A stretch of DNA of 64,000 nucleotides, taken from assembly GCF_003030345.1 (NCBI RefSeq), contig NZ_CP028158.1, positions 2,170,001-2,234,000 on the forward strand, read 5' to 3'. The notes under the pieces are model-generated. The model was not told where the DNA came from. It saw only the letters and a program-made list of their open reading frames with translations, and ran no database searches. This stretch comes from Plantactinospora sp. BC1 (GTDB taxonomy: Bacteria > Actinomycetota > Actinomycetes > Mycobacteriales > Micromonosporaceae). Of this stretch, positions 1 through 64,000 are shown one piece after another. How positions within the stretch are numbered: position 1 is the stretch's first letter; each line of letters opens with the position of its first letter. Position numbers and translations under genes: made by a program.

Positions 1-82
1 TGGTGGGCTGCAAGACCAGAGTGTGGAATGTACGGGCTATGGCGGCCCGCCCATCGGCGTTGATCACACCGATGCCGTTCAC
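1..82 (-). CDS. 5' end of an unidentified small ORF, cut by the window edge
   Basis: Only the first 27 codons are visible (N-terminal residues MNGIGVINADGRAAIARTF). The start is a GTG at 82-80 preceded by a GGAGG ribosome-binding site 7 bases upstream, and it overlaps the stop of the next gene upstream on the same strand (GTGA), which suggests translational coupling in a three-gene minus-strand run. No function can be assigned from this much sequence. Confidence 0.5.
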   Translation of the reverse strand, partial: MNGIGVINADGRAAIARTFHTLVLQPT

Positions 83-441
83 TGTCCTGCCTCCTTGGCC
101 TCCACGCAGTCGTCGTGGTCAGTCGGTGCTGACGGGCGGGACGCGCGCAGCCAACCAAGAAACCGGTCGAATAGATCCGCGGTGCTTCCCGTCACGCTGG
201 GATTAAGTTTGAGCAGGTCGTCGATGGCATCGCAGAGCAGAGTGGCCAGGTAGAGACACAGGCTCACACGGCTGCCCTGGTACTCGGCCAGAAGATCCAG
301 CTTCGCCCGTCCGCATGGCCACGGGTGAGCGCAGGTCCGGCATAACCAAAGCGGGCGCATCGGCAGGTGCTCCCTCGACGCTTGCTCTCCTTGCCTAGAG
401 GCGCGATGGTGAGGTGCGGCGTCGCGCTGAGCCTCCGTCAT
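79..441 (-). CDS. conserved hypothetical small protein with Cys-rich segment
   Basis: A 120-residue soluble protein of unknown function. Around residues 34-43 it has a Cys-containing stretch (CRTCAHPWPC) that might bind a metal, followed by a Leu-rich helical segment. The start is chosen at ATG 441 because it overlaps the stop of the upstream 56-residue ORF (ATGA); its own stop overlaps a GTG start downstream. Three coupled small ORFs facing away from an XRE/tetratrico regulator suggest one accessory module. From memory, short proteins with this W/C-rich pattern are frequent beside such regulators in Streptomyces and Micromonospora; this was not checked. A longer reading upstream to 885 is open but lacks a ribosome-binding site. 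Confidence 0.6.
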   Translation of the reverse strand: MTEAQRDAAPHHRASRQGEQASREHLPMRPLWLCRTCAHPWPCGRAKLDLLAEYQGSRVSLCLYLATLLCDAIDDLLKLNPSVTGSTADLFDRFLGWLRASRPSAPTDHDDCVEAKEAGQ

Positions 442-605
442 CGGCGCTTTCCCTCCCGGACCTGTCGCTCGAAATGCCGACGCCACGCGTGAGTGAGCAG
501 CGGCGGCTCGGTCATCCGCTCCAGCGCCGTCGGACCGATGTACTCCGGCGGATCCAGCCACCACGGTCGGCCGGTCGTCACGTTGCGCGAGACGTACACC
601 GTCAT
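438..605 (-). CDS. hypothetical 56-residue protein
   Basis: A short, charged, Trp-containing protein (begins MTVYVSRNVTTGRPWW, ends in a basic tail). It is probably soluble: no membrane segment or signal peptide is visible. ATG at 605 is the most likely start, because the open frame upstream is compositionally unlike the rest. The stop is overlapped by the start of the next gene (ATGA), so the two are probably co-translated. It is the first gene of the minus-strand group that diverges from the XRE regulator at 1040. I do not recognise the family. Confidence 0.5.
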   Translation of the reverse strand: MTVYVSRNVTTGRPWWLDPPEYIGPTALERMTEPPLLTHAWRRHFERQVREGKRR

Positions 606-1039
606 GGCCGCTCCCGGACGTGGGTGGACACCGGCAAGCGGTGGGCTCGCCTGGGTACGACGAGCCCACCGCCGCAGTGCGACGGCTGGGAGCAGACCGC
701 CGCTCACCCTCCCGCGCAGCCCTCATGGCGGTACGCAGGCGGGGAGTTTCGGGAGCAGGCAAGGAGGTTTTCTGGGGCGATGCCGGCCGATGCGCCCGAA
801 GACGCTTCTGACCTCGACTTGCCGCATCCTTCATCTCGACCCTCCCTGCTGAGAGACTGTGGGTCTGCCGACGGCCGGTCATCACGACGAGGCGGGCCGG
901 GCAGATTCAGGTTTGCCGGAAATCGGAACGATGGAAATGTCCTATCGGTGCACTCGCGGCGCACTCACAGTGCACTCACCAACACGCCACGTGCCGCTAC
1001 GATCGACAAGTTGAGACGGTCCCATCGAGAGGACATCCG
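606..1039. other. 434-base divergent intergenic region
   Basis: It lies between the minus-strand small-ORF group and the plus-strand regulator. The right part holds three 11-bp-spaced repeats and a -10-like TACGAT (998-1003) about 37 bases before the regulator's ATG. In the left part (606-940) I see no supported gene; the open frames there are likely shadows. Confidence 0.5.
948..977 (+). promoter_or_regulatory. three direct repeats GYGCACTC at exact 11-bp spacing
   Basis: GTGCACTC (948-955), GCGCACTC (959-966) and GTGCACTC (970-977) are phased one helical turn apart, upstream of a -10-like TACGAT (998-1003) and the XRE-family gene. Phased direct repeats of this kind are typical of cooperative binding by a HTH protein, so an operator for the adjacent regulator is the simplest reading (inference). 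Confidence 0.5.
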
Positions 1040-2386
1040 ATGGCCGCAGTGACTACTTGGACGGGCCGGGAGGCAAACGCCCTGCGGCAGGCATTACGGC
1101 TGAGCGTCACCGGCTTCGCCGAACATCTGGGCGCGGCCCGACGTACCGTGGCCAAGTGGAGCAGCCAGGGCGAGAAGGTCCAACTACGTGCCGACATGCA
1201 GGCCGCGCTCGATACGGTGCTCGCGCGGGCCGCCCCCGACGTTCTGGAACGTTTCGAGGTCCTGAGGAGGCGAGACACCAGCGGTGCATTTGCCGATGTC
1301 GCCGGACCGCCAGCCGCAGCGAACGCCGATACTGACAAGAACGGACCTGGCTCTGACTCGGACGGTGACGTGCGGCGTAGAAAGTTTCTGCAGGGTGCGA
1401 CGGCTAGCGGCATGGCTGCCCTGCCCGGCGTCACGCCACTACTCGACGCGCTGGTTTCTCAACCGATGGCTCACAAGTCCGATCCGGTTGCACTGCCCCT
1501 CCGGCAGTTCGCTCACGACGTGGCCGCCGCCAAGGCTGCCTATCAGGCATGCCGGTACGAGCAGGTCCTCGGCAATCTCACGGCCCTGGTGCCCGCACTG
1601 GCACCGACACGATCGGAAGCCGAGGGTGATCAGCGGAGGCGGGTCGACGCCCTGGCCAGCGACCTGTACCACGTCGTGGGCAGCGTGCTACTCAAGGTCG
1701 GCGACCGAGGTATGGCTTTGGTGGCAGCGGAAAGAAGCGCCCGGGCGGGCTCGGCCAGCCGGGACCCGGTCGCGATGGCGACCAGTGCGCGGATCATGAC
1801 CCATGCCTTGATGAGCAACGGCCACACCAGGCAGGCGAGGAGCCTGGCCGAGAACGCGGCCGGCGCTCTCGAACAGGAGACTCGCCTCATGTCCACCGAT
1901 CAGGTGGCTGTCTACGGTGCCCTCCTGCTCCGTGGTGCGATCGCCGCCGCGCGCAGCGACGACCGGGACACCGCAGAAGCCATGATCGACGAGGCCACCC
2001 GCGCCGCCGCCCGGCTCGGCTACGACGGCAACGACCGGTGGACCGGCTTCGGCGCCACCAACATCCTGCTCCACCAGGTCAACATCGCGCTGACCCTGGG
2101 CGACGCCGGTACCGCGATCACCCTCGCCCGCCAGGTGCCGCTGGACAAGATCCGCCTCGCCGAACGCAAAGCCTCGCTCTTCGTCGACGTGGCGCGGGCC
2201 TACGCACAGTGGGGACGCTACGAACGCGGCCTGCACGCGCTGCGCATTGCGTACGAAGTGGCGCCCGAGGAACTCCGGTGCCGACCAGCCGTCCAGCGCA
2301 TTGCCAGCGACCTCGCGGCCCTCAGCCGGGGCCACGTCCGCGCCGCGGTCGTCGAGTTCGCCCACCGCGTCGGGATACCGGTATGA
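1040..2386 (+). CDS. XRE-type HTH / tetratrico-repeat transcriptional regulator
   Basis: A 448-residue cytoplasmic regulator. Residues 5-60 form a lambda-repressor-like HTH (LRQALRLSVTGFAEHLGAARRTVAKWSS). A low-complexity linker follows and carries an odd RRRKFLQGATASG motif near residue 113, which resembles a Tat-like stretch but sits inside the protein. From about residue 150 to the end it is Ala/Arg-rich helical repeats like the TPR arrays of actinobacterial regulators. ATG 1040 has AGAGGA upstream. Its stop overlaps the ATG of the flavoprotein gene, so the two are coupled. Phased repeats at 948-977 suggest autoregulation. The ligand is unknown. Confidence 0.8.
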   Translation: MAAVTTWTGREANALRQALRLSVTGFAEHLGAARRTVAKWSSQGEKVQLRADMQAALDTVLARAAPDVLERFEVLRRRDTSGAFADVAGPPAAANADTDKNGPGSDSDGDVRRRKFLQGATASGMAALPGVTPLLDALVSQPMAHKSDPVALPLRQFAHDVAAAKAAYQACRYEQVLGNLTALVPALAPTRSEAEGDQRRRVDALASDLYHVVGSVLLKVGDRGMALVAAERSARAGSASRDPVAMATSARIMTHALMSNGHTRQARSLAENAAGALEQETRLMSTDQVAVYGALLLRGAIAAARSDDRDTAEAMIDEATRAAARLGYDGNDRWTGFGATNILLHQVNIALTLGDAGTAITLARQVPLDKIRLAERKASLFVDVARAYAQWGRYERGLHALRIAYEVAPEELRCRPAVQRIASDLAALSRGHVRAAVVEFAHRVGIPV

Positions 2387-2958
2387 CAGCCGGTCACCTA
2401 CAGATCGTCGTCTGCGGCGCTGGCCCTGCGGCAGACGTCACAAAACTGATCGATACCGCCAAGGGAAGGTCCTGGAGGGCGGCGGTCACCGCCACGCCGA
2501 GCGCCATCGACTTCATCGACACCCAAGCGATCGAGTCGATGACCGGGCACCCGGTCAGGTCCACCTACCTGTCGCCTCCGGGTGCTCGCCGTACGCTTCC
2601 TGGCGCCGACGCGCTCGTCATCGCCCCCGCGACGTACAACTCCATCAACAAGATTGCCCTCGGCATCGCCGACAACTACGCCATGACCTCGGTCGCCGAG
2701 CTGATCGGACGCCAGGTGCCGACCGTCATCGTCCCGTTCGTCAACGCCGCCCTGGCCGCCCGCGCACCGTTCCAACGCGCGGTGGCCGACCTTCGCCACG
2801 AACACGTACGCATCCTGCTCGGCGAAGACGACGGATGGGAGCCCCACCCGCCGGGCAGCGGCACCGACCGACAGGAAGTCTTCCCCTGGACGGCGGCGTT
2901 CGCGACAGCGGCCCGGCTCGTCCACGAGTCGCGCCCGGCTGCCAACTATCAGGGCTGA
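2383..2958 (+). CDS. HFCD-family flavoprotein (phosphopantothenoylcysteine decarboxylase-like)
   Basis: A 191-residue Rossmann-like flavoprotein. The N-terminus has a beta-strand followed by CGAGPA, and residues 75-100 carry the family segment ADALVIAPATYNSINKIA with GIADNYA, as in the Dfp/EpiD/LanD homo-oligomeric FMN-containing Cys decarboxylases. It starts at ATG 2383 inside the stop of the regulator gene (ATGA overlap), so production should track the regulator. EpiD-type enzymes oxidatively decarboxylate a C-terminal Cys of a peptide; Dfp decarboxylates a Cys conjugate. No coenzyme A partner (CoaB) is fused and no lantibiotic precursor is obvious nearby, so the substrate is unknown. Confidence 0.8.
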   Translation: MTAGHLQIVVCGAGPAADVTKLIDTAKGRSWRAAVTATPSAIDFIDTQAIESMTGHPVRSTYLSPPGARRTLPGADALVIAPATYNSINKIALGIADNYAMTSVAELIGRQVPTVIVPFVNAALAARAPFQRAVADLRHEHVRILLGEDDGWEPHPPGSGTDRQEVFPWTAAFATAARLVHESRPAANYQG

Positions 2959-3731
2959 CAGCCGTAGACGCCACCCAGTCACAATGCCCACCCGCCGGGC
3001 CTGTCCACGACAGCGGCGGACAATTCCAGTTCAGCAATCCGTACAATGGCTTTCGAGTACCCCTAGGGACGCGATCCGCGCCCGCATGACCAAACCGGCG
3101 AGACCTACCACCGGGCCGCCACCGCCCTATGTCGGGCAGTACCAGCCGCCTGGCTGCCCCCCGCGACCGACAGCGAATGCGTCGATCGGTGCGAATCGAC
3201 CTATCGCGTACACGACACCGCCGGCGCCGACGGCTGCTCCCTGACCACCTGCGCGCACTGCCCGGGGTCAGTCTGTCTTGAGTGCTGCCTGTTCCGCCGG
3301 CAGGCTCCTGGGTCTGACCCAATTGAGCGGGCCAGACCCAGGATTCGACGAGCCAAGTACCGTCGAGTCGTCCAGCGACGTACCACTCCCGCATCTTGCC
3401 GGTCCGGTATGACCTGGGAGACGAGGCGATCGCGGGTGCCATCATCGCCCAGCTCAACGACGCGATACGTGTCGTCTGCTCAGCGACAGGCGCGGCCTCG
3501 CGCACCTCTAGTCGGTAGCGCATCCTACTCACGACCGAGACACTTGCAAACCTGCCCTTTCCGCCGGATCGGACCGGCAAAAGGAGGGATCAGTCCGTCT
3601 CTTTCGCGGCTCCACGCTACACGATCACTCGGTAACATCCCTCGTTGCCCTGGAATTTCGACTCGCCAACCCCCGGGAATGCAGGCAGCGTACGGCGCCT
3701 TGTCGCCTATTCCAAAGAAGGAGCGTGCTCA
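2959..3731. other. 773-base region without an intact gene
   Basis: GC is lower than in the rest of the window. It contains two short stretches with coding-like third-position bias in different frames (see the pseudogene entry) and otherwise nothing I can support. The right end (3718-3723, AAGGAG) is the ribosome-binding site of the nuclease gene at 3732. Confidence 0.5.
3067..3518 (+). pseudogene. possible degraded gene remnants in two frames
   Basis: From 3067 one frame reads a GC3-rich stretch with clustered Cys residues (CSLTTCAHCPGSVCLECC around 3230-3290), resembling a metal-binding segment, but with no good start. A second frame, open from 3327 to a TAG at 3516-3518, reads VRYDLGDEAIAGAIIAQLND, also coding-like and without a start codon other than a TTG. 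Two coding-like pieces in neighbouring frames suggest one or two decayed genes. I do not recognise the family, and the call rests only on codon bias and composition. Confidence 0.25.
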
Positions 3732-4865
3732 ATGGAGTTCGATGAACGGGTCGCCGCACTCGCCACGAAGGTCCGGAATCAGCGGGATGCGATTCAGACG
3801 GAAGAAGCCGCCAAGAATGCTTTCGTCATGCCGTTCATCTCAATGATCCTTGGCTACGACGTCTTCGATCCGCTGGAGGTAATACCGGAGTTCACCGCCG
3901 ACGTTGGGGTCAAGAAAGGCGAGAAGGTCGACTACGCGATCATGCGTGCCGGCGAGGTGCAGATCCTCATCGAATGCAAGCAGCCGCGCGACTCCCTGAA
4001 GATTGAACACGCGTCTCAGCTCTATCGATACTTCTCCGTTACGAATGCTCGGATCGCCGTCCTCACCAATGGACAGGTCTACCATTTCTACACCGATCTC
4101 GACGCCCCCAACAAGATGGACACCAAGCCCTTCCTCGTGTTAGACCTGGAAGATATCGACGACACCCTCTTGCCGGAACTGCGTAAGCTCACAAAGGAGG
4201 TATTCGATCTCGAATCCATCATCAGCGCGGCCGAAGAGTTGAAGTATCTCGGTCAGATCAAACGTTCGATGGCGACGCAGTTCAAGGAGCCCGAGGATGA
4301 GTGGGTCAGGTTCTTCGCGACGAGAGTGTACGACGGTTCGCTCACTCAAAGGAGGCGCGACCAGTTCAGGTCACTCGTTGCCAAAGCGGCCTCGCAGTTC
4401 GTCAGAGACCAGGTGAACGAACGACTGAAGGGCGCACTCTACGCAAGCCTTCCCAAGCAGGCCGCGGAGGCGCCCTCCGAAGTGCTCGAGAGCGAAGAGG
4501 TCGCGCTGAGCGATGTAGCCCGTGACACGGAGGTGGAAACCACGCTCGAAGAGCTTACCGGCTATCAGATAATCAAGGCGATTGCGTGTAGCGAAGTCAA
4601 ACCCCAACGCATTGTGGGCCGTGATGCCAAGTCGTACTTCGCCGTCATTCTCGACGACAATAACCGCAGACCCATTGCGCGACTGCATTTCAACGGAAAG
4701 GCCAGAAAGTACATTGGAACGTTCGACGCCGACAAGACGGAGACTCGCCACCTGATCGGCTCTCTTGACGATATCTACCTCCACGCTGACGCAATACGGA
4801 ATGCGGTAAGGGCTTTCATGGGCGAAGGCGGAAACAGAGATTCCGGTAGGACCGCAGTCGGATAG
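3732..4865 (+). CDS. HsdR-N-like restriction endonuclease domain protein, solitary
   Basis: A 377-residue protein. Residues 1-170 match the N-terminal nuclease domain of type I restriction R subunits: a helical start, PFISMILGYDVFDP, then VDYAIM...VQILIECKQPRD, giving the D...ECK core of a PD-(D/E)XK nuclease. A coiled helical middle follows, and residues 285-375 form a small alpha/beta domain. There is no helicase, HsdM or HsdS nearby, so it is not a full type I system; such stand-alone proteins are usually annotated as restriction endonuclease-like. ATG 3732 is chosen for AAGGAG 8 bases upstream; an upstream ATG at 3645 lacks one. Its codon use is clearly less GC-rich than neighbouring genes, consistent with recent transfer. 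Confidence 0.75.
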   Translation: MEFDERVAALATKVRNQRDAIQTEEAAKNAFVMPFISMILGYDVFDPLEVIPEFTADVGVKKGEKVDYAIMRAGEVQILIECKQPRDSLKIEHASQLYRYFSVTNARIAVLTNGQVYHFYTDLDAPNKMDTKPFLVLDLEDIDDTLLPELRKLTKEVFDLESIISAAEELKYLGQIKRSMATQFKEPEDEWVRFFATRVYDGSLTQRRRDQFRSLVAKAASQFVRDQVNERLKGALYASLPKQAAEAPSEVLESEEVALSDVARDTEVETTLEELTGYQIIKAIACSEVKPQRIVGRDAKSYFAVILDDNNRRPIARLHFNGKARKYIGTFDADKTETRHLIGSLDDIYLHADAIRNAVRAFMGEGGNRDSGRTAVG

Positions 4866-4969
4866 GAACGACCGCCCAGAACGGCAGCCATCAGACGCTC
4901 AACACGGTACGGCGGGTGGCCCGCTGACCCGCCCCGCCGAGATCCTCGACGGGGCGGCGGCCGACCGCC

Positions 4970-7879
4970 TCAACCCCGGGCCAGCAGACTGACCAGGGCG
5001 GTACGGGAGGTCACCCCGAGCTTGCGGTAGATCCGCATCAGGTGCGCGTCCACGGTACGCGGGCTGATCTGGAGCTGCCGGGCGATGGCCCGGGACGTGG
5101 CGCCGGTGACCGTCAACTCGGCGACCTCCCGTTCCCGCCCGGTCAGCAGTGCCAGCGGATGCGTCTCGTCCGGCACCGCCCCGGCCCGGTCCGCCGGCAC
5201 GGCCCGCCGGGAGAGCCGGGCGGCCAGCCGGCGCTGCGCCCGATCCGCCTGCCCGGCCAGCCAGCGGGCACCGCTGGCCGAGAAGAGCCGCTTGGCCCGG
5301 CCGAGCTGTTCGCGGGCCGACCCCGGATCCCCGGTCGCCGCCCGCGCCTCGGCGAGCACCATCCGGGCCTGCCCCTCCGGCACCGGCATCCCGGCCGCGC
5401 CCAACTGGTCGATCGCCGGCACCACCTCCGCCACGGCGTCACCGGGGGCGCCGTGCGCCAGGGCCAGGGTCGCGCCGGCCATCCCGACCAGCCCGAGTCG
5501 TCCGGGCAGGTCGCCGGCGGCATCGGCGGCCCGGGCCAGCCAGCGCCGGGCCTGCGGTGGCAGCCCCGCCGGCCCCGCCGACCCCGATCCGGCCCGACCG
5601 GCTCCGGCGGCGGAGAGTGCCCGTACCACCAGGACACCCGCCTCGGCCGGCCCGAGGCAGCGGTACGTCTCCGCGTCGGCCAGCAACTCCTGGCAGCCGG
5701 TGTCGTCGCCTACCGCCGCGCTCGCCTCCGCCAGGTGCATCCGGACCACCGCCCGGTACAGGGTGGAGCGTGGCGCCGCGCTGCCGCGCAACCGGTCCAG
5801 GGCCGGGCGTACCGCGTCCGGCCCGGCGAGCCAGAGCAGCGGCCGGAGCCGTACCGCCGCCGCCAGCGTCGCCGCCTCGGCACCCCCCTGCCAGCGGGCG
5901 ATCTCCTCGGCCTCCTCGGCGTCCCGCAGCGCGTCGTCGACCCGGCCCACGGTGCCGTAGAGCACGGACCGGGCCGCGTAGAGCAGCGGGTGCACGTGGA
6001 TCCGCCCGTACCGCAGCCCCACCTCGATGCCCCGTTCGGCGTGTGCCAGCCCGTCGTCGACCCGGTCCAGCATCGCCTCGACCCAGGCGAGCAGGGCGAT
6101 CGCGCCCAGCTCGTCCCGGAGCGCGACGTCGCCGAGGGCGTCGATCATCCGGGCGGCGTACGAGACCCGTAGCCGGGCGGTGGCCAGCGGCTCCCGGGCG
6201 ACCGCACAGGTGGCGAGTACGGTGCTGGCGGCGGCCTCGATCCCCCGGTACCCGCCCTGGCGCGCCCGGTCCATGGTCTTGCCGGCGTGCCGGGCACCGG
6301 CCCGCCAGCGGCCGGCGAGCATCTCCGTCACCGCGAGTTCCAGCCGCAGCATCGCCTGCGACGTGCCGGTGGCGCCGAGCCGTTCCAGCTCGGTGCTGAG
6401 CAGCGCACTGGCCACGTCGAGCCGGCCGGCCAGCCGCTCCAGCACGGCGAGCTGCTCGACCGCCGCGTGCCGGTGCGGGCCGGCGACCGCGACGAGATCG
6501 TGCAGCACGGTCCGCGCCTCGTCGAACTGGCCGGTCACCCCGAGCGCCTTGGCGAAGAGCAGCCGCAGCTCGGCCCGCCGCTCCGATCGACCGGGCCCGT
6601 CCGGCAGCGCCGACAGCGCGACGCGCAGCCAGGCGGCGCTGGTGCTCGGCGCCGTACCCATGGTGGTCATCGCGGCGGTGGCGAGCACCCCGGCGGCGAC
6701 CTCGTCGCCCGGCTGGATCGCCTTGGCCAGGTGGTGCGCCCGGAGCGTCAGCGGGGCGCCGCCCTGTTCCAGATGGGCCGCGGCCCGACGGTGGGCGGCC
6801 AGCCGCCAGGCCGGACCGGCCAGCCAGTACGCCACCGCGCGCACCAGCGAGTGCCGGAAATCGAGCTTCGCGCCGACCTGCCGGAGCAGGTCGCGGGCGA
6901 CCAGCGCGTCGAGCGCGGCGGTGGTACGTCGGGCGTCAATTCCGGCCGCGGCGGCGACGGTGCCGATGTCGAGGCCCGGCCCGACCACGGCGGTGGCCTG
7001 GAGCACCAGGCGTTCGGTCGGGCCGAGCCCGCGGATCTCGATCGCCATCGCGCCGTGCAGGGCGCTGGTCACCGGCTCGTCGGGAAAGTCGCCCCGGCGC
7101 AGCGCGCCGAGGACCTGCGTCGAGGTGCCGGCGAGCAGTTCCAGATAGAGCGGGTTGCCGCCGCTGACCTGGTGCAGCAGCCGGCGCCGGGACGCCGGCT
7201 CGGCCGGCAGCAACTGGTCGACGTCGGCGCCGCGCAGCGGGTCGAGCCGGAGCCATTCGGGCAGCGGCGCCAGGTGGGCGAGTTCCTCGGCGAGTCTCGG
7301 CGGGCACTGCTCGGACCGGAACGCCAGCACCACCGTCATCCGGGCGTCCGGCGGATGCCGCAGCAGATAGCCGAGGAACTCGACGGAGGCGTCGTCGGCC
7401 CACTGCACGTCATCGAAGACCAGCAGCGCCCCGCCGGGTCGGGCGGCGGCGGTGACCAGGCTGCGCAGCCGGCGGTGCCGCCGGTGCCGCTCGACCGCGG
7501 CGGTGGCCGGCCCCGGCCCGTCGGGGTCGCGCGGCGCGAGGGTGTCGAGCGACGCGTGCAGTTCGGCCAGATGATCGGGTACGCCGGCCAGCGCGTCCAG
7601 CAGCACCCCGTACGGGAGGGAGCGCTCGAACTCGGTCGCCCGGCCGAGCAGCACCCTGCGGCCCCGGCCGGCGGCCACCTTCGCCAGCTCGGCCACGAGA
7701 CGGCTCTTGCCGATCCCCGGTTCGCCGTGCAGCACCAGGAACCTGGGCCGTGACCTGTCCTCGTCGAGCAGCGCGACCGTCCGGGCCAGCTCGGCACCGC
7801 GACCGACCAGGGCGGCGACGGCGGGTGCCGCCGCCGGTCGCGGTACGGCCGTCGGCTCCGACGGCGATGTGACCGGCAC
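4970..7879 (-). CDS. LuxR-family ATPase transcriptional regulator (LAL type)
   Basis: A 969-residue regulator. Residues 25-250 are an AAA-like ATPase with Walker A GEPGIGKS (52-59) and Walker B-like LLVFDDVQWAD. The middle (about 300-880) is helical repeats. The last 65 residues are a LuxR/GerE HTH (LTGREREVAELTVTGATSRA ... TVDAHLMRIYRKL). Large ATP-binding LuxR proteins are usually pathway-specific or global activators. The GTG start at 7879 is chosen because GGAGG lies 7 bases upstream; the frame is open to 8038 without a good site. It stands alone between the nuclease gene and the membrane-protein gene, so its target is not evident. Confidence 0.9.
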   Translation of the reverse strand: MPVTSPSEPTAVPRPAAAPAVAALVGRGAELARTVALLDEDRSRPRFLVLHGEPGIGKSRLVAELAKVAAGRGRRVLLGRATEFERSLPYGVLLDALAGVPDHLAELHASLDTLAPRDPDGPGPATAAVERHRRHRRLRSLVTAAARPGGALLVFDDVQWADDASVEFLGYLLRHPPDARMTVVLAFRSEQCPPRLAEELAHLAPLPEWLRLDPLRGADVDQLLPAEPASRRRLLHQVSGGNPLYLELLAGTSTQVLGALRRGDFPDEPVTSALHGAMAIEIRGLGPTERLVLQATAVVGPGLDIGTVAAAAGIDARRTTAALDALVARDLLRQVGAKLDFRHSLVRAVAYWLAGPAWRLAAHRRAAAHLEQGGAPLTLRAHHLAKAIQPGDEVAAGVLATAAMTTMGTAPSTSAAWLRVALSALPDGPGRSERRAELRLLFAKALGVTGQFDEARTVLHDLVAVAGPHRHAAVEQLAVLERLAGRLDVASALLSTELERLGATGTSQAMLRLELAVTEMLAGRWRAGARHAGKTMDRARQGGYRGIEAAASTVLATCAVAREPLATARLRVSYAARMIDALGDVALRDELGAIALLAWVEAMLDRVDDGLAHAERGIEVGLRYGRIHVHPLLYAARSVLYGTVGRVDDALRDAEEAEEIARWQGGAEAATLAAAVRLRPLLWLAGPDAVRPALDRLRGSAAPRSTLYRAVVRMHLAEASAAVGDDTGCQELLADAETYRCLGPAEAGVLVVRALSAAGAGRAGSGSAGPAGLPPQARRWLARAADAAGDLPGRLGLVGMAGATLALAHGAPGDAVAEVVPAIDQLGAAGMPVPEGQARMVLAEARAATGDPGSAREQLGRAKRLFSASGARWLAGQADRAQRRLAARLSRRAVPADRAGAVPDETHPLALLTGREREVAELTVTGATSRAIARQLQISPRTVDAHLMRIYRKLGVTSRTALVSLLARG

Positions 7880-8252
7880 CTGCGTACCTCCAGGACATGG
7901 GCTGATCCTGGTCCGAGGTAACCGCGTAGACGGTCGTCCATGCCAGAGCGATCGGGCCGAACTATAAGCAGTCATCAGTCCATTGACACCACCGCGCCGA
8001 GAACCTATGGCCGACGGCTCCGGGACGCACCCGGGCACCGGTGACGTTTCCGCAGCTCAGCGCTGCCGGGCGGGTGACCGCCGGGAGCGGCTGCCGGAGG
8101 CGTACTGCCGGTGCACGTCGCCCGGCCCGGTTGCGCGGTGTCGCGGATGGTGCCCGCTGCCGGGCACCACCTTCCCGCAGTACGGGACGACGGGGTCCCG
8201 CAGGTAGGACCCGCCGCCACCCGCGCGGCGGCACGTCGCCGCGAGGCGGGCG
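7880..8252. other. 373-base intergenic region
   Basis: This is the upstream region of the LAL regulator and the downstream region of the membrane-protein gene. A short GC hairpin (GCCGCC 8213-8218 with GGCGGC 8227-8232) may help end transcription of the membrane-protein gene. I see no supported gene. Confidence 0.4.
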
Positions 8253-9026
8253 TCAGCGGCGGAACTTCGCCACCGCGCCCCGGGCCACCCGCATTCCGGC
8301 CACCCCGGGCAGCACCCTGGTCACCAGCCCCCGCGCGCCCTGACCGGCCATCCCGGGCATCCGCCGATCGAGCATCTCCCGCAGGCCCTTGCCGGTCATC
8401 CCGCCCATGCCGATGCCGGCCAGCCCACGCACCTGCTTGGTGGCCATCCCGCGCACGCCCCTGGCCCGGTGCCCGATCCCGTTCATCCGGTTCAGCACGC
8501 CCTGCACCACCTGGCCGGGCTTCTGCTGCTCACCGGCGAACGCGGTGACCACGATCAGTCCGCCGGTCAGGGCCGGGATCACCCACTGCAACACCCGCAA
8601 CTGTCGCTGCCGCGCCGCGACGCCCGCCGGCGTGCCGTTCTCCGGTGCCGTCGTCGCCACCACCGGCGCCTTGCCGGTCTTCTCCAACTGCATCCCGAGC
8701 ATCCGGCTGTAGCCGGTCGCCGCCAGCGCCGCCACCGTCAGCCCGGTCTTGACGGCGCTCATCCGGCCCACACCGGCCTGGACGAACATCCGTGGACTCT
8801 CGGTGATCAGCTCACCGGCGGCACCGGCGACATGTGTGCCGATCGCCGCCGCGTTCACCGGCGTCCATTTCGCCCAGCCGGCCGAGGCCACCCCGAGCCG
8901 CTGGGTCGAGTCGCTCACCTTCGCCGCCGCGCCGTTGACCCCGATCGCCCCCATCAGGGAGCCGCCGAACCAGGCAGCCAGGCCGAGATCGTGCATCGAG
9001 CGCAGTACGGTATGCCGCTCCGACAT
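8253..9026 (-). CDS. hypothetical membrane-associated protein
   Basis: A 257-residue protein with hydrophobic stretches near residues 15-35 (LAAWFGGSLMGAIGV), about 95-110 and about 155-172 (WVIPALTGGLIVVTAF), then a Gly/Met/Arg-rich basic tail (RGLAGIGMGGMTGKG) of about 75 residues. It is probably an integral membrane protein with a basic cytoplasmic tail. ATG 9026 is preceded by GGAGG at 7 bases. No family was recognised; proteins of this type are common hypothetical proteins of Micromonospora and relatives (inference). Confidence 0.65.
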   Translation of the reverse strand: MSERHTVLRSMHDLGLAAWFGGSLMGAIGVNGAAAKVSDSTQRLGVASAGWAKWTPVNAAAIGTHVAGAAGELITESPRMFVQAGVGRMSAVKTGLTVAALAATGYSRMLGMQLEKTGKAPVVATTAPENGTPAGVAARQRQLRVLQWVIPALTGGLIVVTAFAGEQQKPGQVVQGVLNRMNGIGHRARGVRGMATKQVRGLAGIGMGGMTGKGLREMLDRRMPGMAGQGARGLVTRVLPGVAGMRVARGAVAKFRR

Positions 9027-9096
9027 GTGCCAACCTCCGTCGTAGGAGATGCGCCGGGTACCCGCGCCGGAGGCTTCCAATCCCGTGACCGGGGCG

Positions 9097-10209
9097 CTAG
9101 TCCAACACCACGCCGTCGTCGGGTACGCCCAGGTCCTGGATCCGGTAGTCGATCCCGTGCAGCGGCAGGTTCCGGACGAAGAAGACCCGCGACGGCAGCC
9201 CGCTGGACCGCCGGGCCCCCTGGGTGATCCCGGTACCGGTGAAGCAGAGCCAACTGATCCCCAGTACCTCCCGGATGAAGTAGTCCGGACCCCACGGGGT
9301 GTACCGGCGCTCCCGGGTGGTGCAGCTCGAATACCACGCCTGCTGGTCGTCGGAGTAGTAGTTGCGGGGCGGCAGCCCGAGCAGGGTGCGTTCCTCGTCG
9401 GTCGCCTCGAAGCACCCCGCCCGGGTCGGGTCGGAGAGGATCCGGAACGCCGCCTTCCAGGTCGCCGGCAGCAGGTCCATCTTGCGGCGGTTCAGCTCGC
9501 CCAACTCGATGGTGAGGGCCAACCAGGGACCGTTGGAGTTGTCGACCTGCTCGAAGGCGTCCCCGATCCAGAGGTTGGAGAGGATCTCCCGCAGGGTACG
9601 GTGCCGCTGCTCCTCGTAGTCGCCGACGAAGACGTACTTGCGGGTCTCCAGGCCGAGCCGTCCGGCCGGATCGAAGCCGTCCCGGGGTACCAGCCGGACA
9701 ACCCGCTCGACCGTCGTCCGCTCCTGGTAGCGGCGGAGCAGTTCGTCGGGCGGCAGCGCCAACCGATGCCGCAGGGTGCTGCGGAGCCGCTCGGCGACCT
9801 GCCGCAGGCCACCGGTGGCGGTGACCGGGACGGCCTGCTCGAACGGCATCCCGTGGGGCAGGTCGGCGGCTGTCGCCGTCTCGTCCAGCAGGATCGGCAC
9901 GACCAGGTGCCGGCCGTCCTCCGCGTGCGACGGTTCGACCGCCCCGGCCGGCCCCGCCCACTGCTGGTAGGCGCCGTCGCTGCCGCCCCGGACCAGCAGC
10001 AGGGTGACCGCCGCCCGGCGCCGCCCGGCGGGGAGCCGACCGTCCCGGTCAGCGCCGGTGGCGCCCAGCGACGGGTCGCCGGAGGGCAGGCTGCGGTGGT
10101 CGAGAAGGACCCGGAAGGGCGGACTGAGCAGGTCGTACAGTTCCTCCGCGGCGGCGCGGTCCGCAGGCGCGTACGCGATGAAGAAGTCCCAACGGTCCTC
10201 TTGGGTCAT
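9097..10209 (-). CDS. TIR-domain protein with unidentified C-terminal domain
   Basis: A 370-residue protein. Residues 6-150 look like a TIR fold: DFFIAYAPADRAAAEELYDLL, then VLLDHRSLPSGDPSL, a strand TLLLVRGG, and LVVPILLD. Bacterial TIR domains often cleave NAD+ or signal in antiphage defence. The expected Trp-Cys-x-x-Glu stretch reads YQQWAGPAGAVEP, so the catalytic Glu is displaced or missing. Residues 190-370 form a separate, Trp/Tyr-rich domain (WLALTIELGELN ... YFIREVLGISWLCF) that I do not recognise. ATG 10209 has AGGAG/AGGGAG upstream. It is divergent from the LURP-one-like gene, and no obvious partner sensor is adjacent. Confidence 0.7.
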   Translation of the reverse strand: MTQEDRWDFFIAYAPADRAAAEELYDLLSPPFRVLLDHRSLPSGDPSLGATGADRDGRLPAGRRRAAVTLLLVRGGSDGAYQQWAGPAGAVEPSHAEDGRHLVVPILLDETATAADLPHGMPFEQAVPVTATGGLRQVAERLRSTLRHRLALPPDELLRRYQERTTVERVVRLVPRDGFDPAGRLGLETRKYVFVGDYEEQRHRTLREILSNLWIGDAFEQVDNSNGPWLALTIELGELNRRKMDLLPATWKAAFRILSDPTRAGCFEATDEERTLLGLPPRNYYSDDQQAWYSSCTTRERRYTPWGPDYFIREVLGISWLCFTGTGITQGARRSSGLPSRVFFVRNLPLHGIDYRIQDLGVPDDGVVLD

Positions 10210-10558
10210 TCCCCTGCTCCCTCTCCTCGGCCTCGTCGCCGATCGGGATCGCACCGACGCCTCATCCAAGCAGTCCACCCGGCGTCCGTCGATGTGCACC
10301 ACCGGCACGTTGGTCGCCGGTCTGCCGACTTTCGCAGTCGGCCCGGAGCCGTTCGTCGGGATCGGTCCAGTACCCGGGCCGGTTCCGGCCGTTCGGCGGG
10401 GGTGGCGCGGTAGCCTGCTGACCGGGCGGCGGGATGTCGCCCCGCTGTGCCACACTCCGAGGCTGCGCCTGCACAGCAGGTGGCGATGACACCGGCCGCG
10501 CCACGCCGGAACCCCCAAAGAAACACGCCGGAACCCCCAAAGAAAAAGGAAACTGCCC
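10210..10558. other. 349-base divergent intergenic region
   Basis: It lies between the TIR gene and the LURP-one-like gene and must hold both promoters. The right end contains a perfect 22-bp tandem duplication (10502-10545) followed by AAAGGA, the ribosome-binding site of the gene at 10559. Nothing else is supported. Confidence 0.5.
10502..10545 (+). repeat. perfect 22-bp tandem duplication
   Basis: Two identical copies (10502-10523 and 10524-10545) beginning CACGCCGGAACCCCC and ending AAAGAAA. They sit immediately before the ribosome-binding site of the LURP-one-like gene, so they are in the 5' leader or core promoter and could alter its expression. Confidence 0.85.
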
Positions 10559-11137
10559 ATGCAGCTCGATGTGCTCCAGTCCCAGCGCCAGTTCCACATC
10601 CGGCAACGGATCCGGTTCATGGTGAACCAGTACGAGGTGCACGCGGTCAACCCGGACGGCTCCGAGGGTGAACTGCTGGCCTTCGCCCAGCAGAAGCGGC
10701 TCGCCTTCAAGGAGCAGGTGACGCTCTACGCGGACGACAGCAAGCAGCAGCCGGTGCTCGGCTTCAAGGCCCGTCAGGTGATGGACCTCGGCGCGACGTA
10801 CGACGTGACCGACGCCGCCGGTACTCCGATCGGCCTGTTCCGCAAGGACTTCAAGTCGTCGCTGCTGCGCTCCACCTGGCATGTCGAGCAGCCCGGTCTC
10901 GGACAGGCCACCGGTCAGGAGCGCAGCCTGCCGGTCGCGCTGCTGCGCCGGTTCGTCGACTCGCTCTCCTGGCTCCCCTACCACTTCGACTTCACCATCG
11001 GCGGCCAGCCCGCCTTCTCGGTGGTGAAGAAGTGGGGCCTGCGCGACCGGTACGTGGTCGACGTCCACCTGCCGCAGCTCGACCGCCGGCTGGTCATCGC
11101 GATGGCGGTCGGCCTGGACGCGTTGCAGAGCCGCTGA
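10559..11137 (+). CDS. LURP-one/tubby-like (phospholipid-scramblase-fold) protein
   Basis: A 192-residue soluble protein made almost wholly of beta-strands with the LURP-one-related pattern: RIRFMVNQYEVHAV, then GELLAFAQQKRLAFKEQVTLYAD, LGFKARQV, YDVTDAAGTPIGLFRKDFKSSLLRSTW, and a C-terminal LDALQSR helix. The family forms a 12-strand barrel around a hydrophobic helix and is linked to membranes, but its bacterial role is not established. AAAGGA precedes the ATG. It faces away from the TIR gene and precedes the envelope block. Confidence 0.75.
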   Translation: MQLDVLQSQRQFHIRQRIRFMVNQYEVHAVNPDGSEGELLAFAQQKRLAFKEQVTLYADDSKQQPVLGFKARQVMDLGATYDVTDAAGTPIGLFRKDFKSSLLRSTWHVEQPGLGQATGQERSLPVALLRRFVDSLSWLPYHFDFTIGGQPAFSVVKKWGLRDRYVVDVHLPQLDRRLVIAMAVGLDALQSR

Positions 11138-11409
11138 CCGGGGCGCCGACCGGGCCGGAGCGCCGGTGGGGCCGGCGTCGACGTACCGGCCCCACCGGAA
11201 CACGGCCCGACCCCGGGGGCGGGTCGGCGCCGGCCGGGACCGTCGCCGGCCGCCGGACCGGATCGCGGGAAACTCCGACCGGAATTGCTGGACGCTCGGA
11301 TCGGCCCTGGTCAGCGACGTACGGGCGGCGGGGCGGCCTCCGGCACCGGGGCGGAACGGCACCGCCGGACGGGTACCCGGCTGGCGCGGTACCCCGTGCA
11401 GGGGGCAGC

Positions 11410-12693
11410 ATGGCTGGCGTGTCTCAGCCTCCACAACTTGCCGCCGTGCAGGGCCGCGCCCGGGCGCTCCGCGACGGCGGTGACGATCTGGGTGCCCGAC
11501 GGCTGCTCGCACAGGCACTCGACGCGGCCCGGCCGGCGTACGGCAAGGACCATCCGGAGGTGCTCGGCACCGTCGGGCTGCTGGCACGGTGGCACCGCGA
11601 GGCCGACGACCCGGCGGCGGCTCGGCGGCTGCTCGAAGAGGCGATCGTCGACGGTCAGCGCCGGTGGGGTGACGCCGATCCGCTGATGCTGTCGCTCACC
11701 TTCGAACTCGGCGCCGTCGCCGAGGAGTTGGGCAACCGGCACGAGGCGCGGCGCAACTTCGGCCGGATCGCCTCGCTGGGGCCGGGTGTGCTCGGGGAGG
11801 ACCACTGGCAGGTCCGGGCCGCCCGGGACTACCTCGGCGAGCCGCCCGGCGGCGCCGCACCGGATCAGGTCGGGCCGCTCTCGGCACCGCCCGCACCGCT
11901 CTCGGCACCACCGGCACCACTGTCGGCACCACCGGCACCGCTGTCGGCACCGCCGGCCGGGCCGCCGCTGGTCTCGGCGCCACCCGCCGCGCCGCTCTCC
12001 GCACCGCCGGCCCGACCGGCCGGGGACGGGCTGTTCCGCTCGGCCGCCACCGCACCGGGGTACCTGCCGGCCACCGAGCCGGTACCGGCCCGTCCGGCGG
12101 AGGCGCAGACCTCGCCGTACGCCCCGGGCGCCGCCGAGCAGGCGTCGTCGACGTACCCGCCGTACTCGGCGCAGTCGGTCGCGCAGCTCGAGTCGTACCC
12201 GGTGATCGCACCGACCCCGACCCCCGTGGCGCCGGCGCCGGCCCCCGAGCCGAGCCGGGGCCGCGGCTCGACGGTGGCCGCCGCGGTCGCCGCCGCCGCG
12301 GCGGTGGTCGCCGCGATCGTGGTGGTGGTCGCGGTGCTGGTGGACAAGAGCGGGTCGACGGAGCAGGGGCCGACCGACGAGCGCGGTGAGCCGGTCGTCG
12401 CCGGTGAGCCGCCGACCGACGTGAAGCTGGTCGACGAGGGCTCGGCGATCACCATCAGCTGGACCGATCCGAGCGGCGGGACGGTGCCGTTCGTCGTCGC
12501 GGGCGGCCGGGCGGGCCAGCCGACCAAGCCGATGACTACGGTCGGTGCCGGCGAGACCACGTTCAAGGTGAACGCGTTGAACTCCAAGCTCGATTACTGC
12601 TTCTCGGTGCTCGCCGTCTATTCGACCAACGAATTCGCCCCGTCGGATCTTGTCTGTACGAAGCGGGACGGCGCCGGGGCGACACCACGCTGA
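11410..12693 (+). CDS. tetratricopeptide / Pro-rich / single-pass membrane protein with C-terminal FN3-like domain
   Basis: A 427-residue protein. Residues 5-135 are helical repeats of TPR type (ARALRDGGDDLGARRLLAQAL; HPEVLGTVGLLARW). Residues about 150-290 are a Pro/Ala-rich linker with four PLSAPPA repeats. A transmembrane helix lies at about 291-320 (AAVAAAAAVVAAIVVVVAVL). The last 90 residues look like a fibronectin type III domain with two Cys. This suggests cytoplasmic repeats, one membrane span and an external FN3 domain. ATG 11410 follows GGGGGCAGC, a weak ribosome-binding site. It directly precedes the FN3-MoxR-DUF58-transglutaminase run and probably belongs to that envelope function. 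Confidence 0.7.
   Translation: MAGVSQPPQLAAVQGRARALRDGGDDLGARRLLAQALDAARPAYGKDHPEVLGTVGLLARWHREADDPAAARRLLEEAIVDGQRRWGDADPLMLSLTFELGAVAEELGNRHEARRNFGRIASLGPGVLGEDHWQVRAARDYLGEPPGGAAPDQVGPLSAPPAPLSAPPAPLSAPPAPLSAPPAGPPLVSAPPAAPLSAPPARPAGDGLFRSAATAPGYLPATEPVPARPAEAQTSPYAPGAAEQASSTYPPYSAQSVAQLESYPVIAPTPTPVAPAPAPEPSRGRGSTVAAAVAAAAAVVAAIVVVVAVLVDKSGSTEQGPTDERGEPVVAGEPPTDVKLVDEGSAITISWTDPSGGTVPFVVAGGRAGQPTKPMTTVGAGETTFKVNALNSKLDYCFSVLAVYSTNEFAPSDLVCTKRDGAGATPR
11875..11958 (+). repeat. four 21-bp tandem repeats encoding PLSAPPA
   Basis: The units at 11875, 11896, 11917 and 11938 differ by a few bases only and encode a Pro/Ala heptapeptide linker between the helical repeats and the membrane helix. 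Copy number is likely variable by slippage. Confidence 0.85.
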
Positions 12694-12907
12694 TCACAAT
12701 TCGACAACCGTTCCCACCGCACTGACCTGCGGAAACGGTGATGGCCACCCGGGCTTATCCACAATTCACGCCCCGTCTGTCCACAACGGCACGTTGCGGG
12801 TACCCGCAGCCAAAGCCTCGGGCCCTATGATGGCACGCGGTTTCGGGAAAGATTCGCTGACGACGGCGGTCGGACACGACCGCCCACGGGTGGGGAGGCG
12901 GCCGGCT

Positions 12908-15580
12908 GTGGTCACCACAGGCAACGGCTTGACAGGCAGTGACGGGATCGGCGGGGTCGACCCCGCCGGTGTGGCGCCGGACGCGCCGCCGGCCCGTCGC
13001 CGGTCCCGGCTCCGGGGTGGACTGGTCACCATCGCCACCGTGGCGGCGCTGGCCGCCGCGATGGGTCTGACCGTGCTCGGCCTCGGCGCTGCCGACAACG
13101 CCGTGGCCAGCTACGACGCCAGTTCCTGGCTGTGGAGCATGACCAAGAGCGAGATGGCCCGGGTCAACGGGGTGACCGGTCGGGTCGACACCCGGGTGCA
13201 GATCCCGCAGGGCCGCAACCACGAGATGCAGGTCGTGCAGACCGACCGGCTGCTGATCCTGCGCGACCTGAACACCGGCCAGATCAGCTCGCTCGACCTC
13301 GCCACGCTACAGATCATGGCGACCACCAAGACGACCGCAGGGCTCGGGGTCAACGTGGCCCTGCACGAGGACGCGGCGTTCGTCGTCGACGCCGTGCAGG
13401 GAATCGTGCGCCAGCTCGACCCCCGGACGCTGACCCCGGTGGGCGAGCAGATCAACTATCCGCCGGGCATCACCGGCGGCCAGTTCGACGGGACGGGGCG
13501 GCTCTGGGTCGCCGTGCCGAGCGAGGGAACCGTCTCCGCCATCACCGCCGCCAAACTTCCGGAGTCCGACAGCGGCGGCGCGGGCGGCAGCGTCAACCCG
13601 GAGCAGATCTTCAGCGAGGCGGTCGCCGACCCGAGCCACGACCTCAAGCTCTCCACCCTGGACGACGGCGTGGCGGTGCTGGACCGGACCACCAGCACGC
13701 TCACCACGCTGCGCGGCAAGGACAAGCGTCCGATCAAACTGCCGCTCACCGGCCCGGGTGACCTGCCGCCGCGGACCACCGGCCTCCGGGTGCCGGTGAC
13801 CGTGCTCGACGACCGCAACATCGTGGTGGCCGACAACGGCGCCGTCGGGCAGCAGTTCAGGGTGCCGGGTGCCGGCACCAAGCTCAACCCCGCCGTCGCC
13901 TGGGCGGACCGGTTCTACTGCGCCGACGACGACACCGGGACGGTCTACTCCTTCGACGCCGGCGGGAAGCTGCTGGAGAAGATCGAGATCCCGGGTGCCA
14001 ACGGCCCGCTGGAGCTGGAGGTCCGGGAGAACCACCTCTTCATCAACGCGCCGAACTCGGCCGTCGCCCGGGTCATCGACGACCAGCACCGGGTCAAGGA
14101 CGTCAACAAGTACGCCAACGACATCCTCGGTGGGGACCCGCCGCCGAACCCGCCGCCGCCTCCGCCGCCGCCGAAGCCGGTGATCAGCAAGCCGAGCGCC
14201 CCGAAGTCGGTGACCGCCGCCGCCGGCAACGCCCAGGCCCGGGTGAGCTGGCGACCGGCCGCCGCCAACGGTGCCGCCATCACCCGCTACGTGGTGCAGG
14301 GCGCCGGCCGGACCTTCGAGGTGGGCGCCAACCAGCGCTCGCTGGAGGTGACCGGCCTGACCAACGGCGAGACCTACCAGTTCGCGGTGCACGCGGTGAA
14401 CGCCAAGGGCGCCGGACCGGCGAAGAAGAGCAACCCGGTCGTGCCGACCTCCGAGGTGCCGGATCCACCGGCCAGCGTCACCGCCGAGGAACGCCCGGAC
14501 GGCACCGTGCTGGTCAGGTGGGCGGCCGCCAACGGCCAGGGCTACAAAATCAAGAAGTACGCCGTGACCGCGATCTCGGCCGGCGCCAACGCACCCGTCG
14601 GCGAGTCGACCAAGACCGAGCTGGTGATCCCGGCCGGCGAACTCGACTACGGCAACCAGTACGCCTTCACCGTCGTATCGATCAACGAGAAGGGCGCCGG
14701 TTCGGCCGCCTCGCCGGCCAGCAACAGCGTCGTACCGTTCAGCACCCCGGCGGCGCCGGTCAACCTCCAGGCGAAGACGGTCGCCGGCTCGCGCGGCACC
14801 GTCTCGATGACCTGGAGCCCGCCGGCCGACAACGGCCGCCCGATCACGAAATACGTGGTCGAGGCGGGCGGCAAGAAGAGCGAGGTGACCGACACCCAGG
14901 CCACCGTGGGAGAACTGGGTGACGGGGCGAACGTCACCGTCCGGGTGCAGGCGGTCAACGAGGCCGGGGCCGGCGCCGCCGCCACCGACACCGCCAGGAC
15001 GGTCGCGGCGCCCCGGGTCACCATCACCGGCACCAGCGCGGACGCCACCTCGGTCACGGTCAACTTCACCGTGGACGACGGCGGCGGCCAGGCGGCCTGC
15101 TCGGTGACCCCGGCCGGGCGGGCCAAGGTCAACGGCAACTGCTCCAGCATCCGGGTCACCGGGCTGACCCCGGGGACCGACTACAGCTTCACGGTGACCG
15201 CGACCAACGCGGCCGGACCCGGCACCGACAAGGTCGACAAGGCGACCGCCGCCGTCTACGGCATCGCCACCTGCAAGAACGGCTCCTCCGGCGAGCAGCG
15301 GACGTACTGCAACTCCGACGGTCCGGGCCGCAACGGCAACGAGATCTTCTCGGTGACCCAGCAGGACGACGACCGCCAGGTCGGCTGGGCGAAGCCCGGC
15401 ACCCGGATCAAGGCGCTCTGCAAGAAGTCCGGTGAGGAGGTCTACGCCTACGTCTACAACGACGACAAGCGCAGCACCTGGTGGGTCCGGATCGAGTGGA
15501 ACGGCGGTAAGCCGTACATCCCGTTCGCCTGGCTCAACCTCGAGGGGGGCGACAATATCAACGTCCTGCCGACCTGCTGA
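12908..15580 (+). CDS. membrane-anchored fibronectin type III protein with N-terminal propeller-like region
   Basis: About 890 residues. A basic segment precedes a membrane helix at about residues 40-62. Residues 70-400 contain beta-propeller-like repeats (LWSMTKSEMARVNGVTGRVDT ... GRLWVAVPSEGTVSAI). A Pro-rich linker (DPPPNPPPPPPPP) follows, then four FN3 domains at about 425-780, and a C-terminal Cys-containing domain (WWVRIEWNGG). Most of it should be outside the cell. The GTG start at 12908 is favoured by GGGGAGG 9 bases upstream; ATGs at 12827/12830 are alternatives. It is the first gene of the run FN3-moxR-DUF58-transglutaminase, an arrangement common in Actinobacteria. Confidence 0.8.
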   Translation: MVTTGNGLTGSDGIGGVDPAGVAPDAPPARRRSRLRGGLVTIATVAALAAAMGLTVLGLGAADNAVASYDASSWLWSMTKSEMARVNGVTGRVDTRVQIPQGRNHEMQVVQTDRLLILRDLNTGQISSLDLATLQIMATTKTTAGLGVNVALHEDAAFVVDAVQGIVRQLDPRTLTPVGEQINYPPGITGGQFDGTGRLWVAVPSEGTVSAITAAKLPESDSGGAGGSVNPEQIFSEAVADPSHDLKLSTLDDGVAVLDRTTSTLTTLRGKDKRPIKLPLTGPGDLPPRTTGLRVPVTVLDDRNIVVADNGAVGQQFRVPGAGTKLNPAVAWADRFYCADDDTGTVYSFDAGGKLLEKIEIPGANGPLELEVRENHLFINAPNSAVARVIDDQHRVKDVNKYANDILGGDPPPNPPPPPPPPKPVISKPSAPKSVTAAAGNAQARVSWRPAAANGAAITRYVVQGAGRTFEVGANQRSLEVTGLTNGETYQFAVHAVNAKGAGPAKKSNPVVPTSEVPDPPASVTAEERPDGTVLVRWAAANGQGYKIKKYAVTAISAGANAPVGESTKTELVIPAGELDYGNQYAFTVVSINEKGAGSAASPASNSVVPFSTPAAPVNLQAKTVAGSRGTVSMTWSPPADNGRPITKYVVEAGGKKSEVTDTQATVGELGDGANVTVRVQAVNEAGAGAAATDTARTVAAPRVTITGTSADATSVTVNFTVDDGGGQAACSVTPAGRAKVNGNCSSIRVTGLTPGTDYSFTVTATNAAGPGTDKVDKATAAVYGIATCKNGSSGEQRTYCNSDGPGRNGNEIFSVTQQDDDRQVGWAKPGTRIKALCKKSGEEVYAYVYNDDKRSTWWVRIEWNGGKPYIPFAWLNLEGGDNINVLPTC

Positions 15581-15632
15581 CCGAGTCGCCCGGTAACAGG
15601 GAGCACCTCCGGTAACAAGGAGCACCACGACC

Positions 15633-16628
15633 GTGAACAACCACGAGCCGCTTACCCCGCACCACGTGCAGGGCTTCGCCAACCTGGCCGCCCGGATAGC
15701 CGACAACATCAGCTCGGTGGTGCTGGGTAAGCCGCACGTGGTCCGGCTGGCGCTCACCGCGCTCTTCGCCCAGGGGCACGTCCTGCTGGAGGACGTGCCC
15801 GGGGTGGGCAAGACCACCCTGGCCCGGGCGATCGCGGCGACGGTGCACGGCCAGTGGCGGCGCATCCAGTTCACCCCGGACCTGCTCCCCGCCGACGTCT
15901 CCGGGGTGACCATCTTCAACCAGGCGAGCCGGGGATTCGAGTTCCACCCCGGCCCGGTCTTCGCCAACATCGTCATCGCCGACGAGATCAACCGGGCCTC
16001 CCCGAAGACCCAGTCGGCGCTGCTGGAGGTGATGGAGGAGCGCAACGTCACGGTGGACGGCGTTCGGCACCCGGTCCCCCGGCCGTTCCTGGTGGTCGCC
16101 ACCCAGAACCCGGTCGAGATGGACGGCACCTACCGGCTGCCCGAGGCACAGCTCGACCGGTTCCTGGTGAAACTCTCCGTCGGCTATCCCGACGAGGCCG
16201 TCGAGATCGAGGTGCTCCGGGGCGCCCCGATGCGCTCCCCGGAGGCGCTGGAGCCGGTCACCGACACCGCCACCGTCGGGGAGATGGTCCGGATGGCCCA
16301 GCGGGTGCACATCGCCGACCCGCTCTACGCGTACGCGGTCAGGCTGGCCGCGGCGACCCGCAACCACCCGCAGGTCCGGGTCGGGGTCAGCCCCCGGGGC
16401 GTGATCGCGCTGACCCGGGCCGCCTGCGCGTACGCCCTGATCGACGCACGCGGCTGGATCCTCCCCGAGGACCTCAAGACCCTCGCCGAGCCGGTCTTCG
16501 CGCACCGGATCCTGCTCTCCCCCGACGCCCAGGTCCGGGGCGTCACCGCGACCGAGGTGCTGCGCGAGGCGATCGCGTCGGTGCCGGTGCCGCTCCCCTC
16601 GGGGCAGCTCGCCTCGGCCGGCACCTGA
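15633..16628 (+). CDS. MoxR-family AAA+ ATPase
   Basis: A 331-residue MoxR-type AAA+ chaperone ATPase. Walker A is PGVGKTT (56-62), Walker B is IVIADEINRA (about 110-119), and sensor 1 is VVATQNPVE; the C-terminal lid contains GVSPRGVIALTRAA. MoxR proteins act with VWA or DUF58 proteins in metal insertion or envelope remodelling. The GTG start has AAGGAG 10 bases upstream. Downstream DUF58 and transglutaminase-fold genes are 10 bases away and overlapping, respectively, so this is one operon. An imperfect repeat of GGTAACA-GGAGCACC lies before the start, duplicating the ribosome-binding site. Confidence 0.93.
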   Translation: MNNHEPLTPHHVQGFANLAARIADNISSVVLGKPHVVRLALTALFAQGHVLLEDVPGVGKTTLARAIAATVHGQWRRIQFTPDLLPADVSGVTIFNQASRGFEFHPGPVFANIVIADEINRASPKTQSALLEVMEERNVTVDGVRHPVPRPFLVVATQNPVEMDGTYRLPEAQLDRFLVKLSVGYPDEAVEIEVLRGAPMRSPEALEPVTDTATVGEMVRMAQRVHIADPLYAYAVRLAAATRNHPQVRVGVSPRGVIALTRAACAYALIDARGWILPEDLKTLAEPVFAHRILLSPDAQVRGVTATEVLREAIASVPVPLPSGQLASAGT

Positions 16629-16638
16629 TCCCGGCGCC

Positions 16639-17793
16639 ATGACGGTCACCTCGCGCGGCATCGGCCTCCTCGTCGGCGCCGCCATCCTCCTCGTCGCCGG
16701 TTTCCGGTTCGGCTATCCCGAACTCGCCCTGCTCGGCACCACCGCCGCCATCGCGGTCGGCTGCGCCGCCGGCAACGCCAGCTGGCGGCCCCGGCTCGAC
16801 GTCACCCGGGTCGCCGACCCGGACCGGGTGGGCCGGGGCGAGCCGGCCACCATGACCCTGACGGTGCGCAACAGCGCCCGGCTCCGCTCGGCCAACCTGA
16901 TCGCCGAGGACCGCTGCGGCAACCGGGCGGTGCCGGTGCCGCTGCTCCGGCTGCGTCCCGGCCGGGACACCACGGTCAGCTATCCGGTCCCGACCACCCG
17001 GCGCGGGGTGATCGCCGTCGGTCCGCTGCGGGTCACCGGGCGGGACGCGCTCGGGCTGATCACCGTCGCCCGCTCGCACGGCGAGACCGCCCAGGTCTGG
17101 GTGCATCCCCGGATCCACCCGCTGGCGGCGGTGCCGGCCGGGATCGCCCGGAGCATGGACGGGCGGATCGACAAGGTACCGCAGGGGTCGATCACCTTCG
17201 ACTCGCTCCGGGAGTACGTCGTCGGCGACGAACTGCGCCGGGTGCACTGGCGGAGCAGCGCCAAGGTCGGCGAGTTGATGGTCAAGGAGCAGCTGGACAC
17301 CAGCCTGCCCCGGATCGTCGTACTGCTGGACAACCGGGCCGGCGCCCATCCGGAGCGGGTCGACGGGATCGCCGAGACCTTCGAGTCGGCCTGCGAGACG
17401 GCCGCCTCGGTGGTGGTCGCCGCCCGCCGGGAGGACCTGCCGGTGACGCTGCTGCTGGTGGCCGACGCCGACGGCTCCGGGGAGTTCCTGGACCGGCTCG
17501 CCGCCGCCGACCTGGTGCCGGGGCCGCAGGGCACCGAGGGTGACCCGCTGCGCACCACGACGCTGCGGCTGCGGCAGGAGAAGCTCGGCGACACCCTGGT
17601 CTTCCTCACCGGTCCGGGCGCCGCCGCCGACCTCGGCTACGTCGGCGCGCTCCGCCCCGCGTACCCGTCGGTGGTGGCCGGGGTGTTCGGAGCCGGCGGG
17701 CAGATCCCGGCAGGCAGCGCCGGACTGGTCGTGATCGACGCGGCCGACGGGGCGGAGTTCGCGGCCGAGTGGGACGGGGTCCGCCGGTGGTGA
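16639..17793 (+). CDS. DUF58 domain membrane protein
   Basis: A 384-residue protein with two N-terminal membrane helices (residues 6-45) and a beta-rich region. The DUF58 signature near residues 190-215 reads FDSLREYVVGDELRRVHWRS; a VWA-like fold follows (IVVLLDNRAG). DUF58 proteins pair with MoxR ATPases. ATG 16639 is 10 bases after the MoxR stop, and its TGA overlaps the next GTG (GTGA), so all three products should be made in step. Confidence 0.9.
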   Translation: MTVTSRGIGLLVGAAILLVAGFRFGYPELALLGTTAAIAVGCAAGNASWRPRLDVTRVADPDRVGRGEPATMTLTVRNSARLRSANLIAEDRCGNRAVPVPLLRLRPGRDTTVSYPVPTTRRGVIAVGPLRVTGRDALGLITVARSHGETAQVWVHPRIHPLAAVPAGIARSMDGRIDKVPQGSITFDSLREYVVGDELRRVHWRSSAKVGELMVKEQLDTSLPRIVVLLDNRAGAHPERVDGIAETFESACETAASVVVAARREDLPVTLLLVADADGSGEFLDRLAAADLVPGPQGTEGDPLRTTTLRLRQEKLGDTLVFLTGPGAAADLGYVGALRPAYPSVVAGVFGAGGQIPAGSAGLVVIDAADGAEFAAEWDGVRRW

Positions 17794-20183
17794 AGTTCCT
17801 CCGGACGCTGCCGGTGCCGCTGGCCCTGGTGGCGATGATCGGCCTGGCCGGTGCCGTCCTCGGCGGGGTGTACGCCGATTCGCTGCTCAGCCGGCTCGTC
17901 CTCGGCGCGGCGGTCGGCTCGGTCGGGGTCAGCCTGGCCGCCCGCCGCCTGCCGTCCTGGCTGGTCGCCCCGCTCTCGGTGCTGGTCCTGCTCGGCTACA
18001 CCGCGGCCGTGCTCCGGTTCACCGCGCAGCGGGCCGACCTGCCCGGCTCGCTCGGCGAGGTGGCGGCCGATGCCGCCCGCAACGGCATCCCCCGGCTGCT
18101 CACCGCGCTGATCCCGGTCGAGCCGGTGCCGGACACCGTGATCGTGCCGCTGGTCGCGGCCTGGCTGGCCGGGCTGGCCGGTGCCGAGGTCGGGATCCGG
18201 GCCGACCGGGTGCTGCTCGGCCTGACCGCCCCCGCCGCCCTCTACGCGGGCGCGCTCTACGTCGTCGGCCCGAACGCCGATCCGACGCCGTGGCTGACGG
18301 TCGCGTTCGCCGCCGCCGGTGCGGTGGCGCTGGCCGCCGGTGGACGGCCGACTCCGCCGGAACAGGGCCGCGCCCCCGATCCGGCCGGCGAGCTGAACCC
18401 GGGGGTCCGGGCCGCGCTGCGGGCCCGCACCCTGGCCAGTACCGCACTGGGCCTGGTGCTGGTGCTCGGCCTCGCCGTACTGGTGGCGCCACTGGTGGCC
18501 CGGCAGGTCGGCGCCACCCCGGTCGACCCGCGCCGCTACGTGCAACCGCCCCAGGTGGACAGTCTCGACGAGAATCCCCTGATCCGGATCTCCGGCTGGG
18601 CGCTGAACCCCGACCAGAAGCTGCTCGACGTGGCGACCGTGGGAGCGGGTGGGCCGCCGGCCGCCGGACAGCCGACCGGCACCGCCGGGCCGACCCCGGG
18701 GGGCGACGGCGCTGAGCCGGCCGTCGAGGAGGAGGAAGCTCCGTCGACCAGCCGGCGCATCCGGCTCGCCGTACTCGGCGACTACGACGGGGTCACCTGG
18801 CGGGTCGGCGCGACGTACCGGAACGCCGGTCGGGTGCTACCCGAGCCGGAACCGCTGCCCGACGCCCGGGTGCGGCAGGTGGTGCAGCAGATCACCATCG
18901 ACAGCCTGACCGGAAAGCTGCTGCCGGCGGTCGCCACCCCGCGAGAGGTGACCGGCGCCCGGGTGGCGTACGACCAGGAGAGCGGGACGCTGATCCGGCC
19001 GGAGGGGCTGACGACGGGCCTGACCTACTCGGTCACCTCCCGGCAGGAGAGCCCCGACTACAGCCTGCTGCCCTCGGCGAGCGTACCGGCCGGCGACGCG
19101 GTGGCCCGGTTCCTCAGGGTCGAGCCGGGCGCACCGGAGCAGATGCAGCAGCTCGCCGCCCAGCTCGCCGAGGAGAACGGCGCGCCGTTCGCCCGGGCCG
19201 ACGCGATCGAGACGTTCCTCGCCGAGCACTACCGGGTGGTCGCCGACGCGCCCAGCGGGCACGCCTATCCGAACCTCAACTTCTTCCTCTTCGGCCCGAG
19301 CAACGGTGGCGGGCAGCGGGGCACCTCGGAGCAGTTCGCCGCCGCGTTCGCCGTACTCGGCCGGATGACCGGGCTGCCCACCCGGGTGGTGGTCGGCTTC
19401 CAGTCGCCGGCCGGCACCGGGCCGGTACGCGGCGCGGACGCGCTCGCCTGGCCCGAGGTGCTCTTCGAGGGGCTCGGCTGGGTGGCGTTCGACCCGCTGC
19501 CGAAGCCGAACACCCGGCCCAAGCCGGTCGAGCAGGACTTCAAGCCGGAGCCGGAGGACCCGACCCCGCCGCCGGACGAGGCGTCGCAGAGCGCGGCGGC
19601 CACGCCGAGCGGCACCCCGGACCCGCAGGCCGGCCCGGGCCGGGGCGGCGGCCTCGGCACCCCGGTCCTGGTCGGCGGCGGTGCCGGCGGGCTGCTGCTC
19701 CTGCTCGCCGGGCTGGCCACCCTGATCGTCGGTCTGCGTCGGGGCCTGCGTCGGCGCCGGCTCGCCGAGGGGCCGCCCGCGCAGCGGATCGCCGGAGCCT
19801 GGCGGGAGGTGACCGACGCGCTGCGCCTGGCCGGGCGACCGGCGCCGGAGCACCTGGCGGCGACCGAGGTCGCCGAGCACGCCCGGTCCAGCCTGCCCGA
19901 CGCGACGAAGCCGGGGCCGGAGCCAGGCCCGGGACCGGCCCTCGGCGGCGGACCGGAGCAGCCGGGCCGACCGGGTCCGCTCCGCCCGGCGACACCGCCG
20001 GTCGACGACCTGGCCGCGCTGGTCAACCTGGCCGCGTTCGCGCCCGGCAACGCCACCGACGAGCAGGCCCGCCGGGCCGGTGAGCTGGCGGTGGCGTACG
20101 CGGCCGAACTCCGCGCCGGCCGGCCGTGGTGGCGCCGGGTGCTCTGGTCGCTGCACCCCGGCCCGCTGCGCTGGCGTCGCTGA
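17790..20183 (+). CDS. transglutaminase-fold membrane protein lacking the catalytic Cys and His
   Basis: A 797-residue protein. It has about six N-terminal membrane helices (residues 5-245), an external region, a transglutaminase-like core at about 460-580, a further membrane helix (about 630-655) and a cytoplasmic DUF4129-like tail. The core has the family framework (FAAAFAVLGRMTGLPTRVVVGF, GLGWVAFDP). The Cys position reads GTSEQF instead of GxCxxF, and the His position reads DALAWPE instead of DAHAWxE; the Asp is kept. It is therefore probably not a Cys protease or transglutaminase. GTG 17790 overlaps the DUF58 stop; a GTG one codon earlier is also possible. Confidence 0.85.
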   Translation: MKFLRTLPVPLALVAMIGLAGAVLGGVYADSLLSRLVLGAAVGSVGVSLAARRLPSWLVAPLSVLVLLGYTAAVLRFTAQRADLPGSLGEVAADAARNGIPRLLTALIPVEPVPDTVIVPLVAAWLAGLAGAEVGIRADRVLLGLTAPAALYAGALYVVGPNADPTPWLTVAFAAAGAVALAAGGRPTPPEQGRAPDPAGELNPGVRAALRARTLASTALGLVLVLGLAVLVAPLVARQVGATPVDPRRYVQPPQVDSLDENPLIRISGWALNPDQKLLDVATVGAGGPPAAGQPTGTAGPTPGGDGAEPAVEEEEAPSTSRRIRLAVLGDYDGVTWRVGATYRNAGRVLPEPEPLPDARVRQVVQQITIDSLTGKLLPAVATPREVTGARVAYDQESGTLIRPEGLTTGLTYSVTSRQESPDYSLLPSASVPAGDAVARFLRVEPGAPEQMQQLAAQLAEENGAPFARADAIETFLAEHYRVVADAPSGHAYPNLNFFLFGPSNGGGQRGTSEQFAAAFAVLGRMTGLPTRVVVGFQSPAGTGPVRGADALAWPEVLFEGLGWVAFDPLPKPNTRPKPVEQDFKPEPEDPTPPPDEASQSAAATPSGTPDPQAGPGRGGGLGTPVLVGGGAGGLLLLLAGLATLIVGLRRGLRRRRLAEGPPAQRIAGAWREVTDALRLAGRPAPEHLAATEVAEHARSSLPDATKPGPEPGPGPALGGGPEQPGRPGPLRPATPPVDDLAALVNLAAFAPGNATDEQARRAGELAVAYAAELRAGRPWWRRVLWSLHPGPLRWRR

Positions 20184-20243
20184 GCAGCCTCCGGCAACGC
20201 GGTCGGGCCGAGCGCACCCGGTGTCGGCCGGCGACCAGGCTCC

Positions 20244-20395
20244 GGTCAGGCCGGGACAGGGTCGCCGGACCGAGCTGAGCGATCAGCGATGCGGGTCAGG
20301 CCAGGGGCAGGGTCGCCGGGCCGAGCTGAGCGATCAGCGATGCGGGTCAGGCCAGGGGCAGCGTCGCCGGACCGAGCTGGGCGATCAGCGTGGTC
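20244..20395. repeat. three tandem copies of a ~51-bp unit, derived from the 3' end of the LLM gene
   Basis: Units begin at 20244 (50 bp), 20294 (51 bp) and 20345 (51 bp, slightly diverged), each starting GGTCAGGCC and containing GGTCGCCGG and GATCAGCG. The third unit is the actual end of the oxidoreductase gene (stop at 20347-20349 and codons for its C-terminus). The other two are copies of that end lying beyond the stop. Confidence 0.85.
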
Positions 20396-21345
20396 AGCGC
20401 GGCGGCGCCGCCGGCCGTCACCTCCGGGGTGGGCAGCAGGGCCAGCACCGGAACGTCCACTCCGGCCGCCGCGTACCGCTCGATCCGCGCCCGGCACACC
20501 TCCGGGCTGCCGTGCACGACCAGCGCGTCGACCAGCTCGTCCGGAACCAGCTCGGCGGCACCCCGACGGTCACCGGCCGCCCAGGCCCGCCACATCGGAG
20601 CGAGCACCGACTCCCGGCCGAGCCACCGGTGGAACTCCGCGTACGCCGGGACGGTCAGGTAGGTGGCGATCAGCCGGCGGGCGGAGGCCCGGACGTACCC
20701 GGTGTCCTCGGTCGGACAGACGAAGATCCGGGCCGCCACCTCGAAGCCGGGGCGGCGCTCCCCCAACGCGGCGAGCACCTTCGGCACGTCGTCGTCGGCC
20801 AGCCAGTTCAGGATCGTCCCGTCCGCCTCGGCGCCGGCCAGCCGGAGCATCCGGGGCCGCAGCGCCGCCAGCAGGATCGGCGGCGGTACGGCCGGCGGCC
20901 GCTCCAACCGGAACCGCCGTACGGTGAAGGTGTCGTAGACCTCGTCGACGGTCTCGCCCCGTAGCGCCGCCCGCAGGAAACGCAGTACGTCGCGGCTGCG
21001 CCGGTACGGGTCCGCGAACCGTGTCGCGTTCCAGTCCTGCACCAGCACCGGTGACGACGCGCCGATCCCGAGCGAGAACCGCCCGGGGGCGGCCTCGGCC
21101 AGTGCCGCCGCGCTCATCGCCAGCAGCCCGGGTCCCCGGGTGAAGACCGGGGCGACGGCGGTGCCCAACCGCAGCGACGGTTGCCAGGCGGCGGCGAGCG
21201 CCAGCGGGGTGAAGGCGTCGCTGCCGGCCACCTCGGCGGACCACAGGTCGGTGAAACCCGCCTCGACGAGCGCGGCGTAGATCGCGTCGTGCCCGTCGAG
21301 CGGTACGCCGCCCAGCGGCACGGTCATTCCCCAGCGTGTGGTCAT
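20347..21345 (-). CDS. LLM-class flavin-dependent oxidoreductase (luciferase-like)
   Basis: A 332-residue TIM-barrel protein of the bacterial luciferase-like/F420-dependent family: the N-terminus reads WGMTVPLGGVPLDGHDAIYAALVEAGFTDLW, followed by GTAVAPVFTRGP and GRFSLGIGASSPV. These enzymes use FMN or F420 to oxidise or reduce small molecules; the substrate here is unknown. ATG 21345 is chosen because upstream codons are non-coding in character. It diverges from the DUF1028 gene across 67 bases that hold a perfect palindrome. Its 3' end has been tandemly duplicated. Confidence 0.88.
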   Translation of the reverse strand: MTTRWGMTVPLGGVPLDGHDAIYAALVEAGFTDLWSAEVAGSDAFTPLALAAAWQPSLRLGTAVAPVFTRGPGLLAMSAAALAEAAPGRFSLGIGASSPVLVQDWNATRFADPYRRSRDVLRFLRAALRGETVDEVYDTFTVRRFRLERPPAVPPPILLAALRPRMLRLAGAEADGTILNWLADDDVPKVLAALGERRPGFEVAARIFVCPTEDTGYVRASARRLIATYLTVPAYAEFHRWLGRESVLAPMWRAWAAGDRRGAAELVPDELVDALVVHGSPEVCRARIERYAAAGVDVPVLALLPTPEVTAGGAAALTTLIAQLGPATLPLA

Positions 21346-21381
21346 CGGTCGATGGTGCCCGCTCCCCCAGGCCCGGGCAAC

Positions 21382-21397
21382 AGAACGGGCCCGTTCT
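21382..21397. promoter_or_regulatory. 16-bp perfect palindrome between divergent genes
   Basis: AGAACGGGCCCGTTCT is fully symmetric and lies in the 67-base gap between the LLM oxidoreductase and DUF1028 starts, 16 bases from the latter. A dimeric repressor site serving both promoters is the natural reading; the protein is unknown. Confidence 0.5.
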
Positions 21398-21412
21398 TGT
21401 AGCCTCTGCCGG

Positions 21413-22246
21413 GTGACCTTCTCCATCGTGGCGCGCTCCGACGACGGCCGGCTGCACGGTGTCGCGGTAGCGAGCAAGTTCCTCGCCGTCGGCGCGGTGG
21501 TGCCGGCCGCCGAGGCCGAGGTGGGCGCCCTGGCCACCCAGGCGTACGCCAACCTGGCCTACCGGCCGCAGGGGCTGGCGTTCCTGCGTACCGGTCTGGC
21601 GGCGGCCGACGCGCTGGCCGGGCTGGTCGCCGCCGACTCCGGCCGTCCGCAGCGGCAGCTCGGGATCGTCGACGCCGACGGTACGGCCGCCACCTACACC
21701 GGCGTCGGCTGCCACGACTGGGCCGGTGGGCAGGCCGGTGCCGGTTGGGCGGTGCAGGGCAACATCCTGGTCGGGCCGCAGGTTGTCGACGAGATGCGGG
21801 ACGCCTGGCTGGGCGGTGCCGACCGGCGCTTCCCGGACCGGCTGCTCGGCGCGCTCCGGGCCGGCGACCTGGCCGGCGGTGACCGGCGTGGCCGGCAGAG
21901 CGCGGCGCTGCTGGTCGTCGGTCGCGGCGGTGGGTACGGCGGCGGCAGCGACGTCATGGTGGACCTGCGGGTGGACGACCACCCGGATCCGGTGACCGAG
22001 CTGGCGCGGCTGCTGGACGTGCACCGGCTGCTCTTCGAGCGCCCCGATCCGGAGACGCTGCTCGACCTGACCGGTGACCTCGCCGACGAGGTGTCGCGGC
22101 TGCTCGCCGGGGTGGGCCATCCGGGCGACGGTGCGGCGCTGGAGGATCGGCTCGCCGCCTGGGCCGGCGTGGAGAACCTGGAGGAACGGATGGTGCCGGG
22201 CAAGATCGATCCGGTGGTCCTCGCCCACCTGCGCGCGCAGTCCTGA
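21413..22246 (+). CDS. DUF1028 family protein (Ntn-hydrolase-like)
   Basis: A 277-residue protein beginning VTFSIVARSDDGRLHGVAVASKF, the hallmark of DUF1028, with GALATQAYANLAY and AGWAVQGNILVGP further on. The fold is related to Ntn hydrolases, and the nucleophile would be the residue exposed after Met removal (Thr2 here). A substrate is not established for the family. The C-terminal 70 residues are a putative peptidoglycan-binding-like extension seen in many members. The GTG start is fixed by the conserved N-terminus. Confidence 0.85.
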   Translation: MTFSIVARSDDGRLHGVAVASKFLAVGAVVPAAEAEVGALATQAYANLAYRPQGLAFLRTGLAAADALAGLVAADSGRPQRQLGIVDADGTAATYTGVGCHDWAGGQAGAGWAVQGNILVGPQVVDEMRDAWLGGADRRFPDRLLGALRAGDLAGGDRRGRQSAALLVVGRGGGYGGGSDVMVDLRVDDHPDPVTELARLLDVHRLLFERPDPETLLDLTGDLADEVSRLLAGVGHPGDGAALEDRLAAWAGVENLEERMVPGKIDPVVLAHLRAQS

Positions 22247-22264
22247 CCGGCCGGTCCCGGCAGG

Positions 22265-22945
22265 TCAACCGAAGGAGAGCCAGCGCACCCCGCGGCGGTC
22301 GAGTTCGACCCGCTCCGCAGCGGTCAGCGGCCGCCGGCCGGTGGCCTTGGCCACCAGGGTCAGCCGGTCCCAGTGGTGCTCCTCGGCGAGGCCGGCTGCC
22401 GCCGGGCCGGCCGCCCGGACCAGCAGCTCGGCGATCAGCTCGCCGGCCGGTTCGGTCAGCCACGGCTCCCGGTCCAGGGCGGCGGCCAGGTCGAGCCCGT
22501 GCACCCCCAGCTCGACCACCCGGGTCACCAGGAACTCCTCCAGGGTCATCGGGTCGCCGTGCCGGGTCCGGACGAGCCGGCCGGGCGGCGCGGCGAGGCT
22601 CACCGCGTACCCGGCCCGCCAGGTCCGGGCGAATTCCTCGGCGATGTCCCGGCCGGTGCCGGATCCGGCGCCGTGCTGGCGAGCCGTGTCGATCCGGGCC
22701 GCGTCGGTCGCGGGGGCGAACTTCGCCGGCCCGAAGTAGGCGGCGGCGTCGACCTCGGCACGTGGTGGTGCCGGCTCGGCCAGCATCCCGACCATGCGAC
22801 CGGCCCCGATGCTCACGTGTGCGACCAGCTCCCGGACGTTCCACGGTGCACAGTGCGTCGGTCGGGCGAAGTCGGACTCGGTCAGCCCGGCCAGTACTCC
22901 GGCGAGCCGGGCGGCCTCGCCCCGGAACACCTCGACCACCCGCAC
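22265..22945 (-). CDS. maleylpyruvate-isomerase-like, mycothiol-dependent enzyme (DinB/MDMPI fold)
   Basis: A 226-residue protein with the four-helix N-terminal domain of the mycothiol-dependent maleylpyruvate isomerase family: TESDFARPTHCAPWNVRELVAHV carries the first His of the metal site, with a second near VTRVVELGVHGLDL. Such proteins use mycothiol, which suits an actinomycete. No aromatic-degradation genes are nearby, so a role as a general thiol-dependent detoxification or transferase enzyme is more likely than true maleylpyruvate isomerisation. GTG start. Confidence 0.8.
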   Translation of the reverse strand: MRVVEVFRGEAARLAGVLAGLTESDFARPTHCAPWNVRELVAHVSIGAGRMVGMLAEPAPPRAEVDAAAYFGPAKFAPATDAARIDTARQHGAGSGTGRDIAEEFARTWRAGYAVSLAAPPGRLVRTRHGDPMTLEEFLVTRVVELGVHGLDLAAALDREPWLTEPAGELIAELLVRAAGPAAAGLAEEHHWDRLTLVAKATGRRPLTAAERVELDRRGVRWLSFG

Positions 22946-22954
22946 GCCAACAGG

Positions 22955-23890
22955 TTAGTCGGCCGGTGCGGTGGCGCCCCGACCGGTGTGCCGGGGCACC
23001 ACCCGGTGCAGGGTGACGAGTACCAGGGCTGTCACCAGGGCGGCCGTGCCGGCGATCCCGGCCGCGCTGCCGCCGTACGCGATCATGAGCTGGCGTCGGT
23101 CGAACTCGGGGATCGGCGTCGAGCGCACCCCGTCGGTCCAGCCGAGGGCGAGCGCGGCGACCAGCAGCAGGGCGAGGCCGACGACGGCGAGTACCGCGGT
23201 GACCCGCCGGTTGCCGTCGGCCGCCGAGACCTGCGCGGTCTCGCGCTGGGTCAGCAGCAGTACCAGGCTGGCCGCCGACGCCCAGGCGCCGACCACCAGC
23301 AGCGCGGCCACGGCGTCGCTGGGCCGGTGCCAGCCCGCCGACAGGGTGGCGACCCCGGCGGCGGCGGAGTAGCCGGCGCCGACCAGCGCGCCCCAGCCAC
23401 GGACCCGGGGCGGCAGCACCATGACCAGCGCGATGGCGACCGAGGCGGCGACGGCGGTGTGTCCGCTGGGCAGGCTGTTGCCGGCCGCCTCCCGGGCCTC
23501 GTCGACGTCGAAGTCGGGCCGCTCGATGAAGTACTTCAGGGCCTGGGTGGTGACGTTGGCGCCCACGATCAGCACGACCGTCACCACCGCCAGGGTGATC
23601 CGGACCCGGATCAGCGCGATGAAGCCGATGACCGCGGTGGCGACCAGCAGGGAGAGCAGGGAGACCGCGTTCAGCACGCCGCCGACGATGCCCTCGATCC
23701 GGTGTTGCCCGATCGAGTTGCCGGTCAGCGCGATCGTGTCCAGCAGTTGACCGTGTTCGGTGCCGACGGCGAACCGCCAGACCACGACGAACGCGAGTAT
23801 CTGTAGTGCGGTCAACAGGATCAGCCAGGACGCTGTCAGGATGCCGCTTCGGCCACGCACGCCCGACACCGTATCGGACGCTCCCGGCAT
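22955..23890 (-). CDS. PAP2-superfamily membrane phosphatase
   Basis: A 311-residue integral membrane protein with about seven helices. The PAP2 motifs are visible: KYFIERPDF (motif 1), SLPSGHTA (motif 2) and SAGWHRPSDAV (motif 3, with the usual Ser-Arg replaced). The active-site residues face outside, and family members dephosphorylate undecaprenyl-PP, phosphatidic acid or similar lipids. It ends only 10 bases from the isomerase-like gene, so they may be co-transcribed. ATG 23890 is used; GTG 23860 is an equally good alternative since no ribosome-binding site decides it. Confidence 0.85.
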   Translation of the reverse strand: MPGASDTVSGVRGRSGILTASWLILLTALQILAFVVVWRFAVGTEHGQLLDTIALTGNSIGQHRIEGIVGGVLNAVSLLSLLVATAVIGFIALIRVRITLAVVTVVLIVGANVTTQALKYFIERPDFDVDEAREAAGNSLPSGHTAVAASVAIALVMVLPPRVRGWGALVGAGYSAAAGVATLSAGWHRPSDAVAALLVVGAWASAASLVLLLTQRETAQVSAADGNRRVTAVLAVVGLALLLVAALALGWTDGVRSTPIPEFDRRQLMIAYGGSAAGIAGTAALVTALVLVTLHRVVPRHTGRGATAPAD

Positions 23891-23943
23891 AGCCGACACC
23901 GCACTCGACCGGCGGGCGGCGAGGGGGCGGGAGAACAAGAAGC

Positions 23944-23977
23944 GGGAGGGGCCGCCACGGGGGAAGCGGCCCCTCCC
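23944..23977. terminator. 12-bp perfect stem-loop
   Basis: GGGAGGGGCCGC (23944-23955) pairs with GCGGCCCCTCCC (23966-23977) around a 10-base loop. It sits just upstream of the PAP2 start, so it may insulate that gene from cellulase transcription. There is no U-tract, as usual in high-GC actinomycetes. Confidence 0.5.
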
Positions 23978-24115
23978 ACTGAGGCCAGGATACTCCGTCT
24001 TGCCGCACGGGGCACCCCGGACTGACTGGAAACTCAGTGCCTTTACCGGGCCGGGCCACGAAAATCTCCGCCACGACGCCGGCACGGACGACGTTGGTCC
24101 CGGGCCCGGACAGGC

Positions 24116-24151
24116 AAGGGCGGGCGGCACCCGCTGGTGCCGCCCGCCCTT
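24116..24151 (-). terminator. 16-bp perfect stem-loop, likely terminator of the cellulase gene
   Basis: The arm AAGGGCGGGCGGCACC (24116-24131) pairs perfectly with 24136-24151 around a 4-base loop (CGCT). It is the strongest hairpin of the region, 139 bases past the GH48 stop. Confidence 0.7.
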
Positions 24152-24198
24152 GGGGCGGTGGTGGTCGCCCCTGTGCTGTCCGGAGTGGAACGGGAGTG

Positions 24199-24243
24199 GC
24201 GGGCCGGCCGGATCGCTGCGTTGGCCAATCCGGCCGGGCCCGC
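24199..24243 (-). terminator. long GC stem-loop 47 bases past the cellulase stop
   Basis: GCGGGCCGGCCGGAT (24199-24213) pairs with ATCCGGCCGGGCCCGC (24228-24243) with a single bulge. It is the first hairpin met by transcription leaving the GH48 gene, and may act in termination or mRNA 3'-end protection. Confidence 0.55.
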
Positions 24244-24289
24244 CACGGTTGGCCTGACCGTGGGAATCAGGCCCGTCTGGTGACCGGGA

Positions 24290-27199
24290 TCAGCCGATCA
24301 GCCGGTCGTAGTCGTGCAGTGCCATGGCCACGTCGATCTGCGCCCAGAACCGGTGGTACGTGAACGTCGGCACCGGGCCGCCGTTCAGGTACGACTCCAC
24401 CTTGGGCCAGTCCGGGTCGTCCTGGAGGAACGAGCGGATGCTCAGGAACGTGGAGTTCTGGTTGATCGGGTCGCCGTTCGGCATGGTGCCGGTGAAGCCC
24501 GGCGGGATGTAGAGACCCTGACCGGTGCTGGAGTTGTACTGGTCGTCGAAGCGGTTGTAGTCCGCCTTCGTCTCCGTCACCGCGACGCCCTTGTCGGTCT
24601 TGTGCTGGAGCACGGCGTCGAGCAGGGCCTTGGCGGTGTTCTTGGCCGCCGCGTGGTTGGCCTTGGCACCGTAGTAGATCAGCGTACGGGCGTAGGCACC
24701 CGCGACACCGACGTCCTGGGTGTGGTCGACCACCGAGACCCGCAGGTTGCTGTTGTTCACCGAGGTGGTGCCGGCGGTCCAGTTGCCACCGGGCTGACCG
24801 CTCCAGCTCAGCGTCGACGGGATCTGGTAGTTGGCACCGTTCACCGTGGTGTTGGCGATCGCCCAGTTCACCCACTTGTCGAGCAGCGCCTTGGCCCGGG
24901 CGTCACCACTCTCGTGGTAGTACTCCGCGACCCGCTCCATGCTCCACGCCTGGAAGCCGAACCACTGGTTCGACGGCGGGTCGTGGTAGACCGGCTTGAC
25001 GTCGTACACCATGCCGTAGAAGGTCGGCACGCCGGCCGGGCGGGCGCTGTAGTCGCCGTTCCAGCTGTTGGTCGCGCCACCGGCGATGGCACCGTCGGCC
25101 GACTGGAGCCAGGTGTAGAAGTCGATCTGCCGGGTAAGGCTGGTGGCCCAGTCGGTCCGCGCGGTCGGCGACCGCGGGGTCAGCTCGGACACCGTGGAGA
25201 GGGCGTACGCGGCGAACGGGTTCTGGTAGCCGCCGTGGTTGTGGCTGGAACCGATCCGCCACGACCAGCTGCTGCTGCCACCCTGCGAGCCGCCCCAGGC
25301 GTAGTACCAGGAGAGCAGGTAGGCGGCGCTGTTCTTGCCGCTGCCGGCCGCGCAGGACGGCGAGGCGCACCCGGGCTGCTTGAAGTACTTGTCGTACATC
25401 GCGTAGCGCAGGTAGTCGCCCATCTTGGCGGCGTTCTGGATGGTGGCCGAGATCTGGCCCTGCGCGCCCTGCTCCTTGGCCCACTTCAGCGCCCAGTACG
25501 CGGCCTGGACGGCGCGCGCGTCGGCGTCGGGAGCGTTGGTGTAGCGCCACTGCTGGGCGTAGGACGAGTCACCGATGAAGATCGGCAGGTAGCCGTTCGG
25601 GCCACCGTGCCTGAACGTCTCGCAGGAGGGGTGCGGCACGGTCTCGAAGACCGACTCCTGCGGGCCGCGCTGGTAGGTGTTGATGTACGCCGGCTTGGTG
25701 GTGCCGTCGCCGCACTTGCCGAAGCCGTAGACGTTGTCCACGTCGAGCAGCCAGTGCATGCCGTAGACCCGGCCGCTGTTGTAGGTCGACTGGAGCTCGG
25801 CGGCGAGCGGGTCCTGACCGACCCGGACGCTGGAGTCGAGCTTGCCGCCCTGCTGCGGGTAGAGGTCCGGCCGGTTCGCCTCGGGGGCGTAGTCCGCCGG
25901 GTCGCTGGCGTTGTAGTTCGACTGGGTCTCGGACGGGATGATGTACCGGTCCATGACCTGCCAGGCGTTGTTGAACGGTCCCCACTCGCCGGTGGTCCGG
26001 CCGTACATGGCCTCCAGGAAGAGCCAGTAGCTGAACGCCTCGGAGGTGGTCTCGTGACCGTGGTCCGGGGCCTCGACCAGCAGCGTCTCGACGGAGTGGT
26101 ACGGCACGCCCTCGGGGCTGAAGTAGCCGCTCGCCGGCGCCTTGATCTTGTTGTAGAGCTCCAGGAACTCCTCGCCGTACTCGCCGGCCGGTCCGCCGCC
26201 CTCGTCGTCGGTGACGGTCACCTGGGTGGTGCCGGGGGTACGCCCGCTGGCGCTGGCGGTGATCGTCGCCGTGTCGTTGGTGTCGTCGGCGTCCTGGGCG
26301 GCGTTGACCGCCACGTTGACCCCGGTGTTCCAGTTCGACGGGGTGATCGTCGCCGTGCTGGCGCCCAGCGTCACGTCCGCGTCGCCGGTCTTGGCCAGGT
26401 TGACGGTGACGTTGCTGGTCGGTGCGGCGCTGAGCCTGACGTTCAGGGCCGCGTTGCCGCCCTCGGGTATCGAGAGGGTCGCCGGGACGACCACGCTCGC
26501 CTGGCTGGTGCCGCCGACGGTGAAGGCCACCTCGTCGATGCCGCTCAGCCCGGCGCTGTCGTACGCGCGGGCCTGGGCGGTGTACGACCCGGCCGGCAGC
26601 GCGCTGTTGGTGTAGCTGTACGGCGCGCTGGTGTCGGTGCCGACCAGCAGGCCGTTGCGGTAGAACTCGACGCGCTCGACCGGTCCCTCGGCGTCGCTCG
26701 CGGTGGCCGAGACGGTGACGTCGGCCGGTGCGGTGAAGGTCGCGCCGTTGGCCGGGCTGCTGATGTCGACGGTCGGCGCGGTGTTCTGGGCGCCGTTGCA
26801 GGCGTTGCCGTTGATGGTGAACGCGGTGGGGCTGGCGTTGGTCCCCGAGTAGGTGCCGTTGAACCCGATGCTGGTCGAGGCACCGGTGGCCAGGTTGCCG
26901 TTCCAGGACACGTTCGTCGCGGTCACGTTCGCGCCGGACTGGGTCCAGTTCGCCGACCAGCCCTGGGTGATCCGCTGGTTGCCCGGGAAGGTGAACCCGA
27001 GGCTCCAGCTGGTCAACGGGTCGCCGACGTTCCGGATGGTGACGGACGCGCTGAATCCGGAGCCCCAGCTGTTGGCGGTGTAGGTGACGTCGCAGCCGGG
27101 GGCCGCGTAGGCGGTGCCGGGGACGACGGCCACACCTCCGACCACCAATATGCCGGCGGCGGCCATCGCCAGTCGGCGTCTTCCTAACCTCAACTTCAT
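24290..27199 (-). CDS. secreted GH48 cellulase with CBM2, Ig-like and Calx-beta-like domains
   Basis: A 969-residue exoenzyme. The signal peptide is residues 1-33 (basic start, hydrophobic core, AYA-A). CBM2 is at about 34-135 (CDVTYTANSWGSGFSASVTI ... WSLGFTFPG). An Ig-like domain is at about 140-230 (APTVDISSPANGATFTAPAD), a Calx-beta-like domain at about 235-335, and GH48 from about 345 to the end, with VEAPDHGHETTSEA carrying the presumed catalytic acid Glu. GH48 enzymes are processive reducing-end cellobiohydrolases. ATG 27199 has GAGGAG 10 bases upstream. A CebR-type box lies about 270 bases upstream, predicting repression that cellobiose relieves. Confidence 0.95.
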   Translation of the reverse strand: MKLRLGRRRLAMAAAGILVVGGVAVVPGTAYAAPGCDVTYTANSWGSGFSASVTIRNVGDPLTSWSLGFTFPGNQRITQGWSANWTQSGANVTATNVSWNGNLATGASTSIGFNGTYSGTNASPTAFTINGNACNGAQNTAPTVDISSPANGATFTAPADVTVSATASDAEGPVERVEFYRNGLLVGTDTSAPYSYTNSALPAGSYTAQARAYDSAGLSGIDEVAFTVGGTSQASVVVPATLSIPEGGNAALNVRLSAAPTSNVTVNLAKTGDADVTLGASTATITPSNWNTGVNVAVNAAQDADDTNDTATITASASGRTPGTTQVTVTDDEGGGPAGEYGEEFLELYNKIKAPASGYFSPEGVPYHSVETLLVEAPDHGHETTSEAFSYWLFLEAMYGRTTGEWGPFNNAWQVMDRYIIPSETQSNYNASDPADYAPEANRPDLYPQQGGKLDSSVRVGQDPLAAELQSTYNSGRVYGMHWLLDVDNVYGFGKCGDGTTKPAYINTYQRGPQESVFETVPHPSCETFRHGGPNGYLPIFIGDSSYAQQWRYTNAPDADARAVQAAYWALKWAKEQGAQGQISATIQNAAKMGDYLRYAMYDKYFKQPGCASPSCAAGSGKNSAAYLLSWYYAWGGSQGGSSSWSWRIGSSHNHGGYQNPFAAYALSTVSELTPRSPTARTDWATSLTRQIDFYTWLQSADGAIAGGATNSWNGDYSARPAGVPTFYGMVYDVKPVYHDPPSNQWFGFQAWSMERVAEYYHESGDARAKALLDKWVNWAIANTTVNGANYQIPSTLSWSGQPGGNWTAGTTSVNNSNLRVSVVDHTQDVGVAGAYARTLIYYGAKANHAAAKNTAKALLDAVLQHKTDKGVAVTETKADYNRFDDQYNSSTGQGLYIPPGFTGTMPNGDPINQNSTFLSIRSFLQDDPDWPKVESYLNGGPVPTFTYHRFWAQIDVAMALHDYDRLIG

Positions 27200-27470
27200 G
27201 TCGTGACTTCTCCTCGCGGACCGGGCCGCGGACTGCCGCGGCTTGGGCGCCTCCTGCGCGTGGTGCGGGGGCGATGCGCGTGGGTGGGTAGGCGCCGGAA
27301 TGGTGGTGGTCAACCCGTCCCGGACCGGGGTCGGCGGACGCCGGAGGAGACGCCGGACGTGGCGGCTCCGAGCTGTGCAGGGGCGCCGTACCGAGAGACT
27401 CGGATGCCCTGGCGGCCCGTGATCGCGTCAGCTTGTGGCTCCCCTACCGCGATAGTTCGACAGTGTGGCA

Positions 27471-27484
27471 TGGGAGCGCTCCCG
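27471..27484. promoter_or_regulatory. CebR/CelR-type operator upstream of the GH48 gene
   Basis: TGGGAGCGCTCCCG differs in one end base from the 14-bp palindrome TGGGAGCGCTCCCA, bound by the LacI-family repressors CebR (Streptomyces) and CelR (Thermobifida), which release DNA on binding cellobiose-type sugars. Confidence 0.85.
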
Positions 27485-27617
27485 CAGCAAGTGGAGCCGG
27501 TCCCGGCTGCACTGGGGACGTCCGAAGGGGCGCCCTGACCTGGGCATCGATGCGACCGAGGCAGCACAACGGAGTTTCCTCGACGTTGGCCGGATGTTTC
27601 GATCTTATTTTGGGTCT

Positions 27618-27645
27618 TTCACAAACCCGTGACGCGGGCTACAGT
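27618..27645 (+). promoter_or_regulatory. sigma-70-like promoter, orphan
   Basis: TTCACA (27618-27623), a 16-base spacer and TACAGT (27640-27645) form a good plus-strand promoter whose start point would fall near 27652, just before the CebR-type box at 27660. No recognisable gene follows before the GH1 gene. Confidence 0.5.
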
Positions 27646-27659
27646 CCAACCAACGTCGA

Positions 27660-27673
27660 TGGGAGCGCTTCCA
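27660..27673. promoter_or_regulatory. second CebR-type operator, over the start of an orphan transcript
   Basis: TGGGAGCGCTTCCA matches the CebR palindrome with one change in the right arm. Its position just downstream of the promoter at 27618-27645 is what a road-block repressor site would have. Confidence 0.75.
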
Positions 27674-27951
27674 TTGATGATGATGTAAGTAGCTTGGATC
27701 GCACCACCACGGGGGTTGCGAGGACCCGGTCCGCCGGGTCGACCGCTCCCCGATGGGCGAGCTACGGCAATCGTACGTAGCCGCCGACCGCTCAGCCAGA
27801 GGGCTGAGGGCGGGCCAGCCCGGACTCCGCCGTCAGCCAGCTCACCACCGTCGGAAGGAGGTGGAACCAGAGCCACTCGCGTGGCCCGGCTCCCGCGCGG
27901 CACGCACGACCTGGACGCCAATTCCGTTCGTGCGTGTTTGTAACTCAAGCT

Positions 27952-27979
27952 GGGGACGGGGGTTGCCCTCCCCGTCCCC
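27952..27979 (+). terminator. 10-bp perfect GC stem-loop
   Basis: GGGGACGGGG (27952-27961) pairs with CCCCGTCCCC (27970-27979). With the promoter at 27618 it would bound a transcript of about 320 bases. Confidence 0.5.
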
Positions 27980-28214
27980 ACACTAACCCCCCGCCAACGA
28001 CGGGAAAATCGGTCATCGGTACAGCGTCTCGACGCGAACCGGTCGATCGGCTGCGTCATCGGCACCTCGGACGGCGACCGGCCTCGTCGCGACGCGACGA
28101 ACGGTCGCCGTGGTCATGACGCACGTGGGGACGGGCAATGGACGAGGCCCAGACCCGCCATTGCCACCCGAACATCCCATACGCAATCGCTCGGTAGATC
28201 GCTACGCTCTTGTG

Positions 28215-28228
28215 TGGGAGCGCTCCCG
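28215..28228. promoter_or_regulatory. CebR-type operator upstream of the GH1 gene
   Basis: TGGGAGCGCTCCCG lies 37 bases before the GH1 ATG and just after a -10-like TACGCT (28203-28208). In Streptomyces the beta-glucosidase gene bglC is likewise under CebR control. Confidence 0.85.
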
Positions 28229-28265
28229 GGCGTCGTGCGGAGGGCCCCACTCACGAGGAGACAGC

Positions 28266-29765
28266 ATGTCCGTACTGACTCGGCGGCATCTGCTGCGCCG
28301 CGCCACGTTATCCGCCAGTGCCGTGCCCGCCGGCCCGCTGTCGACGAGCACGGCGGCAGCCGACGTCGCCGACGCGCCGCTGGCCGGCCGCGACGCCGAC
28401 TCCGAGGCCGACGACGTGCGACGTACGGCACCGGAGACGCAGCTCGGACTCCGCTTTCCGGACGGCTTCGGGTGGGGCGCCGCCACCTCGGCATACCAGA
28501 TCGAGGGCGCGGCCAAGGACGACGGACGGGGCGAGTCGGTCTGGGACACGTTCAGCCACACCCCGGGACGGGTCCGGGGCGGCGACACCGGCGACATCGC
28601 CGCCGACCACTACCACCGGTACGTCGAGGACCTGGACCTGATGAAGGATCTCGGGCTGCGGACGTACCGGTTCTCCATCTCCTGGCCACGGATCCAGGCC
28701 GACGGCACGGGCGCGCCCAACCAGCGCGGACTCGACTTCTACCGGCGCCTGGTCGACGGCCTGAACGACCGGGGCATCGCCCCGATGGCCACGCTCTTCC
28801 ACTGGGACCTGCCGCAGTCGCTCCAGGACGTCGGCGGCTGGGAGTCCCGGGACGTCGCCTACCGCTTCGCCGACTACGCCGAGGCGATCTTCGAGGCGCT
28901 CGGTGCGAGCGTGCCGGTCTGGCTGACCATCAACGAGCCCAAGACCGTGGTGCAGAACGGCTACCTCCAGGGCCACCACGCCCCCGGCCTGCGCGAGCCG
29001 GACGCGGCCTACCTGGTCGCGCACCACCTGCAACTCGCGCACGGCCTGGCGGTACGCGCGCTGCGCGCCACCGGCAGCGACAGCCGGATCGGCCCCGCGC
29101 TCAACCTGCACCCCTGCTACCCGGCCGACGACACCGCCCCCGGTGCGCTCGAGGCGACCCGGCTCTACGACGGCTACGAGAACCGGCTCTACCTGGACTC
29201 CATCTTCAAGGGCGCCTACCCGGCCGACGTGCTGGCCGACCTCGGCCCGGAGAGCCGGATGGTCCGGGGCGTCCGGGACGGCGACCTGGCGATCATCTCC
29301 TCCCCGGTGGACCTGCTCGCCGTGCAGTACTACACGCCGATCTACGTCACCCCGGACGGCGGTACGGTCCGCAGGTGGCCGACCTCCGAGGCGGGCTGGC
29401 AGCAGATCTTCCCCGACGGGATGTACGACATCCTGACCCGGGTCACCCGCGACTACGGCGAGGTGCCGCTCACCGTCACCGAGAACGGCCTGCCCACCCC
29501 GGACCGGCTCGACGGGGACGGCACGGTCGACGACGTCGGCCGGATCGCCTTCCTCCGCGAGCACCTGGCGGCCGCGCACCGGGCCATCTCCGACGGCGTG
29601 CCGCTGGAGAGCTACCACGTCTGGTCGCTGATGGACAACTTCGAGTGGAACGAGGGCTATGAACAGCGGTGGGGATTGATCTATATTGATTTCCCCACCC
29701 AACGCCGGGTCCCCAAGCGCAGCGCGCACTGGTACCGGAGGGTGATCGCCGACAACACCGTCTGA
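28266..29765 (+). CDS. GH1 beta-glucosidase with Tat-type signal
   Basis: A 499-residue family 1 glycoside hydrolase. Catalytic Glu residues are E224 in TINEP (acid/base) and E406 in VTENG (nucleophile). FPDGFGWGAATSAYQIEGA and MDNFEWNEGYEQRWGL are classic GH1 segments. Unlike the usual cytoplasmic BglC, it has about 60 extra N-terminal residues beginning MSVLTRRHLLRRATLSASA, which looks like a twin-arginine signal and predicts export. ATG 28266 follows GAGGAG. With the GH48 enzyme it would turn cellulose to cellobiose and then glucose outside the cell under CebR control. Confidence 0.93.
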   Translation: MSVLTRRHLLRRATLSASAVPAGPLSTSTAAADVADAPLAGRDADSEADDVRRTAPETQLGLRFPDGFGWGAATSAYQIEGAAKDDGRGESVWDTFSHTPGRVRGGDTGDIAADHYHRYVEDLDLMKDLGLRTYRFSISWPRIQADGTGAPNQRGLDFYRRLVDGLNDRGIAPMATLFHWDLPQSLQDVGGWESRDVAYRFADYAEAIFEALGASVPVWLTINEPKTVVQNGYLQGHHAPGLREPDAAYLVAHHLQLAHGLAVRALRATGSDSRIGPALNLHPCYPADDTAPGALEATRLYDGYENRLYLDSIFKGAYPADVLADLGPESRMVRGVRDGDLAIISSPVDLLAVQYYTPIYVTPDGGTVRRWPTSEAGWQQIFPDGMYDILTRVTRDYGEVPLTVTENGLPTPDRLDGDGTVDDVGRIAFLREHLAAAHRAISDGVPLESYHVWSLMDNFEWNEGYEQRWGLIYIDFPTQRRVPKRSAHWYRRVIADNTV

Positions 29766-29830
29766 CCCCGGGTCCGGAACGTCACCTCGGGTCGGCACCG
29801 CCGCCCGACCGTACCGCCGAGGGGGGTCGC

Positions 29831-30859
29831 ATGGAATACCAGAGCACGACCAGGAGGCACGTCTCCGAGAGCGAACTCCGGTCGCTGGTCCGGCGCGGCT
29901 TCGGTGACCGGACCGGGATCACCGGGTGGCGGGAACTGACCGGCGGCACCTACAACGCGGCCTACGCCGTGACTCTCGGCGAGAGCACGGAACTGGTGCT
30001 CAAGGTCGCCCCGCCACCCGAGCTGAAGCTGCTCAGCCACGAGGTCGACCTGATGCGCACCGAGGTCGACTTCTACCGTCGGGCCGCCCGGGTGGTGACC
30101 GTCGTACCCGAGGTCGTCTACGCCGACTTCAACCGGGACCTGATCGGCACCGACTTCGTCTTCCTCAGCCGGGTGGCCGGCGCGGACCTGCACGGTACCC
30201 GGGACGAGCTGACCCCGGCGCAGCTCGCCGCCGTACGCGGTGAGATCGCCGCGCACGCGGCCCGGCTGCACACCGTCACCGGCCCGGCGTACGGCTATCC
30301 GCTGCGCGGCAGCCGGAGCTGGCAGCCGTCCTGGCGGGCCGCCTTCGGCGCGATGCTCGACGACATCCTCGCCGACGCCATCCGGCTGGGCAGTGCGCTG
30401 CCCGCCCCGGCGGACCGGATCGGCGACCTGCTGCGCCGGCACGCCGACGTCCTCGACGAGGTACGCCGACCCGCGCTGGTCCACTTCGACCTCTGGGACG
30501 GCAACGTCTTCGTCGCCGCCGATCCTGCCGGCACGGTCCGGGTGACCGGCCTGATCGACGGCGAACGGGCCTTCTTCGGCGACCCGCTGGCCGAACTGGT
30601 CTCGATGACGCTCTTCCGCGAACTGGACGACGAACCGGAGATCCTCGCCGGCTACGCCTCCGCCGGACACGGCCGGCTCGAACTGACCACGACGGCCCGC
30701 CGCCGGCTCACGCTCTACACCATCTATCTCTATCTCATCATGTGCGTCGAGGGCGCCACCCGGGGCTGGGGCGGCCCGGAACGCGCCGAATACGAGCGAT
30801 GGCTCGCGGGGTTGCTCGACGCGCAACTGGGTCGGCTGGACCAGGTCCGGCAGGCATGA
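29831..30859 (+). CDS. APH-fold phosphotransferase
   Basis: A 342-residue kinase of the aminoglycoside phosphotransferase/fructosamine-kinase type. It has an ATP-loop region (ELTGGTYNAAYAV), a Lys in LVLKVAPP, the catalytic loop HFDLWDGNV (HxDxxxxN) and the metal-binding IDGERA. The phosphate acceptor cannot be told from sequence; antibiotic resistance should not be assumed. ATG 29831 has GGGGGG upstream. It follows the GH1 gene by 65 bases on the same strand but is probably a separate unit. Confidence 0.85.
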   Translation: MEYQSTTRRHVSESELRSLVRRGFGDRTGITGWRELTGGTYNAAYAVTLGESTELVLKVAPPPELKLLSHEVDLMRTEVDFYRRAARVVTVVPEVVYADFNRDLIGTDFVFLSRVAGADLHGTRDELTPAQLAAVRGEIAAHAARLHTVTGPAYGYPLRGSRSWQPSWRAAFGAMLDDILADAIRLGSALPAPADRIGDLLRRHADVLDEVRRPALVHFDLWDGNVFVAADPAGTVRVTGLIDGERAFFGDPLAELVSMTLFRELDDEPEILAGYASAGHGRLELTTTARRRLTLYTIYLYLIMCVEGATRGWGGPERAEYERWLAGLLDAQLGRLDQVRQA

Positions 30860-30900
30860 GACGACGCCACACCGTCGCCCCGGCGACCGGACGCGGCCGG

Positions 30901-31323
30901 TCAGCGGGGCAGCGCCTGCTGGAGTTCGGCCCGCAGCGCCGGGGTCAGCATCTCACCGGCCGCCTTGGCCAGCTTCGCCATCTCGTAACCCACCACGCCG
31001 ATGTCGGCGTCGTTGGCGGCGAGCGTGGCCAGGATGGAACCGTCCCGGATCTGCATGACCAGGAAGTAACCCCGACCCATCTCGACCACCGTCTGCTTGA
31101 CGATGTCGCCGTCGAACATCTCCGCGGCCCCGGTGGTGATGCTGGACAATCCGGAGGTGACCGCGGCGAGCTTGTCCGCGTGGTCCCGGGGCAGGTGCTC
31201 GGAGACCGCCACCAGCAGTCCGTCGGCGGAGACGACGATGGCGTGCGCCACCCCGGGTACCCGCTCCGTGAACCCGCTCACCAGCCAGTTCAGATCCCGT
31301 GCCTCTTGACTGAGCGTGTTCAA
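30901..31323 (-). CDS. roadblock/LC7 domain protein (conservon CvnB type)
   Basis: A 140-residue roadblock/LC7 protein ([32 protein letters not shown] ... [20 protein letters not shown]). In Streptomyces conservons the order is sensor kinase, roadblock, DUF742, small GTPase, and together they act like a G-protein-coupled switch. Here the kinase gene overlaps its start by 4 bases (ATGA), but no DUF742 or GTPase gene follows; the next gene is a convergent kinase of another family. Confidence 0.92.
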
Positions 31324-33887
31324 TACTTCTCCTCTTCGGTGCGCGCGCCGGCCGGCGCCATGGGTATCACCATCGTGTCTTCCGCCTCGGCCCGGCGGAG
31401 ACCACCGTAGTACCGCGACAGCATCCCGCCCACCTGCTCCGGATCCGGCGCCTCACGCGGGGCGGGCGGCCGGGGCTGTGCGGGCTCCGCCTTCACCCGG
31501 AGCTGGGCCATCGGGACCCGGATCGGCAGCCCGTTGGCGTTGGTACCGCCGGTAACCGGTACCGCCGGTGGGGCGTTCCCGGTGACCAGCGCCCCGGCCG
31601 GGGCACCGCCGCCGGCAGCCGGGGCCGCCGCGCTCCCCTTGCCCTGCCGGGACCACCAGGTACTCGCCGGTGCGGAACCGGCACCGGCGGCCATCCCGAG
31701 CACGTCCTCGGCCCGGGTCGGTGTCTCCCGACGCCCGGTCCGGCGCAGCGGGCCGCCGTCGGCGCCGCCCTCGGCCGGTCGGCCGGTCGACGGATGCGTG
31801 CCGTTCGGGCTGGCGATCGCACCGGCGACGATCTCCAGCATCCGCCGTCCCGAGCCACCCGCCGGTTCCGCCGCCGGGGCCGGGGCGAGCAGGTTCGCCG
31901 GCAGCCAGACCGCCGCCACCAGGCCACCCTGTCCGGTGGTCCGCAACCGCACCCGGACGCCCTGCCGGGCGGCCAGGTGGCTGACCACGAAGAGACCCAT
32001 CCGTTCCGACGCGGCGACGTCCGCGGCCGGCGGTACCGCGAGCACCTGGTTGGCCCGCTCCAGCGCGGTCGGGCTCATCCCCAGCCCCTGGTCCACGATC
32101 TCCACCAGGACGCTGCCGTCCCGCTGCCCGGCAACCTCGACCTGGACCACGGTGTCCGGGCGGGAGAAGGACGACGCGTTCTCCAGCAGCTCGGCGAGCA
32201 GGTGCACCAGGTCGGCGACGGCGTGCCCGACGACGTACAGCTCGTCGGCGACGTGGTGCCGGATCCGCTGGTACTGCTCGATCTCGGCGACCGCCGCGAG
32301 CATCACCGTGGCGAGCAGCACCGGACGGTTCCACCGCCGGGTGGCCTCGCTGCCGGCGAGCACCAGCAGGCTGTCGTCGTTACGGCGCATGCGGGCGGCG
32401 AGATGGTCCAGCTTGAACAGGTTGTCGAGCTGGTCCGGGTCGCTCTCGTCCTGCTCCAGCTCGTCCAGCAGCTCCAACTGCCGCTCGACCAGTACCTGGC
32501 TGCGGCGGGCCAGGTTGACGAACATCGCGTTGACGTGTCGACGCATGACCGCCTGCTCCAGCGCCACGGTCACCGCGCTGCGGTGCACCGCGACGAACGC
32601 CTCGGCGACCTCGCCGATCTCGTCCATCGACCGGACGTCGGCCGGCGGTACCTCGAACTCGGCGGCGACCGGGTCGACCGTACGCAGTCGTTCCAGGGTC
32701 TCCGGCAGCTCGACCTGGGCCACCCGCAACGCCTGGCTGCGCAGCATCCGCAGCGACCGGGCGACGGAGCGACCGATCGCGATCGAGGTGAAGAGGGCCG
32801 CCAGCAGTACGCCCAGCACGCCGCCCGCGGTGAGCAGCGTGCGGCGCAACTGCTCGGCACTGCGGGCGTCGGCCAGCGCGACCGCGTCGTCGACCGCACC
32901 CGACTCGACCTGGCGGAGCAGTTCCTGCCGCTGCTGGCTGATCGTCCACCAGCGACCCGGCTCCAGCACGGCGGCGGTACGCCCACCGGCGGAGAAGGTC
33001 GTCTCCTCCATCCGGACCGCGGCGACGAAGTTCGGATCGGTCGACGCCTGGTCGTAGCGTTCGATCTGCCGGTCGGTGGCCGAGAGCCGGAAGCCGGCGA
33101 GGCCGGTGAGCTGCTGCGCCCGCAGGTCGGTCAGCGTCACCAGGTCGTTCTGGTCGTACCGGCCGGCCCGGGCCGCGGCGTAGAGCTGGCCCCGGATCCG
33201 GGAGTTGATCTCCTTGACCTGGGCGAACTCGACGTACCGCAGCACCGCGTCGGTGAGGTCGCCGCGATCCGTACCGGGCGACGGCTCGGCCAGCAGCACC
33301 AACAGCACCTCGATGGTCCGGTCGTACTCGGCGAGTACCGGGTCGGGGTTCGAGCCGGCCGCCGGCACCGAGGCCCGGACCTCCGGCAGCCGTTCGAGTG
33401 CGTTGTCGACCCGGTCGTAGGAGATCCGCCACGACGCCTCGCCCCGGGCCAGTGGCGACGCCGCCGTCCGGAACCGTTCGGCGGCGCGGTCGGCGACCGG
33501 GTAGACCGACTCCAGCGCCGGCAGCGGGCGGCCGGGCTCGACCGGCGGCGCCGATCCGGTGTTCAGGGCCGCCAGCTCGCCCGCCGTCTGGTCGCGCTCG
33601 CGCTGCAACTCGTGCACCAGCGCGGTGATCTCGCGGCCGACCGTCACCTGGTCGGCGAACTCGTCGAGCAGGTCGGCCTGGCTGACCAGCGCGCTGGTCT
33701 GCGCCCCGGCGAGGACCAGGAACGCGACCGACGGGACCACGAGGACGGCGCCCAGCTTGGTACGCATCCGCCAGTCCCGTACCCGAAAGGGTGACCTGCG
33801 GCGATGTGGCACCACCCGGACGTCGAGACGGCGCCGGCGGTGACGCGAGACGGCGCCATGTGACGGGTCCGGGGCAACAGCCACCAT
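31320..33887 (-). CDS. NIT-domain sensor histidine kinase (conservon CvnA type)
   Basis: About 855 residues. It has a membrane helix near residues 45-65, an extracellular nitrate/nitrite-sensing-like (NIT) domain at about 75-310, a second helix (about 330-350) and HAMP. The dimerisation helix carries the likely phospho-acceptor in [13 protein letters not shown], and a HATPase_c domain ([29 protein letters not shown]) follows. The last 250 residues are a Pro/Ala/Gly-rich tail. The start is uncertain: AGGAGG sits just before ATG 33887 and favours this or the adjacent GTG. It is co-translated with the roadblock gene. Confidence 0.88.
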
Positions 33888-33982
33888 GCCTCCTACCGTC
33901 CTCGATGCGGGGCGCGCCAAGGAGCGGAGCTATTTCAATTCAGGCCCGGACCTGCTGTCAATGATCAGGGGGGCGGAACAGC

Positions 33983-35395
33983 TCACGAAGGATACTGCGG
34001 GCGATCAGATCTTGTCGCTGTCGCCGACTCGTCCTCATCCGTCCGGACGATGCGCTCAAGTCCGGACGCTCCGTCCAGCCGACCGATCGCCACCAGAGCG
34101 GCGCCAACCGCACCGATCTCCGGATTTCGGACGTGATGCACCTCGCGCGGCGCCAGCGTGACCGAGAAGGAGCGCCGCCACCACCCGGACGCGGCGACGG
34201 CGCCACCACCGAGGACGACCTGGACCGGTCTGTCCACCGTGGACTCTATCGCCGCGACCCCCACCGCGACCTGACGGCAGAGCGCGTCCATCAGTCCGGC
34301 CAGGATCTCCACCGCCGTGGTGTTGAAGCCCAGCCCGGAGAGCCCGCCGGAGCCGGCCGGGGCGAGCCCGGGTGGACGGTCGCCGCCCAGCCGGGAATCG
34401 GCGGGCACACCGTCGCCCGGCGGCACCCGGGCCAGCGCCCGGTCGAGTTCCGCTCCATCGGGCAGCCGCATCTCCCGGCGGGCCCAGGCGTAGAGGTTGC
34501 CGCCACCGGAGAAGGCGGTACCCGTCACCACGTGCTCGTGGTCCACCCGGTAGCGCCAGAGCTCCTCCGGCAGCGGCGGCAGCTCGACGCCGGCCGGGAC
34601 CGGCTGGACCAGCCGGACCGCCGCCGAGGTGCCGACGGTGACCGCCGCGCGTCGGCTGTCGTAGCAGCCGGAGCCCACGTTGGAGGCGGCACCGTCGCCG
34701 CTGGGCGGTGCCCACCGGGCGTCCCGCAGCGCCGGCCAGCGCCGGGCGTACCCGGCGCGGAGCCGGCCGTGCCAGGCCAGCGGAGCCAGCGTCGGCAGCT
34801 CCCCCGGGCGTACCCCGGCCAGCTCGCACGCCTCCGCGTCCCAGTCCAGGGTCCGCAGGTCGAGCAGGCCGGTACCGGAGGCCTGGGAGATCGACATGAC
34901 CGCCTCGTCGAGGAGCCTGCCGAAGACGTACTCGATCAGGCCGGCGAACCGGATCGTGTCGTCCCCGCACCGCTCCCGCAGCCAGGGCAGCCGCACCGAC
35001 CAGTAGAACCGGTGCCACCAGGTGCCGGTACGCCGGTGGTAGTCGTCCGGATCCGCCGGCCCGGCCACCCCGGCCGGTGCGGTGGCCCGGGTGTCCAACC
35101 AGGTCAGCACCGGGCCGAGCGGATCACCTGCGGCGTCCAGCGGCACCACCGAGTGCCACTGCGCCGAGGTGACGACGAGCCCGACGCCGTCGAGGTGGTC
35201 CGCGCCGGCCAGCTCGTCGAGGCACTCGACCAGGGCGGCGAAGTAGGCGGGCCCGTCCAGCGTGGCCCGGCCGTCGCCGCCGATCGTCACCTTGGCCGGT
35301 CGCCGGGCCAGCGCACCCGGCAGCGGTCGGGCGGCCGCGTCCAGCACCAGGCCGCGCACCGACGACGTACCCAGGTCGAGAGCGAGAATCCTCAT
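33983..35395 (-). CDS. FGGY-family carbohydrate kinase
   Basis: A 470-residue actin-fold sugar kinase with phosphate-1 motif MRILALDLGTSSVRGLVLD at the start, substrate region TSAQWHSVVPLD, and the ADP-binding QVVLGGGAVAASGWW near residue 415. It is most like gluconokinases/xylulokinases; the sugar is not determined. The ATG at 35395 is fixed by the conserved N-terminus. No sugar transporter or isomerase is adjacent; it faces away from the anthranilate synthase gene. Confidence 0.85.
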   Translation of the reverse strand: MRILALDLGTSSVRGLVLDAAARPLPGALARRPAKVTIGGDGRATLDGPAYFAALVECLDELAGADHLDGVGLVVTSAQWHSVVPLDAAGDPLGPVLTWLDTRATAPAGVAGPADPDDYHRRTGTWWHRFYWSVRLPWLRERCGDDTIRFAGLIEYVFGRLLDEAVMSISQASGTGLLDLRTLDWDAEACELAGVRPGELPTLAPLAWHGRLRAGYARRWPALRDARWAPPSGDGAASNVGSGCYDSRRAAVTVGTSAAVRLVQPVPAGVELPPLPEELWRYRVDHEHVVTGTAFSGGGNLYAWARREMRLPDGAELDRALARVPPGDGVPADSRLGGDRPPGLAPAGSGGLSGLGFNTTAVEILAGLMDALCRQVAVGVAAIESTVDRPVQVVLGGGAVAASGWWRRSFSVTLAPREVHHVRNPEIGAVGAALVAIGRLDGASGLERIVRTDEDESATATRSDRPQYPS

Positions 35396-35543
35396 CGACG
35401 AAAACCGTACCGGTTCCCCGGTGCCGACCAGGGCAAGGTCGCGCGGTACCGGCCGGACGGGCCGCGCCCACCGGGCGCCCACCTGGTGGACGGCTGGGCC
35501 GAAGGGGTGCCGCCGCGGGCGGTGGCTGGCCTAGACTCGGCCC

Positions 35544-35603
35544 GTGCTCGCGCGACTCAACTCCTGGTGGCCCGCCATTCCGGCGGCCGACCTCCGCGCG
35601 TAG
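35544..35603 (+). CDS. trpL: trp leader peptide (tandem Trp codons)
   Basis: A 19-residue peptide, MLARLNSWWPAIPAADLRA, reading GTG to TAG. Trp codons 8 and 9 (35565-35570) are adjacent. A -10-like TAGACT ends six bases before the GTG, so the message is probably leaderless. Ribosome stalling at the Trp pair when charged tRNA-Trp is scarce would free the antiterminator. This is the classic actinobacterial trp attenuator layout. Confidence 0.85.
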   Translation: MLARLNSWWPAIPAADLRA

Positions 35604-35638
35604 CAATCTTCCACGCGGCCGCCCCACGCGGCGGCCGC
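35581..35638 (+). promoter_or_regulatory. transcription attenuator of the anthranilate synthase gene
   Basis: Segment A CGGCGGCCG (35581-35589, inside the leader peptide) can pair with segment B CGGCCGCC (35616-35623). Segment B can instead pair with segment C GGCGGCCG (35630-35637; with flanks, a 9-bp stem around a 6-base loop) to form the terminator-like hairpin. A and C share the same core, so the two structures exclude each other. A ribosome paused at the Trp codons leaves A free for B. Confidence 0.75.
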
Positions 35639-35702
35639 CAGGGTTCCCTGCACGTCTCTCCGGCCACCGCTCGGGACGGCCCCCGGCTGTGAGGGACGAC
35701 CG

Positions 35703-37778
35703 ATGACCCTGCTCGACCACCTGCTCCGCACCATCGCCAGCGGCGCCGACCCCGGCCCGTTCGCCCTGCTGCGCCGGGACGGCGCCGCCAACCTGGAGGT
35801 CTTCACCGGTGTGTCGCACACCGTCGACACGCTCGCCGAGATCCCCCTGCCGGCCGGGCCGGCCGGCCCGCGCACCCTGGCCGTGGTGCCGTACCGGCAG
35901 GTCGCCGAGCGCGGCTTCGCCTGTGTCGACGACGGCGCCCCGCTGGAGTGTCTCGTCCTCGACGAGCCCGAACGGGTCCCGCTGGCCGACGCGCTGGCGG
36001 CCCTGCCCGAGGTGCCGGTACCGGTCCGGGACGCCGGCTTCGACATCGCCGACCCGGAGTACGCGGAGATCGTCGACCGGGTACTGGCCGACGAGATCGG
36101 CCTGGGCGAGGGGGCGAACTTCGTCATCCACCGCTGCTACCTCGGCACCCTGGCCGGTGCACCGCTGCCGGCGGCGCTGGCCGCACTGCGCCGGCTGCTG
36201 ACCGGCGAGCGGGGCGCGTACTGGACGTTCCTGGTGCACACCGGCCGGCGGATCCTGGTCGGCGCCTCCCCGGAACGGCACGTCAGCGTCGAGGACGGGC
36301 TGGTCATGATGAACCCGATCAGCGGCACCCTGCGCCACCCGGGGCGGCCGGCGGACCGGGACGAACTGCTGCGCTTCCTTGCCGACCCCAAGGAGATCGA
36401 CGAGCTGTACATGGTGCTCGACGAGGAGCTGAAGATGATGGCGACCGTCGCCGAGCAGGGTGGCCAGGTGATCGGGCCGTACCTCAAGGAGATGGCGAAC
36501 CTGACCCACACCGAGTACCTGCTCGCCGGGCGCGGCTCCCTCGACGTCCGGGAGGTGCTCCGGGAGACGATGTTCGCCCCGACCGTCACCGGTTCGCCGA
36601 TGGAGAACGCCTGCCGGGTGATCGCTCGGCACGAGCGGCGCGGCCGGGGCTACTACGCGGGGGTGATCGCGCTGCTCGGCCTCGACGAGGCCGGCCGGCA
36701 GACGCTGGACGCGCCGATCCTGATCCGTACCGCCGAGATCTCACCGACCGGACAACTGCGGGTACCGGTGGGCGCGACCCTGGTGCGGCACTCCACCGCC
36801 GCCGCCGAGGTGGCCGAGACGCACGCCAAGGCCGCCGGGGTGCTGGCCGCGCTGGGGCTGCGGTCGGCGCCGGCCGGTCCGGACGACGAGCGGGCCGGCG
36901 AGGGTGCCGGGGCGGCCGCCGTCGTGCCGGGGCGGATCGGCCCCGCGCCGGCCGCGGAGGTCCGGCTCGCCGACGATCCGGCGGTACGGGCGGCGCTGGC
37001 CGCCCGCAACGTCGGGCTCGCCCCGTTCTGGCTGGAGCAGCGGACCCCGGATGCTCCGGTACGACCCGAGTTCGCCGGCCGGCGGGTGGTGGTGGTCGAC
37101 GGGGAGGACACCTTCACCGGCATGCTCGCGCACCAGTTGCGGGCCCTCGGCCTGACCGTGGCGGTACGCCCGTGGGCCGAGGTCACCGGGCCGGGCGGGT
37201 TCGATCCGGGCAGCGTCGACCTGACCGTGCTCGGCCCGGGACCGGGCGACCCGGGACACCCGACCGACCCGAAGATGGTCGCCCTGCGCGGCCTGGTCGG
37301 CCGGCTGCTCGACACCGGGGCACCGACGTTCGGCGTCTGCCTCGGACACCAGATGCTGGCCGCCCGGCTCGGCCTGACCCTGCACCGGCGCAGCGCGCCG
37401 TACCAGGGACTCTGCCGGGAGGTGTCGCTCTTCGGCACCGGGGCCCGGGTCGGCTTCTACTCCAGCTTCACGCCGCTGGCCGACGCGGACCGGCTCGACA
37501 CCGGGTACGGGCCGGTGCGGCTGGCCCGGGACCCGGTCGACGGTGCGGTGCACGCGCTGCGCGGACCGACGTACGCCGGGGTGCAGTTCCATCCCGAGTC
37601 GGTGCTCAGCCGGGACGGGTTGGCGGTGCTGACCGGGATGGTGGGCCGGCTGCTTCCGACCCCGGCCGGCTCGGCGCCGGGCGCCGGGGTTTCCCAGCCG
37701 GGGCCGGCGGGCGCGACGATGCCGTCGGGAGCGGGGCGGGGCGCGGCCGGGGCGCATACTTCCCGGCATCCCGGGTAG
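35703..37778 (+). CDS. trpEG: fused anthranilate synthase (TrpE-TrpG architecture), PhzE-like
   Basis: A 691-residue fusion. Residues 1-400 form the chorismate-binding synthase (NPISGTLRHP, LDEELKMMATV, TVTGSPMENACRVI, GYYAGVIAL). Residues about 460-665 form a class I glutamine amidotransferase with VCLGHQ (nucleophile Cys) and FHPES (His-Glu). It makes anthranilate from chorismate and glutamine. The sequence style resembles PhzE (2-amino-2-deoxyisochorismate synthase), but there are no other phz genes and a tandem-Trp attenuator precedes it, which argues for tryptophan supply. GAGGGA precedes ATG 35703. A Pro/Gly-rich 30-residue tail is dispensable-looking. Confidence 0.88.
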   Translation: MTLLDHLLRTIASGADPGPFALLRRDGAANLEVFTGVSHTVDTLAEIPLPAGPAGPRTLAVVPYRQVAERGFACVDDGAPLECLVLDEPERVPLADALAALPEVPVPVRDAGFDIADPEYAEIVDRVLADEIGLGEGANFVIHRCYLGTLAGAPLPAALAALRRLLTGERGAYWTFLVHTGRRILVGASPERHVSVEDGLVMMNPISGTLRHPGRPADRDELLRFLADPKEIDELYMVLDEELKMMATVAEQGGQVIGPYLKEMANLTHTEYLLAGRGSLDVREVLRETMFAPTVTGSPMENACRVIARHERRGRGYYAGVIALLGLDEAGRQTLDAPILIRTAEISPTGQLRVPVGATLVRHSTAAAEVAETHAKAAGVLAALGLRSAPAGPDDERAGEGAGAAAVVPGRIGPAPAAEVRLADDPAVRAALAARNVGLAPFWLEQRTPDAPVRPEFAGRRVVVVDGEDTFTGMLAHQLRALGLTVAVRPWAEVTGPGGFDPGSVDLTVLGPGPGDPGHPTDPKMVALRGLVGRLLDTGAPTFGVCLGHQMLAARLGLTLHRRSAPYQGLCREVSLFGTGARVGFYSSFTPLADADRLDTGYGPVRLARDPVDGAVHALRGPTYAGVQFHPESVLSRDGLAVLTGMVGRLLPTPAGSAPGAGVSQPGPAGATMPSGAGRGAAGAHTSRHPG

Positions 37779-37941
37779 GCATTCGCAAGCCGGTGGTCCG
37801 GGCGGGTTGAGAGCCCCCGCCCGGGCCGCCGGTCCGCGTGTGCCGCCCGCCCGGGCCGGCGTGGGACCATGGGTCGGCCCCGGGGCCGCTGCACGGTCCC
37901 GGTCCGCCCCCCCGCGTCCGGCGCGTTGGAGGTCTGCTGCG

Positions 37942-39192
37942 ATGTCCGGCCACGTCCTGCCGAGCGGGCCGACCGGCGCCGCCCCGGATTCCGCTGCCGC
38001 CGGTCGAGCCGAGCCGGGCAGTTGGGCGGCACGTTACCGGTTCTGGGACGTCTACTTCGGGCTGGTCGGGCTCGGCGTCGCGGGCCTGCTGGCGGTCTAC
38101 GGCGCCGATCCGTTGTCGCGGTTCGCGGCCCTGCTGCCGCTGGCCGGGCTGGCCGGCTGGTACGTCGGCTTCGGACGCCGGCTCATGCGCGACGAGATCG
38201 AGGACTGGCGCGGGTACGTCTATCTCGCCGGGGTCCTGGCGCTCTACGTACCGGCCGTACTGGTCGAGGGGTCGGCCTCGTTCGTGCTCTTCGCGCTCTG
38301 CCCGCAGGCGTACATGGTGGCGGCTCCGGTGCCGGCCACGGTCGCGGTGGTGGCGTTCAACTCGGTGCACCTCGTGGTGCTGCTGGCCAGGGGTGTCGAG
38401 CCGGCGGAGGTGGTGACCGGCCCGCTGCCGGTCGCGGCCCTGGGCGTGGTGCTCTCGGCGACGCTGGGCACCTGGAGCCGGCGGGTGGTCGCGCAGAGCC
38501 AGGAGCGGGCCCGGCTGATCCGCGAGCTGGACCGGTCCCGTTCGGAGGTGGCCCGGCTGTCGCACGAGGCGGGCGTCCTGGCCGAGCGGCAGCGGCTGGC
38601 CGGCGAGATCCACGACACCATCGCGCAGGGTCTGGCCAGCGTGGTGTTGCTGGTGCAGGCGGCCGACGACGACGTGGACGGTGACCCAGAGCGGGCGCAC
38701 CGGCATCTGGCGCTCGCCGCGCGTACCGCCCGGGAGAACCTCGCGGAGACCCGCGAGTTGATCGCGGCGTTGACCCCGGCGGCGCTGGCCGGCTCCTCGC
38801 TGACCGACGCGCTCGCCCGGCTGGTCGACCGGTTCACCGCCGAGACCGGCATCCCGGCCGACTTCCGGTGCGTCGGTGATCCCGCCCCGCTGGCCATGTC
38901 GACCGAGGTGGTGCTGCTGCGGGCCGCCCAGGAGTCGCTGACGAACGTCCGCAAGCACGCCGACGCCGGGAGCGCCTCGGTGCGGCTCGACTTCGGGCCG
39001 GACCGGGTGCTGCTGACCGTGACCGACGACGGGCGTGGCCTGGCCGCGACCGCCGGCAGCGATCCGGCTCCCGGCGGTTACGGGCTGACGGCGATGCGGG
39101 CCCGGGTGGCGCACGCGTCGGGGGTGCTCACCGTCGGTCCGGGCACCGCCGAGGGATCGGGGACGACGGTACGGGTCGAGCTGCCGGCCTAA
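37942..39192 (+). CDS. NarL-type sensor histidine kinase without adjacent response regulator
   Basis: A 416-residue kinase with five to six membrane helices (residues 35-185), a coiled linker (ARLIRELDRSRSEVARLSHEA), HisKA_3 with the phospho-acceptor in AGEIHDTIAQG, and HATPase_c (ESLTNVRKHADA, DDGRGL, GLTAMRARV). Such kinases normally sit beside a LuxR-type response regulator; here the next gene is a convergent TetR-HxlR regulator whose stop overlaps. ATG 37942 follows GGAGG at 10 bases. The signal is unknown. Confidence 0.88.
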   Translation: MSGHVLPSGPTGAAPDSAAAGRAEPGSWAARYRFWDVYFGLVGLGVAGLLAVYGADPLSRFAALLPLAGLAGWYVGFGRRLMRDEIEDWRGYVYLAGVLALYVPAVLVEGSASFVLFALCPQAYMVAAPVPATVAVVAFNSVHLVVLLARGVEPAEVVTGPLPVAALGVVLSATLGTWSRRVVAQSQERARLIRELDRSRSEVARLSHEAGVLAERQRLAGEIHDTIAQGLASVVLLVQAADDDVDGDPERAHRHLALAARTARENLAETRELIAALTPAALAGSSLTDALARLVDRFTAETGIPADFRCVGDPAPLAMSTEVVLLRAAQESLTNVRKHADAGSASVRLDFGPDRVLLTVTDDGRGLAATAGSDPAPGGYGLTAMRARVAHASGVLTVGPGTAEGSGTTVRVELPA

Positions 39193-40289
39193 TCACCCGT
39201 CACCCGGTCGCCCTGCCGGGCCCAGGTGTCGAGGCCGGTCAGCACCTCGCGGAGTCCGGCACCGCGCCCGGTGAGCAGGTAGCTGATCCGGGTGGGCGGC
39301 CCGGGGTCCACCCGGCGGCGCAGCAGCCCCGCGTCGGCGAGTTCGCGCAGCCGTTCGGTGAGCACCCGCCGGGAGATCCCCGGCAGCGCCTCGACGAGGT
39401 CGCGGAACCGGGCCTCGCCGTGGCCCAGCACGTGCAGCAGGTCGAGGGTCCAGCGCCGGCCGAGCGTCTCCAGTGCGGCCGAGGTGGCCGCCGGGAGTCG
39501 CCGGTCGAGGATGGTTACTTTTTCCAACCTGTTTTCGTCGGTTGCCGCCCCGGTCGGGTCATTCGCCGGCCGGCCGTCCGCCGGGTCGGCCGGGCCGCGC
39601 TCGCCGGACAGGAAGACGCCGATGCCGTCGAGGACCCGGCCCAGGCCGAACTCGAAGTCCTGCCGTACGGTCGCCGGGGCGGCACCGACCTCTTCGGTCA
39701 GCCGGGACAGCACCGGAAACTGGCCGGTGCCGAGCAGCCGGGCCAGCGCCGGCGCCTCGGCCGCCCACCACTGCTCGGCGTTCACCCCGGTCCGCCGCTC
39801 CTGCTCGACCTCGGTCTGCACATAGCGGGCGGCGCCCTGCACGTAGTCGCTGACGGTCAGATAGACCTGGAGCATCGTCGCCGGGTCGAGCCCGAAGCCG
39901 TCGACGGCGGCCAGTACCCACTCCACGCTGGCCAGCACGTTCGGCCCGAGCGGGGGGCGGCCGGTGCCGGCCACGATCGGCAGCACCCACGGATGCCGCT
40001 GGTACATCGCCCACTCCCGGCGGGCGCCCAGCTCGATCCTGGCCCGCCAGCCGGCCGGACCCGGCTCCGGATAGTCGATCTCGCCGAAGACGGTCTCCAC
40101 CATCAGGTCCACCAGCTCGGCCTTGCCCGGCACGTACCGGTAGAGCGACATCACCCCGGCGTCCAGGGCGGTGGCGACCCGACGCATCGAGAGGGTCGCC
40201 AGGCCGTGCGCGTCGGCGAGCCCGACCGCCACCCGCACGATGCGGTCCAGGCTCAGCCCCGGGCCGCTCCCGGCACCGTCGCGTTCCAT
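39189..40289 (-). CDS. TetR-HxlR double-domain transcriptional regulator
   Basis: A 366-residue regulator with two DNA-binding domains. Residues 12-60 are a TetR HTH (IVRVAVGLADAHGLATLSMRR), and residues about 70-225 are the TetR/AcrR ligand domain. Residues 269-360 form a complete HxlR-type winged helix (ALETLGRRWTLDLLHVLGHG; GISRRVLTERLRELADAGLL). No stop or start with a ribosome-binding site separates the halves. ATG 40289 follows GGGGCGGGG; GTG 40313 is an alternative. It is divergent from the GNAT gene, with a palindrome between them; repression of that gene and of itself is likely. Its stop overlaps the convergent kinase stop. Confidence 0.85.
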   Translation of the reverse strand: MERDGAGSGPGLSLDRIVRVAVGLADAHGLATLSMRRVATALDAGVMSLYRYVPGKAELVDLMVETVFGEIDYPEPGPAGWRARIELGARREWAMYQRHPWVLPIVAGTGRPPLGPNVLASVEWVLAAVDGFGLDPATMLQVYLTVSDYVQGAARYVQTEVEQERRTGVNAEQWWAAEAPALARLLGTGQFPVLSRLTEEVGAAPATVRQDFEFGLGRVLDGIGVFLSGERGPADPADGRPANDPTGAATDENRLEKVTILDRRLPAATSAALETLGRRWTLDLLHVLGHGEARFRDLVEALPGISRRVLTERLRELADAGLLRRRVDPGPPTRISYLLTGRGAGLREVLTGLDTWARQGDRVTGD

Positions 40290-40330
40290 CCACCCCGCCC
40301 CGATCGTCGCCACCCGGTACGCATGCTCGC

Positions 40331-40341
40331 GTACACTGTAC
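40331..40341. promoter_or_regulatory. palindrome GTACACTGTAC, candidate TetR-type operator
   Basis: This 11-bp palindrome with a central base lies between the TetR-HxlR gene start (40289) and the GNAT gene start (40371). The position fits an operator controlling both. Confidence 0.45.
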
Positions 40342-40370
40342 CCACGATCCGCGACCACGACGGGGTGACG

Positions 40371-41039
40371 ATGACCGAGACGATGACGGTACGCCGGGCC
40401 GGGCTCGCCGATGCCCGGGCCGTCGCCGAGGCGGTGGGCCGGGCGGGGCTGGACGAGGCGGTCTTCAGCTGGGTGGTGCCGGACGAGGCCGCCCGACAGG
40501 CCTGCGCCGAGGCGTGGGTGGAGTTCGCCCCGGCCTGGGTCTCCGGCCTGTTGGAGACCGGGGAGATCCTGCTGATGCGGGACGGCTCGCTGGCGGTCGG
40601 CGGCCTGTCGGTGTGGGAGCTGCGCGGTCCCGGGCCGGACGAGTCGACCGCCCCGGTCGACCCGGTGGAGGCGCAACGGCAGGCCGCCTTCCTCGACCGG
40701 GCGTACGGCCGGTACGCGCCCCGGATGGCCCTGGTCGACGAGCTGATCGCGGCCCGCCACCCGGACCGGGAGCCGCACTGGTACCTCCAGCAGATGGCCG
40801 TACTGCCGGCGCTGCGCGGCCGGGGACTCGGCGGTGCGATGCTGCGCCACCAGCTCGACCGGGCCGACACCGACGGGATCGGCACATATCTGGAGGCGAG
40901 TACGCCGCGCAACCGCGCCCTCTACGAGCGGTACGGCTTCCGGGCCCAGGGTGAGCCGATCCGGCTGCCGGACGGCGGCCCCGCACTCCAGCCGATGTGG
41001 CGGGACCCACGCCCGCCCCGGACCACGACCGACGGCTGA
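40371..41039 (+). CDS. GNAT-family N-acetyltransferase
   Basis: A 222-residue acetyltransferase with the acetyl-CoA signature LQQMAVLPALRGRGLGGAML (R/Q-x-x-G-x-G/A) and the C-terminal ASTPRNRALYERYGF. The substrate is unknown; many divergently regulated GNATs detoxify small amines. ATG 40371 or GTG 40365 may start it. The fused TetR-HxlR regulator is divergent and the operator-like palindrome is 30 bases upstream. Confidence 0.88.
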   Translation: MTETMTVRRAGLADARAVAEAVGRAGLDEAVFSWVVPDEAARQACAEAWVEFAPAWVSGLLETGEILLMRDGSLAVGGLSVWELRGPGPDESTAPVDPVEAQRQAAFLDRAYGRYAPRMALVDELIAARHPDREPHWYLQQMAVLPALRGRGLGGAMLRHQLDRADTDGIGTYLEASTPRNRALYERYGFRAQGEPIRLPDGGPALQPMWRDPRPPRTTTDG

Positions 41040-41061
41040 GCCCACGACCGACGGCTGAGCC
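41024..41061 (+). repeat. 19-bp tandem duplication spanning the GNAT stop codon
   Basis: CACGACCGACGGCTGAGCC occurs at 41024-41042 and 41043-41061, with a partial third copy to 41069. The first copy contains the gene's last codons and TGA. Confidence 0.8.
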
Positions 41062-41099
41062 CACGACCGGGGTCGCGGGACTGCGGCCCCACCGGTCCG

Positions 41100-41963
41100 T
41101 CAACTCCCCTCGAAACCCTCGCGGCCGGTGGAGCGGGTACTGGCCAGCCAGATCCCGAAGCCCATCGCCAGGATCGCCGGCACCTCGACCAGGAGCCGGA
41201 GCCCGCCGAACGAGAGCGTCTCGTGGAAGGCGGTCACCCCGATCACCACGCTGGCGACGGGGTCCACCAGGGTGATCGCGGTGAGCGGCGCGGCGAGCGG
41301 ACCGTTCTGGAAGGCGTTCTGGTTCAGCGCCACCGAGGCGAACCCGACCACGGCCAGCGCGTACAGGTGCCAGTCGGTCAGCGTCGAGAGCGGGTCGTGG
41401 GTGACCCGTTCGGCGACGGTCTTCAGCAGCGACGCGGTACCGGCGTAGAGCAGCCCGCTGGCGATACCGAGCAGGGTTCCCCGGGCGGCGCCGGTGGCCC
41501 GGTGGGCCAGGAGCAGGCAGGTCACGACCAGCGCACCGCCGATCAGCGCGACGCCGAGCCAGCCCATCAGGGACGGCTGGGCCACCCCCGCGCGGGGCCG
41601 GGCGGCGACGAGGAAGACGGTCAGCCCGAGGACGCAGGCGGCGACCGCGGTGACGTCCCGCGGATGCGGCCGCCGATGGTCGAGGGCCGCCTCCAGCGGG
41701 ATCGCCAGGAACATCCCGCTGATCAGCAGGGGCTGGATCAGGGTCAGCGGCCCGAACCGGAGGGCGAGCGCCTGTAGCACCGTACCCGCCAGGTCGGGGA
41801 CCTTGGCGAGCAGCCAGCTCCGGCGGCGCAGCAGCCGGATGAGCAGCCTGGGGTCGGCGGTGGCGTGCTGCGGCTCCCGCCTCGCGGCGCGCTGTTGCAG
41901 GGCGGCCCCCAGGGCGAAGCAGGCGGCGGCGCCGAGCGCCAGCACGACCGCCGGGGTGGTCAC
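41100..41963 (-). CDS. DMT-superfamily (EamA-like) membrane transporter
   Basis: A 287-residue protein with nine to ten membrane helices: it begins MTTPAVVLALGAAACFALGA and includes LIQPLLISGMFLAIPLEA and ITLVDPVASVVIGVTAF, the last typical of the second EamA half. It is probably a metabolite exporter or permease of unknown substrate. GTG start at 41963. It stands alone between the GNAT gene and the sugar importer. Confidence 0.82.
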   Translation of the reverse strand: MTTPAVVLALGAAACFALGAALQQRAARREPQHATADPRLLIRLLRRRSWLLAKVPDLAGTVLQALALRFGPLTLIQPLLISGMFLAIPLEAALDHRRPHPRDVTAVAACVLGLTVFLVAARPRAGVAQPSLMGWLGVALIGGALVVTCLLLAHRATGAARGTLLGIASGLLYAGTASLLKTVAERVTHDPLSTLTDWHLYALAVVGFASVALNQNAFQNGPLAAPLTAITLVDPVASVVIGVTAFHETLSFGGLRLLVEVPAILAMGFGIWLASTRSTGREGFEGS

Positions 41964-42199
41964 GCGGCGGTCCCGGCGACCGACGGCGGCCCGTACTCCG
42001 TACCCACACAGCTACGCTACGTGGTGAATTCGCCGCCCACGGACGGTTCCGGACCGGCCGACGAACCCGTCGCCGGTACGTCCGGACCGCCGCCCGGCAC
42101 GGCGACGGTGCCCGAACCGGCCGGAAGCCTCCCGGCCCGTCCGGGCACCGTCGACGCCGCGCGCCAGCCCCCCGCCCGGGGCTCGACGCGCTTTCCGGT

Positions 42200-43408
42200 T
42201 CAGGACGCCAGCGCTCCGGCGGCCCGCCCCTCGTGCAGGGTGAGGTTGCGCCCGTTCGACGGGTCGAAGAGGTGGATCTTCTCCAGGTTGAACCAGATCC
42301 GGTGGTTGCCCCCCTCGGTGACCGGGGACTCCGCCGACAGTCGGGTCACCAGGTTCCCGCCACCGCCGCCGAAGCCGTCCGCGCCCACGTCGGCGGCGAG
42401 TTCCTCCAGCTCCGCCGCGCTGGCCCGCTCGCCGGAGACGGTGAGGTAGACGTACTTGTCGGAGCCCATCGACTCGACGATGTCGACCGGCGCCTCGAAC
42501 TCCAGCCCCCGACCCCGGGTCTGCTCGTCGATCAGCCCGGCGTCCTCGAAGTGCTCCGGCCGGATGCCGAGGATCAGCTCCCGGGGGGCGTCCTCCGCCG
42601 CCAGCTCGCGACGGAGCCGGTCCCCGAGGGGTACGTCGCCGATCGCCGTCCGCAACCGGTCGTCCTCGACCGCGGCGTGCAGGAAGTTCATCGACGGCGA
42701 GCCGATGAACCCGGCGACGAAGAGGTTCGCCGGGTGGTCGTAGAGCTCCTGCGGCGGGCCGACCTGCTGCACCGCACCGCCCCGCATGATCACCACCCGG
42801 TCGCCGAGGGTCATCGCCTCGGTCTGGTCGTGCGTGACGTAGACGGTGGTGGTGCCGAGCTGCTTCTGCAACCGGGACACCACGGTACGCATCTGCACCC
42901 GCAACTTGGCGTCGAGGTTGGAGAGCGGCTCGTCCATCAGGAACGCCTTCGGGTTGCGGACGATCGCCCGCCCCATCGCCACCCGCTGGCGCTGCCCGCC
43001 GGAGAGGTTCGCCGGCTTGCGGTCCAGCAGCGGCGTCAGTTCCAGCACCTTGGCCGCCTCGGCCACCTTCTGCTCGATGGTCGCCTTGTCGAGCTTGGCG
43101 AGCCGGAGCGGGAACGCCATGTTCTCCCGGACGGTCATGTTGGGATAGAGGGCGTACGACTGGAACACCATCGCGATGTCCCGGTCCCGGGGCGCCTTGT
43201 CGTTGACCCGTTCGCCGTCGATCCGCAGCTCGCCGGAGCTGATGTCCTCCAGTCCGGCGATCATGTTCAGCGTGGTCGACTTCCCGCAGCCCGACGGGCC
43301 GACCAGGATCACGAACTCGCCGTCGGCGATCTCCAGGTCGACGTCCCGGACCGCGACCGTCCCGTCCGGGAAGCTCTTGCTCACCTTGTCCAGCACGATG
43401 TCAGCCAC
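42200..43408 (-). CDS. sugC: ABC sugar importer ATPase (SugC/UgpC/MsiK type)
   Basis: A 402-residue ATPase with Walker A GPSGCGKST (36-44), Q-loop, signature LSGGQRQR, Walker B KAFLMDEP, and a C-terminal OB-type regulatory domain of the MalK/UgpC class. It energises import through the two permeases just upstream. The last residues (about 345-402) carry a Gly-rich insertion. It is 7 bases after the sugB stop. Because it lies in the operon, it is likely dedicated, unlike the shared MsiK of Streptomyces. Confidence 0.9.
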   Translation of the reverse strand: MADIVLDKVSKSFPDGTVAVRDVDLEIADGEFVILVGPSGCGKSTTLNMIAGLEDISSGELRIDGERVNDKAPRDRDIAMVFQSYALYPNMTVRENMAFPLRLAKLDKATIEQKVAEAAKVLELTPLLDRKPANLSGGQRQRVAMGRAIVRNPKAFLMDEPLSNLDAKLRVQMRTVVSRLQKQLGTTTVYVTHDQTEAMTLGDRVVIMRGGAVQQVGPPQELYDHPANLFVAGFIGSPSMNFLHAAVEDDRLRTAIGDVPLGDRLRRELAAEDAPRELILGIRPEHFEDAGLIDEQTRGRGLEFEAPVDIVESMGSDKYVYLTVSGERASAAELEELAADVGADGFGGGGGNLVTRLSAESPVTEGGNHRIWFNLEKIHLFDPSNGRNLTLHEGRAAGALAS

Positions 43409-43415
43409 TGCGACC

Positions 43416-44255
43416 TCACCCCTTGACGGCGCCGGACGTCAGGCCCGACACGATGCGACGCTGGAAGAACAGCACGAACAGAATGATCGGAATCGTGATC
43501 ACCACGGCGGCGGCGGAGATCGCCCCGGTCGGGTCCTCGAACTGCGACTCCCCGGTGAAGAACGACAGCGCCACCGGTACCGTGCGGGACCGCTCGGTGG
43601 AGGTCAGCGAGATCGCGAAGAGGAAGTCGTTCCAGCAGAAGATGAAGACCAGGATCGCGGTGGTGAAGACCCCGGGGGCGGCCAACGGCGCGATGACCCG
43701 GCGGAACGCCTGCCCCGAGGTGGCGCCGTCCATCTTGGCGGCCTTCTCCAGGTCCCACGGGATCTGCTTGAAGAACGCCGACAGCGTGTAGATGGCCAGC
43801 GGCAGCGAGAAGGTGATGTACGGCAGGATCAGCCCCGGCCAGGTGTCGAAGAGCCCGAGCGACCGCTCGATCTCGAACAGCGGCGAGACGAGCGAGACCT
43901 GCGGAAACATCGCGATCAGCAGGGAGACCCCGACCAGCGCCTTCTTGCCCGGAAAGTCCAGCCGGGCCACCGCGTACGCGGCCATGGTGCCGAGCACCAC
44001 CGCGATGGCGGTGGCGATCAGGGCGATCCCGATCGAGTTGCCCAGCGCCCGGACGAACTGGTTGGTGGAGAAGATCGTGCGGTAGTTGTCCAGCGTCCAC
44101 TCCCGGGGGATGAAGTTCCCGTCGGTGAGCGTGCCGGTGGTCTTGAACGACAGCGACGCGATCCACAGCACCGGGACCAGTGCGAAGACCACCACCACGA
44201 CGTCCAACAGTCCCCACCGCCACTTCGCGGCGGCAGTGGTGTCACTCGCGGCCAT
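43416..44255 (-). CDS. sugB: ABC sugar importer permease 2 (SugB-like)
   Basis: A 279-residue MalG-type permease with six membrane helices and the cytoplasmic EAA loop ([21 protein letters not shown]) that docks the ATPase. It pairs with the permease encoded upstream. The start ATG 44255 has AAAGGAAG upstream in the short gap after the sugA gene. Confidence 0.9.
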
Positions 44256-44310
44256 CAGAACTTCCTTTCGTTCGCGACTGCGGTGCTCCGCTTCGCTGCG
44301 CTCCTCGCGC

Positions 44311-45297
44311 TCACCGGCGGCTCCCCTCGTCCGTGCTGCCCGGGGCAGCCGTGCCGAACAGCTTCACGAAGACGAACGCGATGATCGCCACGGCCAGGAA
44401 GATCAGCACCGACATGGTCGACCCGATCCCGAGGTTGAGCCCGCGCATCAGGTTGTTGTAGGCGAGCATCGACACCGACGACGTCTCGTTCGACCCGGCG
44501 GTCAGCACGAAGATGTTGTCGAAGACCCGGAACGCGTCCAGGGTGCGGAACAGCAGCGCCACCAGGATCGCCGGCTTCATCACCGGCAACATGACCTTGA
44601 CGAACCGCTGCCAGGCGGTGGCACCGTCCATCGAGGCGGCCTTGAGCAGGTCCTCCGGCACCAGCGCCAGGCCCGCCATCAGCAGCAGCGCCATGAACGG
44701 GGTGGTCTTCCAGATCTCCGCCAGCATGATGATCGCCAGCGCGCTGGCCCGTTCGGTCAGCGGCGCCCCCTCGCCGAAGAGGTTGGCCAGATATCCGGTG
44801 CCGGGCGTCCAGGCGTACCGCCAGGAGAAGGCCGCGACCACCGTGACGATGCCGTACGGGATCAGCGCCGAGGTGCGGACCAGCCCGCGCCCGACGATGG
44901 TCCGGTGCATCACGACGGCCAGCCCCATGCCGAGTACCAGTTCGACGGCGACCGTCACGACGGTGATCAGCATGGTCACCCCGAACGCGGTCCACCAGTA
45001 GTCGTTGGTCAGCACCGTGGCGTAGTTGGCCAGCCCGACGAACTCCCGCTCGTCCGGGAACTTGAGGTCGAAGCGCTGCAACGACAGCCAGACCGAGTAG
45101 AGGATCGGATAGGCGGTCACCGCCAGCATCACCAGCGCGGCCGGCGCGCAGAGCAGCCAGCCGAGCCGGCGCTCGGCCCGCTTCCCCTCGCTCAGCGCCG
45201 CCCGTCCGGGACGGCCGCGCCGGGGCGCCGGCACGCTCCGGCCGGCCCCGCTCCGGTCCACGGCGGTCGCGGTCCCGGTCTCGGTCTCCGTGCTCAC
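44311..45297 (-). CDS. sugA: ABC sugar importer permease 1 (SugA-like)
   Basis: A 328-residue MalF-type permease: a charged N-terminal tail of about 45 residues, six membrane helices and the EAA loop ([23 protein letters not shown]). GTG 45297 overlaps the stop of the binding-protein gene (GTGA). After the stop, the 55-base gap before sugB holds a purine-rich repeat (GAGCGCAGCGAAGCGGAGC on the coding strand), a common intergenic motif of high-GC actinomycetes. Confidence 0.9.
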
Positions 45298-46580
45298 GGC
45301 AGCACCCCCTTCGAGTCGAGCGCGTCCTGCGTCGCCTCCCGCATCCGGTCCGCGGTCCGCTCCGGATCGATCGCCGACGGCGGGGAGAGCGTCGCCGACA
45401 GCACCGTCGAGATGTTCTGGTACGCCGGGCTGCGCGGCCGGGTCGCCGGATCCTTCAGCTCCTCGAGGATGGTGTCCCGCATCGGGTACGCCTCGGCCAT
45501 CTCCGGCTCCGCGTAGACGCTCTCGATGGTCGGCGGCACCCCGTCGTTGATCGCGGAGAACTTCTGGTGCTCGGCGTCGCGCAGGCAGGTGGCGGCGTCG
45601 AAGGACTCCTCGGGATGCTCGGTGTACCGGCTGATCCCCAGGTTGAACCCGCCGATCGTCACCTTGCTCGGTGTCCCCGGGTCCACGCCCGGATAGCGGG
45701 CCCACCTGACCTTCTTCGCCAGCTCCGGGTCGGCCTCCTGCATCGCCGGATAGACGAACGGCCAGTTGAGCTGGAACGCGCCCGCCCCGGACTGGAAGTC
45801 GAGCCGGGCCTGGTCCTCGATGGTGTTCGAGAAGGAGGAGGTGGTGATCCCGGCGGTGGCGAAGTTGCGCAGTACCTCCAGGGCCCGGACGGCACCCTCG
45901 TCGAAGACCGCCTTGCTGCCGTCGTCGTTGATGATCTGGCCGCCGGCGCTGGCCACCAGGGTGTTGTAGAGCACCACCAGTCCCTCGTACTGGGCGCCCA
46001 TGGTGATCACCCGGTACGGCTGGCCCCGCCCCCGCAGGTCCTGGGCCATCCTGATCATCTCGTCCCAGGTCTGTGGCGGCTGCGGCACCAGGTCGGAGCG
46101 GTACCAGAGCAGTTGCACGTTGGTGTTCTTCGGCGCGGCGTAGAGCTTGCCTTCGTAACGGGCGGTCTCCAGCGGGCCGGCCAGGGTGCCGCGCTCGACC
46201 TCGGCCCGGCGCTCGCCGGTCCACTCCAGCAGCCAGCCGGCGCTGGCGAACTCCTGGGTCCAGGTGACGTCCAGGCCCAGGATGTCCATCCCGGTGTCCT
46301 CGGCGGCCAGCCGCCGGACCAACTGCACCCGCTGGTCGTCGGCGGCCCGGGGCAGCACCCGGTACGCGATCCGGTACCGGCCGCCCGCCTTCGCGTTGCA
46401 GTCGTCGACCACCTTCTGGATGTTCTGCTCGGTGGTGTAGTAGAGGTTGATCGTCGGTACGCCGCCGTCGTCGCCGGAGCCGCAGGCGGCGAGTGGCCCC
46501 AGCAGCGTCAGCGCCGCGAGTGCCGCCGCCAGCCGGGACCGGCGGCTCCGGCCCGGGCCGCCCCGCTCGGGCTCAGCCAT
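45294..46580 (-). CDS. lpqY: trehalose-type sugar-binding lipoprotein (LpqY-like)
   Basis: A 428-residue family 1 solute-binding protein. The signal ends with lipobox LAAC (Cys33). It shares many features with mycobacterial LpqY as I remember it: QLVRRLAAEDTGMDILGLDV, KLYAAPKNTNVQLLWYRSDL, LNWPFV, KVTIGGFNLGI, and a C-terminus ending IDPERTADRM...GVLP. The gene order lpqY-sugA-sugB-sugC also matches the trehalose importer. It probably recovers trehalose released from the envelope or environment; maltose-like sugars are the alternative. GGGGAGAG precedes ATG 46580. Confidence 0.82.
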   Translation of the reverse strand: MAEPERGGPGRSRRSRLAAALAALTLLGPLAACGSGDDGGVPTINLYYTTEQNIQKVVDDCNAKAGGRYRIAYRVLPRAADDQRVQLVRRLAAEDTGMDILGLDVTWTQEFASAGWLLEWTGERRAEVERGTLAGPLETARYEGKLYAAPKNTNVQLLWYRSDLVPQPPQTWDEMIRMAQDLRGRGQPYRVITMGAQYEGLVVLYNTLVASAGGQIINDDGSKAVFDEGAVRALEVLRNFATAGITTSSFSNTIEDQARLDFQSGAGAFQLNWPFVYPAMQEADPELAKKVRWARYPGVDPGTPSKVTIGGFNLGISRYTEHPEESFDAATCLRDAEHQKFSAINDGVPPTIESVYAEPEMAEAYPMRDTILEELKDPATRPRSPAYQNISTVLSATLSPPSAIDPERTADRMREATQDALDSKGVLP

Positions 46581-47149
46581 GCCGGCACCCCGCTCTCCCC
46601 CCGGCCGTCCCGCCCACGTCGGCGTCCGCCGACCATGACCGCCGGTGGTGGCCCGCCGACCACACGTCGCGCACCCGGTGACCGCTCATCGCGCCGTCCT
46701 CCCTCCCACGGCGCCGGGGCGGGGTCCGTCCCGGCACACGGCGAAAGCACCCCGCCTCCAGCCGCAGGCGAACCGCCGGACCGGGCGTAGGTGTCGGACT
46801 CCCCCACTGCCCCGACGCCGATCGGCCGAAACATCGACAGGCGTGCGCGGCGCCGCGCTCCGGACGCCCGTCACCGGGCGGTACCCGGCACCACGGGCCC
46901 CGCGGTCCTCGGCCGGGGACCCGCCGATCGGGGCTCCACTGTGGTATTCCCGGCGGGCGACGCCTCGGATACCGTGGGTGCTACCTCCGGTGCCAGCAGG
47001 TCGCCGTCGATGCCGACCGCCCGGTGGACCGGCCACTCCGCCCGCGCGCGGCCCGGCCCGGATCCGTCCCGGGCGGCAGGTCCCGACAGCCGAACCGCGC
47101 CCCGTCCCCGCGATCCCTGGGCAGGATCGCCGCAAGAGGAGGTGCCGCC
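46581..47149. other. 569-base intergenic region
   Basis: It lies upstream of lpqY (minus) and of the RusA-like gene (plus), so both promoters lie here. I see no CebR-type box or clear palindrome. The long open frames crossing it have non-coding composition. The right end has AGAGGAGG, the ribosome-binding site of the gene at 47150. Confidence 0.5.
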
Positions 47150-47581
47150 GTGCAGAACACCCGGGCGCTCACCCTGTCCTTCGAGGTCAGCGGGCCGCCG
47201 CCGGTGAAGACCGAGGCGCTGTCGATCTTCGCGGCCGGGCACCGGCAGGCGGCCCGGGTCCGTACCCTGCTCCAGGCCGCCTGCACCGCCGCGCAGCGCA
47301 GCGGCTGGACGGCGCTGTCCGGACCGGTCGCCCTGGAGATCGTGCTGCGCTGCCCGCCGGGTCGGCGGACCTCCGACGCCGCGACCCTGATCGGCGGGAT
47401 TGGCGCCGTGCTCCAGGACAAGAAGCGGGCCGCCGACATCGGCCTCGCCCACCTCGGGGTACTCGCCGACGTCGCGCTCTACGTCGACGACCGGCAGGTC
47501 CAGCAGGTGTCGTACCGGGAGGAGCCGGCCGAGGAGCTGTCGTACCTGGTCCGGGTGACCAGCCTGCCGCCCGTGGCCTGA
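47150..47581 (+). CDS. RusA-like protein (Holliday-junction resolvase fold), putative
   Basis: A 143-residue protein. The N-terminus LSFEVSGPPPVKTEA resembles the 'G.P..K.R' start of RusA resolvases, and ADVALYVDDRQVQQVSY carries the Asp-Asp-x-x-Val signature of their active site. An Asp also lies in RTSDAATLIGGI, where RusA has its DxDN motif, but the motif is incomplete. The likely role is a structure-specific nuclease or an inactive relative. GTG 47150 has AGAGGAGG upstream. Confidence 0.55.
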   Translation: MQNTRALTLSFEVSGPPPVKTEALSIFAAGHRQAARVRTLLQAACTAAQRSGWTALSGPVALEIVLRCPPGRRTSDAATLIGGIGAVLQDKKRAADIGLAHLGVLADVALYVDDRQVQQVSYREEPAEELSYLVRVTSLPPVA

Positions 47582-47756
47582 GCCGGTGCCGCCCGTACGC
47601 GCCGAGCCGGGCGCCGGCCGGCACCGCCCCGGCGGAACGACGGCGACACCGGTACGCCGGAACCGGTTTGACCCTCGCCCACCGCTGGGTACGCGGACGC
47701 GACCGGCGGGTGACGGGGACCGGCGGGCAACGGCACCGGCGACGAAGGGAGCGGTC

Positions 47757-48041
47757 ATGTCGGAGCCACACGTCACGCTCGACCCCACCGGCCTGGACCC
47801 GGCGCGGCAGCATCTGCGCGGACCGCTGGAGGAGCAGCTCAACTCCGCGTTGCGGGCGGCCACCGAACGGGTCCGGGCCGACTACGCAGGTGAACCGGTC
47901 GAGGAGGTCTGCCGTCGGCTGCTCGACGAGACCCGGTCGGGGCTGCATCCGGACATCGCGGCCGGATTCACCCCGGACATGGACGAGTTCTGCCGGGTCG
48001 CCGTGGCGATCGTCCGGCGGGACGGCTCCGGGTCCCGCTGA
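47757..48041 (+). CDS. hypothetical 94-residue protein
   Basis: A small, acidic, helical protein (LRGPLEEQLNSALRAATERVRADYAG; VEEVCRRLLDETRSG). ATG 47757 is preceded by AAGGGAG. It lies between the RusA-like gene and the GGDEF-EAL gene on the same strand. I do not recognise the family. Confidence 0.6.
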   Translation: MSEPHVTLDPTGLDPARQHLRGPLEEQLNSALRAATERVRADYAGEPVEEVCRRLLDETRSGLHPDIAAGFTPDMDEFCRVAVAIVRRDGSGSR

Positions 48042-48195
48042 CCCGCGCCCGGACCCCGGGCAAGATCGACGGCTGTCGGCGCGGGGGCGTTGGCCGTGGA
48101 CGTCCGGCCTCCGTACACTCAGTGCGCCGTCACGGCCGACCGTGCACGTCCCGCGTCCCCTGCACCGGATCCGGTCGATCTCTACGGGAGGCCCA

Positions 48196-50223
48196 GTGCC
48201 CGCACTGCCGTCCAGCGTGCCCGCCGCGGTGCTCGACACCACCTCCACCGCCCTGCTGACCACGGCCGAGAACGGCGAGGTGACCTGGTACAACCGGGCG
48301 GCGCAGCGACTCGGCCAACTCGTCGGGGCGGACATCGGCTCGCTGCCCTTCGACACCGCCACCCCGGGCGGACCGCCGGTCGAGTTGCGCTGCCCGACGG
48401 CCGACGGCACGGTACGGCACCTGCGGGTCACCTGCCGGCGGCTGCCGCCGCTGCCGCGTACCGACCCGGAGCCGGACGGCCACCTGGTGTACGAGCTGAT
48501 CGACGTCACCGAGCAGCGTGCCGACCGGCGCCGTGCCGACGACTACGCCTGGCGGCTCTCCCACATCGAGCAGTTGGCCCGGGTCGGCACCTGGGAGTGG
48601 CACCTCCCCACCGACCAGGTGGTCTGGTCACCCACCCTGAAGGCCATGATCGGGCTGGCCCCGGAGACCGCGCTGGACTACCCGACCTACCGGACGATGA
48701 TCCATCCGGACGACCTCGGGATGATCGAGGCGACCCTGGACCGGGCGATCCGGGAGGCGAGCCCGTTCACCTACACCCACCGGATGTACCTGGCGAACAG
48801 CCGTCAGATGCGCGTCCTGGAGTGCTACGGCGAGGTCTTCACCGACGAGTCCGGCCGGCCGCTGCGGATGCTCGGTACGGCGCACGACATCACCGAGATC
48901 CGGCAGGTCCAGGACGAGCTGGCGTACCTCGCCGAGCACGATCCGCTGACCGGGCTGCCGAACCGGCGGGCGCTGACCGCGAAGCTGAGCCAGCTCACCG
49001 GCACCGACGGGGCGACGGCGGCGGCCCTGCTCCTGATCGACATCGACAACTTCAAGGACATCAACGACCTGCGCGGGCACGCCATCGGCGACGAGGTGCT
49101 CCGGCTGCTGGCCCGGCTGCTCCCCGACCACCTGCCCGCCGACGCGGTACTCGGCCGGCTCGGCGGGGACGAGTTCGCCGTGCTGCTCCCCTCCTGTGAC
49201 GCCGACGGGGCGCTGGCGATCGGGGCCGGGCTCTGCGACCTGGTCGCGCACACCCCGCTCGCGGTGCGCGGCGAGCCGCTGCGGGTGACGCTGAGCATCG
49301 GCGCCGCCCCGCTGGACGCCGCCGACGACGACGCCCTGCTGCTCGCGCACGCCGACCTGGCGCTCTATCAGGCCAAGGGCGAGGGTCGAAACCGGGCCCG
49401 GCTCTTCGCGCCGGAGCAGCAGCGGCTGGCCGCCCAGCGGGTCGACCTGGTCTCCCGGGTACGCCGGGCGCTGGACACCGGTCAGTTGCAGCTCGACGCC
49501 CAGCCGATCATCGACCTCGGCGACGACCAGGTGCGCAGCTACGAGCTGCTGATGCGGGTACGCGACGACCAGCACCGGCAGATCGGTCCCGGGGACTTCC
49601 TGCCGGCGCTGGAGCGCGGCGACATGATCTACGAGCTGGACCGTTGGGTGGTGGAGACCGCCACCGGAGCGCTCGCCGCGGCCCGGGGCGCCGGGGTGGA
49701 GCTGCGGCTGGACGTGAACATCTCCAGCCGTTCCCTGGAGGATCCGAGCTTCGGTGACTGGGTGGTCGGCACCCTGGCCGCCGCGGGCGTACCGGCGACC
49801 CAGCTCGGCCTGGAGATCACCGAGACCACCGCGATCGCCAACCTGGCCGCCGCCCGCCGGCTCGCCTCCACGCTCACCTCGGCCGGCTGCCGGTTCAGCC
49901 TGGACGACTTCGGCGCCGGATACGGCTCCTTCGTCTACCTCAAGCACCTGCCGTTCAGCGCGGTCAAGATCGCGGGTGAGTTCGTCCGGCACGCCGACCA
50001 CGGCGGCTCCGACCCGATCCTGATCGACGCCGTGGTGCGGGCCGCGCACGGGCTCGGGATGCGGACCGTCGCCGAGCACATCGACCGGCCCGAGCTGGTG
50101 CCGGTGCTGCGCGACCTCGGCGTCGACCGGGGCCAGGGATACCACCTGGGCCGGCCCGAGCCGCTGCACGAGCTGATGGCCCGGACCATCGCCCGGTCCG
50201 GCGTCTCCGCCACCATCCGGTAG
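48196..50223 (+). CDS. PAS-PAS-GGDEF-EAL cyclic-di-GMP turnover protein
   Basis: A 675-residue cytoplasmic protein. PAS domains are at about 8-110 and 125-235 (RVGTWEWHLPTDQVVWSP; PDDLGMIEATLDRAI). GGDEF runs from about 240 to 400 with intact RLGGDEF (323-327), so diguanylate cyclase activity is possible. EAL runs from about 415 to 665 with YELLMRV in place of xEALxR, LDVNISSRSL, LEITET and LDDFGAGYGS, so phosphodiesterase activity is also possible. The GTG start is fixed by GGGAGG 5 bases upstream. In actinomycetes c-di-GMP controls development through BldD. No membrane segment was found. Confidence 0.93.
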   Translation: MPALPSSVPAAVLDTTSTALLTTAENGEVTWYNRAAQRLGQLVGADIGSLPFDTATPGGPPVELRCPTADGTVRHLRVTCRRLPPLPRTDPEPDGHLVYELIDVTEQRADRRRADDYAWRLSHIEQLARVGTWEWHLPTDQVVWSPTLKAMIGLAPETALDYPTYRTMIHPDDLGMIEATLDRAIREASPFTYTHRMYLANSRQMRVLECYGEVFTDESGRPLRMLGTAHDITEIRQVQDELAYLAEHDPLTGLPNRRALTAKLSQLTGTDGATAAALLLIDIDNFKDINDLRGHAIGDEVLRLLARLLPDHLPADAVLGRLGGDEFAVLLPSCDADGALAIGAGLCDLVAHTPLAVRGEPLRVTLSIGAAPLDAADDDALLLAHADLALYQAKGEGRNRARLFAPEQQRLAAQRVDLVSRVRRALDTGQLQLDAQPIIDLGDDQVRSYELLMRVRDDQHRQIGPGDFLPALERGDMIYELDRWVVETATGALAAARGAGVELRLDVNISSRSLEDPSFGDWVVGTLAAAGVPATQLGLEITETTAIANLAAARRLASTLTSAGCRFSLDDFGAGYGSFVYLKHLPFSAVKIAGEFVRHADHGGSDPILIDAVVRAAHGLGMRTVAEHIDRPELVPVLRDLGVDRGQGYHLGRPEPLHELMARTIARSGVSATIR

Positions 50224-50231
50224 CCGCGCCG

Positions 50232-51209
50232 TCAGTCGGCGGCGAGTGCCGCCACCTCGTCGGCGCAGCCCCAGCCGAGGGTGACCCCGGCGCCGCCGTG
50301 CCCGTAGTTGTGGATCAGCCGGGCCGGTCCGGCCAGCCCGGTGGCGTCCTGCGCCAGCCGGGCTCCGCCGAGCCGGCCGGGCCGCAGCCCGGCGAGCTGC
50401 CCGAGCACCGGCGCCCCGGCCAGTTCCGGGACCAGCGCGACGCACCGGGCCAGGATCGCGGCGCCGGCCTCGTCGTCGGGCCCGGTCTCCGTCCGGTACG
50501 GCTCGAAGGTGCCGCCCAGCACCACGTCCCGGGAGCGCGGGTGTACGTAGGTGATGCCGGCCGGGTTCTGCTCGTCGCGTACCGAGGTGTCCAGGCCCGG
50601 GTTGCCGACCAGCACGATCCGGCCCCGGATCGGGTGCACGGCCGGGTCGTCGGCGAGTTTGCCGGCGGCCAGCCCGGTCGCGTTGACCACCAGCGGTGCC
50701 CGCCGCGCCGACGGCCACACCTCGGCCGCGATCGCGGGTACGTCGGCGAGCCGGTCCACCCGGTGCCGGCGTACCGGCACGTCCAGCCGGCCGAGCCGGT
50801 CGACCAGCCAGTCGAGGTACGGGCCCATCTCGACGGTCGGCACGGTGAACCGCCACTGTCCGGCGTACCCGGCCGGGGGCGCGGCGGTGCGGAAGTCGGG
50901 GACCGCCGGGGCCCACCACGGGTGCCCGGTCACCGGCTCGCGCAGCAGCATCCGGGTCGGCCGCATCACCACCCCCGGCACCTCCCGCCGGGCCTGTCCG
51001 GCGAGCACCTCGAAGGTGCGCCGGGCCCAGCCCAGCACCCGGGGGTCGCCGCTGGTCCGGGTCGGGTACCACACGGCGGCGGCGATCCGGGAGACCGTGT
51101 CGGCCGGTTCGTCGGCGGTCAGCACCGTCACCCGGGCACCGGCCTCGGCCAGCCGGATCGCGGTGGTCAGCCCGACCACCCCCGCGCCCAGCACCACGAC
51201 GTCGCGCAT
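50232..51209 (-). CDS. D-amino-acid oxidase
   Basis: A 325-residue FAD enzyme. It starts MRDVVVLGAGVVGLTTAIRL (GxGxxG Rossmann motif). IAAAVWYPTR and VHPIRGRIVLVG are DAO family segments, and the C-terminus HNYGHGGAGVTLGWGCADEV is the DAO signature. It oxidatively deaminates D-amino acids to keto acids with release of hydrogen peroxide. There is no peroxisomal tail, as expected. It lies outside the NRPS operon but near it, so a link to D-residues of the peptide is conceivable, not shown. Confidence 0.92.
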   Translation of the reverse strand: MRDVVVLGAGVVGLTTAIRLAEAGARVTVLTADEPADTVSRIAAAVWYPTRTSGDPRVLGWARRTFEVLAGQARREVPGVVMRPTRMLLREPVTGHPWWAPAVPDFRTAAPPAGYAGQWRFTVPTVEMGPYLDWLVDRLGRLDVPVRRHRVDRLADVPAIAAEVWPSARRAPLVVNATGLAAGKLADDPAVHPIRGRIVLVGNPGLDTSVRDEQNPAGITYVHPRSRDVVLGGTFEPYRTETGPDDEAGAAILARCVALVPELAGAPVLGQLAGLRPGRLGGARLAQDATGLAGPARLIHNYGHGGAGVTLGWGCADEVAALAAD

Positions 51210-51362
51210 CCGACCAGCCTGCCGGTCGATCCCGAGACAGACAACCTCCCGCAGGGTAATCGAATTCTCACTCAATGTCCATACAGGAAGACCCCTAAAG
51301 TGCGCCGGAACCCCGTAAGTAAATAAACTTGCTTGACGAGGGATCAATGAGGGTTTCTGCGC

Positions 51363-51725
51363 ATGAAAGGTACGACTATGCTCAGGACCGTGAAGGAAGA
51401 GATGGACAGCGAGCTCAGCGCTTCCACCCGGACCCAGCGCTACGTGGTGGTGTCCGAGGTCGTCGTCGAGGTCGAGAACGACTATCGACTTCGGGCGGCG
51501 GCACTGGTCAAGCTGGACGCCGTGGCGTCCAGCACCCCGGAGGGGCTGGAGCGGATGCGCAGCCGCATCGAGGGCGACACCGCGGTCGCGCTCGACTTCC
51601 TCACCGATCCCGTCGCGGCGATCGCCGCCGCCGACGGCATCCGCGCACACGGCCACGGCATCCGGGTGCGCCGGTATCTGCCCCGGGACGACGGCGACGG
51701 CGGCCCCGGAGCCGAGGAGCGGTAA
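51363..51725 (+). CDS. hypothetical 120-residue protein
   Basis: A small soluble alpha/beta protein (TQRYVVVSEVVVEVENDYRLRAAALVKLD; AAADGIRAHGHGIRVRRYL). ATG 51363 has GAGGG 9 bases upstream; ATG 51378, with AAAGG, is an alternative. The upstream 100 bases are unusually AT-rich for this genome. It converges on the thioesterase gene. No family recognised. Confidence 0.6.
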   Translation: MKGTTMLRTVKEEMDSELSASTRTQRYVVVSEVVVEVENDYRLRAAALVKLDAVASSTPEGLERMRSRIEGDTAVALDFLTDPVAAIAAADGIRAHGHGIRVRRYLPRDDGDGGPGAEER

Positions 51726-51752
51726 CGGATCCCGGGCCGGGCCGCCCCGGCG

Positions 51753-52508
51753 TCACCGGGGCAGGATCCGCTCCAGCAGCAGCGGGACCAGCCGATCCGC
51801 CTGGTCGTCCAGATAGAAGTGGCCGCCGGGCAGCGAGTGCACGTCGAGCCCGGCGTTGGTGTGCACCACCCACCGCCGGGCGTCGGCGGCGGTGAAGGTG
51901 TGGTCCCGGTCCCCGACGATCGCGGTGATCGGGCAGTTCAGCGGCTCGCCGGCCGCGTAGCGGTAGGTCTCGATCAGCCGCAGGTCGCCCCGGACCATCG
52001 GCAGCGTCAACTGCCGGATCTCGTCGAGTTCCAGCAGTTCCACGCCGCTGCCGCCGAGTTCCCGCAGATACGCGACCACCCCGTCGTCGTCGCGCAGATG
52101 CACCCCGATCGAATGTCGGGCCGACGGTGCCGGACCGGCCGACACGAAGAGCCGGCGCACCGTCAACGAGTCGCTGCGGCGCAACCGGCGGGCCACCTCG
52201 AAGGCGACCACGGTGCCCATGCTGTGCCCGAAGAAGACCACCGGTCCGGTCAGTTCCCGCTCGACCGCCGCGACGATCTCGTCGACCAGTACGCCCATGT
52301 CGTCGATGACCGGCTCGCCGTACCGGTTCTGCCGGCCCGGGTACTGCACCCCGATCACCTCGATCGAGTCGGGCACCAGTTCCGCCCAGCGCCGGTAGCC
52401 CGCCGCCCCGCCGCCCGCGTGCGGGAAGCAGACGAGCCGTACGGTGGCCCGGGGCGCGGCCGCGAAGCGGAGGAACCAGTCGTTCGTGACCCTGCCGTAC
52501 GTGCTCAC
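51753..52508 (-). CDS. type II (editing) thioesterase
   Basis: A 251-residue alpha/beta hydrolase of the RifR/GrsT type: LVCFPHAGGGAAGYRRWAELVP, the nucleophile elbow GHSMG, and the His in LPGGHFYLDD. Type II thioesterases clear misloaded or stalled acyl groups from PCP/ACP domains of NRPS/PKS lines. It is the last gene of the fatty-acyl ligase-SARP-thioesterase operon (49 bases after the SARP gene). The GTG start has AAAGGG upstream. Confidence 0.93.
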   Translation of the reverse strand: MSTYGRVTNDWFLRFAAAPRATVRLVCFPHAGGGAAGYRRWAELVPDSIEVIGVQYPGRQNRYGEPVIDDMGVLVDEIVAAVERELTGPVVFFGHSMGTVVAFEVARRLRRSDSLTVRRLFVSAGPAPSARHSIGVHLRDDDGVVAYLRELGGSGVELLELDEIRQLTLPMVRGDLRLIETYRYAAGEPLNCPITAIVGDRDHTFTAADARRWVVHTNAGLDVHSLPGGHFYLDDQADRLVPLLLERILPR

Positions 52509-52557
52509 CGGCGCAGCCCTTTCCCTCGGTGGAGTTGTCCCGGGCGGAGCCGGGTGG

Positions 52558-54534
52558 TCAGCCGTTCTCCTTGGCGCCCGGGCCCGGGCGGCTGCCGAAC
52601 GTCCGGTCCAGCGCCGCGTACCGCTCGTCGGCCGTCTCCTCGTCCGCGGCCTGTTCCATGGCGAGCGCCCGGACCAGGTCGTGGAAGAAGTATCGCGCCT
52701 GGCTCGAACCGTCGACCTGGACGACGTCCAGCAGTCGGGCGTCGACCAGTTGCTCCAGCAGCTCCCGCGCGGTGGCGAGGGTGACGTCGAGCAGCACCGC
52801 CGCGGTCCAGATGGCGAACCGGGGCGCGTCCAGCAGGGCCAGCAGCCGGAAGGCACGCCGGGCCGGCTCGTCCAGGCCCTGGAGGCTCAGCGCCACGCTG
52901 GCCCGTACCTCCAGGTCGCCGATCCGCAGCTCGTCCAGCCGCCGACGCTGGCTGGAGAGCCGGTCGGCGAGCCGGGCCAGCCGCCAGTGCGGCTTGGCGG
53001 TGAGCCGGGCACCCGCGATGCGTACGCCGAGCGGCAGGTGCCCGCAGAGTTCGACGATGCGTACCGCGGACTCCGGCTCGGCGGCCACCCGGGCGGCACC
53101 GACGATCTTGGAGAGCAGCTCCAGCGCCTGCCGGTGTTCGAGGACGTCCAGGTCGATCAGGGGTACGCCCTCCAGCGCCGCCAGCCGGGCCCGGCTGGTC
53201 ACCATCGCCGCGCAGGTCGGGCTCTCCGGCAGCAGCGGGCGTACCTGCTGCTCGCTGGCGGCGTTGTCGAGCAGCACCAGTACCCGCCGCCCGGCGAGCC
53301 GGTTCTGGTAGAGCTGGACCCGCTCCGCCATCGACGGCGGGATCTCCGACGCCTCCACCCCGAGCGCCCGCAGGATGGTGCCGAGCAGGTCCACCGGGTC
53401 CGCCGGCTGTGGTCCGGCGCCGCGCAGGTCCAGATAGATCTGCCCGTCCGGGTACGACGAGCGCAGCAGGTGTCCGACGTGGATCGCCAGGGCGGTCTTG
53501 CCCAGCCCGGCCATCCCGCCGATCACGCAGGCGAGCCGCCGCCCACCGTTGTCCGCCCGGGTACGCAGCAGCGCGACCACCTGGGCGGCCTCCCGGTCCC
53601 GGCCGGTGAAGTCGGCCACGTCCGGCGGGAGCCGGGCCGGCAGCGGTTCGGCCGGGGTACGCCGGACGGCCACCCGGACCTCCGGCGCCGGCAGGGTCAG
53701 CGACGCCTCGGCGGCCAGGATGGACTTGTGCAGGTCCTGTAGCTCGCGTCCCGGGTCGATGCCGAGTTCCTCGGCGAGCAGGTGCCGGTAGTCCTGGTAG
53801 CTGGCGAGCGCGTCGGCCTGCCGGCCGCAGCGGTAGAGCGTCAGCATGAGCTGGCCGCGCAACTGCTCGCGCAGCGGGTCCGCCGCGACCAGCCCGGTCA
53901 GCTCGACGACCAGCCGCCCGTGCTGGCCGAGCGCCAGTTCCGCGTCGATCCGGTCGCCGAGCGCGGCCAGCCGCGCCTCCTCCAGGCGGGGCCGCTCCGC
54001 GTCGCTGAGGAACTCGGTCACCCCGGCGAGGGCGGGGCCGCGCCACAGCGCGAGGGCGCCGCGCAGCGCCTCGGCGGCGTCGGCGGGCCGGCCCTCGGCG
54101 AGGGCGTCCCGGCCCCGCGCCGCGAGCTGCTCGAAACGCACCAGGTCGAACCGCTCGGGTGCGACCCGCAGCACGTAGCCGGGGCGCTGCCGGACGATCT
54201 CGGCGTCCGGTGCGAGCTTGGCGCGCAGCCGGGAGACGTACGTCTGGATCTGCGCGGCGGCGGTGACCGGCGGGTCGTCGCCCCAGAGCACCACGGCGAG
54301 CCGCGAGTCGGAGACCACCCGACCCCGGGCGAGCAGCAGTACGGCGAGCACGGTGCGTACCTTGGACGCGCTGAGTTCGACCAGGCCGGTCGAGTCGACC
54401 ACCTCGACCGAGCCGAGGATCCGGAATTCCATCTCCCCGGGCCGGGGGTGGCCGGTCACGCCCGGCCCGGTGGAATCGACCGGTGCCGGAGCCGGCGGGG
54501 TTCCGAACATCAGGACCTCCCCGCCGGACGTCAT
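52558..54534 (-). CDS. SARP/AfsR-type pathway regulator
   Basis: A 658-residue regulator. Residues about 40-125 form an OmpR-like DNA-binding domain (MEFRILGSVEVVDSTGLVEL), about 130-275 a BTAD (DAEALRGALALWRG-like; LREQLRGQLMLTLYRCGRQADALASYQ), then NB-ARC with Walker A GGMAGLGKT and LVLLDNA. It lacks the C-terminal TPR array of AfsR. SARPs activate antibiotic clusters by binding phased heptamer repeats. ATG 54534 overlaps the FAAL stop (ATGA) and has AAGGA; ATG 54510 with GGGGAGG is an alternative start. It is the probable activator of this lipopeptide cluster. Confidence 0.92.
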   Translation of the reverse strand: MTSGGEVLMFGTPPAPAPVDSTGPGVTGHPRPGEMEFRILGSVEVVDSTGLVELSASKVRTVLAVLLLARGRVVSDSRLAVVLWGDDPPVTAAAQIQTYVSRLRAKLAPDAEIVRQRPGYVLRVAPERFDLVRFEQLAARGRDALAEGRPADAAEALRGALALWRGPALAGVTEFLSDAERPRLEEARLAALGDRIDAELALGQHGRLVVELTGLVAADPLREQLRGQLMLTLYRCGRQADALASYQDYRHLLAEELGIDPGRELQDLHKSILAAEASLTLPAPEVRVAVRRTPAEPLPARLPPDVADFTGRDREAAQVVALLRTRADNGGRRLACVIGGMAGLGKTALAIHVGHLLRSSYPDGQIYLDLRGAGPQPADPVDLLGTILRALGVEASEIPPSMAERVQLYQNRLAGRRVLVLLDNAASEQQVRPLLPESPTCAAMVTSRARLAALEGVPLIDLDVLEHRQALELLSKIVGAARVAAEPESAVRIVELCGHLPLGVRIAGARLTAKPHWRLARLADRLSSQRRRLDELRIGDLEVRASVALSLQGLDEPARRAFRLLALLDAPRFAIWTAAVLLDVTLATARELLEQLVDARLLDVVQVDGSSQARYFFHDLVRALAMEQAADEETADERYAALDRTFGSRPGPGAKENG

Positions 54535-56327
54535 CGGAAGTCCTTGCCGTGGCTCACCGCGAGCGGCCGGCCGACCGCGCGGTAACGGCGCCGGGTCTCG
54601 ATGTCCAGGTCCTCGTAGACCGGGTCGAGGGCGTCGGCCATGAACAGCTCCCGCATCAGCGCCCGCTGCACCTTGCCGCCGGGCGACTTGCGCACCTTGC
54701 CGGGGCGCAGGAAGGCCACGTTGGCCACCCGTACCCCGAAGCACCGGCTGAGCCAGTCCTTGACGCCACGGGCCAGCGACGAGAGCGTCGCCGGGTCGGC
54801 CGGCTCCGCCTCGACCTCGTGCAGGACGACGATCTCCTGTCGGGGCGACGGCACCGCGAAGACGGTGCCGGTCAGATCGGCGAACCGGGTGTCGGAGGTG
54901 CGGACCGCCTTCTCCATGTCGTGCGGATAGAGGCTCCGCCCGCCGATGACCAGCATCTCGCGCATCCGGCCGAGCACGTAGAGCTCGGCGCCGGCCCAGA
55001 CGCCGAGGTCACCGGTACGCAGGTAGCCGCCCTCGCCGTCGGCGGTGGTCGCCTCGAAGGCCCGGTCGCTCTCCACCTCGCGCCGCCAGTAGCCACGGGC
55101 CACGCTCCGGCCCCGGATCCAGATCTCGCCGAGCCGTCCGTCGGGCAGTATCGCGGTGGTGTCCGGGTCGACGATCCTGACGTCAAGACCATTTACCGTG
55201 CCGCTACTGACAAGCGATCTCGCCGCGGCCGCATCGGTCGCCGCCGGCAGCAGGATGTTCTGTTCCAACCGGCTCGGATCGAACCGTTCCACCGCGAGCG
55301 GACGACCGGGTCGGGTGCCGGAGACGAACAATGTCGACTCGGTGATGTGATAGCCGACCCGCACCGCTTCGCGACGGAACCCGGCCGGCGCGAACCGGTC
55401 GGCGAATTCGATCAGCGGCTCGGGCTCGATCGGATCCGCCCCGCCGACGCAGGCGTGCTCCCACCGGGCCAGGTCCAAGCCTCTGACCTGCTCGTCGGTC
55501 ACCCCGCGCGCGCACATCCGGTAGGCGAAACCGGGCGCGGAACTGATCCGCACATCGCATTTGTCGATAGCTTTCAACCAACGGAACGGATCGGTGAAAA
55601 AATCATCGGGCGACATGAGCACGGTGGTGGCGCCGCGATAGAGCGGTTCGAGCAGCATTTTGAGCAGACCGGCGCCGTCGTGCAGTGGCAACCAACCGAG
55701 GGAACGGTCCTGCGGCGTCAGCGAAAACGCGTCCCTGAACATTTCGAAGTTGTGCGCCAGGTTCTCATGGCTGATCATCACACCTTTTGGATCGCTCATG
55801 GACCCGGTCGTATAGCGCAGCAGTGCCAAGGTGCTCGAACCGATGTGCGTCGGCCCGTCCCAGGCACCCGGGGCAGCCGGCCCGGCGAGGTCGGTGGCGG
55901 TGCAGAGCAGCCGGTCCAGCCCGTCCTGGCTCATCCAGTCGGAGACCGTGACCAGGCTTCCGCTGTCGGTCAGCACGATCCTCGGGTCGGAGTCCAGCGC
56001 GATCCCGGTGGCCCGCATGAGGTGGTGCTTGTCCCCGTCGGGCAGCGGGGCCGGCACCGGGACGACACCGGCATACATACAGCCCAGGATGCTTTTGACG
56101 AACTCTAGGCCCGTCGGATAGAGCAGTAGTGCGCGATCGCCGGGACGACAGCGGTCCCGGAGTCTGCCGGCCAACTGCCGGGCAGCCCGGTCCAGCTCGC
56201 CGTAGCTCAAGGACTCCGAACGTTCTTCACGTTCGTCCCAACGGAGGAGGACAACAGCCTCCCGGTCCGGATCCTGGTCGGCGTGTCGGGCGACCCGCTC
56301 CACCAAACCCACGATTCCCACCCGCAT
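54531..56327 (-). CDS. fatty-acyl-AMP ligase (FAAL), stand-alone
   Basis: A 598-residue adenylating enzyme of the FAAL type. The P-loop is TTGSMSDPKGVMISHEN; GWLPLHDGAGLLKMLLEPLY and RTGDLGVW are FAAL/ANL segments; the C-terminal Lys region reads KSPGGKVQRALM. FAALs make fatty acyl-adenylates and pass them to an ACP or the starter C domain, giving N-acylated peptides. It heads a three-gene operon with the SARP and thioesterase. ATG 56327 follows GGGGGGA. It predicts that the peptide product is lipidated. Confidence 0.92.
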   Translation of the reverse strand: MRVGIVGLVERVARHADQDPDREAVVLLRWDEREERSESLSYGELDRAARQLAGRLRDRCRPGDRALLLYPTGLEFVKSILGCMYAGVVPVPAPLPDGDKHHLMRATGIALDSDPRIVLTDSGSLVTVSDWMSQDGLDRLLCTATDLAGPAAPGAWDGPTHIGSSTLALLRYTTGSMSDPKGVMISHENLAHNFEMFRDAFSLTPQDRSLGWLPLHDGAGLLKMLLEPLYRGATTVLMSPDDFFTDPFRWLKAIDKCDVRISSAPGFAYRMCARGVTDEQVRGLDLARWEHACVGGADPIEPEPLIEFADRFAPAGFRREAVRVGYHITESTLFVSGTRPGRPLAVERFDPSRLEQNILLPAATDAAAARSLVSSGTVNGLDVRIVDPDTTAILPDGRLGEIWIRGRSVARGYWRREVESDRAFEATTADGEGGYLRTGDLGVWAGAELYVLGRMREMLVIGGRSLYPHDMEKAVRTSDTRFADLTGTVFAVPSPRQEIVVLHEVEAEPADPATLSSLARGVKDWLSRCFGVRVANVAFLRPGKVRKSPGGKVQRALMRELFMADALDPVYEDLDIETRRRYRAVGRPLAVSHGKDFR

Positions 56328-56456
56328 TTCCCCCCAAAATGTTGGCTACAGGAAGCGTGGCCAACCACGGCGGGCCGCCGAATGAGCGACAGGCTCCCAG
56401 CGGCCACGACCGCGGACGCCAGTACTCCCAAACGCTCACGGACGGTTCCGCCTACG

Positions 56457-56474
56457 ATATCGGTGCACCGATAT
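56457..56474. promoter_or_regulatory. 18-bp perfect palindrome upstream of the FAAL operon
   Basis: ATATCGGTGCACCGATAT is fully symmetric and lies 130 bases before the FAAL start. It looks like the site of a dimeric regulator. It does not look like the direct repeats used by SARPs, so another regulator is probably involved. Confidence 0.65.
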
Positions 56475-56794
56475 TCAATCAAGTCAGGTTGGAGACAGCG
56501 ATAAGAACTTCGAGCGAAACATCGGGATAACGTCCCGTCGCTTATCGAGTCCGGGCCTTCACTACCGAATGGTAACCTTGTCTGCATTGCCGCAATGTCC
56601 CGCCCACCAGGGCAATTGGCCCGGCCGGCCGGGATACTCACCGTTTCTTTGCCGACGCAAACAACATAGTCGGGCGTCGTGTGGATACGGCCGCGTATCC
56701 AGAAGACAAGACAGTTTCACATACTCGTCCGTAACCAGGGCGATCCGCAGCCGGAACAGGCCGGGCGGAGTCGGAAATAGGGGACGGCATGCGA

Positions 56795-56836
56795 GAAGCC
56801 CGCCCTGGCGGCCGGGTGGCTGCCAGGGCGGGCTTC
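56795..56836 (-). terminator. 15-bp perfect stem-loop ending the hydroxylase operon
   Basis: GAAGCCCGCCCTGGC (56795-56809) pairs with GCCAGGGCGGGCTTC (56822-56836) around a 12-base loop, 25 bases past the stop of the first hydroxylase gene. It separates the NRPS-MFS-hydroxylase transcript from the FAAL operon. Confidence 0.8.
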
Positions 56837-56860
56837 CGCTCGCGCTGGGTCGGGCTGGGG

Positions 56861-57811
56861 TCAGGCGTTCGACGGCTCCGCCATCGCCACCGCGATCTGC
56901 CGAGGGCCGGTGAACGGCTCGCGGCCGTGCGCCGCGAGCATGTTGTCGACCACCAGCACGTCGTCGTACTGCCAGTCGAACCGTACGGTCGCGGCACGGT
57001 AACAGTCGCGCAGGTGGGAGATGACGTCGTCCGGGATCCGGGCCCCGTCACCGTAGTAGGTGTTCGTCGGCAGGTCCTCCTCGTCGAACATCTCCAGGAC
57101 CCCCTCCCGGACGTCCCTCGGCAGCGTCGTCACGTGGAAGAACGTGGCGTGGTTGAACCACACCGCCTCGCCGCTGACCGGGTGCGTGTGCACCGGCTTG
57201 CGGACCGCCCGGGTCCGCAACCCGCCGCCGTCCCGCCATTCGGTCTCGATCCCGTTGCCCGCGCAGTACTCCGTGACGGCCGCCCGGTCGTCGGTGTTGA
57301 AGATCTGCTGCCACGAGGTGCCGAACGAGCCGTGGAAGTTGCGCACCACCATCCAGCCCCGCCGGACGAACTCCTCGCGGATGGTCGGGTCGATCGACCG
57401 GTACACCTTGCGGATGTCGGCCAGCGGGGTGGCCCCCCGGGTGGCCGGCGCCTGTCGGCAGTAGAAGTAGAGGGTCAGCGGCCACACCGCCTGGTAGGAG
57501 TTCTCGTTGTGCAGGAAGATCTCCTCTTCCGGCGGGTAATCGGTCGAGGTGTAGACCTGGCCCTTGATCGTGCTCCGCGGCGAGGAGCGCTCCGAATAGG
57601 TCAGCGGCGGGCCGGAGAGCGCGCGCACCACCGCGTCGAAGCCGTCGACCCCACCGACGGAGAAGCCACGCAGCAGCAGCGCACCCCGCTCGTTGAGGAT
57701 CTTCCGCAGGCCGGCACGCTCGGCCCGGATCAGCTCCCCGATCTCGGCGCCGGCCGACTCGCGGGTGACCAGGTGCGGCATTGTTCCGATGTCAGTAGTG
57801 GAGGAAGTCAT
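56861..57811 (-). CDS. SyrP-like Fe(II)/2-oxoglutarate amino-acid hydroxylase (1)
   Basis: A 316-residue double-stranded beta-helix oxygenase. Metal ligands are likely H101 and E103 (HNENSY) and H295 (AAHGREPFTG), with R304 for 2-oxoglutarate. The framework (YTSTDYPP, WPLTLYFYCRQAPATRGATP) matches the SyrP/KtzO group, which beta-hydroxylates amino acids while bound to a PCP, often Asp, Glu or Asn. It precedes a terminator hairpin and follows the second hydroxylase by 46 bases. ATG 57811 has GAGGAAG upstream, close to the start codon. Confidence 0.88.
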   Translation of the reverse strand: MTSSTTDIGTMPHLVTRESAGAEIGELIRAERAGLRKILNERGALLLRGFSVGGVDGFDAVVRALSGPPLTYSERSSPRSTIKGQVYTSTDYPPEEEIFLHNENSYQAVWPLTLYFYCRQAPATRGATPLADIRKVYRSIDPTIREEFVRRGWMVVRNFHGSFGTSWQQIFNTDDRAAVTEYCAGNGIETEWRDGGGLRTRAVRKPVHTHPVSGEAVWFNHATFFHVTTLPRDVREGVLEMFDEEDLPTNTYYGDGARIPDDVISHLRDCYRAATVRFDWQYDDVLVVDNMLAAHGREPFTGPRQIAVAMAEPSNA

Positions 57812-57857
57812 GGTCCGGCCCTTCGGTCTGGACAACTCCGCGCGGCGATCCGGCGGC

Positions 57858-58799
57858 TCAGTCGGACATGGCAACCAGGACCCGGCGCCGTCCGGTGAAC
57901 GGACGCCGGCCGTGGCCGACCAGTACATTGTCGATCAGCAACACGTCGCCCTGGCACCAGTTGACATCGACGGCGCTCTCCAGACCGCGATCGCGTACCT
58001 GGATAACGTAGTCGTCGGGGATCGGAGTGCCGTCGGCGAAGGTGACCGACTGCGGAAGCTCGTCCGGCGGCAACACCTCGGCCAGCGACTTCGCGGTCTC
58101 GTCACCGAGCGCCGCCGGGTGCCACTGGTCGGACTGGTTGAACCACACCTCGACCCCGGTCACCGGGTGCCGGGTGGTGGAGGGGCGGTCCTGGGTGACT
58201 CGCAGCCCACCGTCGGACTTCCACTCCCACTTCGCCTCGGTGCTGCTCAGGAACGCCTCGACCTCGTCCCGGTCGGCGGTCTCGAAGGTGTCCTGCCAGC
58301 TCTTGCCGAGACCGAAGCCGTCGTGCAGGTTCTGGGTGTAGCGCACCCCACCGGCGTACGCGGCGCGCACCTCCGGGTCCAGCGAGTGCAGCCAGAGTGC
58401 GGCGTCGACCACCGGAGTGGCGCCACCGGTCTCCGCCGCCGTGTGGCAGAAGAACATCAGCCGGGACGGCCACTGGTGGGCGTACGACAGCTCGTTGTGC
58501 ATCGAGATGGTGAACTCGGGCGGGTACTCGGTGGAGGTGTAGACGTTCTTCCCCACCTTGGTGCGCGGCGAGTTGCCGTGCACGTACGCCAGCCGGTTGG
58601 GCAGCAGCCGGTCCATGACCGGGTCGAGCGTCTCCTCCGTCACCTGGAAGCCGCGGAAGACCAGCGCCTTCTCGGCGGTCAGCAGCTTCTCCAGGTCCGG
58701 CGTCGTCGAGAGGTAGTCGACCAGCCCCTGCGGGCTCGCCGCCACCCCGGCGGCCGCCGGGTCGATCTCCATCGGTCTCCAGGTCTGGTGACCTTCCAT
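57858..58799 (-). CDS. SyrP-like Fe(II)/2-oxoglutarate amino-acid hydroxylase (2)
   Basis: A 313-residue homologue of the neighbouring hydroxylase. Ligands are H101, E103 (HNELSY) and H296 (VGHGRRPFTG), with the same YTSTEYPP and GGATP elements. The two share the framework but differ clearly elsewhere, so they probably hydroxylate different residues or faces, as the KtzO/KtzP pair does in kutzneride biosynthesis. ATG 58799 follows AAGGGAG at 6 bases. Confidence 0.88.
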   Translation of the reverse strand: MEGHQTWRPMEIDPAAAGVAASPQGLVDYLSTTPDLEKLLTAEKALVFRGFQVTEETLDPVMDRLLPNRLAYVHGNSPRTKVGKNVYTSTEYPPEFTISMHNELSYAHQWPSRLMFFCHTAAETGGATPVVDAALWLHSLDPEVRAAYAGGVRYTQNLHDGFGLGKSWQDTFETADRDEVEAFLSSTEAKWEWKSDGGLRVTQDRPSTTRHPVTGVEVWFNQSDQWHPAALGDETAKSLAEVLPPDELPQSVTFADGTPIPDDYVIQVRDRGLESAVDVNWCQGDVLLIDNVLVGHGRRPFTGRRRVLVAMSD

Positions 58800-58910
58800 C
58801 GGACTCTCCCTTCGAGGGGACTCCCGCGAAAGGTGGAGACCGGTAGCGGGAATCGGAAGGTAATGCGTCGGTGACACAGCCGTCATCCAGTCCAAGGATG
58901 CAGGCAAGAT

Positions 58911-60377
58911 CTATACTTTCTCGATACTGCGGCCATTGGCCGACTGAGCTGCGGCAACGGTCGGGCCGGCGGCGCCGTTCCCGGTCCGGACACCGGCCGC
59001 CGGAGGCACGTTGTTGCGGCCGGGCGCCGCGTGCCGGCCGAGTCGGCGGACCATCCGGGCGTTGTCCGGAGTCCGGGCGATGCCCCGCACCGCCGGACTG
59101 AGCACGGCGAGCACCACCAGCGACGACATCACCGCGCTGAGCCACAGCACCGTCGGCCGGATCCCGGCGCCGGCCAGCAGCACCCCGCCACCCAGCGCGC
59201 CGAGGAAGTTCGACCCCGAGGCCAGCAGCGTGGCCACCGCGCCGACCCGACCCATCATCGGATCCGGGGTGATCCGGACCATGTACACCATGCCGACCAC
59301 GTTGAAGAGTCCGCCGACGTAGCTGTTGGCGGCGAAGATCACCGACAGGTGGACCGGGTTGGTGGTGAAGGCCATCAGCGGCACCGTCACCGCCCAGGCG
59401 GCCAGCCCGCCCACCACCAGGGCCCGCAGGGTGGCCCGGCGCAGCCACCACATGCCGCTCAGCGCGCCGAGCATCCCGCCGATGCCACTGGCCCCGATCA
59501 CCGCGCCGACCACGGCGGCCGAACCGCCGCCGTTGCGGATGATGACCATCAGCGCCAGGGTGAGCGCCTGGAAGACGGCATTGCTGATCGCCACGAACCC
59601 CAACACGGTACGCAGGAAGCGCTGTTGCCACATCCAGGCCAGCCCCTCGGCGATGTCGGCGCGCAGCGTGGTGACGCGTCGCTCCGTACGGGCCTGTTGG
59701 AAGGGCTTGCGGATCAGCAGCAGCGCGATCAGGGAGCCGAGGTGGGCGATCGTGGTGAAGAGGAACGGCGCCCACTTGGCCGCCGTGAAGAGCACCCCGC
59801 CGACCGGCTGGCCGATCAGCACCGCCGCGCGGCCCCGGGCCTCGTTCTGGGTCAGCGCGGTCGACAGCTGATCGGCCGGGACGAGCTGCCGGACGGCGGC
59901 CCGCTCGCCGAGCTGGTAGAAGACGCTCAGGCTGGTCTGCACGAACGCCACGACCATGAGCTGAGGCACCCAGATCCGGTCGAGCAGCACGGCCAGGGCC
60001 ACGCTGCCGGTGGCGACGAGACAGCCCAGATCACAGAAGATCATCATCCGGCGGCGGTCCCAGCGGTCGACGAACGCACCCGCCGGCAGCTGGACCAGCA
60101 AATGTGGCAGCAGCGCCGCGGCGCCGACCAGGCCCGCGTTCCCGGCCGAGCCGGTGTACCAGAGCACCAGCATCGGGTACGCGATCGAGGTGATCCGGGC
60201 CCCGATCAGGGTGCCGGCCGCCCCGACCCAGAGCAGCAGGAAGTCCCGGTTGCGGCGCAGCGGGACACTCGGCGGGCCTGGTTCGGCCGGCGCCGGAGGT
60301 TCACCGGGAGGTGGCGGCGGGGCACCACGCGGCGCCGCCCCGCCGGATGGCGGGGCGGGCTCCTCCACGATGCTCAC
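58911..60377 (-). CDS. MFS transporter, likely exporter of the cluster product
   Basis: A 488-residue major-facilitator protein. About 45 Pro-rich residues precede 10-12 membrane helices; the loop between helices 2 and 3 reads [13 protein letters not shown], typical of the enterobactin-exporter/MFS_3 branch, and [16 protein letters not shown] is also typical. GTG 60377 overlaps the stop of the NRPS gene (GTGA), which ties export to synthesis. About 55 soluble residues follow the last helix. Confidence 0.9.
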
Positions 60378-63300
60378 GATCCGGACCCCGGCGGCCCGTC
60401 GACCGGGCCACGGCGGCACCACTCCAACACCGCCATCGCGCTGTGCATCTTGTTCTCCGCCTGCTCGAAGGCGATGCTCGCCGGGCCGTCCAGCACCTCG
60501 GCGGTGACCTCCTCGCCCCGGTGCGCCGGCAGGTCGTGCATGAAGACCGCGTCCGGGCTGCCGACCCAGAGCCCGGCGTCGACCTGGAACGGCGCGAAGA
60601 TCTCCCGCCAGTTCGGGTCGGGCTTGCTGGTGCCGGTGGTCTGCCAGCGGGTGGTGTAGACGACGTCGAAACCGCCGGGCAGCTCCGCCATGTCGTGCCG
60701 CTCGCGGATCGTCGCCGTACCCCGGGCCGCCTGCGCCGAGGCGGTCGCCCTGATCTCCTCGGTCAGCCCGTACCCCGGCGGGGTACGCAGCTCCAGGTGG
60801 GTGCCGGCGTACCGGGTCAGGGCCAAGGCCAGCGCGGCGGCACTGTTGTTGCCCTCGCCGACGTAGAGCACCCGCAGCCCGTCGATCCGTCCGAAGTGGT
60901 CGAGCATCGTGGTCAGGTCGGTCAGCGCCTGGGTCGGGTGCTCGTCGGCGCTCATCGCGTTGACCACCGACATCCGGTCCTGGTCGGCCAGTTGCCGCAA
61001 CTCCGCCGGGTCACCCGAGGTGCGGGCCACCAGCACGTCGAGCATCCGGGACATCACCCGGCCGGTGTCGGCGTGCGTCTCGCCGGTGTTGAGCTGGAGG
61101 TCCTCCGGCCCGTACGCGACGATCTGCGCGCCGAGCCGCAGCGCGCCGCTGGAGAACGCGGTCCGGGTCCGGGTCGAGGTCCGCTTGAAGTAGACGCCGA
61201 CCACGTCGCCGTCGAGCGGCCGCTCCCGCCGGGCCTGCCCGGACCGGAACCGTACCCCCCGGGCGACGATGGACCGCAGGTCCTCGTCGGTCAGGTCGTT
61301 GATCGAGATCAGGTGTCGCACCGTCCGCGCCTCCTCCCGCACCGGACCGGTGGCCGGCGCCGCGTCCCGGGTCAGGTCGGCCTCGGTTCCGGCGCGGCCG
61401 GCCGGCTCGCCGACCCGGATGGTCTCGCCGTCCTCGGCGGCGGCGTAACCCGCCGTCGCCGCCGCGCCGCCGGGCCGCTCGACCCAGCCGGCCAGTTCGG
61501 TGGCGACGAACGACTGCACCGCCTTGCCGGACTCGGAGTTGGTCAGCACCACGAAGCCGTCACCGGCGCGGAGCCGGCCCATGGTCATCGCCCGGTAGCC
61601 GACCGTCTCGCCCGGGTGCCCGAACTCCAGGTCCGGCGCGGTGTCGTCGACGACCGTGCCGAGACCGTAGAAGGTGCCCGGCGAGGCGACCGCCACCAGT
61701 TCGGCGGCGAGTTCCGGGGTGAGCAGCTCGCCGCCGCCCAGGTGCGCACGGTGGATCTCGACCAGCACCCGGGCCAGGTCCGCGGCGGTCGTCCAGAGAC
61801 CCCCGGCGGCCAGCGCCGGACGGTTGCGCCAGCCACCGGGTACGGGTACCCCGTGCTCGTCGTGACCGAGCGCGACCCGCCGGGCGGGGTCGGCCGGGAA
61901 CGCCGGGTCGAAACTGCTGTCGGTCATGCCCAGCGGTGCCAGGACGAGCCGGCGGAGCAGCTCCGGGAACGGCTCCCCGGTCAGGTCGACCAGCACCTGT
62001 TGCAGCACCGCGTAGTGGCTGTTGGTCTTCCGGAACGACTCCCCCGGCACCAGTTCGGGCCGGACCGGCTCGGAGGTCGCCGGCGGGCGGCCGTGCAACA
62101 CGTCGAGCAGGTCCGGCATCGGCTCGGTCGGGGCGTACCCGGTGTTCGGGCTGGTGGAGAGGCCGGAGAGGTTCGCCAGCAGGTGCCGTACGGTGACCGG
62201 CGCCGGCCCGTCCGGCACCCGCCACGAGGTGAGGTACCGGTTCACGTCGGCGTCCAGCTCCAGCCGCCCCTGACCGACCAGCCGGAGTACGCCGAGCGCG
62301 GTCACGTGCTTGCTGATCGAGGCGACCTGGAACGGGGTCTCCGGGGTGACCGGCTCGGCCCCACCGGCGACGAGTACGCCGTAGCCGCGTACCTCGGCGA
62401 CCTGGCCGGCCCGGACCAGCGCGACACTCGCCCCGGGTATCTGATGCGCGGCCATGGTGGGCAGCGGCGACGGCCCGGCGGCGAGCCGACCCACCGGACG
62501 CGACTCGACCCGGGTGGCCGGCACCGGCTCGGTGGTGCCGGCGGTGACCGGCTCGGCTGTGACGGCGACCGCTGCCGGTGCGGCGGCGACCGGTTCCGGT
62601 GCGGCGGCTGCCACCGCTTCCGGTGCGGCGGCTGCCACCGCTTCCGGTGCGGGGGCTGCGGCCCTGTCCCGGCCCGGTGTGATGACGGGCAGCAGCTGGG
62701 TCGGCTCGACGAGCAGACTGGCCGGAGCCGGTGCGCCGAGGGCGACGGCCAGCTCGGCGACGCTGCCGTGCTGGTAGAGCATCCGCAACGACACCGGAAG
62801 ATCGGCCTTCCGGGCGGCGGTGACGAGCTGCACGATCCGCATCGAGTCGGCGCCCAGGTCGAAGAACCTGTCGTGCACCCCCACCCGGTCGATGCCGAGC
62901 ACCTCCACGCAGATCCGGGCGATCCGCCGCTCGATCTCGTTGCGCGGCGCCACGAACTCGCGCTCGCCGCCGAAGGACGTGCGCTCCGGCGCCGGCAGCG
63001 CCCGCCGGTCCACCTTGCCGGCCGAGTTCAACGGCAACGCGTCCAGGGTGACGAACGCGACCGGCACCATGTAGCCGGGCAGCGCCTCGGCCAGGAAGTC
63101 ACGCAGCCCGGCCGGCTCGATCGGCCGGCCGTCCACCGGTACGACGTAGCCGGCGAGCCACTTCTCGCCGCCCTGGTCCTCCCGGGCCACCACCACCCCG
63201 TTGCGGACGTCCGGGTGGGCGAGCAGCCGCTCCTCGATCTCGGGCAGCTCGATCCGGTGCCCCCGGATCTTCACCTGGTGGTCCGCCCGACCCAGGAACT

Positions 63301-64000
63301 CCAGGTTCCCGTCCGGCCCGTACCGGACCAGGTCACCGGTGCGGTACATCCGGGTCCCGGCCGCCTTGCCGAACGGCTCCGGCAGGAACTTCTCGGCGGT
63401 CAGCTCGGGGCGGTTGACGTACCCCCGGGCGACGCCGTCACCGGCGATGTACAGCTCGCCGACGACGCCGACCGCGACCGGCTGGAAGTCCCGGTCCAGC
63501 ACGTACGTCCGGGTGTTCGCGATCGGCCGGCCGATCGGCACCACCTCGACGTCCCCGGGCACGTCCCAACTCGTCGACCAGATCGCGGTCTCGGTCGGAC
63601 CGTACACGTTGACCAGTCGCTTCACCCGGCCGCGCAGGTCACCGGCGAGCGCCGGCGGCAGCGCCTCGCCGCCGACCAGCGCGACCACCGGCCGTTGCCC
63701 GAAACCCGCGTCCAGCAGCAGCTTCCAGCCCGACGGCGTCGCCTGGACGTGCGTCACCGGATAGCGGTCGAGCAGGCTGAGCAGCTCCGGACTGTCTCCC
63801 ACCTCGTCGTCGTCGGCCAGCACCAGCCGGCCGCCGGTGACCAGCGGGAGATACAGCTCCAGCCCGGAGATGTCGAAGGAGAGCGAGGTGGCGGCGAGCC
63901 AGACGTCGTCGGTGCCGGCGTCCAGCAGCCGGCGCATCGAGAAGAGCAGGTTCAGCAGCGCCCGGTGCGAGATCTGCACGCCCTTCGGCCGCCCGGTCGA
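60374..64000 (-). CDS. NRPS polypeptide (5' part outside window): A-PCP-serine hydrolase-carbamoyltransferase fusion
   Basis: The visible 1208 residues start inside an adenylation domain at core A3 (TGRPKGV). The A-domain pocket reads D-I-L-Q-L-G-V-I-W-K, close to the known glycine code. PCP: LGADS with Ser386. An Ala/Pro linker spans about 420-510. Residues about 515-860 form a beta-lactamase/penicillin-binding-type hydrolase with SISK (Ser561, Lys564), KTN (658-660, where YxN is usual) and HPG (795). Residues 894-1208 form an ornithine-carbamoyltransferase-like domain with STRTR (942-946), HPTQ (1021-1024) and HDLP (1155-1158, normally HCLP). The SxxK domain could release or cyclise the peptide as SurE-type enzymes do. 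The frame has no stop. It is coupled to the MFS gene. Confidence 0.9.
61319..61338 (-). promoter_or_regulatory. internal ribosome-binding site and GTG before the carbamoyltransferase domain
   Basis: GGGAGGAGG (61338-61330) lies 8 bases before an in-frame GTG (61321-61319). From that GTG the frame reads [15 protein letters not shown], just where ornithine carbamoyltransferases normally start, and gives 315 residues, the usual length. A separate carbamoyltransferase could therefore be made as well as the fusion. Confidence 0.6.
62601..62648 (-). repeat. two 24-bp tandem repeats in the NRPS linker
   Basis: 62601-62624 and 62625-62648 are identical and encode Ala/Pro/Glu linker residues (EAVAAAAP) between the PCP and the hydrolase domain; diverged copies flank them. 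The linker probably grew by slippage. Confidence 0.8.

Follow-up and report, generated by a model that had tools for sequence, protein, structure and literature searches.

The C-terminus of an NRPS is the usual seat of a thioesterase. The PBP-type thioesterases SurE, PenA, Ulm16, FlkO and WolJ are, in the sections of the review that treat them, stand-alone proteins with a C-terminal lipocalin-like domain, and ring closure between an N-terminal L and a C-terminal D residue is a feature of the SurE group. The 2,3-diaminopropionate (Dap) transcarbamylases (DPTCases) are characterized, in the part of PMC4581275 that deals with their motifs, by a 240's loop that reads (T/S)RWQTTG instead of DxxxSMG and by HDLP in place of HCLP. 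In viomycin biosynthesis, carbamoylation by VioL has been described in review as a later tailoring step.

Here we analyze a gene in which an S12 serine hydrolase and a Dap-type carbamoyltransferase follow the last PCP of an NRPS in one chain. The window, the whole stretch of DNA that was analyzed, comprises 64,000 nucleotides from Plantactinospora sp. BC1 (GCF_003030345.1, NZ_CP028158.1, positions 2,170,001 to 2,234,000, forward strand).

Results

The 3′ part of the fused gene occupies 60374-64000 on the minus strand of the window and reads as a single frame without stops, terminating at 60374. A preliminary description of this DNA had proposed exactly such a chain, A-PCP-SxxK hydrolase-carbamoyltransferase, and had called for extension of the contig and a Pfam search. 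Both agree with it: the gene starts at 64483, 483 nt past the window end, and in full (60374-64483 in window coordinates; G000:C1:2230374-2234483, minus strand) encodes 1369 aa, with Pfam matches in the expected order AMP-binding, AMP-binding_C, PP-binding, Beta-lactamase (PF00144; E = 4e-52), OTCace_N (3e-36) and OTCace (7e-34). The protein opens directly with its A domain. The C domain that precedes it closes the NRPS protein encoded upstream, in a frame that runs a few bases past the start of the fused gene. Within the window, all on the minus strand, lie the visible part of the A domain (63419..64000), with a pocket code, DILQLGVIW(K), that we take to be Gly-like; its C-terminal subdomain, AMP-binding_C (63014..63241); the PCP, or thiolation, domain (62747..62926); the S12/PF00144 hydrolase, a candidate in-cis release domain (61526..62458); a variable linker of about 70 aa (61319..61525); and the transcarbamylase domain, assigned to the Dap type by its motifs (60416..61318).

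The hydrolase is held by 23 of 51 related loci, and in all 23 it lies in cis at the NRPS C-terminus, with PCP and hydrolase in one stop-free frame; the conserved unit is thus A-PCP-hydrolase. Where there is no fusion (21 loci), the frame ends no more than 60 codons past the hydrolase match, and a degenerate extra domain precedes the hydrolase in two loci, L023 and L024. Across 24 sequences the Ser and Lys of the SxxK motif (SISK, 62309..62320, minus strand) are invariant, and the His of the HxG motif (HPG, 61610..61618, minus strand) is present in 23. The YxN position, fixed by profile alignment to R61, 2QMI and IS11, reads KTN here (62021..62029, minus strand), with Tyr replaced by Lys; the 24 sequences carry K (20), R (2), E (1) or V (1) and never Tyr, so that Lys or Arg fills the place of the catalytic Tyr in 22. 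Since the usual general base is replaced, the chemistry of the domain may differ from that of known S12 enzymes, or may have been lost. By structure comparison EstCE1 is a close fold match, and esterases and peptidases score as high as or higher than PBP-type thioesterases. No lipocalin-like domain follows the hydrolase, the variable linker leading instead to the carbamoyltransferase. A predicted structure of the hydrolase and carbamoyltransferase together (780 aa) has a mean pLDDT of 53.0 and is uninformative on domain arrangement because only the carbamoyltransferase part is confident.

The carbamoyltransferase domain had been described as ornithine-carbamoyltransferase-like, an assignment that we revise. 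It scores below the NCBIfam cut-offs for ornithine carbamoyltransferase and reads TTRWQTTG in place of DxxxSMG and MHDLP in place of HCLP; an ornithine-type enzyme making citrulline is rejected on these motifs, which are those of a Dap transcarbamylase. The domain retains the residues that are modelled, in the relevant part of a review, as gripping the free substrate by its amino and carboxyl groups. Most likely, as judged from sequence, the domain makes β-ureidoalanine as a building block. Since viomycin carbamoylation is described as a later tailoring step, free Dap is not certain to be the substrate.

The fusion is rare, and it is authentic. The frame is intact in five of the seven listed Plantactinospora genomes (BC1 and four more). 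Matches to both last domains at E 1e-60 were found in only these five, all of one genus, among 354 family genomes, in keeping with the earlier characterization of the four-part chain as unusual. A sample of 394 genomes from the class gave just one further full-length match, G485, which was rejected since it consists of two genes. A stop or frameshift between hydrolase and carbamoyltransferase had been named as the observation that would overturn the proposed architecture; an assembly artefact of this kind, whether a frameshift or a lost stop, is rejected because five genomes carry the same frame. Their linkers, of 67 to 82 codons, differ in length only by whole codons as aligned on protein, and linker GC3 is 0.83-0.97 over the five genes (0.94-0.97 in four). 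In a tree built without L066, L068 and L069 (one distant row and copies identical in reading to L009 and L010), the fused rows form one clade with support of 100/99, set among unfused rows; within this tree the fusion arose a single time. The carbamoyltransferase is a separate gene in 21 of the 23 hydrolase-bearing loci and in every unfused relative examined. The G143 line, in which five of six A-domain codes are identical and the remaining one differs at one position, terminates in A(Gly-like)-PCP-hydrolase, and its carbamoyltransferase lies ∼20 kb distant, behind module 2.

An in-frame GTG (61319-61321) falls exactly at the carbamoyltransferase start, preceded, across an 8-nt spacer, by a Shine-Dalgarno-like AGGAGG (61330-61335; the whole site spans 61319..61335, minus strand). 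In the three NRPS genes of the line, such a site precedes 3 of 460 in-frame ATG or GTG codons. Four of the five fused genes have kept both a ribosome-binding site and an in-frame start codon at this position, so that free carbamoyltransferase may also be produced from the internal start.

Downstream of the fused gene, likewise on the minus strand, lie an MFS exporter (longest frame 58911..60422) and two TauD-family oxygenases (longest frames 57858..58907 and 56861..57928). Of 23 related loci, 22 have a relative of the exporter, at 45% identity or more, a short way past the carbamoyltransferase; oxygenase relatives at this cut-off occur in 18 and 15 of the 23, respectively. A fatty acyl-AMP ligase (FAAL; 54531..56327), the probable lipid starter, an AfsR/SARP-family regulator (52558..54744) and a type II-like protein with a Pfam Thioesterase domain (longest frame 51753..52856) follow. 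No other protein scanned has a Thioesterase domain, and Pfam detects no type-I thioesterase domain in the three NRPS proteins. The cluster's lipid-type genes (FAALs, ACP, acyl-CoA dehydrogenases and a stand-alone C) point to lipid initiation of the six-module line, which probably makes a lipopeptide; three of them, the FAAL, ACP and stand-alone C, make an N-acylated peptide probable. An SbnA/SbnB-like pair of OCD- and PALP-family genes (G000:C1:2250927-2253044) would, judging by family, supply Dap; such genes lie near the carbamoyltransferase in further loci too, for example in G320.

Two kinds of module are candidates for the loading of ureidoalanine. The first-module A code is Gln-like, and the code DLPK is, we assume, Asn-like; ureidoalanine, which resembles Gln too, may fit either. 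Six control regions of the genome, with 16 A-domain rows between them, lack DLPK, and so do the 8 rows of its second Dap-type cluster, although several rows look misaligned. Of the 28 loci that lack the hydrolase, 4 (L016, L042, L049 and L050) carry DLPK or a near variant.

Discussion

From the observed gene structure, motifs, conservation, tree and gene order, we consider it fairly probable that the fused gene encodes a termination protein in which release by an S12 domain and a Dap-type carbamoyltransferase making ureidoalanine were joined once. The enzymatic steps, the residues loaded, the lipidation and the route of fusion we infer as follows. The protein would be the last in an NRPS of six modules that probably starts from a lipid. 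The A domain would load the last residue onto the PCP of the same protein, and the chain would be joined to that residue through the C domain that ends the upstream protein. The S12 domain would stand in for a type-I thioesterase, the SxxK serine taking the peptide from the PCP and then releasing it by hydrolysis or by internal side-chain attack, for example by Thr. The carbamoyltransferase would turn free Dap into β-ureidoalanine for modules of the same line. Loss of a stop between two neighboring genes in a Plantactinospora ancestor could have joined the enzyme to the terminal protein, the old start persisting in most descendants and perhaps still yielding free enzyme.

An in-cis release role for the hydrolase is plausible: all 23 loci that have it place it behind the last PCP, and the one Thioesterase-domain protein among those scanned is separate. 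That the S12 domain serves instead in acyl transfer or editing, or has no activity, with release through the separate thioesterase or another route, we regard as unlikely. It would accommodate the loss of the YxN Tyr from all in-cis sequences, when the seven stand-alone relatives opened all retain it, and the fold match to EstCE1, whose entry title names an acyltransferase activity; it sits poorly with the invariant SxxK and near-invariant His, with the recurrence of the domain behind the last PCP, and with three NRPS proteins that bear no type-I thioesterase domain of their own.

The preliminary description suggested that the line may carbamoylate the peptide and then free or cyclise it. Release is plausible in itself; carbamoylation before release is less likely than provision of ureidoalanine for loading, because of the Dap-transcarbamylase motifs and the separate gene in unfused relatives. 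In its specific form, this view has the enzyme act on the Dap side chain of a peptide that is PCP-bound or just released, coupled to release by the hydrolase. That the enzyme is physically joined to the termination protein in five genomes, that its gene immediately follows the terminal module in 21 of 23 related loci and that a review gives VioL a tailoring role all speak for such on-line action. We nevertheless think it improbable, given a gene ∼20 kb away in a line of nearly identical codes, the conserved residues for holding a free substrate (as far as the review's model goes) and the start site retained in four of five fused frames. A SurE-type macrocyclase shifted into cis and forming a head-to-tail macrolactam we consider very doubtful: the S12 fold and SxxK motif bear out that much of the SurE-group likeness suggested earlier, whereas the domain lies in cis, lacks the lipocalin-like domain ascribed to its reviewed counterparts, has lost the S12 Tyr, is matched as well or better by esterases and peptidases, follows a DLPK rather than a Gly module in most relatives (17 of 21 readable), and probably acts on an acylated N-terminus, which would make head-to-tail cyclisation unlikely.

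Transcarbamylase active sites are formed between adjacent subunits. The cross-subunit Gln is kept here, so a working fused domain should gather three release modules. We speculate, with considerable reserve, that the terminal NRPS protein assembles through transcarbamylase trimers, that free carbamoyltransferase sets the number of arms per trimer, and that ureidoalanine is made at the assembly line. Whether trimeric scaffolding of NRPS proteins is possible could be tested directly on this fusion, which, with its surviving start site, is also a natural case of a biosynthetic enzyme joining an assembly line. The in-cis S12 family at actinobacterial NRPS ends would, if our reading holds, constitute a further kind of NRPS release domain, and perhaps also a cyclisation catalyst, with an active site altered relative to stand-alone kin. 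Assignment as a DPTCase also aids the prediction of ureidoalanine peptides from sequence.

Our literature search, mostly outside subscription journals, returned no known product for this line and no in-cis PBP-like NRPS release domain. The rotihibin cluster rth of Streptomyces scabies (PMC8552735) shares a short lipopeptide, a FAAL, two acyl-CoA dehydrogenases, an ACP, an MbtH and an oxygenase gene, and differs in its reductase-domain ending and its use of Dab and citrulline; its published gene table, in the portion consulted, lists neither a carbamoyltransferase nor an S12 protein, and a rotihibin-type product was set aside on its ending and the missing carbamoyltransferase. With type-I NRPS thioesterase domains the hydrolase has in common the C-terminal seat behind the last PCP, the domain here being PF00144 and not PF00975. 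It resembles the PBP-type thioesterases in its S12 fold, SxxK motif and presumed role in NRPS release, and departs from them in being joined to a PCP rather than stand-alone and in its Lys or Arg for the YxN Tyr. Its nearest stand-alone relatives are S12 proteins of the same bacterial family. Twenty-five family genomes have a hydrolase match in a frame of less than 600 aa, and the seven that were opened (G233, G145, G209, G292, G018, G036 and G349) are 44 to 49% identical to the hydrolase domain and share S-x-S-K and HxG; unlike the in-cis domain, all seven keep the Tyr (FRYSG or FRYAG) and have 88 to 125 extra C-terminal residues, and the 13-14 kb fetched around them contained no A-domain or carbamoyltransferase match. 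The carbamoyltransferase, for its part, shares with DPTCases of the viomycin VioL and zwittermicin type the carbamoyl-phosphate motifs STRTR and HPxQ, the (T/S)RWQTTG loop, HDLP and linkage to Dap-type biosynthesis genes; it differs from them in being fused, in one genus, to the C-terminus of an NRPS termination protein.

Results

The open frame that the preliminary description read between a stop at 60374 and the end of the window proved real when its translation was read; it is on the reverse strand. On the contig the gene continues to window coordinate 64483, giving a product of 1369 residues, the very first part of which is the A domain; Pfam finds this A domain, a PCP, a PF00144 (S12) hydrolase and both transcarbamylase halves in one chain. 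The genome (G000, 8.33 Mb) is a single contig, on which the window occupies G000:C1:2170001-2234000. Two genomes of the same genus have fused frames whose lengths and start-region sequence are identical to those of L009 (Plantactinospora endophytica) and L010 (P. mayteni).

A search for the same architecture, as first proposed, found the chain in only one genus among the genomes covered. Matches at E 1e-60 or better were obtained in 92 of 354 genomes of the family, and those spanning both domains in only five, all Plantactinospora; two more genomes of the genus in the list lacked a match. In one of the five (G335) the counted stop comes only after the carbamoyltransferase, which leaves the chain intact. 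Hydrolase and carbamoyltransferase adjoin in 17 other family genomes, where their open frames differ. In the tree, the five fused rows form a single clade (100/99) surrounded by unfused rows. Among 51 loci matching the carbamoyltransferase query, a hydrolase lies nearby in 23; PCP and hydrolase share one frame in all 23, and a stop-free frame runs through hydrolase and carbamoyltransferase only in L009 and L010.

A class-wide sample of 394 genomes gave 17 with matches, both domains being spanned in G000 and only one other, G485, with one TGA inside. We rejected G485 as another fusion: it has two genes, the hydrolase frame stopping 40 codons past its match. Two other loci (L023 and L024) have ~370 extra residues separating PCP from hydrolase, resembling a degenerate C/E domain that lacks HHxxxDG.

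The C-terminal domain, initially called ornithine-carbamoyltransferase-like, is a transcarbamylase, with carbamoyl-phosphate motifs and the cross-subunit Gln retained, but not of the ornithine type: its scores against the NCBIfam models of ornithine carbamoyltransferase fall short of their cut-offs, and it has TTRWQTTG and HDLP. In a transcarbamylase review (PMC4581275), (T/S)RWQTTG with HDLP marks the 2,3-diaminopropionate (Dap) enzyme and TRWQSMG with HDLP the Dab enzyme, the substrate-binding residues of both lacking crystal-structure confirmation. Across loci L009–L053, HDLP is present in 45 of 45 and (T/S)RWQTTG in 38, Gln being replaced in the other seven by Glu (five), Lys (one) or Asn (one); ornithine-form motifs occur in all six loci L054–L059. 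G000 has further transcarbamylase copies of canonical ornithine type (L065), ATCase-like (L066) and Dap type (L064). The last belongs to a second NRPS cluster (G000:C1:985001-1042000; L087–L089), which also encodes a PALP protein and a FAAL-like domain.

Upstream of the fused gene, on the same strand, lie n2 (2234477-2245516; three C-A-T modules and a terminal C domain) and n1 (2245513-2250639; A-T-C-A-T). Beyond n1 are MbtH, one gene of the ornithine-cyclodeaminase family and one of the PALP family, which we take to resemble SbnB and SbnA, respectively, and an ABC transporter pair; then come a stand-alone C domain, a pair of acyl-CoA dehydrogenases and a second FAAL, and farther along genes for a DSBA-like protein, an SDR, a FabA-like protein and an ACP, together with carboxylase parts. 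Downstream, within the window, are an MFS gene and a pair of TauD oxygenases, as well as genes for a FAAL, an AfsR-type regulator and a free-standing thioesterase. With positions fixed by GrsA numbering, the A-domain codes are, in line order, DAWQFATID, DVWSVAMVH, DVWNVAMVH, DLPKVAEVG, DLPKVAEVG and DILQLGVIW; we presume DLPK to be Asn-like and DILQLGVIW Gly-like. The first is close to a Gln code, DAWQFGLIDK, tabulated in PMC2866473, and the DVWSVAMVH/DVWNVAMVH type to a Thr code, DFWNVGMVHK, tabulated in PMC9113097.

Within n2 (L061:4477-15516), the A domains of modules 4 and 5 have an identical 1382-nt stretch (offset 3177), which suggests recent duplication or gene conversion. C domains 4–6 have [CS]HxxxEG for HHxxxDG, the second His retained; in 12 of 13 C domains of relatives (one is cut), C, S or A precedes His, with E or D present. 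Elsewhere in the window, a tRNA-Pro (ggg; 39955-40053) has a called length of 99 nt, above the usual, and a long frame with a GGDEF motif (46645-50223) appears to end in a cyclic-di-GMP enzyme.

Discussion

Two parts that lie next to each other elsewhere are genuinely joined in this chain, a fusion specific to the lineage. The first is an in-cis S12 domain in the thioesterase position, and the second probably acts as a Dap transcarbamylase. The A-PCP-S12 ending with an altered active site is a more general matter than the fusion itself, and our literature search found no paper on such an ending.

We infer that the fusion arose by stop loss between adjacent genes. Several stand-alone relatives have a GTG or ATG start a few bases after an AGGAGG-type site; this site and an in-frame start are retained in the window gene, L009, L010 and L070, and lost in L071 (G335). 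Such a site accompanies three of 460 in-frame ATG/GTG codons in the three NRPS genes of the line, one being the carbamoyltransferase start. The linker sequence varies freely, non-synonymous exceeding synonymous codon differences in 10 of 10 pairs, and its length differs by whole codons only.

The line of G143 is nearly identical, with five of six codes the same and the second DVWNVAMVH rather than DVWSVAMVH; it ends A(Gly-like)-PCP-hydrolase, with the carbamoyltransferase behind module 2. In G320 and G322 the hydrolase follows a module with the code DIAQVTLIW.
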